DNA of 39,723 bases, taken from Acidobacteriota bacterium (GTDB lineage Bacteria > Acidobacteriota > UBA6911 > RPQK01 > JADFOI01). Shown piece by piece: positions 1-39,723 of this stretch. A model generated the notes under the pieces. It had not been told where the DNA came from. It worked only from the letters and a program-made list of their open reading frames with translations, and did no database searches. How positions within the stretch are numbered: position 1 is the first letter of the stretch; each line of letters starts with the position of its first letter. A program made the translations under genes and the position numbers. The stretch covers positions 1 to 39,723 of the forward strand of contig JADFOI010000017.1 of NCBI GenBank assembly GCA_022562935.1, given 5' to 3'.

Positions 1-399
1 AGCGGGTGCTGACCCGGTCCAGGGGATGACCTGGGCCTCTACTTTGGGAGGATGAACCATGATGTGGGTGGTGGAAGTCTGATCTCCCAAAGTTCCCGTG
101 ACCGTCACCTGGCAGTTGGTCTCCACCTCACCGGCTGTGAACACCACGTTGGCTGTGTTGTGCTCATCCGTGGTGACTCGAGGACCCGCCAGAACCCCAC
201 AACCTTCGGGTTCCAGGGTCAGCTGGACCTCACTACCGGCTTGGGCATTGATTCCTACCCGTACGGTCTGAGTGTGATGTAGTCCACTCCCCTCCGGTAC
301 CCGGACCCCGAACCGAGTCGGTTGCGAGGCTTCTTGGCAGCCAACGGCACCCAAAAGAGCTCCCACCAGTAAGATCAGAGCGGATCGTTTGTCTCGCAT
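1..399 (-). CDS. Ig-like lipoprotein, N-terminal part (cut by window edge)
   Basis: An open frame runs on the minus strand from an ATG at 399 to the window edge, 133 codons without a stop. The start is well supported: AGGAGG lies a few bases upstream (about 406-411 on the plus strand). The protein begins with a charged MRDKRS segment, a hydrophobic stretch and a lipobox-like AVGC, so it is probably a lipoprotein anchored after processing at Cys23. The remainder is Thr/Val-rich with alternating beta-type sequence (TANVVFTAGEVE, CQVTVTGTLG) and resembles bacterial Ig-like repeats of surface or periplasmic proteins. The function is unknown. The gene is transcribed away from the pilin operon and its 3' part lies outside the window. 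Confidence 0.65.
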   Translation of the reverse strand, partial: MRDKRSALILLVGALLGAVGCQEASQPTRFGVRVPEGSGLHHTQTVRVGINAQAGSEVQLTLEPEGCGVLAGPRVTTDEHNTANVVFTAGEVETNCQVTVTGTLGDQTSTTHIMVHPPKVEAQVIPWTGSAPA

Positions 400-497
400 G
401 AGAAACCTCCTCTCACTTTGAATGATCTTTGCTCGATGTTAAACCCGCAGAAGAGCAGGCGCAAGAGAAATCGAGCGGCCCTGGAAGGAGGGTTCTC

Positions 498-653
498 TTA
501 GGGAATCGAGTCCAGTACTTCGATCCTGACTTCCTGGCCGCTGAAGTTTGGGGACAGTCCCAGAATTCTAGCGTAAATATCTGAATTCAAAGGAGGATAA
601 TTGGGGCTGGCACCAAACTCCCCCATCCCGCTTCGTAACGAGAACCTATGCAT
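498..653 (-). CDS. Possible small ORF or gene remnant, 51 aa
   Basis: The minus strand has a 51-codon frame from an ATG at 653 (or an internal ATG at 626) to a TAA at 498-500. The product includes the protein-like stretch YPPLNSDIYARILGLSPNF and ends RIEVLDSIP. The first ATG lies inside a dispersed repeat (631-653), so the frame may be the tail of an older gene truncated by the repeat. I recognise no family. It could equally be a chance frame. Confidence 0.25.
   Translation of the reverse strand: MHRFSLRSGMGEFGASPNYPPLNSDIYARILGLSPNFSGQEVRIEVLDSIP
631..653. repeat. R2 dispersed repeat core, copy A
   Basis: This 23-bp stretch is the reverse complement of 2256-2278 with one mismatch (motif atgcataggttctcgt followed by nacgaag). 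It also resembles the right arm of the larger quasi-palindrome at 36835-37038. It sits in the intergenic space between the lipoprotein and the pilin operon. Confidence 0.6.
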
Positions 654-737
654 ACTCGTCTGTCTCCTGTCTCCTCACCTCTGAATGCCTTTCCTCGCAG
701 TCATCTGTTTCCAACCGTTAGCTATTCCTTCCTACGT

Positions 738-767
738 GTCAGGTGGTCAGGCGGTCAGGCGGTCAGC
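738..767. repeat. Short tandem octamers GTCAGGYG
   Basis: Three consecutive octamers GTCAGGTG, GTCAGGCG, GTCAGGCG are followed by a partial GTCAGC and a T-run, 56 bases before the first pilin gene. No gene is visible in the rest of 654-822. Confidence 0.6.
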
Positions 768-822
768 TTTTTCTCGTAGATTTTCTTGCTGGAGCGTTAT
801 AGCAAACAGGAGGTGATGAAGC

Positions 823-1254
823 ATGGACACGGCTCGAGGGTATAGCCTCCTAGAGGTGATGTTGGTGTGTGCGTTAATCGGCTCCGGCTCCACTCTGGGA
901 CTTTCCATTTTGAACGGAATAGCCGAGCAACACAGGCTTCATCTGGCTGGGGAATCCTTCCTGTCCGCAGTGATGGCGGCTCGATTTCAGGCAGTTGCCA
1001 AGAACCTGGCCATCCAGGTACTGGTGCACGCAAGCGGCAAAAAGTTCGGGGTGGCGGTGAAGGACTCGGAACCGCAATTCTGGCAAGATCTTCCTGCCGG
1101 AGTTGAGTTTTCCAAAACGCCCCGGAAGCCACCCGGCTTCTACTCTCGAGGGTACGCGTCTCCGGCGGGAACATTCATACTGGAAAACAGCCGCGGTCAG
1201 ATTCGCGTGGTGGTTTCCCTGAGCGGGAGGGTGCGATGGGAAAGGATCCGTTAG
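823..1254 (+). CDS. Type IV minor pilin/pseudopilin, FimT/GspH-like
   Basis: This 143-aa protein opens with a short leader MDTARG and the class III prepilin motif G-YSLLEVML. A prepilin peptidase should cut after Gly6 and N-methylate Tyr; Glu is at +5. About 20 hydrophobic residues follow and would form the pilin N-terminal helix. The rest is a small globular domain typical in size for FimT/GspH minor pilins, which initiate pilus or pseudopilus assembly in the inner membrane. The start is fixed by AGGAGGTGA 5 nt upstream. It is the first of four consecutive pilin-like genes. Its TAG stop is the first codon of repeat R1 copy 1. Confidence 0.85.
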   Translation: MDTARGYSLLEVMLVCALIGSGSTLGLSILNGIAEQHRLHLAGESFLSAVMAARFQAVAKNLAIQVLVHASGKKFGVAVKDSEPQFWQDLPAGVEFSKTPRKPPGFYSRGYASPAGTFILENSRGQIRVVVSLSGRVRWERIR

Positions 1255-1345
1255 TGTCTCGCTCCATAAATACAATGACGTTTACTGATGGGGCTTGCGA
1301 GGCGAGGTCAAGGAGCGAGGAGAAGGCGATGCAGAGACATCGGCG
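1252..1345. repeat. R1 repeat copy 1, bridging two pilin genes
   Basis: This segment begins at the stop codon of the upstream pilin and aligns with the left part of the element at 4943-5090. Both share CATAAATAC near the end and an identical 23-bp core (1287-1309 here, 4980-5002 there). A purine-rich stretch and GATGC follow in both. The outer end (ttagtgtctcgctcc) is closest to the end of copy 3 (17663-17690). No right inverted terminus is found downstream, so this copy looks like half an element. The right boundary is approximate. Confidence 0.75.
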
Positions 1346-1673
1346 ACGACGAGAGACACAGAGATCGTCCGCAACCTCCAGCAGCGGCTTCACGCTGATC
1401 GAAGTCATGGTTTCCTTGGTCTTTCTTATGGTGACGTCGATGGCACTGCTGCAAGGCCTTGAACTGGCCTTCCGTCACTATTCGCTGGCTCAGAACCGTT
1501 GGAAGGCCACCGTTGAACTCTGGAATCGGATTGAAGAGCTTCGAGCCACTCATTCCCCACGGGGAGAACCCTTTCAAATCATTCCTGACTCCCGCCCTCT
1601 CTATCGAACATTACTCACCGATCCGAGGCTTGGAGAGCACTCCGGTTGGGAGGTCCTGAATAGTGAAAAATAA
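1329..1673 (+). CDS. Type IV minor pilin, PilV/GspI-like
   Basis: The prepilin motif SG-FTLIEVMVSLVFLMVT is clear, with Glu at +5 and a hydrophobic helix after it. The frame is open from 1236, but that start would overlap the previous gene and give an overlong leader. I choose ATG 1329, which has GAGGAGAAGG just upstream and gives a 19-residue basic leader before the cleavage site. The mature part is only about 95 residues (LWNRIEELRA, GWEVLN), short for PilV. It overlaps the next gene by 11 nt, so translation is probably coupled. The ribosome-binding site and start codon lie inside repeat R1 copy 1, which is odd for a conserved operon. Confidence 0.8.
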   Translation: MQRHRRRRETQRSSATSSSGFTLIEVMVSLVFLMVTSMALLQGLELAFRHYSLAQNRWKATVELWNRIEELRATHSPRGEPFQIIPDSRPLYRTLLTDPRLGEHSGWEVLNSEK

Positions 1674-2247
1674 GGGTGCGAGAACTGCGGGCTATAGTAA
1701 GGGCCATACTCTCGTTGAGACGATGATAGCCTCATCGATCTCGATCATCGTCCTGGCGGGCTTCTTTTCCACAATCGGAGTGTTTCAAACTGAGTCTTCA
1801 AATCTCAGCCTCTTGTTGGAGCGCGATGCCAACCTCTGGCTGGCTCCCCTGCTCCTCTCCCGTTGGATCATACCCGCTGGAAATAACCGCTGGGATCAAG
1901 CCTGGTCGGGGGTCACGATAGACACTGATCGCCTCGAACTCAAGAGTGATATCGATGGCCCCGGGGGGTTCCCCGACTCGAAGCTTTCCAGCAGTTTTGA
2001 AGCACTGGTGCTTCGATCGTCGAACTCCAACTTGCGGGTGCAAAGCAACAGAGGCTCCTTTCAACCGTTGATCAAAAATATTGTTGATTTTAAGGTCGAT
2101 TCCAAAGAGAGCGGACTGCTTTCCATCCGCCTCAGCGCGGTCACCGATCGTCCCCTCTCAATGTTCGAGAAGGATCTTCCTGAGTCCACTGAGCTGCTGT
2201 TTTTCCTGCGTAACTACCGCTCCAATCTTTTCCCGGAGAATCCCTAG
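1663..2247 (+). CDS. Type IV minor pilin, PilW/GspJ-like
   Basis: This is a 194-aa protein starting at GTG 1663, with GGGAGG about 10 nt upstream and an 11-nt overlap with the preceding pilin gene. After a 14-residue basic leader comes the prepilin site KG-HTLVETMIASSISIIV, with Glu at +5 and a membrane helix. The size and position after a PilV-like gene fit PilW/GspJ, a minor pilin of the priming complex. His rather than Phe at +1 is unusual but tolerated in the family. The C-terminal domain (ELKSDIDGPG, SIRLSAVTDR) is beta-rich. Confidence 0.8.
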   Translation: MKNKGARTAGYSKGHTLVETMIASSISIIVLAGFFSTIGVFQTESSNLSLLLERDANLWLAPLLLSRWIIPAGNNRWDQAWSGVTIDTDRLELKSDIDGPGGFPDSKLSSSFEALVLRSSNSNLRVQSNRGSFQPLIKNIVDFKVDSKESGLLSIRLSAVTDRPLSMFEKDLPESTELLFFLRNYRSNLFPENP

Positions 2248-2250
2248 CCC

Positions 2251-2395
2251 GAATGATGCATAGGTTCTCGTCACGAAGAGACGAAAGCGCCGACCTACCT
2301 GTCAGGGCGCGTGACCCGCAAGCGGGTCGGGGGTACCCGCGCTTGCGGGTGGCACAGTCAGTGCAGCACGCCGGATCATTGCGCCGATGCAGCAG
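2251..2395. repeat. R2 dispersed repeat, copy B, with GC-rich hairpins
   Basis: The segment between two pilin genes carries the R2 core at 2256-2278 and the continuation aagagacgaaagcgccg, which resembles the inverted right arm of 36835-37038. It contains two hairpins, ACCCGCAAGCGGGT at 2314-2327 and a similar one at 2335-2350. The same ACCCGC-NN-GCGGGT hairpin occurs at 36960-36973. It interrupts the pilin operon without coding content. Confidence 0.6.
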
Positions 2396-2409
2396 AGGGG
2401 ATGTGAGAA

Positions 2410-3630
2410 ATGCGGGCTAGGGGCTTCAGCCTTCTGACCAGTATGATGCTGATTCTGTTCATGATCTCCTTTTCACTGTTTCTGCACTTAAGGATCAGAA
2501 CCCAATGGCAAATGGCCGCCGATGTGGAGTCCCAACTCTACAGCCTGGTGCTGGCCGAGAATGGCATCGAATACGCTCGGACCTTACTCCCCCACATGGA
2601 GCTCAATCTCCTCCTGGCAGGGCTGGACGGGACATTCTCTGAGACTCACTCTTCTGAATGGCGCAACCCCATGTCCTTCGCTGAGGCCCTGCGTGTGGAT
2701 CCATCCACCTGGAAGCCTCCTCATGATGATGGTTTGCCCTTTTACGACGGTCAACCGTTGCTCCCCGGGGGACATCGGGGGGCAGGAGAAGGTTACTTTT
2801 TCTTGAAATTCTCCAATAACCCTGAGGAAAGCCCGGAACACGACGAAGACCACATCATATTGGTCAGAAGCATGGGCATTGTTCCTACCTCGGCACAAAA
2901 CTTCTTTTTTCCCCATCTCAAGAACAGCGTGGCCCTGCTGGAGGCTCGCTTTCGCCAGGAGCGAGCCTTTTCCTTACCCAGTCCACTCACCCTTTTGGGT
3001 CATTCAGGGTCCTTCCAGTGGGAGGGAGCACACTTCAGCATTGAGGGTAAAGAAACATTCGCCATTACCCTCCTCTCGATCTCCCCATCCACTCTCTACA
3101 CCGACCTTGTGGGTTCCCTCTCTGGGTCACAACAGCAGTCGATTCGAGGTCACGGAGCTCATCCCTCGATTCGAGAGGTCAGCCCTCAGGACCTGAACGA
3201 GCCCATGGCCCAGCACCTGCTCAATCCCGGATTCTGGCATCATTTCCTGGTTCAACTGCCCAAATTTACCGATAATCTGCCCCATGGGATTGTCTTCTTG
3301 CCCGAAGGGGGAGTCTTCGATAAACCTCTGTCCGGGATCCTCGTTGCTCAAAGGGACTTGATTCTCGGCAATGGAGCTCAGATCAGAGGTCTTTTGTTGC
3401 ATCTGGGACAAGGCAAACTGACTCTCAGGGAACAATCTCAGGTAATCGGGGGCATCTGGATGTCCAATTTCGGCACAACGGGCGAAAAGCTGAAATTGGG
3501 GCCCATTGCTCTACAGGTTTCCGATTACGCGGCCATTCGCTATGACCAGGCCGCTATTGGAGAAGCCTTGACCCTTCTCCCTCCCACCCAATTGGGCTGG
3601 CGGATCCTGTTCCCGGAGACAGTGGAATAG
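2410..3630 (+). CDS. PilX/GspK-like minor pilin component
   Basis: This 406-aa protein begins MRARG-FSLLTSMMLILFMISF, a prepilin-like leader with cleavage after Gly5 and a hydrophobic helix. Position +5 is Thr rather than Glu, as in GspK/PilX proteins that cap the pilus tip and lack the conserved Glu. A helical segment with LYSLVLAENGIEYARTLL follows; PilX-family proteins share this ENGIEYA-like signature. The long C-terminal part is Gly/Leu-rich (GILVAQRDLILGNGAQIRG) and probably beta-structured. The ATG at 2410 has GGGGATGTGAG upstream. The gene is separated from the other pilins only by repeat R2 and completes the minor pilin set. Confidence 0.75.
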   Translation: MRARGFSLLTSMMLILFMISFSLFLHLRIRTQWQMAADVESQLYSLVLAENGIEYARTLLPHMELNLLLAGLDGTFSETHSSEWRNPMSFAEALRVDPSTWKPPHDDGLPFYDGQPLLPGGHRGAGEGYFFLKFSNNPEESPEHDEDHIILVRSMGIVPTSAQNFFFPHLKNSVALLEARFRQERAFSLPSPLTLLGHSGSFQWEGAHFSIEGKETFAITLLSISPSTLYTDLVGSLSGSQQQSIRGHGAHPSIREVSPQDLNEPMAQHLLNPGFWHHFLVQLPKFTDNLPHGIVFLPEGGVFDKPLSGILVAQRDLILGNGAQIRGLLLHLGQGKLTLREQSQVIGGIWMSNFGTTGEKLKLGPIALQVSDYAAIRYDQAAIGEALTLLPPTQLGWRILFPETVE

Positions 3631-3632
3631 GG

Positions 3633-3638
3633 TATAAT
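3633..3638 (+). promoter_or_regulatory. Candidate -10 box TATAAT
   Basis: A perfect TATAAT lies 6 bases before the ATG at 3645. A transcript from it would begin at or next to the ATG, that is, leaderless. No good -35 box is visible at 17 bp spacing, so support is weak. Confidence 0.3.
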
Positions 3639-3644
3639 GTGGGC

Positions 3645-4253
3645 ATGATTAGAGTCATGCTTCTCGTGTTGCTTCTCGTCCCTACCTGGATCTTTGCACA
3701 GGAAAACAAAGAGACGAAAGAGCCTACTCTTGCCGAGCTGGCACGCCAGGAAAGAGAGCGCCGAGCCCAGTTGAAAGAAATTCTCATCATTACCAACGCC
3801 AACTTGAAAAGGGTGGGAGGAAGTTTTGTGAGTACCGCCACAGGCCCTGAGGCTAAGACTGCGGCTACAGAGGGCGAAGAGGGAGCCGAAGCTGGAGAGA
3901 ATAGCTCTGAGAAGGCGGAAACAGATCCAGCGGATTGGGAAGGACGCTTTACTGAAACGCGGCTCAACCTGAAAAACGCCGTCAATCGAGATCTTGTCCT
4001 CCAGCTCAAGATGAATGACCTTCGGAACCAGTATTTGAGTGGCAGCGGTACGAGTCAAGCCAGAATCCAACAACAGTTGCTGGAAACCCAGCAAGAAATT
4101 GAAATGAACGCAACAGACGTTCGATCAGCCCGGCAAGCGATGGACACACTTCAAGGCAAGGCCCAAAAGGAAGGTGTTTCCAACGATCAGATTATCGGCC
4201 TGGTCGGTGAACTTCCCCCGGATACCTCCATCTTCACTAAACCCGATCAATAG
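3645..4253 (+). CDS. Secreted coiled-coil protein of unknown function
   Basis: The protein begins MIRVMLLVLLLVPTWIFAQ, a convincing Sec signal peptide with cleavage after FA. An upstream in-frame GTG at 3639 adds two residues and cannot be excluded. The mature protein, about 183 aa, is highly charged. It has a helical segment (LAELARQERERRAQLKEIL), an Ala/Glu-rich linker, and a second long helix (IQQQLLETQQEIEMNAT) likely to form a coiled coil. I recognise no family. It follows the pilin operon by 8-14 nt, so it may be co-transcribed and act in the periplasm beside the pilus. Its 3' end overlaps that of the convergent ubiE by 17 nt. Confidence 0.6.
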   Translation: MIRVMLLVLLLVPTWIFAQENKETKEPTLAELARQERERRAQLKEILIITNANLKRVGGSFVSTATGPEAKTAATEGEEGAEAGENSSEKAETDPADWEGRFTETRLNLKNAVNRDLVLQLKMNDLRNQYLSGSGTSQARIQQQLLETQQEIEMNATDVRSARQAMDTLQGKAQKEGVSNDQIIGLVGELPPDTSIFTKPDQ

Positions 4254-4938
4254 GGACTCTCTGGGCTAGATGCAGGGTCACGATCCCACCGGTGAGAGCA
4301 TATTGTCCCCGGGGAGTAAAGCCAACTTCCCGAATCAGTTTCTCAAGTGTTTTTGGATCAGGGAACTCCTTGACCGATTGGGGAAGATACGCATAGGGCC
4401 CCAGTTTTCCGGAGAGACATTGCCCGACCTTGGGCAAGATCCAGCGGACATACCCAGAATATAGTTGCCTGAAGACGGGAATCTGAGGCTGAGAAAATTC
4501 CAGCACCGCTAACATACCTCCCAGCCGCAGCACACGGTACATTTCCTCCAGACCACTGGTGTAATCTTCCAGATTCCTCAAGCCAAAGGCTATGGTGACT
4601 GCGTCAAAAGAATGTGCTGGGAAGGGGAGTAGCAAGGCGTCCCCTTCCACAAACCGCACACTGCTTCCCATTTTTTCCTTTCCCAGAACCAGCATGGGAT
4701 GACAAAAATCGCATCCCAGCACTCGTGCCTTGGCGGACAATTCCAGTGCCAAGTCCCCGGTGCCTGTGCACAAATCCAGAACGACTGCTTGGCTGGGTAG
4801 GAAGGGAGACAATCTCTGGACGGTCACTCGTCGCCATCGACGATCCAGAGAGAACGACAGCAATCGATTCAGCAGATCATAACGATGTGCGATCGATGCA
4901 AACATGAGCCTGATTTGGCGGGACTCTTTGTTCACCAC
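4237..4938 (-). CDS. ubiE: Demethylmenaquinone/ubiquinone C-methyltransferase UbiE/MenG
   Basis: This 233-aa SAM-dependent methyltransferase carries the UbiE signature: F..IAHRYDLLNRLLSF at residues about 13-28, SAM motif I VLDLCTGTGDLAL, FGLRNLEDY, and LGPYAYLPQSVKEFP near the C-terminus. It catalyses the final C-methylation in quinone biosynthesis. With a complex I cluster in the same window, menaquinone is the likely product in this lineage, but the sequence does not decide between menaquinone and ubiquinone. The start is GTG at 4938 or the adjacent GTG at 4935. No Shine-Dalgarno is visible, because the R1 element ends only 5 nt upstream. Confidence 0.93.
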   Translation of the reverse strand: MVNKESRQIRLMFASIAHRYDLLNRLLSFSLDRRWRRVTVQRLSPFLPSQAVVLDLCTGTGDLALELSAKARVLGCDFCHPMLVLGKEKMGSSVRFVEGDALLLPFPAHSFDAVTIAFGLRNLEDYTSGLEEMYRVLRLGGMLAVLEFSQPQIPVFRQLYSGYVRWILPKVGQCLSGKLGPYAYLPQSVKEFPDPKTLEKLIREVGFTPRGQYALTGGIVTLHLAQRVPIDRV

Positions 4939-4942
4939 TTGC

Positions 4943-5090
4943 TAAGTACTCACTTTCATAAATACGGTGAACGTTTGCGGATGGGGCTTGCGAGGCGAGG
5001 TCGCGAAGAGAGGAGGAGTCGATGCGCCTCGATCTGGGCTCCGTCGCGCTCCCAACAAACGTTCACCGTATTTATGAAAGGGAGTACTTA
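4943..5090. mobile_element. MITE-like element (R1 copy 2) with 35-bp terminal inverted repeats
   Basis: The ends 4943-4977 and 5056-5090 are inverted repeats of 35 bp differing at one position. Both begin TAAGTACTC and contain CATAAATACGGTGAACG. The interior (4978-5055) is non-coding by size, though it carries a purine-rich SD-like stretch followed by ATG. It sits between aroB and ubiE. No transposase and no clear target-site duplication are visible. Related pieces lie at 1252-1345 and 17663-17690, so I read it as a non-autonomous mobile element. Confidence 0.85.
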
Positions 5091-5103
5091 GAGGCCCACC
5101 CCA

Positions 5104-6192
5104 TCAGTTCCGTGCGATCTCTTCCCATGCCTGGATCAAGACGTCATTTTCAATCCCTGCGGTAACCCGAGTCTTCCCAATGTCCTCGAGCAGGACAAAG
5201 ACGATCTGGTCATTCTGGCGTTTTTTGTCGCACTTCATGGCTTCCAGAATTCCCTGTGTGGGAACCAGATCAACGGGCGGGAGTTCACCAATACGGCGGA
5301 TGGCACGCGAAATTCTTTGACTGTTGGATTCATCCAGATAGCCTTTCATGAAGGAAAGACGAGTCTCCGCCAGCATTCCCCAGGCGATGGCTTCCCCGTG
5401 TATCAATCCTTGAAATTCCGTGGCACCCTCCAGGGCATGGCCAAAGGTATGCCCAAAATTAAGAATTCTGCGCAGACCTTGCTCTTTCTCGTCACTCGAG
5501 GTGATCTCAGCCTTGATTTCGCAACAACGGCTGATGAGCTTCTCTAAAACATCGGGTTTCCTCTTCTGGATCTCTTCCAGGTGACTCTCAAAAAATTCGA
5601 AAAACTCAGAATCGCAGATGAGACCATATTTCACCACCTCATACAGTCCCGACTGAAACTCTCTTGGGGGAAGGCTGGCCAGGGTGTTTGTATCGATGCA
5701 CACCAGACGGGGTTGATAGAAAGCCCCGATCATGTTCTTTCCCAGTCGATGATTGACCCCGGTTTTTCCGCCCACTGAGCTATCTACCTGGGAGAGCAGT
5801 GTGGTGGGAATTTGTAAATAAGGGACACCTCTCAGAAAGGTGGCTGCCACAAACCCCACGATATCCCCGGTGACGCCCCCACCCATGGCAAGCAGCGTCG
5901 AGGATCGGTCGGCTCGTTGGGTGATCAAGGCGGTATAGATATCTTCAACCGTCTCTAGACTTTTGTGTGCTTCACCGTCTGGAATGAAAATCTCGGTGAC
6001 CTGGTAGCCGTTTTCGGAGAGCCTTTGGAGAAGACCTTTCCCGAACAGTCGAGAAACAGAGGGATTAGAAATCAGGAAAATCCGCTTCCCCGTTTTGAAC
6101 TGTTCAAGAAATTGGTGGAATTGATCGAGAAGGCCAGCTCCTATGAGAATATCGTAACTTCTTTTTCCTAACTCAACACGAACAGTTCTCAC
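5104..6192 (-). CDS. aroB: 3-dehydroquinate synthase
   Basis: AroB converts DAHP to 3-dehydroquinate, the second step of the shikimate pathway, using NAD and a divalent metal. The 362-aa length is normal. Diagnostic motifs are MGGGVTGDIVGFVAATFLRG (NAD binding), PTTLLSQVDSSVGGKTGVN, KNMIGAFYQP, and the metal-binding FGHTFGHALE. The start is GTG at 6192, four bases after the thiG stop, so it is probably co-transcribed with thiS-thiG. The downstream flank is the R1 element. Confidence 0.95.
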   Translation of the reverse strand: MRTVRVELGKRSYDILIGAGLLDQFHQFLEQFKTGKRIFLISNPSVSRLFGKGLLQRLSENGYQVTEIFIPDGEAHKSLETVEDIYTALITQRADRSSTLLAMGGGVTGDIVGFVAATFLRGVPYLQIPTTLLSQVDSSVGGKTGVNHRLGKNMIGAFYQPRLVCIDTNTLASLPPREFQSGLYEVVKYGLICDSEFFEFFESHLEEIQKRKPDVLEKLISRCCEIKAEITSSDEKEQGLRRILNFGHTFGHALEGATEFQGLIHGEAIAWGMLAETRLSFMKGYLDESNSQRISRAIRRIGELPPVDLVPTQGILEAMKCDKKRQNDQIVFVLLEDIGKTRVTAGIENDVLIQAWEEIARN

Positions 6193-6196
6193 ACTC

Positions 6197-6970
6197 CTAC
6201 GTCAACACTCCCTCAAGCGGACTACTGGCTGTGGCATAGAGCTTTTTGGGAATTCGTCCTGCCCGAAAGGCTAAACGTCCTGACTCGACGGCAAGTTTCA
6301 TCGCTCTGGCCATACTCACGGCATCCTTCGCTCCTGCAATTCCCGTATTCATCAGCACGCCGGCAACGCCCAATTCCATGGTAATGGTTGCATCCGAGGC
6401 TGTTCCCACGCCCGCATCCACGATAACGGGAACAGAAACGGTCTCCAGAATAATGCGCAGGTTGTTCGGATTTTGAACCCCCAACCCTGAGCCAATAGGC
6501 GCCCCCAGCGGCATCACTGCAGCGGCACCCGCTTCCTCGAGCTTCTTGCAAATGACCGGATCATCGTTGGTGTAAGGCAGAACAACGAAATCTTCCTTGA
6601 CCAGTACTCGGGTTGCTTCCAGCAGTCCTTCGTTGTCGGGGAAAAGGGTTCGCTCATCTCCGATGACCTCAAGCTTGATCAGATCGGACAGGCCGGCTTC
6701 CCGACCCAACCGGGCACAGCGGATGGCATCTTGCGCCGTATAGCAACCTGCAGTATTGGGTAACAGCGTGAACCTGTCTCGATCGATATAGTCCAGTAGG
6801 GATTCCTTGCTCTTATCCGTTAAGTTCACCCTTCTGACGGCGACGGTGACAACGTCCGCCCCACTCGCCTCCAAGGCCTGTTGCATCACCTCAAAGCTCT
6901 CGTACTTGCCTGTTCCGACGATCAATCGAGAGCGAAATTTCCGTCCAGCAATCACTAGATCATCAGACAT
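6197..6970 (-). CDS. thiG: Thiazole synthase ThiG
   Basis: ThiG builds the thiazole phosphate of thiamine from deoxyxylulose phosphate, dehydroglycine and the sulfur of ThiS thiocarboxylate. The protein is 257 aa, normal for the family. Visible hallmarks are [35 protein letters not shown], the Schiff-base lysine region IKLEVIGDE, and [14 protein letters not shown]. The ATG at 6970 lies inside the end of thiS (16-nt overlap) and its Shine-Dalgarno GGAGGAGAGG is within the thiS coding sequence. This implies coupled translation. Confidence 0.95.
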
Positions 6971-7191
6971 TTCTCTTCCTCTCCTCCACCCACGAAATGG
7001 ACGATTTCGATTCGATCTCCTGAGCCTAAAGTCTGGTCAGACCACCGATCCCGGCTAATAATCTGCCCGTTCAGTTCCACTGCGACCTGCCTCCCCTCGA
7101 GTTCCAAATCCAGGATCAGGTCATCAACGGTCCATGTCGTCAACACCTGAGTTTGCTTTCCGTTCACGATTATCTCAGTTTTCTCGGCCAT
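6955..7191 (-). CDS. thiS: Sulfur carrier protein ThiS with C-terminal extension
   Basis: This 78-aa ubiquitin-like protein has [23 protein letters not shown] and [13 protein letters not shown], the ThiS pattern. ThiS normally ends in Gly-Gly, which is adenylated and converted to a thiocarboxylate. Here the frame continues after GGG with EEEKCLMI before its stop, so the glycine tail is not terminal. The extra codons overlap the Shine-Dalgarno and start of thiG. If real, the tail must be trimmed before use, as described for QbsE-type carriers cleaved by JAMM-domain proteases; alternatively the base sequence is wrong here. ATG 7191 has no clear SD. Confidence 0.9.
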
Positions 7192-7207
7192 AGTGAAACA
7201 TCAGTTT

Positions 7208-7213
7208 ATTATA
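7208..7213 (-). promoter_or_regulatory. Candidate -10 box for thiS-thiG-aroB
   Basis: On the minus strand TATAAT lies 16 bases before the thiS ATG, implying a very short leader. No convincing -35 is seen. The 250 bases upstream do not contain the conserved CUGAGA or ACCUGAUCUGG elements of a TPP riboswitch. Confidence 0.35.
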
Positions 7214-7239
7214 TACGAGAGGGAGAACAGGACACAGGA

Positions 7240-7441
7240 GGAAGCTGAAGACTGACCGCAGACCACAGACCACAGCCGGCAGACCGGCTGAAATTCAAAA
7301 TCAAAAATCCCAAATCCCAAACAAATTCAAGTTCCGAAATTCAAAACGAATGTTTTTCTGCGCTCGAAGCGCGTACGACAGCACGACAGCTGGAAGGCAC
7401 GAAAGCTGGAAATTGGAACTTGGAACGCGGGCGAAGCCCGC
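7240..7441. repeat. R3 phrase-like low-complexity repeats and a terminal hairpin
   Basis: The gap between thiS and the TonB receptor consists of short recurring phrases. One is gaccgcagaccacagaccac. Another is cagccggcagaccggc followed by gaaattcaaaatcaaaaatcc, matched in inverted orientation near 29975-30006. A third is gttccaagttcc-type runs. GCGGGC-GAA-GCCCGC at 7427-7441 is a hairpin just past the receptor stop and might help end transcription, although it has no U-tract. Confidence 0.5.
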
Positions 7442-7444
7442 CAG

Positions 7445-10400
7445 TTAGAAGAAGACCTTTAAGGCAAACTGAATCTCACGGGCATCGAAGGCTTGAGTGG
7501 ATTTGCCGAAGAAGGAGCCATTCAGGTTGATATTGGGGAGATAGAGGTTCACGCGGTTGAACAGGTTGAAAAATTCAGCCCTGAACTGCAGCCGAGAGTC
7601 TTCAGACATCGGGAGTCGGAAATTCTTCAAGAGTGACAGATCCAAGGTCCGAAAGGCGGGTCCCGTAAAGGTGTTTTTACCCAGATTGCCACTGCTTCCG
7701 GGGGCGGGAGAAGGAAAATCACTGGTCTGGAATACACCATTGATAAACTCGGAGGTACTGGGAGTGTCACTGAACGTGTTCCCAAAGGAAGGCGTGTCGG
7801 GACGATCTCCTTCCTGTGCGTCAGCATTGTAGTCTCCTGCCGGAAACCTTCCCCCGTTGACCACACCAAAGGGCAATCCACTCTGAATGGCAAGGATTCC
7901 ACCGAGCTGCCATCCACCCAGTATTTGGCCCAACGCTCCCGACTGATCCCTCATGAAGGGTATCTCCCACAGGAAGTTGGTTACGAAACGGTGGCGAATA
8001 TCGAAGGCGGATCGTCCATAGTCCAGCCCAATGTTCAAGGGATCACTGAAATAGGTCCGAAAAGACTGTCCAACCAAACCCCCTGAGTTCTCGCCAGCAC
8101 CAAAGAAGTCGGACCCGTAGTCCATAGCCTTCCCGAAGGTATAGGCAATCTGAAAGGCGAGTCCCTGGCTGAAGCGTTTGCTGAGCTGCATATTCACGCC
8201 GTGGTAATTGGAGGTCACACGATTCTGTCTCAGGTTGAAACTGTCAAATGAGGCGTTGAGCCTGTTCTCACTCATATCTCCGGCAAAGCGTCCCAGTGGG
8301 TCGGCATCCCCCAGAAGGTCTCCCGTGAATCGGTTGGGATCCCCAAAAAAGGGAAGCTTACGTCCCAGGGTTCCCTGATAATTGATCTCAACAACCGTAT
8401 TCCAGACAAGCTGCCGTTGAATACCCAGGAAAAGGTTCTGCATATAGGAATCCCTCAGGCTCGGGTCCACGACACGCAGTCTTGTTCTCACACCCTGGAT
8501 ACCCCCGTTTTCATCCAGACCCAGATCAGCTCCAGGAATCACAGTGCCACTAAAACCCCCAAAGGGGTCATTGGGGTCGGATCCCAGGAAGGGCTGTATC
8601 TGGTCTCCAAAAAAAGGAGAAAGCTGGGCCCGGCCGTAGAAGGGCGGGTTGAAGCGAGCATTGCCAATAATATTGAAAAAGAGCTTCTCGTAGAATACGC
8701 CGTACCCCCCACGCAAAACGGTCTTGCCATCCCCCAGGAAGTCCCAGGCGAATCCGATGCGAGGAGCGAAGTTGTTCAAGTCACTCTTGTAGAGTTCATC
8801 CACCACCCCCACTTTGGCGTTGGCGATGCGCTCGAAATACCCTCCTGTATCGGGAAAAATAATATTGGCCAATCTTCCCTGTTCTTCCGTGATGGGTCGG
8901 AAGTACTCCCAGCGAATTCCCAAATTGAGTGTCAGGCGGGGATGCAACTTCCAGTCGTCCTGGATAAACCAACCCACTTCCGTGCTTCTCCAGGAACGTG
9001 GTGTATCGGTCAAGGCCCCCGTTAAGGGATCCACTCCGGCTTGAAGCATGAAAGGCGCATCGTTGGCGAAATCAAACACTCCTTGATAGATGAAGAAGGG
9101 GCGCGACCTATCCCCAAAATTGCCATTTTCATGGAGTCTTCTCACATCGATACCGGTACGGAACCAGTGGTTCCCTCGATTGATGGAGACGATGTCCTGC
9201 CACTGGAAGGTGTGGCGCTTGAAAAACTGAGGCACCACAAAGAGAGATCCGAAGGCAGCGGGAAATCCATTCACCCCTCCAGCTCCCTGAATACCCGCGG
9301 GGCCGTCAATGATGATGGCGGGGACCTCCGGGTTGCTGCCGGGAACAACTCCCGACCTGAGGTAGAGGTAGCCAACGCGAGCTTCATTGACCAGAGTCGG
9401 TGAAAATTCATGGACCAAGGTAAGGTTGGCACTTTGATTCATCCCTACTTCGTCGTCTCCGAAAGCGCTTCGGCTGGTGGCATCCGGCACCCGAAAATCG
9501 GTGGCAAAATAGCGTCCGAAGAAGAGATCCCGGCCCTCGTTGAACACACTATCCAGACGAAGGCTGAACTGGTCAAAGTCATCGGCGGAACTGGCAAAGG
9601 TATCAACTTCTCCGAGCACGGGTAAATCCGCCGGAGGCATGGCTGGATCTATGAAAGACACTGATGCAGGATCCAGGTCGGCTGTGGTCTGAATGTTTCG
9701 GGTGGGTGCAGGGCCGGGAAAACTCCCGAACAACTGAGCCGCAATGCTGGAGGGGTTGTTGGTGATCACCCACTGACGAAACTCGGGAGTCTCCACCACA
9801 ATGCGTTGCGACTCGCCCCCTCTTCGCCTGAAGCCCTCGTAAGAGCCAAAAAAGAAGAGCCGATCCCCGACCACGGGGCCACCGAAGGTGAATCCAAACT
9901 GATTTTGAATCAGCGGCGCCTTATTCTTCTTTCCGGTCGTGGGATCAAGAGGATCGGGTATCCAGGGATCGAACACTTCTCCCGCATCCAGAGCCACGTT
10001 TCGGTGAAATTCCCACACGCTGCCGTGAAACTGGTTGCTTCCCGACTTGGTCACCACATTGATCACGGAACCGGAATGAGTGCCGAATTCCGCTGAAAAG
10101 TTATTGCGAATGACTCGAAATTCCTGGACCGCCTCCACCGTGGGAGTCACCACAGGAACTCCGCTCACACTTTCGTCGTTATTGGTCTGCCCATCCAGTG
10201 TGAAATTATTGCCTCGAAATCGGCTGCCAGCAGCGAAAAATGCACTCGATCCCTCTGCATTGGCGATAGAGGACATGGCCGGAATCACTCCAGGCTGCAG
10301 AGTGGCCAGGGAATAAACGTTGCGTCCGTTCAGAGGCAGGTCCCGAAGGCGCCGGTGATCCACCAGCGAAGAGAGCTGGGAGTCTTCGGTATCTAGCAGG

Positions 10401-10792
10401 GTTCTGCGGTCTCTCACCACCACAATCTCGCTGATGGCCCCCAGGGAAAGGGGCAAATCGACGGTGCGAATCTCTCCGATGGTCAGCACCACTCCGAAGT
10501 TCACAAGGGTCTTGAACCCCGCCAACTTGGCTTCAACCTCATAACTGCCGGGCTGAAGGACCGGAACTCGGTAGATCCCGGAGTCGTTGGTGGTGGCCGT
10601 TCGAGCGGTGTTGGTGGCTTCATTACGAATCACCACGGAGACTCCAGGAAGCGTTCCTCCGCTGCTGTCTGTGGCGACCCCCATGAGGGTGCCCGTACCC
10701 GTCTGGGCGCGAATCGGAAACACCCAAAACAAAAGGATCAATACGGATAAAGGCCAGACCACTACTGTCTGGCGTGCGAATTTCTTACTCAT
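7445..10792 (-). CDS. Oar-like TonB-dependent outer-membrane receptor
   Basis: This 1115-aa protein starts with a signal peptide (MSKKFARQ, hydrophobic core, cleavage near IRA-QTG). Next comes a carboxypeptidase-regulatory-like beta domain (about 33-110: GVATDSSGGTLPGVSVVIRN, SGIYRVPVLQPGSYEVEAKL). The TonB plug has LRDLPLNGRNVYSLATLQPG and NNFTLDGQTNNDESVSG. The rest is a large beta-barrel with ILGGWQLGGILAIQSGLPFG and FRAEFFNLFNRVN, and it ends in Phe, as outer-membrane barrels do. This architecture is hugely expanded in Acidobacteriota, where members are thought to import large or complex substrates. The substrate is unknown. The gene is monocistronic, with about 650 bp upstream. Confidence 0.92.
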   Translation of the reverse strand: MSKKFARQTVVVWPLSVLILLFWVFPIRAQTGTGTLMGVATDSSGGTLPGVSVVIRNEATNTARTATTNDSGIYRVPVLQPGSYEVEAKLAGFKTLVNFGVVLTIGEIRTVDLPLSLGAISEIVVVRDRRTLLDTEDSQLSSLVDHRRLRDLPLNGRNVYSLATLQPGVIPAMSSIANAEGSSAFFAAGSRFRGNNFTLDGQTNNDESVSGVPVVTPTVEAVQEFRVIRNNFSAEFGTHSGSVINVVTKSGSNQFHGSVWEFHRNVALDAGEVFDPWIPDPLDPTTGKKNKAPLIQNQFGFTFGGPVVGDRLFFFGSYEGFRRRGGESQRIVVETPEFRQWVITNNPSSIAAQLFGSFPGPAPTRNIQTTADLDPASVSFIDPAMPPADLPVLGEVDTFASSADDFDQFSLRLDSVFNEGRDLFFGRYFATDFRVPDATSRSAFGDDEVGMNQSANLTLVHEFSPTLVNEARVGYLYLRSGVVPGSNPEVPAIIIDGPAGIQGAGGVNGFPAAFGSLFVVPQFFKRHTFQWQDIVSINRGNHWFRTGIDVRRLHENGNFGDRSRPFFIYQGVFDFANDAPFMLQAGVDPLTGALTDTPRSWRSTEVGWFIQDDWKLHPRLTLNLGIRWEYFRPITEEQGRLANIIFPDTGGYFERIANAKVGVVDELYKSDLNNFAPRIGFAWDFLGDGKTVLRGGYGVFYEKLFFNIIGNARFNPPFYGRAQLSPFFGDQIQPFLGSDPNDPFGGFSGTVIPGADLGLDENGGIQGVRTRLRVVDPSLRDSYMQNLFLGIQRQLVWNTVVEINYQGTLGRKLPFFGDPNRFTGDLLGDADPLGRFAGDMSENRLNASFDSFNLRQNRVTSNYHGVNMQLSKRFSQGLAFQIAYTFGKAMDYGSDFFGAGENSGGLVGQSFRTYFSDPLNIGLDYGRSAFDIRHRFVTNFLWEIPFMRDQSGALGQILGGWQLGGILAIQSGLPFGVVNGGRFPAGDYNADAQEGDRPDTPSFGNTFSDTPSTSEFINGVFQTSDFPSPAPGSSGNLGKNTFTGPAFRTLDLSLLKNFRLPMSEDSRLQFRAEFFNLFNRVNLYLPNINLNGSFFGKSTQAFDAREIQFALKVFF

Positions 10793-11441
10793 CCAGCTTC
10801 CTCTCGGTTAGAATTCCACCTGCCCCGGTCAACCTCCAAGGAAACTCCCTCTGCTGGGAATCGCGGCTCCTGCTCCAGACTCCACGTCGTCGGACCAGCC
10901 AGATCCACCCGAGGCGTCTTCGGCATAACTTTTGCATTGCCAGAAGCATTCGCTGAACACAGCGAGGCTGAACGCACCCAACGATGCTTAGTTATCACAG
11001 CCATATGACAAGCCCGACCCAACTGAGAACGCAGTCCTCCCCTGCGTAAAGTCCTTTGAAAGCCACGGAATTTGGCGGGTTGATGGAAAGATGTTATGGC
11101 TCAATCGCTCTACCCTATTTTTGGGGAGGTCAAGGCTTGTTCTGCAATCGTTTTGCCAACAAGTCCCTCGACTCGCCGCTAAGATTCTATCAACATGGGT
11201 AGGGTAGGATTGTGACGGACATCACCAGAACAAATACCTTGCAAAATAGTCCCCAATCCCTCTAAACCCTCCGGAAAGGAGATCGACCTCCCCACTTTCA
11301 TCCCTATAACTTCCGATATTTCCAGGATTTACAGAACATGAACTTCGATCTTTCAGGGTAACCTGACATCATTGAGAAGAATTCAATAAGATTCGGCACG
11401 CTTCTCACGGGGTAGAAGCTGTTCTACACGGGGACCTTGCA
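10793..11441. other. Intergenic region between TonB receptor and nuoJ
   Basis: About 650 bases separate the divergently transcribed receptor and nuoJ. I see no convincing gene, tRNA or riboswitch. Promoters for both directions probably lie here. A minus-strand frame (10789-11022) lacks family resemblance and overlaps the receptor start. Confidence 0.5.
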
Positions 11442-11969
11442 GTGACATTGATTGTTTTTTACGGACTGGCGGCAACCGCTGTAACAGCTGCTATTCTGGT
11501 GGTTCTCATGAGCCGGGTTGTTTACAGTGCATTGGCTCTGATTGTCTGCTTTGGAGCCACAGCCGGGCTGTTCTTCCAACTCGGAGCACAGTTCATCGCG
11601 GCCGTCCAGGTCATCGTTTATGCGGGGGCCATCATGGTCCTCTTTCTCTTCGTGATCATGCTGTTGGATCCCGCATCGGAAGTGTTTCTCCCCAGTCGCT
11701 TGAAGAGAGTTCCTGTTTTCGCACTGGCCTGTGCGGTGTTGTTCACCCTGGTACTCTTAGAGGCTGCGGATCGCTGGGCCGCCGCTCAAGTTTTTACCGA
11801 CTCAATTGCAGGCACCGAGAGGTCCTCCGGGCCGGGTGGAGAAATCGAGACCCTTGCCCACTCCCTCTTTCGGGATTACTTACTACCCTTTGAAGTCACT
11901 TCAATTCTCATCCTGGTAGCTGTCCTGGGAGCGGTTGTTCTAACCAGACAACACCACGAAACAGAATGA
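11442..11969 (+). CDS. nuoJ: NADH-quinone oxidoreductase subunit J
   Basis: NuoJ is a small membrane subunit of complex I next to the quinone/proton coupling region. The 175-aa protein has five predicted hydrophobic helices and the conserved segment GAQFIAAVQVIVYAGAIMVL FLFVIMLLD. The start is GTG 11442 with only weak ribosome-binding complementarity. The stop overlaps the nuoK ATG (ATGA), showing coupling. It is the first gene of a JKLMN block; NuoA-I are not upstream. Confidence 0.93.
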   Translation: MTLIVFYGLAATAVTAAILVVLMSRVVYSALALIVCFGATAGLFFQLGAQFIAAVQVIVYAGAIMVLFLFVIMLLDPASEVFLPSRLKRVPVFALACAVLFTLVLLEAADRWAAAQVFTDSIAGTERSSGPGGEIETLAHSLFRDYLLPFEVTSILILVAVLGAVVLTRQHHETE

Positions 11970-12268
11970 TCTCAGCAACCCATTATCTGACTCTAGCAGC
12001 GATCTTGTTTGCCATTGGAACCGTGGGGGTGATCACTCGGCGAAACGTGATCACCATGTTCATGTGTGTGGAGTTAATGCTCAATGCGGTGAATTTGACT
12101 TTCATCACCTTCTCTCGTTTCCTGGACCAGATCGATGGCCAGATCTTTGTTCTTTTCGTCATGACGGTCGCCGCGGCAGAGGCAGCTGTGGGTTTGGCAC
12201 TGATTGTCGTCCTTTCTCGCCACACCGGCACACTTGATGTGGATCAAGCGAACACGATGAAGTGGTGA
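11966..12268 (+). CDS. nuoK: NADH-quinone oxidoreductase subunit K
   Basis: This 100-aa protein with three membrane helices has the NuoK signature FMCVELMLNAVNLTFITFSR, including the membrane-embedded Glu of the proton path, and the second Glu in VAAAEAAVGLALIV. It starts at ATG 11966 overlapping nuoJ. Its stop is directly followed by the GTG of nuoL. Confidence 0.95.
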   Translation: MISATHYLTLAAILFAIGTVGVITRRNVITMFMCVELMLNAVNLTFITFSRFLDQIDGQIFVLFVMTVAAAEAAVGLALIVVLSRHTGTLDVDQANTMKW

Positions 12269-14221
12269 GTGGTGCTGGAACACTTCTGGATTCTAATTCT
12301 ATTCCCTCTGGTCGGTGCCGCAATGAATGGTATTCTGGGCCGGCGTTTCCCTCACCCCGTGATCGCCTGGCTCTCCTGCTCAACTGTTGCCTTGAGCTTT
12401 CTGGTGGCATTACTCTCCTTTTACAACTTCATTCGACTACCCGAAGACCAGCGCATTCTTACCCATCACCTTTTCACTTGGATCCAGTCGGGCAACTTCA
12501 TTTCTGAATTCTCCTTTCTTCTGGACCCTCTCTCCATGGTGATGATCCTCGTGGTCACAGGGGTAGGGTTTCTCATCCACATCTACTCCCTGGGCTACAT
12601 GGCGGGCCAGAGTGGATACTACCGCTATTTCGCTTACTTGAATCTCTTCATTTTTATGATGAGCGTGCTTGTCCTTGCCGACAACTATCTTCTGATGTTT
12701 GTCGGTTGGGAAGGCGTGGGCCTGTGCTCTTACCTTCTCATCGGATACTCCTTCGAGAAGAGAACTGCAGGAGACGCTGCAAAAAAAGCTTTTATCCTCA
12801 ACCGAATCGGAGACGTTGGTTTTCTCATCGGAGTCTTTTTGATCTTCCGCACCTTTGAAAGCGTTCAGTACCTCACTGTATTTCAAGCAGTCTCGGAACA
12901 ATTCGCGGTGATGGGAACGGAGTTTGGGGTCTTGGGAGCCATTACCCTGTTGCTGTTCATCGGGGCCACGGGTAAGAGTGCACAGATTCCTTTGTACGTC
13001 TGGCTCCCGGACGCGATGGAGGGCCCCACACCTGTGAGTGCCCTGATTCATGCCGCCACCATGGTCACAGCCGGCGTCTATATGATCGCTCGTTCGGCCC
13101 CACTCTACAGCCGCGCTCCCGAAACGCTTTTCATCATTGCCGTCGTGGGTATCAGCACGGCTTTATTGGCCGCACTCATCGCCACCGTCCAGAGAGACAT
13201 CAAGAAAGTCCTCGCTTACTCAACCATAAGCCAACTGGGCTATATGTTTTTGGCGATGGGTGTGGGAGCCTTCGGTGCCGGCGTCTTCCATTTGCTGACC
13301 CACGCTTTCTTTAAGGCACTCCTTTTTCTGGGCTCTGGGAGTGTGATTATGGCACTTCATCATGAACAGGATCTTTTCAAAATGGGAGGGTTGCGCAAAT
13401 ACTTGCCAGTGACTTTCTACACCATGTGGATGGGTGCTCTTGCCATTGCAGGTGTGCCTTTGTTTTCAGGATTCTTTTCCAAAGATGCCATTCTCTGGAA
13501 GACCTTCGCGGCTGGAAACGAAGCCCTTTGGCTGATGGGAGTGGTGGTGGCAGGATTGACCGCCTTTTACGTGTCTCGCCTTATGTTTCTCACCTTTCAC
13601 GGAGGGGAGCGATCGGAGAAGCACCATCAGGGCGCTCCTGATCCTTCGCCCAAGGAGCCCTCCTGGTCTGTCACCCTGCCTTTGATCATTCTGGCCGGGT
13701 TCTCCCTATTGGCTGGGTACATTGGGCTCCCCAGCTATTTGGGAAACAATCGGCTGGAGGAATTTCTGGCGCCTTCCTTCCGCTTTCAATTTAGCGGGCA
13801 AGCGGCCTCAGCCATGGAACACGCACACCTTACAGAGGTCATCCTCACCTTAGTCACGCTTGCAGTGGCCTTCTTAGGTTTCGCCCTGGCCTATCACTTT
13901 TACATCAAAAACCCACAAGTTGCGGAGCGCTTGGCCAACCGCTTTCCCTGGCTCTATTCCTTGCTCCGGAGAAAGTTCTTTTTAGACGAAATATACGATT
14001 GGTTGATAGTAGGACCGGTGCAGCGGATTTCCCGCACCATCCTCTGGAAGGGTATGGATGTACATGTTATTGATGGACTGGTTCATGGGACCGCATCCCT
14101 GATGCAGGCATGGAGCCACAGGGTGAAACGCATCCAGAGTGGTTACGCGCGCCTCTATGCGACCTGGATCCTGGGTGGAGCCCTTCTCATCCTTTTCTAT
14201 TACTACTGGATCTCCCCATAG
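12269..14221 (+). CDS. nuoL: NADH-quinone oxidoreductase subunit L
   Basis: NuoL is the distal antiporter-like proton-pumping subunit of complex I. The 650-aa length and motifs are normal: FVGWEGVGLCSYLLIG with the functional Glu, GKSAQIPLYVWLPDAMEGPT, SALIHAATMVTAGVYM, and KKVLAYSTISQLGYM. A C-terminal extension includes the long lateral helix region. The start is GTG at 12269 (or the adjacent GTG at 12272), immediately after the nuoK stop. nuoM follows after 3 nt. Confidence 0.95.
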   Translation: MVLEHFWILILFPLVGAAMNGILGRRFPHPVIAWLSCSTVALSFLVALLSFYNFIRLPEDQRILTHHLFTWIQSGNFISEFSFLLDPLSMVMILVVTGVGFLIHIYSLGYMAGQSGYYRYFAYLNLFIFMMSVLVLADNYLLMFVGWEGVGLCSYLLIGYSFEKRTAGDAAKKAFILNRIGDVGFLIGVFLIFRTFESVQYLTVFQAVSEQFAVMGTEFGVLGAITLLLFIGATGKSAQIPLYVWLPDAMEGPTPVSALIHAATMVTAGVYMIARSAPLYSRAPETLFIIAVVGISTALLAALIATVQRDIKKVLAYSTISQLGYMFLAMGVGAFGAGVFHLLTHAFFKALLFLGSGSVIMALHHEQDLFKMGGLRKYLPVTFYTMWMGALAIAGVPLFSGFFSKDAILWKTFAAGNEALWLMGVVVAGLTAFYVSRLMFLTFHGGERSEKHHQGAPDPSPKEPSWSVTLPLIILAGFSLLAGYIGLPSYLGNNRLEEFLAPSFRFQFSGQAASAMEHAHLTEVILTLVTLAVAFLGFALAYHFYIKNPQVAERLANRFPWLYSLLRRKFFLDEIYDWLIVGPVQRISRTILWKGMDVHVIDGLVHGTASLMQAWSHRVKRIQSGYARLYATWILGGALLILFYYYWISP

Positions 14222-14224
14222 ATC

Positions 14225-15763
14225 ATGTTTGGAACGGAATTACAGTTAACCCTCTTACTCTTGATACCCGGCTTTGGGGCCTTGGTGATTGCTTTCGTTC
14301 CCAGCAGGAAGATTCACTTGCTCAGAGGCACATCTCTGTTCTTCACTTCCCTCACCTTCCTCTATTCTCTGCTGTTTTTCACTCACTTTGACCCCGGGGC
14401 CGAGACCATGCAGTTTGTCCAGAAGGTGCCCTGGCTGAATGTCGGAGTTCTCCACATCCACTATCACGTGGGGATGGACGGCATCAGTCTTTTCCTGGTG
14501 ATTTTGACCACATTTCTGATGCCTCTAACCATACTGGCAAGCTGGGGCATTGAGAAGAAAGTAAGACCCTACATGTTTTTCATGCTTCTGTTGGAAGTGG
14601 GCATGATTGGGGTTTTTGTGTCGCTTGATCTGATCCTCTTCTACATCTTTTGGGAGATCACGCTCATTCCTATGTACTTTCTGATCGGTGTGTGGGGGGG
14701 AAAGCGTCGCGTCTATGCAGCGGTTAAGTTTTTTATTTACACCATGGCTGGATCCTTACTCATGTTGGCCGCAATCCTCACCCTTTACTTTTTTAATGAA
14801 GCCCAGAACTTTGACCTGGTGGAAATCACCCAGAGGCTCTCGCTGAATCAAATCATACTGCCCTTTCCCGTCGAACTTCTACTCTTTCTGGCCTTCTTCT
14901 TAGCATTCGCCGTTAAAGTACCCATTTTCCCTTTTCATACCTGGCTTCCGGATGCGCACGTTGAAGCACCTACGGCAGCCTCGGTCATTCTTGCCGGCGT
15001 GATGCTCAAGATGGGCACTTACGGTCTTCTCCGTTTCTGCCTGCCGATGTTTCCCAGCGCATCCGCCGCCTTGGCCCCGGCTATCTCCCTTTTAGCCATT
15101 GTGGGCATTATCTATGGTGCCTTGGTGGCTTTGGTCCAAACCGATGTCAAGAAACTTGTTGCCTACTCTTCGGTTAGCCATATGGGCTTTGTTGTTTTAG
15201 GGATTTTTGCCTTCAACCTCCAGTCCATTGAGGGTGCGACTTTTCAAATGTTGAGCCACGGGCTCTCTACAGGCGCCCTCTTCTTACTGGTGGGGATGCT
15301 TTACGATCGTCGCCACACCCATCTGATCCAGGATTTCGGTGGCTTAGCCCATGTCATGCCCCGCCTTGCAGCATTTTTTATGTTCATCATGTTGAGCAGC
15401 ATTGGGCTTCCGGGCCTGAACGGATTTGTCGGAGAGTTTCTGATTTTGCAGGGCACTTTCCTGGAGCATGCCGGACGTGCCGCCTTTGCCGCCTCCGGCA
15501 TCGTGCTTTCGGCGATATACATGTTGTGGGTCTATCAACGAGTTTTCATGGGAGCTGTCCAGAACGATCAAAACCGTACTCTGACGGATCTCAATTTCCG
15601 GGAAACCGTCATCCTGGTGCCCATAGTCCTTCTGGTGGTGTGGATGGGACTTCATCCCAGCACGTTTTTGCGCAGGATGGACACCTCCGTTCAAAAGGTG
15701 GTGGATCGGATCGAGCAGGTTCGCGAACCTCAAATTTACCGGGTGGAGTACCGTGGACATTAA
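14225..15763 (+). CDS. nuoM: NADH-quinone oxidoreductase subunit M
   Basis: This 512-aa antiporter-like subunit of complex I has the conserved FYIFWEITLIPMYFLIGVWG (proton-path Glu), VPIFPFHTWLPDAHVEAPT, SVILAGVMLKMGTYG and KKLVAYSSVSHMGF. It starts at ATG 14225 and its end overlaps the nuoN GTG by 11 nt. About 14 membrane segments are apparent. Confidence 0.95.
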   Translation: MFGTELQLTLLLLIPGFGALVIAFVPSRKIHLLRGTSLFFTSLTFLYSLLFFTHFDPGAETMQFVQKVPWLNVGVLHIHYHVGMDGISLFLVILTTFLMPLTILASWGIEKKVRPYMFFMLLLEVGMIGVFVSLDLILFYIFWEITLIPMYFLIGVWGGKRRVYAAVKFFIYTMAGSLLMLAAILTLYFFNEAQNFDLVEITQRLSLNQIILPFPVELLLFLAFFLAFAVKVPIFPFHTWLPDAHVEAPTAASVILAGVMLKMGTYGLLRFCLPMFPSASAALAPAISLLAIVGIIYGALVALVQTDVKKLVAYSSVSHMGFVVLGIFAFNLQSIEGATFQMLSHGLSTGALFLLVGMLYDRRHTHLIQDFGGLAHVMPRLAAFFMFIMLSSIGLPGLNGFVGEFLILQGTFLEHAGRAAFAASGIVLSAIYMLWVYQRVFMGAVQNDQNRTLTDLNFRETVILVPIVLLVVWMGLHPSTFLRRMDTSVQKVVDRIEQVREPQIYRVEYRGH

Positions 15764-17183
15764 CTACACAGCTATTTTGCCCGAGATCATGCTCTCCCTG
15801 GTGGGTATCTGCATTATGCTCCTGATTCCCTTTGTTCCCAGGGAGCGGCAGACACATCTCGGATACCTTGCCCTGGCGGGTATCGTCCTGGCATTTTTCG
15901 GTGTCGCTATGGGATGGGGCCAGACCGACTTGGCCTTTTCTGAAATGATCTTTCAGGATGACTTCGGCCAATTCAGCAAGATTTTTTTCCTGTTCGTAAG
16001 CACGGTGATCCTCTTGATCTCGATGAATTACCTGGAACAGGAAAAACTGTTTCAGGGCGAGTTCTTTGTTCTGCTACTCTTCGCTACCGTCGGTATGCTG
16101 TTCATGGCTACAAGCGCCGATCTCATTATGACTTTTCTGGGCCTGGAGGTCCTCTCCATCTCGACCTATATCCTGGCAGGTTTCAAGGAACGAGAAAGGA
16201 AATCGAGCGAAGCGGCCTGGAAGTATTTCTTACTAGGTGCCTTCTCCACCGCCTTCCTTCTGTACGGAATTGCCTTCGTTTACGGAGCAACCGGATCGAC
16301 CAAGTATTTGCAGATCGCTGAGGCCATCCAGGCCTCACCCGACTACTCACTCATACTCTTTGTAGGATTGGGTCTCATGATGGTGGGTTTTGGTTTCAAG
16401 GTCGCCCTGGCTCCTTTCCATGCTTGGACACCGGATGTGTACGAAGGCGCTCCAATTCCCATTACGGCCCTCCTGGCCGTGGCTTCAAAGGGGGCTGCCT
16501 TGCTCGCCCTTGTCCGCATTCTCTATCAGGTCTTTCCGGACCTCAGCCAACAATGGCAAGCCATCTTATGGCCAATGGCCGTGATGACCATGGCCATTGG
16601 CAACATCGCTGCGCTGACGCAATCCAACATCAAGCGAATGCTGGCCTACTCTTCCATTGCTCATGCCGGCTACCTGCTGGTGGGACTCACCGCCCACAAT
16701 CCTTTGGCCACCCAAGGCATTCTTTTTTACCTGGTGGCTTATGCCTTTATGACCTTGGGAGCTTTGATCGTGGTACAGATCGTGGGGCGTCGGGAAGAAC
16801 AACATACCACGATCGAGGACTACAACGGCATTGGCTATCGATATCCGTTCCTGGGAATCGCACTATCAGTCTTCTTGATTTCCCTGGCTGGAATCCCTGC
16901 CACGGCCGGCTTTATGGGCAAGCTGTTTGTTTTTTCCGCCGCGGTGCAGAGCCAGATGTACGGGTTGGTGGTCATCGCTCTTGTGACTTCGGCAATAGGT
17001 CTTTACTATTACCTCAGGGTGATCGTATCGATGTACATGGGCGAGTTTAAGACAGAGAAGATTCCCATCACCATTTCCATGCCGCTGCGCATCATTCTCA
17101 CCCTTTTGGTGTTGGGAACCCTTTACCTGGGAATCTTACCGGGAAGCCTACTAAACCTGGCAGAGGAGGCAGCGAGCTTTTGA
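15753..17183 (+). CDS. nuoN: NADH-quinone oxidoreductase subunit N
   Basis: This 476-aa antiporter-like subunit of complex I has FLGLEVLSISTYILAGF with the key Glu, FKVALAPFHAWTPDVYEGAP, ITALLAVASKGAAL and NIKRMLAYSSIAHAGYLLVG. The start is GTG 15753, inside the end of nuoM. The stop TGA overlaps the TTG start of greA, placing the transcription factor in the same polycistron. Confidence 0.95.
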   Translation: MDINYTAILPEIMLSLVGICIMLLIPFVPRERQTHLGYLALAGIVLAFFGVAMGWGQTDLAFSEMIFQDDFGQFSKIFFLFVSTVILLISMNYLEQEKLFQGEFFVLLLFATVGMLFMATSADLIMTFLGLEVLSISTYILAGFKERERKSSEAAWKYFLLGAFSTAFLLYGIAFVYGATGSTKYLQIAEAIQASPDYSLILFVGLGLMMVGFGFKVALAPFHAWTPDVYEGAPIPITALLAVASKGAALLALVRILYQVFPDLSQQWQAILWPMAVMTMAIGNIAALTQSNIKRMLAYSSIAHAGYLLVGLTAHNPLATQGILFYLVAYAFMTLGALIVVQIVGRREEQHTTIEDYNGIGYRYPFLGIALSVFLISLAGIPATAGFMGKLFVFSAAVQSQMYGLVVIALVTSAIGLYYYLRVIVSMYMGEFKTEKIPITISMPLRIILTLLVLGTLYLGILPGSLLNLAEEAASF

Positions 17184-17644
17184 AAGAAGCGAAGAGAAAA
17201 CTGGAGGACGAGTTAAGGAAGCTGGGTCGAGAATTAAAAGAGGAAATCCCGAGGGCCCTGAAAACCGCTGCGGACATGGGAGACCTGAGTGAAAACGCGG
17301 AATATCAGGCGGCTAAGGAAAGACAGTCTTTTCTTCAAGCCAGGCTGGCCCAGCTGCGGGAGCGCCTGGCCACACTCTCCATGGTCGATCTCAGCAAAAT
17401 CCCCACCGACAAGGTTTCCTATGGTTCAAAGGTGGTGCTTTTGGATTTGGACACCGATAAGGAGGTGACCTACAAATTGGTGAGCAGCGAAGAATCGAAC
17501 GTCAAGGAAGGACTGATCTCAACCGCCTCTCCGATCGGACAGAGCCTCATGGGACGCGAAGAAGGAGATGAGGTGCAGATCCAAACCCCGGGTGGAATCA
17601 AAAACTACGAGATCGTCCAGTTCACCACCCTTCACGATTCTTAG
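17180..17644 (+). CDS. greA: Transcript cleavage factor GreA
   Basis: GreA enters the RNA polymerase secondary channel and stimulates cleavage of backtracked RNA. The 154-aa protein has an N-terminal coiled-coil hairpin (residues about 1-70) tipped by the catalytic MGDLSENAEYQAAKERQ segment. The C-terminal FKBP-like domain has SPIGQSLMGREEGDEVQIQTPGG. The start is TTG at 17180, overlapping nuoN by 4 nt. The N-terminus is a few residues shorter than typical GreA. No terminator is obvious after it; instead repeat R1 copy 3 begins 18 nt downstream. Confidence 0.93.
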   Translation: MKEAKRKLEDELRKLGRELKEEIPRALKTAADMGDLSENAEYQAAKERQSFLQARLAQLRERLATLSMVDLSKIPTDKVSYGSKVVLLDLDTDKEVTYKLVSSEESNVKEGLISTASPIGQSLMGREEGDEVQIQTPGGIKNYEIVQFTTLHDS

Positions 17645-17662
17645 GGCTCACCCCCACAAAGA

Positions 17663-17690
17663 TCACCGTATTTATGGAACGAGACACTTA
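17663..17690. repeat. R1 repeat copy 3 (single terminus)
   Basis: This stretch, TCACCGTATTTATGGAACG then AGACACTTA, matches the inverted terminus of the 4943-5090 element and the outer end of copy 1. The element body is missing. Its last three bases form, on the minus strand, the TAA stop of the small secreted protein at 17688-18026. Confidence 0.7.
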
Positions 17691-18026
17691 CTCGTTCAGT
17701 TCCCCCGTCGTGCTCTGCTGATAGAGGCTTGAACCGGAGGCGAAATCATTCTCCAGGCGTCGCTTGAGGACAACGTGGGTTCCATAGATGCTCTCAATCG
17801 TGCGGACTTCCGCCAGCGAACCATCGGGCGATTCAAGCAGGATCAAGCGAGCCGCTTTTCCGGGAGCTATCCACTGAACATCCAACAAGGTCTGCCCTTC
17901 CGAAACATCGTTGGTGAGCATCCCCACCTGCCGCCACTCCCTAGAACCCTGAGACCAGAGAGAAGCCCCACTGAGACCCCATACCATCATCACGATTAGA
18001 AATCTCCGTAACATAAAGCTCATCAT
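17688..18026 (-). CDS. Small secreted protein of unknown function
   Basis: The frame is open from 18116, but the likely protein starts at one of three clustered ATGs (18026, 18023, 18014). That gives a signal peptide MLRRFLIVMMVWGLSGASLWSQG. The mature part is about 85 aa, with beta-type sequence (LLDVQWIAPGKAARLILLES, THVVLKRRLENDF). I recognise no family. It lies divergently from the PBP gene, with about 185 bp between starts. The stop codon is supplied by repeat R1 copy 3, so the C-terminus may have been altered by that insertion. Confidence 0.55.
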   Translation of the reverse strand: MMSFMLRRFLIVMMVWGLSGASLWSQGSREWRQVGMLTNDVSEGQTLLDVQWIAPGKAARLILLESPDGSLAEVRTIESIYGTHVVLKRRLENDFASGSSLYQQSTTGELNE

Positions 18027-18211
18027 ACGCCACGGAGCTGAAAAAAAACCACTTTTCACAGCTGATCGTAGCGAGGCGGTGGAGAGGGGTGTGGATACAA
18101 CCCGCGGGACCCGCAAACGTACTCCCTGCAGTACGTTCAGTACCTGGCTTCATAGATATGGTGTGAGAAATGTGGGTTTGAGACATGCAGTTGGTGTAAA
18201 ATAGAGATGAC

Positions 18212-20476
18212 ATGAAGGAAGCCTTTCGCCAATTCCTCAGACAGAAACGCCATCATTTCATTTGGGCCTCTTATGCCCTACTGATACTGGCCGTAGCCGT
18301 CCTGGGAATGGTAGGAGGCTTACTGTTCGGGTATGCCATCGACCTGCCTGAAGTGGAACAGCTCGAGCAAGAACGGCCCAATATTGTCTCCTATGTTTAC
18401 TCTGAAGACGGCCGAGTTTTGGGCCAGTTTGCCCTGGAGAAAAGGATCCTGCTCACTTACGAGCAGATTCCTGAAAACCTGAAGAACGCGATTTTAGCCG
18501 CCGAGGATGCTGATTTCTTCCGGCATTCCGGGATCGACTTTCGGCGACTCTTCGTCACCCTGGTGCGGGACATCCTGCTGAGCGAGAGAAAGGGTGCCTC
18601 AACCCTGACCATGCAGTTGAGCAAACTCCTCTTTACCGGGTCCGAGAAAACGATTGAGCGCAAAATCAAGGATATGCTTTTTGCCCTGGAAATTGAGCAA
18701 AACTACTCCAAAGAGCAGATTTTCACATTTTACTGTAATCAGATTTATATGGGCCACGGAACCTATGGTATCGCCTCTGCTGCAGACTTTTACTTCAACA
18801 AGTCCCTCGATAGATTTACACTGGCGGAAAGTGCGCTGCTGGCAGGTATTATCCAGGTCCCCGGACGGCACTCCCCCATCAACCATCCAGATGATGCGAC
18901 CAGGCGCCGAAACTCGGTCTTACGACAGATGTACGACAAGGGCTTTATCACTGCACGCGCCCTGCACGAGGCTCAGGCTGAGCCCCTCTTGGTTCGTGGG
19001 AAGAACTATGATCAGAGCCCGGCTCCCTATTTTATCGAGTGGGTTCGACAATACTTGGAGAGAAACTACTCCACGGAGCAGATTTGGGAAGGCGGGCTGA
19101 GAATCTATACCACCCTCAACTACGAAATACAGGTGGCGGCTCGCAGGACTCTTCGGGAAGGACTAAAGAGGTTCGACAAGGAGACCCATAAAGGGGCTGG
19201 CTTCATCGAAAATATCTTGGAACAGGGTCAGGATCTGGACACCTATGTTCATCCTGAGTGGCGGCAGATTTTTTACGAGGGCCAGATCGTTCATGGCTTG
19301 GTGATGGAATCCACCCCCGAGGAGGCCCTCGTAAAATTAGGGAGTTTTACCGCTCGAATTGAACCCGAGGATATGGCTTGGACTGAGCAGAAACAAGTGG
19401 ACCAGGTTCTTAAACCAGGAGATGTGGCTGCCTTTTTCATTCAAGAGATCCAGCGAGCGGAGAAAACGATCGAGGCGACCTTGGATCGGATCCCGGAAGT
19501 CCAAGGAGCATTAATCACCATTGACAACAAGACTGGCGCCATCAGGGCCATGGTGGGTGGCTTTGATTTCCAGTACAGTGAATTTAATCGGGCAACACAG
19601 GCCATGCGTCAGCCCGGATCACTTTTCAAGCCCTTTACTTACGTGTCCCTCATGGAAGAGGGTTACTCTCCTTTTGAACACGTTTTGGATGCTCCCGTGA
19701 GTTATCGTGAGGGACCCGGCCGCATCTACGCTCCTGAGAATTCTGACCAAGATTTCAGGGGATTAATGACCATCCGCGATGCTTTCGCCTTCTCCCGAAA
19801 TGTGCCCACGATTCGATTGGCCAACGCGCTTGGGATCGACAAAGTGATTGAGGTCGCTTACCGGTTCGGCATTCAACGTGAACTCCCTCCTTATCTCCCC
19901 GTTGCCTTGGGTGCAGGAGAACTCACATTGCAGGAAATCACATCAGCCTTTACTGTATTTCCCCACAATGGAGTACGAGCACACCCTCATTTCATTAAGC
20001 GCGTGGAGGACTACCATGGCGTGACCCTGATGGAGCATCAAAATCAGTTTGACCAGGTCATTTCTCCCGAAACGGCAGGGAAAATGCTTTATTTACTGCG
20101 CAGTGTCGTGGAGCGCGGGACCGCTCGCCGAGCTCAGTCGCTGGAACGCCCCCTGGGAGGAAAAACCGGGACTACGAACGATTCGACCGACAGCTGGTTT
20201 GTCGGTTTCACCCCGCAGATCACTACAGGCGTATGGGCTGGGTATGATGAAAAGAAGTCCCTTGGGAAAAGGGTCTATGGCGCCACCTTAGCTCTGCCGA
20301 TCTGGATTGATTTTATGGAAGACATCTCCGAGACGATGCCGATCGAGGACTTCGAAGCCAGCTATACACCCCTGGATATCACCCTGGCCCAAAGACACAG
20401 TGTGGGAGTGAAAGGGGAAGAGGTCGTACAGAAGCCCTGGAGTGTGGAGGACATCCCACCGCCCCAACCATTCTGA
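18212..20476 (+). CDS. Class A penicillin-binding protein (PBP1A-like)
   Basis: This bifunctional peptidoglycan synthase is a 754-aa type II membrane protein. A TM helix lies at about 19-42. A GT51 glycosyltransferase domain follows, with AAEDADFFRHSGID (catalytic Glu98), GASTLTMQLSKLLF and FYCNQIYMGHGTYG. The transpeptidase domain has the SLFK acyl-serine motif at 470-473, SRN, and KTGTT from residue 651. It polymerises glycan and cross-links peptides in the periplasm. The ATG at 18212 is preceded by GAGATGAC, a weak SD. It is monocistronic and ends inside a perfect palindrome. Confidence 0.93.
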   Translation: MKEAFRQFLRQKRHHFIWASYALLILAVAVLGMVGGLLFGYAIDLPEVEQLEQERPNIVSYVYSEDGRVLGQFALEKRILLTYEQIPENLKNAILAAEDADFFRHSGIDFRRLFVTLVRDILLSERKGASTLTMQLSKLLFTGSEKTIERKIKDMLFALEIEQNYSKEQIFTFYCNQIYMGHGTYGIASAADFYFNKSLDRFTLAESALLAGIIQVPGRHSPINHPDDATRRRNSVLRQMYDKGFITARALHEAQAEPLLVRGKNYDQSPAPYFIEWVRQYLERNYSTEQIWEGGLRIYTTLNYEIQVAARRTLREGLKRFDKETHKGAGFIENILEQGQDLDTYVHPEWRQIFYEGQIVHGLVMESTPEEALVKLGSFTARIEPEDMAWTEQKQVDQVLKPGDVAAFFIQEIQRAEKTIEATLDRIPEVQGALITIDNKTGAIRAMVGGFDFQYSEFNRATQAMRQPGSLFKPFTYVSLMEEGYSPFEHVLDAPVSYREGPGRIYAPENSDQDFRGLMTIRDAFAFSRNVPTIRLANALGIDKVIEVAYRFGIQRELPPYLPVALGAGELTLQEITSAFTVFPHNGVRAHPHFIKRVEDYHGVTLMEHQNQFDQVISPETAGKMLYLLRSVVERGTARRAQSLERPLGGKTGTTNDSTDSWFVGFTPQITTGVWAGYDEKKSLGKRVYGATLALPIWIDFMEDISETMPIEDFEASYTPLDITLAQRHSVGVKGEEVVQKPWSVEDIPPPQPF

Positions 20477-20520
20477 AGAGATTAGGGACAGGCCCCCGGG
20501 GGCCTGTCCCTAATCTCTTC
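20475..20520. terminator. Perfect 46-bp palindrome, probable bidirectional terminator
   Basis: The two 23-bp arms are exact inverted copies meeting at CCCCC/GGGGG with no spacer. The outer part reads GAAGAGATTAGGGACAGG. It lies between the convergent PBP (ends 20476) and polyprenyl synthase (ends 20524) genes and overlaps the PBP stop. It lacks long U-tracts, so termination would rely on the very stable stem. Confidence 0.7.
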
Positions 20521-20523
20521 AGG

Positions 20524-21522
20524 TCAATTCTTTCGATCAATCACAAAGTCGGCAAAATTCAGCAAGGACTCGCGGTAAATGGAGTCCGGAAAATCCAGTA
20601 GGACCGTCTTGGCCTTCCCTGCGTATTCCTCAGCAAGGTTCTGTACTTCACTCAAGGTCCCATAGGCCTGAACCAGTCCCATAATCCGCTTCTTGTTCGC
20701 GGAACTGAAGTCCTGGGTCCGCACCACCTCGCGAATAAAAGCCTGTTCCTTCTGATCCGCTCTTTCCATGAGGTAAATGATCGGTAGCGTGATCTTCCCT
20801 TCTTCGAGATCTTTGAGAACCGGTTTGCCCAAAGTATCCTCATTTGAAGTGTAGTCCAGCAGGTCATCCGTTAACTGGAAAGCCATACCTACAGCATGAC
20901 CATAAGTCCCCAGCTTCTCCTCTTGCTGCTCATCAATATCTGCCAAAATGGCCCCTAACCGGCCGCATCCAGAAAACAGATGTGCTGTTTTCCGCCGACA
21001 GATTTCCAACTGTTCCTCGACCGAGAGGTCGATGCGACCGTACTGTTCCCACTGAATCAGTTCCCCTTCTACCATCTTTCGTGTGACGTCGATCAAAAGG
21101 TTCAAAACTCTGAAGTTTTTCAACTTCAGGGCCAAATAGAACGAAGTCATGTATAACCAGTCACCCATCAACACCGTGACCTGATTTCCCCACCTGGCGT
21201 TTACGGAAGGTCGTCCACGACGAACCCCTGCATTGTCAATAATGTCATCATGCACCAGCGTCGCCACATGAATGAGTTCAACCACCACGCTCAGGACGAT
21301 GGCGGGTTTGCCCTCGAACCCGCAGAGCTTCGCGGAAAGAAGTAAAAGGGCAGGACGAAAACGCTTGCCTCCACCGTCGTGCAAATAGGTGTTGATATCA
21401 TCCACCAGAGGAAAGGCCGAGTAGCCCTCTGTTTTCAGGGCGAGCTCCACTTCCTGCAATTCGTCTTCAACCAGTTTGAAGATATCCTTAGGAGTCAGCG
21501 TGACACTAGAGGCTGTTTTCAT
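20524..21522 (-). CDS. trans-Polyprenyl diphosphate synthase
   Basis: This 332-aa enzyme condenses isopentenyl diphosphate onto an allylic diphosphate to make a long polyprenyl chain, most likely the quinone side chain. Motifs are GGGKRFRPALLLLSAKL, the first Asp-rich motif LVHDDIIDNAGVRRGRPSVN, and the second FQLTDDLLDYTSNEDTLGKP, with LKDLEEGKITLPIIYL after it. It fits the IspB/HepT/GerCC group; chain length cannot be told from motifs alone. With ubiE in the window it could serve menaquinone formation. Monocistronic; starts at ATG 21522. Confidence 0.92.
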   Translation of the reverse strand: MKTASSVTLTPKDIFKLVEDELQEVELALKTEGYSAFPLVDDINTYLHDGGGKRFRPALLLLSAKLCGFEGKPAIVLSVVVELIHVATLVHDDIIDNAGVRRGRPSVNARWGNQVTVLMGDWLYMTSFYLALKLKNFRVLNLLIDVTRKMVEGELIQWEQYGRIDLSVEEQLEICRRKTAHLFSGCGRLGAILADIDEQQEEKLGTYGHAVGMAFQLTDDLLDYTSNEDTLGKPVLKDLEEGKITLPIIYLMERADQKEQAFIREVVRTQDFSSANKKRIMGLVQAYGTLSEVQNLAEEYAGKAKTVLLDFPDSIYRESLLNFADFVIDRKN

Positions 21523-21552
21523 GTTTTCTGCCCGCGCTAATATACCAATTCA

Positions 21553-21665
21553 GCTTTCAAGTTCCAAATAGCGGGCTTCACTCGTGTTCCAGGTTTCAGG
21601 CTCCAGCTTACAAGTTCCAGCTGTCAGCTACAGTTGGTCGGTCTGTGGTCTGCGGTCTGTTGTTA
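21553..21665. repeat. R3 phrase-like repeats
   Basis: The gap upstream of the polyprenyl synthase contains recurring phrases such as caagttcca, ttccaggtttcaggctcc and ggtctgtggtctgcggtctg. The last recurs inverted at about 7253-7272. No gene is visible. Confidence 0.45.
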
Positions 21666-21674
21666 GCTGTCTTC

Positions 21675-22451
21675 TTAATCCGGAGAAAAGAGCCGTTCAA
21701 AGTTTTTCGTAGTAAGGGCACCGATTTCCTCCGAAGTTGTCCCGCAAGACTCCCCGAGTACTTCGCTCACCTTCACGACAAAGGCCGGTTCGTTTCGTTC
21801 GCTTCGGAAGGGGACAGGCGCCAAATAAGGGGAATCCGTCTCGATGAGCAATCGATCAGAAGGGATTTGGCCCGCGATCTCGCGTAGATTCTCCGCCTTG
21901 CGAAAGGTAAGAATTCCACCAAAGGAGATGTGAAAACCGAGTCGGAGACAACGTTGGGCCGTCTCGAGGCCAGCCGTAAAACAGTGCAACACACCTCCGG
22001 GCCCATCAGAAAATTCCTCCTCCAGGATCTGGCAAGTCAATTCTTCCGCTTTCCGAGAATGAATGACAACGGGTTTTCCGGCTTCTCGCGCCCTCCGAAG
22101 CTGTTTTCGGAAGGCTTCAATTTGTTGAGAGCGAGGGGAATTGTCGTAGTGGAAGTCCAATCCAATCTCTCCCCAACCCAAAATCTTGGGGTGCTCCATG
22201 AGCTGCTGCATCTCTTCTCCTAGCCCATCGTTATAGAAACGGGCATCGTGGGGATGAACACCCATGCTCCCGTACAGGCACTCATGGTCCTCCAGAAGCC
22301 CGATAAAGGTGTCAACGCTCTCGATTTCTCCTGCGACACAACCGATGGTCAAGATCGTGGACACACCGGCATCCTTTGCTCTCTCTAGAACCTCTTCTAA
22401 ATCGGGTTGAAAATCAGGAGAATCCAGATGAGCATGAGAGTCAATGAACAT
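21675..22451 (-). CDS. TatD-family metal-dependent hydrolase/DNase
   Basis: This 258-aa TIM-barrel hydrolase has the N-terminal metal motif FIDSHAHLD, GVHPHDA, GEIGLDFHYDNSPRS, PVVIHSRKAE, LHCFTAG and IETDSPYLAPVPFR. TatD enzymes act as 3'-5' exonucleases or DNases and have been linked to repair and D-Tyr-tRNA quality control. The ATG at 22451 overlaps the metG stop (TAATG), a coupling that is common for metG-tatD. Confidence 0.93.
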   Translation of the reverse strand: MFIDSHAHLDSPDFQPDLEEVLERAKDAGVSTILTIGCVAGEIESVDTFIGLLEDHECLYGSMGVHPHDARFYNDGLGEEMQQLMEHPKILGWGEIGLDFHYDNSPRSQQIEAFRKQLRRAREAGKPVVIHSRKAEELTCQILEEEFSDGPGGVLHCFTAGLETAQRCLRLGFHISFGGILTFRKAENLREIAGQIPSDRLLIETDSPYLAPVPFRSERNEPAFVVKVSEVLGESCGTTSEEIGALTTKNFERLFSPD

Positions 22452-24382
22452 TACTGGAGTCTTGCGCCCAGTCGAACGGGTTCATTGAAAGCGACCAGAA
22501 CCGGCTTACCCTGATTGGCGGCCGCCACAAGCATCCCGTTGGATTCGACACCCATGAGCTTGACCGGCTTCAGATTCGTCACCACCGCTACCAGACGACC
22601 TGGTAATTCTTCAGGAGCGTACTCCTGACCGATGCCCGCCACCACCTGACGGACTTCTGATCCAATGTCCACCTGTACCTTGAGCAGCTTGTCTGATTTC
22701 GGGACTCTCTCAGCTGAAACGATCTTCCCCACCCTCATCTCCACCTTGGCGAAGTCTTCAATCCCAATCTCCTCTTTCTGCGAAGTCACATCCGTTTCCT
22801 GGGCGGCCGGAGGGGGAGATTCCTTCTGTTGTCTTGCTTCTTCGACACGGCTCAGGAGTTCGTCCTGGTCAAGACGCGGGTATATGGCCTGGATCTTTCC
22901 GATGGGAGAACCCATTTCTAGTTCTCCCCAGGCCAATTGGGGGATCCTGTGGTCTTCAAGAGGCTTGGAAACTCCTAGCTGTTTCAGGATTGAAGCAGTC
23001 CCGGTGGGGATAATGGGAGCCATCAAGATAGCGATGATCCGCAAGGTCTCTGCCGAATAATAGAGAACGGTTCCCAGCCGATCTTCCTTCGCAGGGTCGG
23101 CCCCCATGGCCCAGGGTTCATTCGCGACAATGTATTTATTCACCATGGATATCAATTCCCAAACATTTTCAATGGCCTTATTGATTTGCAGGCTGTCGAA
23201 ATTCTTACGAAACAAATCAATCGTCTCGCTACTAAACTGCTTGAGTTCTTCATCTCTGGTTTCAGGCTCTCCAAACCCAGGAATGTGACCCTTGCAATAA
23301 CTCTCAATCATGGTCAGGATCCGATTGGACAGGTTGCCCAGGTCGTTGGCCAGATCACTATTCACTCGCTTCAGCAAGAGTGTGTAGGAAAAGTTTCCAT
23401 CCGCACCGATGGGAATTTCGCGAAGCAGGAAATACTTCACATAATCGGGAGGGACCAGCTTGATGAGTTCATCCGTAGTGATGGTATTGCCTCTGGACTT
23501 GGACATTTTTTCACCCTCTACGGTCCACCATCCATTGACCAGAATATGACGCGGTGGTTCCAATCCCGCTGCAATCAGGAAGGCAGGCCAATAAACGGCG
23601 TGAAAACGGAGAATATCTTTGCCGATGAGTTGGACATCGGCGGGCCAATACTGTTCAAAGTTTTCCGATTGGCTGGCAAAGCCAATTCCAGCAAGATAAC
23701 CCGTGAGGGCATCAAACCAGACATAAAAGATGTGTTTCTCATCTCCAGGTATTGGAATTCCCCAACTAAAGGAGGTGCGGCTGATACTCAAATCCTTGAG
23801 GCCCCCCTTGACGAAGCTCACAATCTCATTCATCCGGGTGGCGGGGATGATAAAGTCGGGGTTGGAGTCATAGAAGTTCAGAAGCTTTTCCTCAAAAGCC
23901 GAGAGTTTAAAGAAATAGCTCTCCTCGGTCATGAACTCTGTAGGGCGTCCACAGTCGGGACAATCTGTCACACCCTGGGGGGTGTAGGCTTCACAGTTGA
24001 CGCAATAGTTTCCACTATATTCGCCCAGGTAGATGAAATTGTTCTCTTTGATCCTTTCGAACATCTCCGCTACGGCGTCACCATGTCTCTTTTCTGTGGT
24101 ACGGATGAACTCATCGAAACTGAGGCCCAATTTCTTCCAGACTTGCCGAAACGTGGCCGCGTAGGTGTTGGTGAATTTTCGAGGAGACAGACCCTGTTGG
24201 CGGGCAGCCCTTTCAATTTTGAGCCCATGTTCATCCGTACCGGTCAGAGAGCAGACCTGCAAACCACACATCCTCTTGTAACGGGCAATCGCATCAGCGA
24301 TAACAGACGTATAGGTGTGCCCCACATGAGGAACGCCGTTGACGTAATAGAGCGGAGTAGTCAGATAAAAAGTGTCACTCAT
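22451..24382 (-). CDS. metG: Methionyl-tRNA synthetase
   Basis: This class I aminoacyl-tRNA synthetase of 643 aa has FYLTTPLYYVNGVPHVGHTY (HIGH equivalent VGHT). A zinc knuckle follows with CVNCEAYTPQGVTDCPDCG, and KMSKSRGN appears in the catalytic loop. A C-terminal OB-fold tRNA-binding domain follows a Pro/Gln-rich linker (about 540 onward: FAKVEMRVGKIVSAERVP, GVESNGMLVAA). The start overlaps the end of larC by 8 nt, so larC-metG-tatD form an operon. Confidence 0.96.
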   Translation of the reverse strand: MSDTFYLTTPLYYVNGVPHVGHTYTSVIADAIARYKRMCGLQVCSLTGTDEHGLKIERAARQQGLSPRKFTNTYAATFRQVWKKLGLSFDEFIRTTEKRHGDAVAEMFERIKENNFIYLGEYSGNYCVNCEAYTPQGVTDCPDCGRPTEFMTEESYFFKLSAFEEKLLNFYDSNPDFIIPATRMNEIVSFVKGGLKDLSISRTSFSWGIPIPGDEKHIFYVWFDALTGYLAGIGFASQSENFEQYWPADVQLIGKDILRFHAVYWPAFLIAAGLEPPRHILVNGWWTVEGEKMSKSRGNTITTDELIKLVPPDYVKYFLLREIPIGADGNFSYTLLLKRVNSDLANDLGNLSNRILTMIESYCKGHIPGFGEPETRDEELKQFSSETIDLFRKNFDSLQINKAIENVWELISMVNKYIVANEPWAMGADPAKEDRLGTVLYYSAETLRIIAILMAPIIPTGTASILKQLGVSKPLEDHRIPQLAWGELEMGSPIGKIQAIYPRLDQDELLSRVEEARQQKESPPPAAQETDVTSQKEEIGIEDFAKVEMRVGKIVSAERVPKSDKLLKVQVDIGSEVRQVVAGIGQEYAPEELPGRLVAVVTNLKPVKLMGVESNGMLVAAANQGKPVLVAFNEPVRLGARLQ

Positions 24383-25598
24383 AGCCTTGATCGATAATCT
24401 GTCCCATAATGCGTTGTCGCAGTGTTTTCAACGGAATACTCAATTTCTCAGCCATCGCTTTCAAATCTTCATATTCGGGCGTTACGTTCACAATCTCTCC
24501 CTTGTGACGTGCGATTTTGATCGCTATTTTTCCGTACTCAGTCTCGAGCCACTTGACCTCGCGACTCAAAACCCACCTCCGATCTAGACTCCAGCGAACG
24601 CCCAGCGTAGTCGTTTCGCGAAAGATCAGTTCCGCCATTCGCTCGCGATCGACTGGCCGGCAGAGAACAGAAAGCTTGACTCCAGGACGACTCTTCTTCA
24701 TTTGCACGGGAGTACAATAGACGTCCAACGCCTTCTTTTTTAGGGCCAACTCCAGGAAATGACCCACCATTTCCCCGTCCATATCGTCGATGTTGGCCTC
24801 CAAGAGACAGATTTCCTCCTCGTGCCATGCCTCATTATGGGGTCCGAGCGAGGCCCCTTCGTGCTCTGGTAGCCTGTGCCCCAGGACCAATCTTAGCATG
24901 TTCGGGATCTCCTCAAACTCCCTGTCCCCGGCGCCGAAACCCCATCTTTCGTATCTGTACACGGCTGAACCCGTCCTCTCCTCTACCAATGTCGTGACAA
25001 TCGCGGCCCCGGTGGGCGTTGTGAGTTCTCCTTGCACCTGGTCCATAAAAACCGGGAAATCAGTCACCAATTCTGCAGTCGCCGGCGCAGGAACAGGCCA
25101 TGTTCCGTGTGAGAAAGTAACGGTTCCACTCCCCAAATTCAGGGGAGCACTCTCAAAAAGCTCGACGCCGAAATAATGGCACCCGATACAGGCACCCACG
25201 ATATCCACAATAGCGTCCACTGCTCCCACTTCATGAAAGTGAACCTCCTGGAGAGAAGTATTATGGACTTTGGCTTCAGCCTCTCCAAGCCGCCGGAATA
25301 TCGCACCCGCCTTTTCTTTCACCCAGGAATCGAGCTCACTCTCATCAATCAAGGACTGGATCTCTCGAAATCCCCGACTGTGATGGTGTGACGAGGACTT
25401 GCCTGGTCGGACCCTAAAGTTGATCCCCTGAATTCCTTTACGGACAATTTCGTCCGCTTCCAGTTCATACTCCTCCAGCTTCAGTTTACCCAGCTCTTCT
25501 TTCAATTTTTCCACTGGCAACCCCAGATGGATGAGAGCTCCCAGAATCATGTCGCCACTCACTCCATTGAAGGGATCGAAACGCAGTATTCTACTCAT
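24375..25598 (-). CDS. larC: LarC-type nickel insertion protein
   Basis: LarC loads nickel into the pyridinium bis-thiocarboxylic acid mononucleotide cofactor first found in lactate racemase. The 407-aa protein has LRFDPFNGVSGDMILGAL at the N-terminus, a His-rich SSHHHSRGF, VHFHEVGAVDAIVDIVG, GELTTPTGAAI, and the C-terminal ANIDDMDGEM. In some lactobacilli LarC is made by a programmed frameshift between two ORFs; here it is one frame. No larB, larE or racemase gene is in the window, so the cofactor's client is unknown. Starts at ATG 25598. Confidence 0.88.
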   Translation of the reverse strand: MSRILRFDPFNGVSGDMILGALIHLGLPVEKLKEELGKLKLEEYELEADEIVRKGIQGINFRVRPGKSSSHHHSRGFREIQSLIDESELDSWVKEKAGAIFRRLGEAEAKVHNTSLQEVHFHEVGAVDAIVDIVGACIGCHYFGVELFESAPLNLGSGTVTFSHGTWPVPAPATAELVTDFPVFMDQVQGELTTPTGAAIVTTLVEERTGSAVYRYERWGFGAGDREFEEIPNMLRLVLGHRLPEHEGASLGPHNEAWHEEEICLLEANIDDMDGEMVGHFLELALKKKALDVYCTPVQMKKSRPGVKLSVLCRPVDRERMAELIFRETTTLGVRWSLDRRWVLSREVKWLETEYGKIAIKIARHKGEIVNVTPEYEDLKAMAEKLSIPLKTLRQRIMGQIIDQGYE

Positions 25599-25665
25599 AG
25601 GCGGTACCGTCTATGTCCTCGTGCGGCTGTTGCAAGTGGACCATAATACTGTAGATTCGCGCCTT

Positions 25666-25760
25666 CGTCACTTGGTGACGTCGTGCAAGCGCGCTTCGCG
25701 CTTAATGCCTTCGTACGGTCGTCACTTCGTGACGTCGTGCTGTGGTGCTGTGGTGCTGTC
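25666..25760. repeat. Tandem hairpin repeats upstream of argS
   Basis: A 21-bp sequence occurs at 25666-25686 and again at 25720-25740 with one mismatch. Each copy contains a self-complementary GTCAC-TT-GTGAC hairpin and ends gacgtcgtgc. Between them is GCGCGCTTCGCGC, another hairpin. gtgctgtggtgctg follows. It lies between the divergent larC and argS starts. Confidence 0.6.
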
Positions 25761-25812
25761 GTGTTTTGGTGTCGGCTTGGTTGCAAGAACGGGTTCCCTT
25801 ATCATTAGCTCT

Positions 25813-27810
25813 ATGTTACTCAAGCGCATTGAAGAAACCGAGCAGCACTTGCGGCAGTTCATCGCGCAACACTTCGGAGTGGAGTTGAAGCGGCTCACGG
25901 TGGAGACACCGCCCCGCACTGAATTCGGGGATCTGGCCTTCCCCTTCTCTTTCGAACTGGCCAAGACTCTTCGCCGATCTCCTCGTGAAATCGCCTTGCA
26001 GGTAGCAGAAAACATTGAAACTCCTCCCCACGTGGATCGTTTTGTAGCTGCCGGTAACGGCCACCTGAATGTATTTTTCAAGCGGGTTGCTTTCTTTCGC
26101 GATCTTCATCGCTGGCTCCACAGCCCCTCGGCCGAACCCTCGGGCGAGAAGGTCATCGTGGAGCACACCAACATTAATCCCAATAAGGCTGCACACATCG
26201 GCCATTTGAGAAATGCAGCTCTGGGAGACACCTTGGTCAGACTGTTGCGAGCTCGAGGTTGCAGGGTCGAGGTTCAGAACTACATCGACAATACCGGTGT
26301 CCAGGTAGCCGACGTGGTTGTGGGCTTTCAAAACCTGCGTCAGATGTCCTTCGAAGAGATCCAGTCCATCGCAGAACCTTTTGACTACTACTGCTGGGAT
26401 CTCTATGCAGAGGTCTCCAAATGGTATCAGGAGGAGGAATCACGCCTGAAGTTCCGCGAGCAAACACTCCAGGAAATCGAGAGTGGTGAGGGTCCCATCC
26501 CGCAGCTGGCCGAGTACATTTCGATGCGGGTTGTCTTCGCTCATCTGAAGACCATGCTCCGAATCGGAGTGCGCTATGAGGTCTTACCCCGGGAAAGTGA
26601 GATCCTCTCCATGAAGTTCTGGCAAGAGGCCTTTCAACGGCTCAAAGACAAAAAGGCAATCACCTACCAGGAGAACGGGCCCTACCAAGGCTGTTGGACC
26701 ATGCAGGTACCTGGGACCAATGGGCAACCCGATGAGGAAAAGATTATTGTCCGGAGTAATGGGACGGTAACCTATGTCGGAAAGGACATCGCCTACCAAC
26801 TCTGGAAGTTTGGGCTGCTGGGGAAAACTTTTCACTACCGCCCACTCTGCCAATACCGGGGCGGCGAAGTGACTCTGCATACCCATGGTAGTCCGAATGA
26901 AGACACCGTCTGGCTCACGACCACTGAACCCTCCCCCCATACCGAGCCCGATTTCGGGCGAGGCCAGAGGGTCTTCAACGTGATCGATGTACGCCAATCT
27001 TACCTTCAGCGTGTGGTGGTAGAGGGCCTGAGAAGACTCGGCTTTAGCAACGAAGCGGATCGTTCTGTGCACTTCAGCTATGAAATGGTTGCCTTGTCCC
27101 CTGCCTGTTGTTCGGAACTGGGCATCGAATTGTCAGAAGAGGATCGCAGAAAACCCTATGTGGAAGTCTCAGGACGTAAGGGACTTGGGGTTAAGGCCGA
27201 CGATCTGATCAACAAGTTGTTCGAAAAATCGCTTGAGGAAGTCAACGCCCGCGGGAAAGCTCTCACCCTGAAACAACGAAAGGAAATCGCTCAGAAGGTC
27301 TCCATCGGAGCTCTTCGCTACTTTCTACTCAAATACACCCGCAACACGGTGATCGCTTTCGACTTTTCCGAAGCTCTCAGTTTCGAAGGGGAAACAGGAC
27401 CTTACTTGCAGTATTCGGTGGTGCGTGCTCACAGCATCTTTCGCAAGCTGGAGGCGGACGATAGCGAATGGAATCTGTCGATCTGGGAAAAAGAATGTGA
27501 GCGAATGTGGGAGCAGCCAAACTCCATTGCCGAACTCCTCGAGGACAATGAACTCTGGAGTCTCTTGCTTCAAGCAGCACGTCTTGATGAAGCCATCGAC
27601 CAGACGGTTGCTACCCTGGAGATCTCCCATTTGGCCAAACATGTCTTTAATCTGGCCCAACAATTCAACCTGTTCTATCATAAGTACCGTATCCTCTCGG
27701 AGAGCGATCCGATCAAAAAATGCTTTTATCTCACCATCACCGATACGGCGCGTCAGGGACTGTTGAAGGGCCTCGATTTACTTGGTATACCCGTACCTGA
27801 GAGAATGTAG
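25813..27810 (+). CDS. argS: Arginyl-tRNA synthetase
   Basis: This class I synthetase of 665 aa has an N-terminal Add1 tRNA-recognition domain (TEFGDLAFPFSFELAK). The catalytic motif EHTNINPNKAAHIGHLRNA carries HIGH at 128-131. QNYIDNTGVQVADVVVGF and the KMSKS-position SGRKGLGVKADDLIN are followed by a DALR anticodon domain to the C-terminus. The frame is open from 25531, but that start would run through the larC 5' end. I choose ATG 25813, which matches the usual N-terminus. The next gene follows after 3 nt. Confidence 0.95.
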   Translation: MLLKRIEETEQHLRQFIAQHFGVELKRLTVETPPRTEFGDLAFPFSFELAKTLRRSPREIALQVAENIETPPHVDRFVAAGNGHLNVFFKRVAFFRDLHRWLHSPSAEPSGEKVIVEHTNINPNKAAHIGHLRNAALGDTLVRLLRARGCRVEVQNYIDNTGVQVADVVVGFQNLRQMSFEEIQSIAEPFDYYCWDLYAEVSKWYQEEESRLKFREQTLQEIESGEGPIPQLAEYISMRVVFAHLKTMLRIGVRYEVLPRESEILSMKFWQEAFQRLKDKKAITYQENGPYQGCWTMQVPGTNGQPDEEKIIVRSNGTVTYVGKDIAYQLWKFGLLGKTFHYRPLCQYRGGEVTLHTHGSPNEDTVWLTTTEPSPHTEPDFGRGQRVFNVIDVRQSYLQRVVVEGLRRLGFSNEADRSVHFSYEMVALSPACCSELGIELSEEDRRKPYVEVSGRKGLGVKADDLINKLFEKSLEEVNARGKALTLKQRKEIAQKVSIGALRYFLLKYTRNTVIAFDFSEALSFEGETGPYLQYSVVRAHSIFRKLEADDSEWNLSIWEKECERMWEQPNSIAELLEDNELWSLLLQAARLDEAIDQTVATLEISHLAKHVFNLAQQFNLFYHKYRILSESDPIKKCFYLTITDTARQGLLKGLDLLGIPVPERM

Positions 27811-27813
27811 AAA

Positions 27814-28851
27814 ATGACACTTCTTTTTCCTGCATTAATGCTGATGGTACCTCTTGTCAGTCCCCTTCACCTGACACAGGACGCGGATCCTCCTTTGACG
27901 GATCTGCTTACTGAGAGAGAACTTCGCGAATATCAAAGAAAGCCCCAATATCGCGATCGGATCGACTTGTTCAGAGAGGTCTTTGATCGTCGTGTGGATC
28001 TCTTGCAGAGATATATTCAACGAGACCAGTTGGACGAAATGGCTGATTTGCTGCAGAAGATTTCTGCGCTGTCTCACTATGCAGGCGAACAATCCTCCAA
28101 CGCAAAAAATGACAAGGATCTTCGCTCGTCAGAAGTCAAGAAGCTGGAAATTCGTCTTCGCAAACTGATCGAAACGATCAATGACTTGCGGACAACCGTA
28201 CCTTTTGAGTACGTGGAGGGGTTCGAAAACACCCTTCGAACCTTGGGACAACTCCGCAAGACCCTATTGAGACAGCTGCTGGGTGAAGCTCTGGTGGGAA
28301 ATCGAACCGCCCCTGCGAAGGGGACAGGGTATCTGGCATCCTTTTCGTTTCACCCTGGAGGATTCTCACTTGCGGCTCCCCCGGCGCGATTGCAGTCGAG
28401 AGATCGTTTCACGGAGGAGGAGTACGGAAAACTTCAGCTCCATCAAGAATTAGAAAAGAGAGTGGAGGTCTTTCTGGAAATTGCCGAGGCTCGTTTGGAG
28501 GAGATCCAGAGAAGAATGAAGGGGGGGGAATGGGAAGAAGAAAAGGAAAATCCTCTGGAGTTCTATACCTATTGGGACATGGTCCATGCCTATCGGAGGG
28601 CCATTGACGGCATTTTGATCAACATCGATGAAAAAGCCATTTATAAAACAGCCTCTGAGAAGGATATTCGAAAGTCCCTCGAGAAGCTCAATAAAATGAT
28701 CCAAGTGTTCATCCCCCAGTTAGAGCCCATCAAACAGCTTGCCATCGATCGGAAAGATGAGTCCCTGTATCGGGAATTGGAGGAAGCTCAGGAGATCTCT
28801 GTCGTCGCCCAAAAGGGGTCTCTCTATGGCTTGGGTGCACCCGCGCAGTAG
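27814..28851 (+). CDS. Secreted helical protein of unknown function
   Basis: This 345-aa protein opens with a hydrophobic N-terminus (MTLLFPALMLMVPLVSPLHL) that looks like a signal peptide. The mature part is very rich in Glu, Arg, Lys and Leu and almost wholly helical (VDLLQRYIQRDQLDEMADLL, ARLEEIQRRMKGGEWEEEKE). A less ordered Gly/Ser/Pro linker lies near residues 165-195. I recognise no family. It lies in an apparent operon, 3 nt after argS and 8 nt before the type III PKS. Confidence 0.65.
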   Translation: MTLLFPALMLMVPLVSPLHLTQDADPPLTDLLTERELREYQRKPQYRDRIDLFREVFDRRVDLLQRYIQRDQLDEMADLLQKISALSHYAGEQSSNAKNDKDLRSSEVKKLEIRLRKLIETINDLRTTVPFEYVEGFENTLRTLGQLRKTLLRQLLGEALVGNRTAPAKGTGYLASFSFHPGGFSLAAPPARLQSRDRFTEEEYGKLQLHQELEKRVEVFLEIAEARLEEIQRRMKGGEWEEEKENPLEFYTYWDMVHAYRRAIDGILINIDEKAIYKTASEKDIRKSLEKLNKMIQVFIPQLEPIKQLAIDRKDESLYRELEEAQEISVVAQKGSLYGLGAPAQ

Positions 28852-28859
28852 GCGCTCAC

Positions 28860-29912
28860 ATGCCACGCCTCGTCACCGTTGGCACGGCTGTGCCCCCTTA
28901 TTGCTTTGAGCAACAAGAGATTCGGGAATGGGTCCACCAGCATTTCCAAGAAAAACTCGAGTGTACCCAAAGCCTGATTGGCGTTTTTGACAATGTTCAC
29001 GTCCACAGGCGATTCTTCTGTGTCCCTTTGGAGTGGTTTGAACGCCCTCACACCTTTTCAGAGAAAAACGGAGAATACATCCGCTGGTCGGAGCGCCTGA
29101 GTATTGAGGCCATCGAACGTTGTCTGGAAAAAGCTGATCTGGGTCCCCAGGATGTGGATCACCTGGTCTTTGTCTCCACCAGCGGGATGTCCACACCCAG
29201 CATTGATGCCCGCATCATCAACCGGCTGGGATTTGGCACTCACACCAAAAGGACACCTATTTTTGGTCTGGGCTGTGCCGGAGGAGCTACCGGGCTGACC
29301 CACTGCCGGGATCTTGCCAGAGGGGCACCCGATCAAAGAATCCTCTTAGTCTCGGTGGAATTGTCATCTCTTACCTTCCAGTTCACCGATTATCGGAAAA
29401 GCAATTTTGTGGCTTCGGCCCTTTTTGCTGATGGAGCCGCTGCTGTTTTGATCTGTGGAGATACTTGTCCAGAGGAGGGAATCCACATGGTGGATTGCAT
29501 GAGCACGTTGTGGCCCAACACCCTCGATCTCATGGGATGGAAATTTAGCGAGACAGGACTCAGCGTCATTTTCTCACCAACGATTCCCAAGGTTCTGGAC
29601 CAACACATCAAGGAGAACGTCTTCGAATTCCTCCAACGAAGTCAGATCAGCCTGCAGGACCTTGATCACTTTGTCATCCATCCAGGAGGGGCAAAGATAC
29701 TTCTTGCCTTGAGGAATGCGCTTGAGCTCAGCGAGGAAAAACTCGACTCCAGTCGTTTCGTCTTGGAAAACTACGGAAACATGTCCAGTCCAACCATCCT
29801 GTTCATCCTGGAACATCTGATGAGGGCAAGTTCTCCGGAGAAAGCCGACTGGGGGCTTTGTATCGCTTTTGGTCCAGGCTTCAGTTCTGAGCTCATTCTC
29901 TTAAGATGGTGA
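28860..29912 (+). CDS. Type III polyketide synthase (chalcone/alkylpyrone synthase-like)
   Basis: The 350-aa thiolase-fold enzyme carries the type III PKS triad: Cys139 in FGLGCAGGATG, His274 in FVIHPGGAKIL and Asn307 in LENYGNMSSPT. VFVSTSGMSTPSID and the C-terminal IAFGPGFSSELILLRW support chalcone/stilbene-synthase-like enzymes over FabH (no GNTSAA). Bacterial members extend fatty acyl or aromatic starters with malonyl-CoA to make alkylpyrones or resorcinols, often membrane phenolic lipids. No methyltransferase or hydroxylase partner is next to it. It is the last gene of the argS operon. Confidence 0.88.
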   Translation: MPRLVTVGTAVPPYCFEQQEIREWVHQHFQEKLECTQSLIGVFDNVHVHRRFFCVPLEWFERPHTFSEKNGEYIRWSERLSIEAIERCLEKADLGPQDVDHLVFVSTSGMSTPSIDARIINRLGFGTHTKRTPIFGLGCAGGATGLTHCRDLARGAPDQRILLVSVELSSLTFQFTDYRKSNFVASALFADGAAAVLICGDTCPEEGIHMVDCMSTLWPNTLDLMGWKFSETGLSVIFSPTIPKVLDQHIKENVFEFLQRSQISLQDLDHFVIHPGGAKILLALRNALELSEEKLDSSRFVLENYGNMSSPTILFILEHLMRASSPEKADWGLCIAFGPGFSSELILLRW

Positions 29913-29932
29913 ATCGCGCAGTGCGCGCTTCA

Positions 29933-30007
29933 CCAGTTCCAAGTTCCAGGTTCCAAGTTTCAGGTTTTAGATTTTGGATTTTGGATTTCTGCCGGTCTGC
30001 CGGCTGC
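29933..30007. repeat. R3 repeat copy inside the 3' end of the ThiE/TenI gene
   Basis: The run ccagttccaagttccaggtt, then ttagattttggattttgg and gatttctgccggtctgccgg, is the inverted equivalent of 7273-7304 plus neighbouring phrases. The repeat covers the stop codon (29967-29969) and last residues of the minus-strand ThiE/TenI gene. Confidence 0.6.
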
Positions 30008-30638
30008 CTAGCAGTGCGCTGACCTCCCGCTGCACCCAGGTGATTCCGGCAGCTCCGCCGGCTCCGGTCTTGAAGACTTCCTCGAAATTGGACTCGTCGA
30101 TGCCTCCTATGGCGATCACCGGGATAGACAAGGTCTGCACGGCTTCTTGGAGAGCTGACCTTCCCAGAGGCAAACGATCCGATGGCTTGGAGAGGGGATC
30201 AAAGATCGGTCCCAGCAAGAGGTAGTCCACTCCTTCCGCTTCAGCCCTTTCTGCCTCTGACAGTGTGTGGACGGACTTCCCCAATAGGGACTGGCTGGCT
30301 CCGAAACGGTCTCTGACCCGTCTGGCCTCGCCAACGTCCTGGCTGGAGGTGAGGTGAGCACCGTCAGCCTTCTCTTCAAGAGCCACTTCAAACCAGGAAT
30401 TCACTAAAAACAGCTTGCCCGTTTCACTCGCCAACCGCACCCCGCACTGAACGAAACTACGGTTCTGTTCAGCCGGAAGATCCTTCTCACGCCACTGAAC
30501 GATGTCTGCTCGTGTCTGAAAGAGCAACTCCAGATAACTCAGCGGCTCCAGGTCGGGAAAGGCACGACGGTTGGAGATGCCATAGAGTATGGGAGATTGG
30601 AGGTTATGCTTTCCTAAAATATCGTTGAAAGTGGGCAA
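29967..30638 (-). CDS. ThiE/TenI-family protein (thiazole tautomerase or thiamine phosphate synthase)
   Basis: This 223-aa TIM-barrel protein has VQWREKDLP, LFLVNSWFEVAL, ADGAHLTSSQD, LGKSVHTLSEAERAEAEG, DYLLLGPIFDPLSKP and IPVIAIGGID. ThiE couples thiazole and pyrimidine phosphates to form thiamine phosphate; TenI aromatises the thiazole product of ThiG. The SVHT segment and the missing INDR-type Asp (here VNSW) favour a TenI-like tautomerase, but this is a judgement by eye. The start is TTG 30638, overlapping the upstream membrane-protein gene by 35 nt. The C-terminal SRQTGRNPKSKI is encoded by an R3 repeat and looks non-native. Confidence 0.75.
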   Translation of the reverse strand: MPTFNDILGKHNLQSPILYGISNRRAFPDLEPLSYLELLFQTRADIVQWREKDLPAEQNRSFVQCGVRLASETGKLFLVNSWFEVALEEKADGAHLTSSQDVGEARRVRDRFGASQSLLGKSVHTLSEAERAEAEGVDYLLLGPIFDPLSKPSDRLPLGRSALQEAVQTLSIPVIAIGGIDESNFEEVFKTGAGGAAGITWVQREVSALLGSRQTGRNPKSKI

Positions 30639-30846
30639 CTTCCCAGGCCCCTAAAATAAGGTTTGCGATACCAAGTCCCGAGACAGCACCTCGGAAAAAA
30701 TCATTCAGGAGCAGGACCCTAAGAAAAGAAGAATATTGAAGGAGGAAATTTTGGTCCCAGAGACGCATCCAGGGATAGACGAGAAGGAAGATCCCTACTT
30801 CAAGGCAGTAGAGAACATAGATGACAAACAGGACTTTGTTAACCAT
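30604..30846 (-). CDS. Small integral membrane protein, unknown function
   Basis: This is an 80-aa hydrophobic protein with a first helix (VLFVIYVLYCLEVGIFLLVY) and a second region FRGAVSGLGIANLILGAW. The ATG at 30846 is 18 nt after rplS. It is translated in the rplS operon and overlaps the ThiE/TenI start. In many bacteria rnhB follows rplS; here this protein takes that place. No family recognised. Confidence 0.6.
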   Translation of the reverse strand: MVNKVLFVIYVLYCLEVGIFLLVYPWMRLWDQNFLLQYSSFLRVLLLNDFFRGAVSGLGIANLILGAWEVAHFQRYFRKA

Positions 30847-30864
30847 GCTAAGGAAGCCACTGAA

Positions 30865-31209
30865 CTACCGCCTTCGCTCTTTGATCCGAGCCGCTTTACC
30901 TCTGCGCTCTCGCAAATAATAGAGTTTTGCACGTCTGACCCGTCCCCTTTTGACCACTTCGATCGTCTGGATCGTGGGAGAGTAAAGAGGAAAAATCCGC
31001 TCAACCCCGTAACCCACTGAAACTTTACGGACCGTGAAAGTGGAACTCAAGCCGTTCCTCTTGATGGCAATAACCACTCCTTCGAATACTTGAATCCGGG
31101 ACTTGTCTCCCTCTCTGATTTTCACATTGACTCGAACCGTATCTCCTGATCTGAATTCAGAAATCTTCCGGTCCATATATTTTTGTTCAACTTTATCCAC
31201 TAAATCCAT
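30865..31209 (-). CDS. rplS: 50S ribosomal protein L19
   Basis: The 114-aa protein has [60 protein letters not shown], the L19 pattern, and a basic C-terminus [21 protein letters not shown]19 sits at the 30S-50S interface. The ATG comes one base after the trmD stop. Confidence 0.97.
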
Positions 31210-31210
31210 G

Positions 31211-31936
31211 TCAGACCTCGGTTTTCTTCAACGCCGCTCGATCTTCCAAGCAACTCTCTTCTTTCAGAAGATCCGGCCTCTTTTGTTGCGTTCGTTCCAA
31301 GGCCTTTTGACGCCTCCATCTCTGGATTCGCACGTGATCCCCGGAAAGAAGGATATCAGGTACTTTCCACCCGCGAAATTCTGCTGGGCGAGTATAGTGG
31401 GGAAAATCGAGAAGGTCATCCATAAAAGACTCCTCCAGGACGGAATTTCCCTTACCCACCACACCTGGGATTAGGCGGCTCACCGCATCGACCACCGAAC
31501 AGGCTGCAAACTCTCCTCCCGAGAGTACAAAGTCACCCACCGAAAGCTCCTCGTCGGCCAAATAGTCGGCCACCCGTTGATCCACGCCCTCGTAACGACC
31601 GCAAATCAAGATCAGATGGGGCAGTAAAGATAACTCGTTTGCCTTCTTCTGATCAAATCGCCTCCCTTGCGGCGAGAGTAAAATGACGCGTCCCCTGTCT
31701 CCCCATTTTTCCTGACACTTCTCTACAGCCTCAAAAATCAACTCCGGCTTCAGTACCATTCCCTCTCCTCCTCCGTAGGAACGATCATCAACCGTTTTTC
31801 TTGCATCGGGAGCGAATTCTCGCAGATCCACTATTTCCGTCTCCAGAAGTCCTTTCTTTCGGCCCTGGCGGATCATACCAAAGTCAAAAACCTCAGCGAA
31901 AAACTCGGGAAAAATGGTCACGATGCTGATCAACAT
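31211..31936 (-). CDS. trmD: tRNA (guanine37-N1)-methyltransferase
   Basis: TrmD methylates G37 of tRNAs to prevent frameshifting. The 241-aa SPOUT enzyme has [43 protein letters not shown], the trefoil-knot SAM loop [15 protein letters not shown], and [20 protein letters not shown]. It is in the standard rimM-trmD-rplS order. Confidence 0.97.
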
Positions 31937-31995
31937 AACTACGCGCTTTCAAAAATGTATTCGTAAGGATCTCGTTTGATCCGTGGAGATCGGCG

Positions 31996-32502
31996 TTAAA
32001 GTAATCCCGAGGGGAGGTTCACTTGGATCACCTTTTTTTCCACATCGACCTTCAGCACAAATTCCCGAACCAGCGGCACCATAAACTCCCGTCCATCAGC
32101 CCTTGTCACCACCAGATTACAGCCTGCGGCTCCCGTTTCGAAAATCCCGGTCACCCCACCCAGTACCTCTTCATCCTCCAGGACTTGGCACCCAATCAGA
32201 TCAGAATGGTAGTAGTTGTCTTGGGGAAGCGAAACCCGTTGGTCCTCGGAAACTTGAACGTCACCGCCAATGAGCTCTTCTACTTCCTCAGGACGATCAC
32301 GCCCGCGAAACTTCAGAATGACGCGGTTTTTGTGAAACCAGTGTTTCTCGATTTTCTCCCAATACTCCCTCTCGCCATTGAAAATACGAACCTCATCAAG
32401 GGAGGAGAAACGCTCGGGGAAATCAGTTAAGAGTTCAGCTGCGACTTCGCCTCGAACTCCACGTCTCTTGACGATTCGGGCAATGCTGGAAAATTGAGCC
32501 AA
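31996..32502 (-). CDS. rimM: Ribosome maturation factor RimM
   Basis: This 168-aa assembly factor acts on the 30S head and binds S19. It has an N-terminal RimM barrel (ARIVKRRGVRGEVAAELLTD, VILKFRGRDRPEEVEELIGG) and a PRC-like C-terminal domain (YYHSDLIGCQVLEDEEVLGG, EFMVPLVREFVLKVD). The start is TTG at 32502, directly after the khpA stop with GGAG upstream. Confidence 0.93.
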   Translation of the reverse strand: MAQFSSIARIVKRRGVRGEVAAELLTDFPERFSSLDEVRIFNGEREYWEKIEKHWFHKNRVILKFRGRDRPEEVEELIGGDVQVSEDQRVSLPQDNYYHSDLIGCQVLEDEEVLGGVTGIFETGAAGCNLVVTRADGREFMVPLVREFVLKVDVEKKVIQVNLPSGLL

Positions 32503-32733
32503 CTACTCCAAGATCTCCAAAACAAATCGCTTGTGGAGCTTCATTCCTGCAGCTCCTAGAAGGGTTCGGATGGAACGAGCCGTTCGTCCCTGTTTTCCAA
32601 TCACTTTACCAAGATCCGACTGAGCCACCCTCAACTCAAGGACCGTGGTTTGTTCACCCGAAACCTCATTCACAACGACCTCATCAGGACTGTCCACCAA
32701 AGCTTTCGCGATCATTTCGATAAGCTCTTTCAT
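32503..32733 (-). CDS. khpA: KH-domain RNA-binding protein KhpA
   Basis: The 76-aa single-KH protein has [20 protein letters not shown] with the GKQG loop that contacts RNA. KhpA usually pairs with KhpB to bind RNAs and influence cell elongation and division. The frame is open to 32766, but AGGAGGAG sits just before the ATG at 32733, which also gives the usual length. It occupies its usual slot between rpsP and rimM. Confidence 0.93.
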
Positions 32734-32863
32734 AACTCCTCCTGTAAAACGAACTTGGATCTCCAAGTATCCAACCAGCTCGAGCGCGTGTCATGTCCAG
32801 GGCTCACAGAGCCTCATCAAGATCGGCAATCAAAGACGCGCATCAATACAAGGTCTTCTTCAA

Positions 32864-33106
32864 TTATGTCGACTGCCTGACTTTATTGATCAAGACTCTT
32901 ACGGTATTCGAGGGTTGTGCACCTTGTTTGACCCAATGTTCAATTCGGTCAAGGTCCAAGTTCAGTCGAACAGGCTTCAGAGCTGGGTTGTAGTAACCCA
33001 CTATCTCAACGAATCGCCCCTCTCGTGCTTTGTGCTTTTCAGCAACAACAACTCGAAAATGAGGATCCTTTTTTCTTCCGTGCCGACTCAAACGTATTCT
33101 TAACAA
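32864..33106 (-). CDS. rpsP: 30S ribosomal protein S16
   Basis: The 80-aa protein has RIRLSRHGRKKDPHFRVVVA, GRFVEIVGYYNPAL and IEHWVKQGAQPSNTVRVLI, all S16 signatures. Start ATG 33106. It lies 41 nt downstream of ffh in the conserved order. Confidence 0.97.
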   Translation of the reverse strand: MLRIRLSRHGRKKDPHFRVVVAEKHKAREGRFVEIVGYYNPALKPVRLNLDLDRIEHWVKQGAQPSNTVRVLINKVRQST

Positions 33107-33147
33107 TGATCGCTCCTAGCAATGCAACTCATTCTATCAGAGAGTCG

Positions 33148-34479
33148 CTAAATCGGAAAGTTTAATTTAGGTAACCCTTTGGTAGAAAAGCCTTTACTGA
33201 TCTTATTCATCATCTTTTTTGTCTGCACATACTGCTTGAGCAGACGATTGACTTCGGAAACCGGTCTTCCGCTGCCTTTTGCGATTCTCTTGCGCCTTGA
33301 GGCATTGATGGTCTTGTAGGCAACCCTTTCCTTCAGGGTCATGGAATTGATGATTGCTTCCAGATAAGTTAATTGTTTCTCATCGACCTGAAGTTTATTC
33401 AATCCCTTCAGCGGACCCATTTGGGGAAGCATCCCCAGTACCTGCTCCAGCGGACCCAGCCTCCGGAGCTGCCTCAGTTGTTGACGGAAATCCTCCAGCG
33501 TGAACTCGTTGCGCTGCATCTTCTTGAGCATTTCCTGAGCTTGCTCTTCATCCACGACTTCTTCAGCCTTTTCGATCAAACTCAGCACATCACCCATCCC
33601 CAATATGCGACTTGCCATTCGCTCTGGATGAAAAACTTCCAATGCCTCGTACTTCTCACCCACACCGATGAACTTGATCGGCTTTCCTGTCACCGTCTTG
33701 ATCGAGAGGGCAGCTCCACCCCGAGCATCTCCGTCCATCTTGGTCAAGACGACGCCGGAAAGATTCAAACGCTGGTTAAACTCGCGGGCCGAGTTCACAG
33801 CGTCCTGCCCGGTCATGGCATCGGCCACCAGGAGAATTTCAGCCGGCCGCACCTCCTCAGCAATGCGATCCAACTCCATCATCAACTCTGAGTCGATGTG
33901 TAAGCGTCCCGCTGTATCGATCAGGAGGATGTCAAACCCCGTGTTACGAGCGTGCTGTAGAGCATTGCCCGCCAACTCCACCGCGTCACTGCTCTTTTCC
34001 TCGTAAACCCCAATTCCAATTTCGCGGGCAATAACCGAGAGTTGCTCCATAGCGGCGGGGCGGTACACATCTGTTGAAACCATTAAAGGCTGGAACCCTT
34101 TCTTCTTCAACCACAGAGCCAACTTTCCTGTGGTTGTCGTCTTGCCACTTCCTTGAAGACCCATCAACAAGATGACGCTTGGAAAAGGTTTGGAAAACAC
34201 CAGTCCAGCCTCCTCCCTCCCAAAGAGTTCGGTGAGTTCGTCACGAACGATCTTCACAACCTGCTGAGCAGGCATCAGATTGCGAAGCACCTCTTCTCCG
34301 AGGGCCTTCTCCTTGACCCGAGATACGAACTCCTTCACCACCTTAAAGTGAACATCCGCCTCCAGGAGCGCAATGCGAATTTCTCGCATCGCCACCTCGA
34401 TATGGAGTTCATCAAGCCGTCCCTCACCCTTCAAATCGCGAAGAATTTTCTGTAATTTTGTTGATAAGTTTCCTAACAT
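33148..34479 (-). CDS. ffh: Signal recognition particle GTPase Ffh
   Basis: Ffh with 4.5S RNA targets nascent membrane proteins to FtsY. The 443-aa protein has an N domain (MLGNLSTKLQKILRDLKGEG), the G domain with LMGLQGSGKTTTTGKLA, DTAGRLHID, TKMDGDARGGAALS and GVGEKYEALEVFHPERMASR, and a Met-rich M domain ending MMNKISKGF. The frame is open to 34650, but ATG 34479 has AGGA upstream and is the canonical N-terminus. It is divergent from selB with 49 bp between starts. Confidence 0.96.
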   Translation of the reverse strand: MLGNLSTKLQKILRDLKGEGRLDELHIEVAMREIRIALLEADVHFKVVKEFVSRVKEKALGEEVLRNLMPAQQVVKIVRDELTELFGREEAGLVFSKPFPSVILLMGLQGSGKTTTTGKLALWLKKKGFQPLMVSTDVYRPAAMEQLSVIAREIGIGVYEEKSSDAVELAGNALQHARNTGFDILLIDTAGRLHIDSELMMELDRIAEEVRPAEILLVADAMTGQDAVNSAREFNQRLNLSGVVLTKMDGDARGGAALSIKTVTGKPIKFIGVGEKYEALEVFHPERMASRILGMGDVLSLIEKAEEVVDEEQAQEMLKKMQRNEFTLEDFRQQLRQLRRLGPLEQVLGMLPQMGPLKGLNKLQVDEKQLTYLEAIINSMTLKERVAYKTINASRRKRIAKGSGRPVSEVNRLLKQYVQTKKMMNKISKGFSTKGLPKLNFPI

Positions 34480-34528
34480 TCCTGTACAAGACTCCTGTAG
34501 AAGCATTTTACCCAGGTTTGAATCTAAT

Positions 34529-36460
34529 ATGAAAGACATCATCGTTGGGACGGCGGGCCACATTGACCACGGTAAAACCACGCTTGTGAAGGCTTTAACC
34601 GGTATCGACACCGACCGGCTGGAAGAAGAGAAGCGCCGTGGCATCAGCATTGATATCGGTTTCGCTCATATGCAGCTGGGTGATTCTCGGGTGGGTTTTA
34701 TCGACGTCCCCGGACATGAAAAGTTTGTCAAGAACATGCTGGCGGGGATCGGTGGAATTGATCTCGTCTTGCTTGTGGTTGCGGCTGATGAATCGGTTAT
34801 GCCCCAAACCATCGAGCATTTTCAGATTTGTAAGCTGCTGGAAATTCCAAGAGGCGTTATCGCCATCACCAAAAGGCACCTGGTTGAAGAGGAGCTGCTT
34901 TCTCTTGTTGAAGCTGAGGTTCGGGAACTCGTCGAGGGCAGCCCGTTGGAAAAAGCTCCCATCGTAGCCTTGGATAGCGTTTCCGGGGAAGGCGTGGAAC
35001 TCCTGAAGGAAACACTATTGAAAGAAATCGAGAAATCGCAGCAGGACATCACCGCTGCTCGGCGTTCCCATCAGATCTTCCGTCTTCCCGTTGACCGCAT
35101 TTTCACGATCAAAGGATTCGGAACCGTGGTCACGGGAACCCCTTATGCCGGTGTTCTGAAAAAGGGAGATGCCGTGACCTTGTATCCCACCCTCAAGACA
35201 GGAAAGGTCCGAGGCATTGAAATTTTCAACCAGGAGGCTGACCTGGCCATGGCCGGCCAAAGGACAGCACTGAATCTCAGCGGATTGGAAACGGAAAATT
35301 TGAACAGGGGAATGGTCATTTCGGGGTCCAACGCTCTTGCCTCCTCCTCAATGTTTGACGCAATCGTTCACTTGCTGCCCACTGCCCCCAAAGGACTCAA
35401 GGACCGCAGTGCGATCCGATTTCACCACGGAAGCGCTGAACTGATCGGTCGAATCCATCCGCTTGAAAACGACCAACTTCGCCCCGGGGAGTCGATGCTG
35501 GTTCAGTTCCGAGTGCAGAGTCCGACCGTCTGCTTCCCTAAGGATCACTTCATCTTACGCCGTTACTCACCCATGACGACCATCGGTGGGGGTGTGATTC
35601 TGGACGGTACCCCAAAAAAACACCGGCAAAAGGACTTGCCCGACATCCTCCCCGGATTGAGAAAGCTGTGGTCGATGCTCACAGAGCAAGATCCGGGTCT
35701 GGACAGTGCCTTTGTCGAATACTTCGTCAAACTGTACCGTTTCTCGGGTGTAAGCTTGTCCGACCTGGCAGCCCGCACGGGGTTTCTGGAAAATTACCTA
35801 CTGGATCTCCTGAAGGGACTGGATTCCATAGTTTTGATCTCCCAGCAGCCGCTGCTGGCTGTTTTTCGACCGGATCTCGAGGAATTCAAGACGAAAATCG
35901 CCCAATTCCTTGCTGATTTTCACTCCCGAGTTCCCTTGATGGTGGGTGTACCACGAGAAGAACTTAAAGAGCGATTCTTTGGAAAAGCCGCCAATTCTTA
36001 CTTCACATTCGTTCTCAACCAGATGGAGAATGAAAAGAAGATTCAAATCAAGGGCAGTACCGTGTCGCTGCAGGGGCAACAGCTGGTACTGAGCCCAGAG
36101 CAAAACCAGGCGAAGGAACACATGTTGCAACTGATTCAGAGAAGGGGTCTGCAACCTCCCACCTTGGAGGAACTCCTGAAAACAATACCCTATGACCGTA
36201 GCGTGGTCCGGGATGTGTTTTATTTTCTCTTACAGCAGGGAGAACTGATACGGGTCAGTGAAAACATCGTCCTCTCGCCCGACCGGATCACTTTTCTCCA
36301 ATCCCAGCTCAAGGAGTCCTTTCCCAGGGGGCACACCTTTACAGTTCCCGAGTTCAAGAAACTCTTTGGAATCAGCCGCAAATACGCGATTCCCTTCCTC
36401 GAGTTCCTGGACCGCAAGCGCATTACTCGACGGACTGGCGACAAACGCGTGGTGCTGTGA
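34529..36460 (+). CDS. selB: Selenocysteine-specific elongation factor SelB
   Basis: SelB delivers Sec-tRNA(Sec) to UGA codons that are followed by a SECIS hairpin. The 643-aa protein has an EF-Tu-like GTPase core: [13 protein letters not shown] (G1, residues 7-19), [11 protein letters not shown] (G2), DVPGHEKFV (G3), ITKRHLV (G4) and SVSGEG (G5). Beta-barrel domains follow, with [16 protein letters not shown]. The C-terminal winged helices end [12 protein letters not shown], the SECIS-binding region. In G4 the guanine-specifying Asp is His117 (CAC, 34877-34879), which is unusual. The frame is open from 34373 inside divergent ffh; ATG 34529 is the canonical start. tatA follows after 58 nt. 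selA, selC and selD are not in the window. Confidence 0.95.
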
Positions 36461-36518
36461 TTGACAACAAAGAGGGTTAGGCGTACCATAAGGAGAGAAT
36501 CAAGCGAGGTACAAAAAC

Positions 36519-36704
36519 ATGGGCAGTCTTGGAATGTCGGAACTAGTCATTATCCTTCTGATTGTGATTGTGATTTTCGGCGCCAGTCGGCTTCCGCAAC
36601 TGGGAAAAGGACTGGGAGAGGGCATTCGTAACTTCAAAGGCTCTCTCAAAGGTGGACAAGAGGAAGACACCGAGAAGGAGTCCGAGCAAAACACCTCTTC
36701 ATAA
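36519..36704 (+). CDS. tatA: Twin-arginine translocase subunit TatA/E
   Basis: This 61-aa protein has one N-terminal membrane helix ([20 protein letters not shown]), the FGxxxLPxLG hinge, an amphipathic helix [17 protein letters not shown], and an acidic tail. This is the TatA pattern; it oligomerises to form the Tat translocation site for folded proteins. tatC is not nearby. AAGGAGAG lies about 22 nt upstream; GCGAGG is closer to the ATG. Confidence 0.94.
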
Positions 36705-36834
36705 TTCGAACCCTCTCCAGATCTTCAGTTCTTTTTTCTAGTCCATCTCTATCATCTTTCATCAAGGACCCACGACACCTCTATAGAATCGAGATTTTTC
36801 AGACTCATTGGATATAGTTCTTCTTTTACTCACT

Positions 36835-37038
36835 AGCCGGGATTATGCATAAATTGTCTACTGCAGAGCCGCAAACATCCAGCGTGCTGCACCGACTGCG
36901 TTGTGCTTCCTTGGGCTCCTCGGCGTACTGCACGAGTACGCCTGCGGGGCCCTTGGGTTACCCGCTTGCGGGTTCCCACGCCTTGTCATCGCAGCGCTTG
37001 CGGCTCTTCGTCACGACAACCTATACATAGTCCCGGCT
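36835..37038. repeat. R2 quasi-palindromic element, copy C
   Basis: The ends are imperfect inverted repeats of about 50 bp. The left starts agccgggattatgcat at 36835 and the right ends with its near-complement at 37038. Inside are GGCGTACT-GCACG-AGTACGCC (36922-36942) and ACCCGCTTGCGGGT (36960-36973). The right arm resembles the R2 core at 631-653 and 2256-2278. The flanks 36705-36834 and 37039-37135 contain no gene that I can see. Confidence 0.65.
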
Positions 37039-37135
37039 GCGTTAATACTCGAGAAAACGCCAGTGAAAAAGGGGGAAGAGGAACGGGTTAGGGGGTCAGG
37101 AAGCCAGAGCTCGCCTGGTGCGCAGGAAGAGGAGA

Positions 37136-37465
37136 TCAGGCAGGATTTTCTCTCGTTTCCGAGAGGATCCACTCCAGATAGGCTGAATCTCCGTCGTCGA
37201 TGGAGAGGGCAATCACTTCCGGCACTTCATAAGGGTGGAGCTCTTTGATGCGGTGGGTCAATAAGGACAGCCGATCCTCGGCAGTCTTCATGATCATCAG
37301 ATGTTCGGTCGCACGCTCCATTGCCCCTTTCCACCTGTAGATCGAGGTGATCTTGGGAACAATATTAACGCAGGCTACGAGTCGTTCCTCTACCAGTAGC
37401 TGGGCGATTCGTTCCGCCTCTTGGTGGGTATCTATAGTAGAGAGAACCACGTAACTCTTAGACAT
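37136..37465 (-). CDS. cutA: CutA-family divalent cation tolerance protein
   Basis: CutA is a small trimeric PII-like protein with a debated role in metal tolerance. The sequence has SYVVLSTIDTHQEAERIAQL, VACVNIVPKITSIYRWKG and HPYEVPEVIALSIDDGDSAY LEWI, all characteristic. I start at ATG 37465 (109 aa). An ATG at 37483 would overlap the start of divergent ftsB. Confidence 0.93.
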   Translation of the reverse strand: MSKSYVVLSTIDTHQEAERIAQLLVEERLVACVNIVPKITSIYRWKGAMERATEHLMIMKTAEDRLSLLTHRIKELHPYEVPEVIALSIDDGDSAYLEWILSETRENPA

Positions 37466-37476
37466 TCGTACTGGCC

Positions 37477-37788
37477 ATGACATTTAGCCGAAAAGCGAAA
37501 AGAGAACTTTCCTGGATTCTGCTATTTACAGGTTGTGTGGCCCTACTGAGCATCCTTTTCTTCGGAGACGGCGGTTTGATACAGCTGCGTAAGTATCGGG
37601 CAGAACTACGAGAATTACAACTGGAAAATCTAGATCTCAGACAACAACGCAGTGACTACCTGCAAAAAATCGACAAGCTGAAGACCGACCCTTATCAATG
37701 GGAGCGCATCGCTCGAGAGCGATACAACTTCGCCCTTGAGGGCGACATCATCGTGAACCTCCCCGTAGAATCAGTGAAACGCCCGTAA
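37477..37788 (+). CDS. ftsB: Septum formation initiator FtsB/DivIC
   Basis: This 103-aa bitopic membrane protein has a short basic N-terminus, a TM helix (ILLFTGCVALLSILFFG) and a leucine-zipper-like coiled coil (LRELQLENLDLRQQRSDYLQ). The conserved C-terminal DPYQWERIARERYNFALEGD completes the pattern. FtsB bridges FtsL and FtsQ in the divisome. It starts at ATG 37477, divergent from cutA with 11 bp between. Confidence 0.9.
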   Translation: MTFSRKAKRELSWILLFTGCVALLSILFFGDGGLIQLRKYRAELRELQLENLDLRQQRSDYLQKIDKLKTDPYQWERIARERYNFALEGDIIVNLPVESVKRP

Positions 37789-37976
37789 TTGCCAAAAGGA
37801 CCCCTGTCAATCAACAAGTTGAGAGGAGTCACCGATAGCGCTGACCCCGGCAGGTCTCGACCCCGTAAAGCCCTGGGTCCGGCATCCTCGCCTTGCCAAA
37901 CTATGGTTCATTCGGTGCCCTACCTCTCTTAAATCCTTGATTTATGGGACCAATTTCCGGAACTACGTGGGTGTCA

Positions 37977-38034
37977 CCGATTCATGTGTCTCCTCCGATT
38001 CATCACCGATTCATTTTCCCCGGTTCTCCGATTC
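37977..38034 (+). promoter_or_regulatory. Four direct repeats CCGATTC upstream of the selenoprotein gene
   Basis: CCGATTCAT occurs at 37977, 37995 and 38006, and CCGATTC at 38028, with steps of 18, 11 and 22 bp. The steps of 11 and 22 bp fit one face of the helix. A related CCGATTG is at 38101. They could be sites for an activator or repressor of the Sec-DsbA gene. The rest of 37789-38163 holds an inverted GGACCC/GGGTCC pair (37798-37803, 37875-37880) and no visible gene. Confidence 0.4.
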
Positions 38035-38163
38035 TGACCATGACCGACCAAGCCTAATGGGTTCTTCGTTATGGTAGACTGGATTTTCCATGGTGTCGAA
38101 CCGATTGAAAGGCGGAAATTTAGTAAAATAGTCTTGAGTCAAGATCGGGGAGACTGAAAGGTC

Positions 38164-38943
38164 ATGACAACGAAGTGCTTCACGGTGGTCTGTCAACTGA
38201 GTCTGCTCACCCTTCTGTGTGGGACACCAAGCTTCGCACAAGGGACGTCGAGTGAAGGAATCAACGACCTTAAAGAAGAGATTGAGGCACTCAAAGAAGG
38301 GCAGAAGGCAATTCAAAAGGAACTTCAGGAAATCAAGAGCCTTCTGAGGACGAGACAGGCTCCGGTTCCTACACCTCGTGAGTTTGTTCTAGATCTTGGT
38401 GGAAGTCCTTTTAAGGGCGATGAGAAGGCCAAACTGACCCTGGTGGAATTCACCGATTACCAGTGACCGTTTTGCGGAAGACACGTCCGTGGGACGTTCC
38501 CTCAAATTGCGAAAGAGTACATCGAGACTGGAAAGGTCAAGTACGTTTTCCTGGACTATCCGTTGGAATCCATACATCAGTATGCATTTAAGGCGGCTGA
38601 GGCAGTGAATTGCGCCGCCGAACAGGGCAAATTCTGGGAAATGCATGACCGCCTTTTTGCCAATCAGAATGCGTTGGCTCTCGTACAGCTCAAATCCTAT
38701 GCGGAAGCTCTCGGTTTGGACAGCCCCAGGTTCGATACCTGCTTGGAAAGCGGGAAGTATGCGGGTGAAATTCGTAAGGATCTGGCACTCGGCGCCAAGG
38801 CTGGAATCAAAGCCACGCCTTCTTTCGGAATCGGATTCACCGACCCCGAGGATCCGAACAAGGTGAAGGTGGTTCAGACCCTAAGAGGAGCCCTGCCCTT
38901 TAGTTCCTTCAAGCCCGTCATCGACGGCCTGCTTTCACAGTAA
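38164..38943 (+). CDS. Secreted DsbA-family thiol oxidoreductase, predicted selenoprotein (UPFC active site, TGA read as Sec)
   Basis: The frame is 259 codons with a single internal TGA at 38464-38466 (residue 101). Residues 1-25 are a Sec-type signal peptide ending PSFA. Residues about 30-65 are a coiled coil (INDLKEEIEALKEGQKAIQK). A thioredoxin-fold DsbA domain follows: LTLVEFTDYQ-U101-PF-C104-GRH, VKYVFLDYPLESIHQYAFKA, FWEMHDRLFANQ, cis-Pro219 in IKATPSFGIG. In relatives the active site is CPFC, so U101 replaces the nucleophilic Cys. GGGGAGACTGAAAGG precedes ATG 38164. A hairpin after the TGA and selB nearby support recoding. It probably reduces, isomerises or oxidises periplasmic disulfides. 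A Cys-to-TGA mutation or sequence error is the alternative. Confidence 0.88.
38464..38500 (+). promoter_or_regulatory. Sec UGA codon and candidate bacterial SECIS hairpin
   Basis: UGA at 38464-38466 is followed by C. ACGTCC (38483-38488) pairs perfectly with GGACGT (38492-38497) around the loop GTG (38489-38491). A lower stem GGAA/TTCC (38476-38479 with 38497-38500) can form in a bulged alternative. The loop begins 22 nt after the UGA and starts with G then U, fitting known bacterial SECIS rules recalled from the literature. The hairpin overlaps codons 107-112 of the protein. Confidence 0.75.
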
Positions 38944-39211
38944 ACGCCTGCACGAGCTGCTTCCTCAACTCCAAAAACTCCGACCCCTGGACGACCCCAC
39001 AGCGGTTAGAGACAGCTTATAATTACGATAAAGGGCATACGGTAAAGGACATACGGAAAAGGACAGGGTAATGGGGACAAGTCTGTAGTACGGTCCCCAG
39101 TGGCCACTCCAACTATGGCCTCCCAAAACGACCCGTTACCCACTATCCAAACATCAACTTCCTACTTCCCCAGCCCCTAAAATCCCCATAAACGCGCGGC
39201 TCAGTCCTACG

Positions 39212-39291
39212 GGATTGTATCCGTAATGCTCTTAAAGACTGCCTGCAATCGAGAAATTCCGTGCTTTCTCACCGCACTCCGGATACAATCC
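39212..39291. promoter_or_regulatory. Perfect 12-bp inverted repeat upstream of second TonB receptor
   Basis: GGATTGTATCCG at 39212-39223 is exactly complementary to CGGATACAATCC at 39280-39291, with 56 bp between. It could be paired operator half-sites, a structured leader, or the ends of a tiny repeat element. In the rest of 38944-39384 I see no gene, only phrase-like text such as catacggtaaaggacatacgg. Confidence 0.45.
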
Positions 39292-39321
39292 TTAACGTTA
39301 TTCTTGGAAGATTATCAGGAT

Positions 39322-39365
39322 TTATAGAGTCGAAATCAGCATAAAATGTATATTCTTCTCTATAA
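39322..39365. promoter_or_regulatory. 8-bp inverted repeat around candidate -10 of second TonB receptor
   Basis: TTATAGAG (39322-39329) and CTCTATAA (39358-39365) are perfect inverted copies. They flank AT-rich sequence containing TAAAAT and TATATT, about 20 bp before the ATG at 39385. This could be a regulator site or an RNA hairpin in the leader. Confidence 0.35.
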
Positions 39366-39384
39366 GCTCCAACAATAGCTCATT

Positions 39385-39723
39385 ATGAATGGGTGTGGAG
39401 GTAATCGCTGTATTCTCGCAGCGCTGACGCTGGCGTTGACGCTTTGCACCTCGGCCGTCTGGGCTCAAACCGCCAGCGGAACCATCCTGGGGATGGTTAT
39501 GGACGACACGCGGGCGCTGGTACCGGGTGTCACTGTCACCATTACCAACCTTGACAAGGGGCTGACCCGAACCGTACTCAGTGACGACCTGGGCCACTAT
39601 CGAGCCACCAATCTCTCGCTGGGAAGCTATCGGGTGAGAGTTGAATCTCCCGGCTTTAAGAGCCTCACCAGAGAAGGCATTGAATTGACCGTGGGTCGTG
39701 AAGTCATCATTGATTTTGTCTTG
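39385..39723 (+). CDS. Oar-like TonB-dependent receptor, N-terminal part (cut by window edge)
   Basis: 113 codons are open from ATG 39385 to the window end. A signal peptide (MNGCGGNRCILAALTLALTL, cleavage near VWA-QTA) leads into a carboxypeptidase-regulatory-like domain: GTILGMVMDDTRALVPGVTV TITNLDKGL, LGHYRATNLSLGSYRVRVES PGFKS, GIELTVGREVIIDF. This is the same N-terminal architecture as the receptor at 7445-10792, so it is most likely a second Oar-like receptor. The plug and barrel lie outside the window. No clear Shine-Dalgarno is seen. Confidence 0.85.
   Translation, partial: MNGCGGNRCILAALTLALTLCTSAVWAQTASGTILGMVMDDTRALVPGVTVTITNLDKGLTRTVLSDDLGHYRATNLSLGSYRVRVESPGFKSLTREGIELTVGREVIIDFVL

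Follow-up and report, generated by a model that had tools for sequence, protein, structure and literature searches.

A predicted stalked selenocysteine-containing DsbA-type enzyme in Acidobacteriota

Within a 39,723-nucleotide stretch of DNA from an Acidobacteriota bacterium, referred to here as a whole as the window, positions 38164-38943 of the + strand in all likelihood (probability about 0.94) encode a thiol-disulfide exchange enzyme of the DsbA fold that contains selenocysteine (Sec). The region forms one frame of 259 residues, and its sole in-frame stop before the end is the TGA at 38464-38466, set in the residue context EFTDYQ-U-PFCGRHVRG. Comparison with relatives strongly supports the recoding of this TGA to Sec. 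The gene and the codon concerned are the following:

38164..38943, + strand: Sec-containing DsbA/DsbG-type gene, 259 aa with U101, TAA end at 38941-38943; assigned on the basis of single-TGA relatives
38464..38466, + strand: TGA predicted to be read as Sec, U101, the attacking residue of UPFC; aligned homologues have TGA in 23 genes and TGC or TGT in 45 stretches

The original prediction had read two same-frame DsbA-like pieces, parted by a lone TGA, as one protein. The match to PF13462 (Thioredoxin_4; residues 80-235, 98.7 bits, E 5e-28) crosses the TGA and bears this reading out; PF01323 also matches the 259-residue product with 44.1 bits (Pfam). The mechanical list of open reading frames (ORFs; table 11) breaks the gene up as 38164-38466 (100 aa) plus 38563-38943 (126 aa), which is the truncation at residue 100 that had been foreseen for gene callers. 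Gene calling that treats TGA as a stop cuts the enzyme short, and the envelope redox chemistry of such bacteria is thus easily under-described. A scan of the window for TGA codons flanked by open frame, with a Cys at a distance of three residues in either direction, yielded five places, and a recognised motif is present at 38464 only.

Homologues were sought among 60 relatives, 38 genomes of the class and 396 genomes of the phylum, the phylum figures being lower bounds. At least 24 Acidobacteriota genes in at least 21 genomes, 36-95% identical, carry a single TGA inside the match. Twenty-three of the 24 were aligned (phmmer; L196 was dropped because it is identical to L195 over 120 bases around the TGA), and the TGA falls in column 101 in 23 of 23. 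Besides these, the 69 aligned stretches comprise 45 with TGC or TGT, among them one broken copy (L049), and one with GAC (the second domain of L031); since the set joins the TGA hits to the stronger Cys hits, its TGA:Cys ratio is not a frequency. The in-frame TGA is thereby aligned with the redox Cys of homologues, a mark of selenoprotein genes, and its placement at the first Cys of the CxxC motif held. Homologues with Cys and homologues with an in-frame UGA at residue 101 were both found, and the case of homologues that all lack Cys or Sec there did not arise.

The subfamily resembling the window gene, which we call type A, comprises 15 Sec genes from 12 genomes (49-95% identical, among the matches listed), whose matches all run past the TGA and end at residue 257-259 (or 255). 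The nearest single-TGA genes, from the window's own family (f1), are those of G002 (95% identical), G005 (72%), G001 (70%) and G004 (53%). A one-pattern scan of contigs returned one TGA-bearing match among 80 loci; its pattern contained Cys, is biased against Sec forms and says nothing on frequency.

Some gene arrangements were seen among these relatives. In genome G037, two Sec DsbA genes of the type-A-like subfamily face each other at locus L045 (4678-5469 on the + strand, and 7122 to about 5860 on the minus strand); the minus-strand gene carries an extra C-terminal region, and a third Sec DsbA gene lies on another contig (L044). In the broken copy L049 (G033:C164), similarity stops right at the active site (query 26-102), and genome G033 has a separate Cys copy, L048.

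The pattern of substitutions points to translation on both sides of the TGA. Relative to L056, differences at codon positions 1/2/3 number 29/11/70 in the 158 codons after the TGA and 25/22/50 in the 100 preceding codons. On a per-codon count, the same comparison gives 34 amino-acid-changing and 53 silent differences after the TGA (37 and 30 before it); the corresponding figures are 39 and 30 (37 and 24) relative to L054, and 6 and 9 (7 and 7) relative to L055. By these counts, the part after the TGA is, per codon, at least as constrained as the part before, as expected if it is translated. Together with the matches of relatives beyond the TGA, this agrees with the earlier claim that the downstream part is not decaying.

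A tree of 67 domains (23 Sec and 44 Cys; L049 and the GAC domain were left out) calls for a minimum of nine changes between Sec and Cys, at least five of which are forced by starred branches; the type-A genes L178 and L193 are not firmly placed by it. L193 (genome G336, TGA) and L203 (genome G329, TGT) form a close pair within the same genus. Natural Sec/Cys pairs of this kind, with the exchange at the same site, make the reason for Sec testable with close relatives instead of engineered mutants.

The genome from which the window derives (G000; 3.44 Mb, 188 contigs, 89.3% complete) contains selA (574 bits), selD (374 bits) and a tRNA-Sec (71 bits, anticodon TCA), and the window itself carries selB:

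34373..36460, + strand: selB, Sec-specific elongation factor, 695-aa frame with homology from 34538; Pfam GTP_EFTU, Beta-barrel_SelB and SelB-wing_2/3; TIGR00475 with 362 bits

The set of selA, selB, selD and tRNA-Sec that goes with a selenoprotein gene is thus found in one genome. A genome without selA, selC or selD had been named at the outset as evidence against Sec; selA, selD and the tRNA-Sec are present. The selD gene has its own in-frame TGA within SCAGU, and this selenophosphate synthetase (L004, G000:C84) looks like a selenoprotein itself. Since TGA terminates 9 of the 17 other Pfam-matched ORFs in the window, it is not a general sense codon.

Among the matches listed, 18 of the 21 genomes with a Sec form have selA above the cut-off. 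It was not found above the cut-off in the other three, G001, G004 and G005, which are drafts of the window's own family in 440-650 contigs with 72-91% completeness; selB scores above the cut-off in G001 and G005, and G004 has a partial match below it. Because these are fragmented drafts with selB matches, we read the gap as missing sequence, though it counts against full consistency. Presence of selA was also considered, and rejected, as the factor that decides between Sec and Cys: 32 of the 38 class genomes have selA above the cut-off, and for four of these (G009, G014, G020 and G033) the copies listed have Cys, so the machinery alone does not decide.

Just downstream of the TGA lies a candidate for the RNA element that directs Sec insertion in bacteria:

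38472..38505, + strand: predicted bacterial SECIS hairpin; core stem 38483-38488 with 38492-38497, loop GUG at 38489-38491, weaker outer pairs; assigned from the bSECIS model as given in passages of PMC13188914 and from relatives

In those passages, the model calls for a loop of 3-9 nt, a stem of 4-16 bp, a G in the first two loop positions, a distance of 16-37 nt from the UGA and a minimum free energy of at most -7.5 (PMC13188914). The window hairpin (6-bp stem, GUG loop 22 nt past the UGA, -9.0 kcal/mol) lies within the loop, stem, spacing and energy limits given there. Taken alone it is no better than shuffled sequences, 36 of 200 being as good, and when the 45 bases from the TGA are folded, the optimum for the window differs from the SECIS-type hairpin. 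Rfam yielded no named element at either gathering or relaxed thresholds, and the hairpin was therefore judged by comparison.

The type-A copies have a helix in common, ACGUC/GACGU, whose loop of five bases reads CGUGA or CGUGG in 13 of 15 copies and CGGGA in two. RNAalifold returned this helix as the consensus of the 15 Sec copies; for two of its five pairs there is a single sequence in which both partners have changed. In the extended structure, 81.0% of cells are paired in the Sec copies, a value reached by 3 of 500 shuffles, and 5 of 12 pairs are changed on both sides (16 of 500 shuffles), as illustrated by GUAUGUC/GACAUAC in an L045 gene and by GUACGCC/GGUGUAC in L180. Fifteen Cys copies, hand-picked out of the 45 for similar residues, pair in 58.9% of cells with one pair changed on both sides (455 and 500 of 500 shuffles, respectively). 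Codon choice follows the same division. Among copies with Val-Arg at the hairpin, the Val codon is GTC in 13 of 13 Sec copies vs two of nine Cys copies, and the Arg codon is CGT in 11 of 13 vs none of nine (Fisher, about 2e-4 for each); the sequences behind these codon and pair counts are not phylogenetically independent. All 15 type-A Sec copies form the helix with a mean pairing probability of 0.59-0.99, and 15 of the 17 Cys copies compared have values below 0.5; the Cys copies that keep a probable helix are L181 and L203, both from G329 (0.62 and 0.75), and the GAC domain has a value of 0.00. Free-energy z-scores against synonymous recodings set the Sec group apart from the others (23 Sec vs 45 others, namely 44 Cys rows and the GAC domain, L049 being left out; Mann-Whitney p about 1e-4), and copy by copy the test is significant in 7 of 23 Sec and 6 of 45 others and thus gives no per-copy separation. 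By these comparisons, a SECIS-type hairpin, which was no part of the original prediction, is present downstream of the TGA and is conserved in the Sec relatives. In the pair L193 and L203, the silent changes CAC/CAT and GTC/GTT of the Cys copy weaken the hairpin.

These data bear on three other accounts of the TGA. The protein obtained by standard gene calling is 100 residues long, as it would be if the TGA were a real stop in a decaying DsbA pseudogene or behind a 100-residue fragment; this is highly improbable given that the TGA recurs in 12 genomes, in 15 genes belonging to one subfamily, all matching past it among the matches listed, that third-position bias continues after it, that the Sec machinery of the genome is complete and that the hairpin is favoured in Sec over Cys copies. 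The draft state of the assembly (188 contigs) could invite the suspicion of a misread Cys codon. We regard such a sequencing or assembly error as the least probable of the three, since independent assemblies, both within the genus and from other genera, also have this TGA, accompanied by the GTC/CGT codon signature. Reading of the TGA as another amino acid, either Trp if the code were changed or Cys if selenium ran short, draws on the fact that Sec machinery can misincorporate Cys. It is about as improbable as a real stop: position 101 aligns with the Cys of homologues and not with Trp, and the use of TGA as a terminator elsewhere in the window argues against a changed code.

Taking the TGA as Sec, the product has the following predicted layout:

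38164..38238, + strand: signal peptide, probably cleaved by signal peptidase I after SFA (residue 25); read by eye
38260..38346, + strand: predicted coiled-coil stalk, residues 33-61; heptad score, and single helix 30-63 in the AlphaFold model
38401..38868, + strand: thioredoxin-fold catalytic domain (PF13462), residues 80-235; Pfam, and fold matches to alpha-DsbA1, BdbD and ScsC
38473..38475, + strand: Cys104, resolving cysteine of UxxC; invariant in alignments A1 and A5
38611..38613, + strand: Cys150, probable structural disulfide with Cys193; invariant in A5, aligned with a Cys of Wolbachia alpha-DsbA1
38740..38742, + strand: Cys193, probably bonded to Cys150; conserved to 90% or more in A5, opposite a Cys of alpha-DsbA1 in the alignment
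38815..38820, + strand: Thr218-Pro219, the cis-Pro motif; TP invariant in A1

The N-terminal sequence suggests export by a signal peptide. The product is probably not a lipoprotein, for Cys19 is replaced by Tyr in the 95% identical homologue L055 and no lipobox was seen by eye. The N-terminal coiled coil of the original prediction recurs in the relatives: in 14 of the 15 type-A Sec members (the exception is L193), few if any of 2000 shuffles reach the heptad score of the stalk, a figure flattered by choosing the best window before shuffling. The AlphaFold model (mean pLDDT 91.9, pTM 0.77) shows one helix, 30-63, and a DsbA-like domain. The features of the DsbA/DsbG fold, namely a thioredoxin fold with a helical insert, a CxxC or UxxC site and a TP motif, are all found, and Pro219 is presumably cis, as we take it to be in this fold. 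An N-terminal helical stalk before the DsbA domain, as in ScsC-type proteins, is likewise predicted.

The best fold matches in the PDB are Wolbachia alpha-DsbA1, corynebacterial TsdA/DsbA and BdbD. Full-length ScsC structures match with an rmsd of 10.7-18.9, for instance Caulobacter 7rgv (229 columns, rmsd 10.7) and Proteus 5id4 (241 columns, rmsd 11.7). With a single sequence as the query, the alignments with ScsC covered residues 38-226 and 41-226. In a profile search with A1 the ScsC alignment starts only at 49-62 and the stalk sequence is hardly matched, so the resemblance of the stalk to that of ScsC rests on the helix and heptads more than on sequence.

Attacking and resolving residues together with a substrate-orienting Pro are established chemistry of the DsbA fold, and the gene product can be placed in this scheme. 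SelB with Sec-tRNA(UCA) would bind the hairpin just past the TGA at 38464, as the machinery, the hairpin and the homologues suggest, and Sec would be inserted without termination. The signal peptide would carry the protein out of the cytoplasm, where the DsbA-fold domain with its U-P-F-C site would perform thiol-disulfide exchange: Sec101 would attack or be attacked, Cys104 would resolve the selenenylsulfide and Pro219 would orient the substrate. Like trimeric ScsC, the protein probably assembles from several copies through its N-terminal coiled coil, and because it would do so we favour isomerase or reductase work over plain oxidation.

The exported Sec enzyme is probably oligomeric, and an isomerase somewhat more likely than an oxidase. 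Given a Sec enzyme as such, we assign roughly even odds to an oligomeric isomerase or reductase, a distinctly lower chance to a VKOR-coupled oxidase, and a slim one to something else, such as a peroxidase-like role. As an oxidase, the selenoprotein would be a monomer-like dithiol enzyme, a DsbA proper re-oxidised by VKOR, in which the coiled coil serves to tether or space the domain; this reading competes with the isomerase assignment only. A VKOR in a 142-aa frame is present in the window's genome and VKOR also occurs in G005, the closest folds (alpha-DsbA1, corynebacterial TsdA/DsbA and BdbD) are those of proteins that we take to be oxidases, and the second Cys pair is conserved as in alpha-DsbA1. 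What makes it the doubtful choice is that VKOR was not found in four of the eight genomes searched, including the Sec-form drafts G001, G002 and G004, and that a plain oxidase has no need of the heptad stalk present in 14 of the 15 type-A Sec members. Our fullest reading is a tentative one and somewhat short of an even chance: a stalked, probably trimeric, Sec-dependent ScsC-like isomerase that forms an Acidobacteriota subfamily of its own, with repeated Sec/Cys swaps and a parallel Sec lineage of SurA-type fusions. If it is true, envelope protein folding in part of the phylum would be selenium-dependent.

Selenoproteins of this general kind are already known. Passages of the respective papers predict Sec-containing DsbA-/DsbG-like UxxC proteins from the Sargasso Sea (PMC1088965), bacterial genomes (PMC1794560) and GOS data (PMC2398784), predict DsbA-like Sec proteins in Asgard archaea (PMC11227280) and, in a 2026 review, tabulate DsbA-/DsbG-like UxxC families (PMC13188914). 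By these passages the kind has been predicted since 2005, and what is new is the stalked acidobacterial subfamily with its own hairpin consensus; the description of an uncommon selenoprotein accordingly applies to the coiled-coil subfamily and the lineage and not to the long-listed UxxC families. Among the papers listed by literature searches, there was no characterised Sec-DsbA and none on this family; the passages on Sec DsbA-/DsbG-like proteins mention no stalk, and the words 'coiled' and 'trimer' are absent from the main text of the 2026 review (PMC13188914).

The nearest named family is NF041057 (Rcas_1661 family thioredoxin-like (seleno)lipoprotein), which corresponds to the row 'DsbG-like protein, UxxC' in the tabulated part of the review (PMC13188914). 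Its catalytic domain is homologous, its name includes Sec forms and it matches 16 of 16 A1 members, more than any other NCBIfam family. However, the window protein scores 126 bits and so stays below the cut-off of 190 (eight further relatives score 102-147 bits), the match starts at residue 65 and leaves the coiled coil outside, and no lipobox was seen by eye in the window protein, whose Cys19 is not conserved in L055. The DsbA-like selenoproteins of PF01323 ('DsbA 1' in the GOS data, 'DsbA-like form 1' in the review) share Sec at the first CxxC position and the DsbA fold, but the window protein is better matched by PF13462 (98.7 vs 44.1 bits); the passages describing them name no stalk and no DsbA-like case from Acidobacteriota, and it is by these descriptions that we set them apart. 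According to the relevant passages of PMC8900818, those ScsC proteins that bear a helical stalk at the N-terminus form trimers and act as disulfide isomerases. The trimeric isomerases ScsC (Proteus, Caulobacter) and alpha-DsbA2 share the N-terminal helix before a DsbA-fold domain and give fold matches, but have Cys in place of Sec, are 20-24% identical and hardly match the stalk sequence. Wolbachia alpha-DsbA1 and Bacillus BdbD are among the closest solved folds, the former with the second Cys pair; they are Cys enzymes, unlike the window protein, and the chains matched are the catalytic domain only.

The selB gene reported in the window is indeed there, 1.7 kb upstream, but the contigs compared do not have this arrangement in common. 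We rejected the adjacency as a functional link, since no neighbour is common to the 15 contigs (two of which are the same record). One ORF, 440-461 aa long, is common to L057, L058 and L059. The roughly 1.7 kb between selB and the Sec gene (36461-38163) hold short ORFs only; three short upstream ORFs are shared with L055, and the ORFs at 37136-37483 and 37477-37788 match ORFs upstream of the G002 gene with 91 and 96%. No Pfam match was found for the ORF at 36901-37248, and no ORF upstream of the gene in L054 (G001) matches those of the window.

A second Sec lineage occurs in other Acidobacteriota, in which the DsbA domain stands behind a SurA_N-like domain and the TGA is at the same active-site position. 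These SurA_N-like-DsbA Sec fusions are:

L194, 370-1704, - strand
L195, 912-2036, + strand
L197, 1452-2531, - strand
L198, 1421-2653, - strand
L199, 1433-2491, - strand
L200, 1041-2120, + strand

The SurA_N matches (Pfam) are over the cut-off in three of them and weak in the others. Their hairpin, GAGGGUC-GGUCC-GACCCUC, is unlike that of type A. It is shared by L046, for which Pfam gave no SurA_N match; with this gene added, all seven pairs are kept in seven of seven sequences, one pair changing from G-C to A-U in two. The window genome has a SurA_N-like-DsbA fusion copy of its own (L002), which carries Cys.
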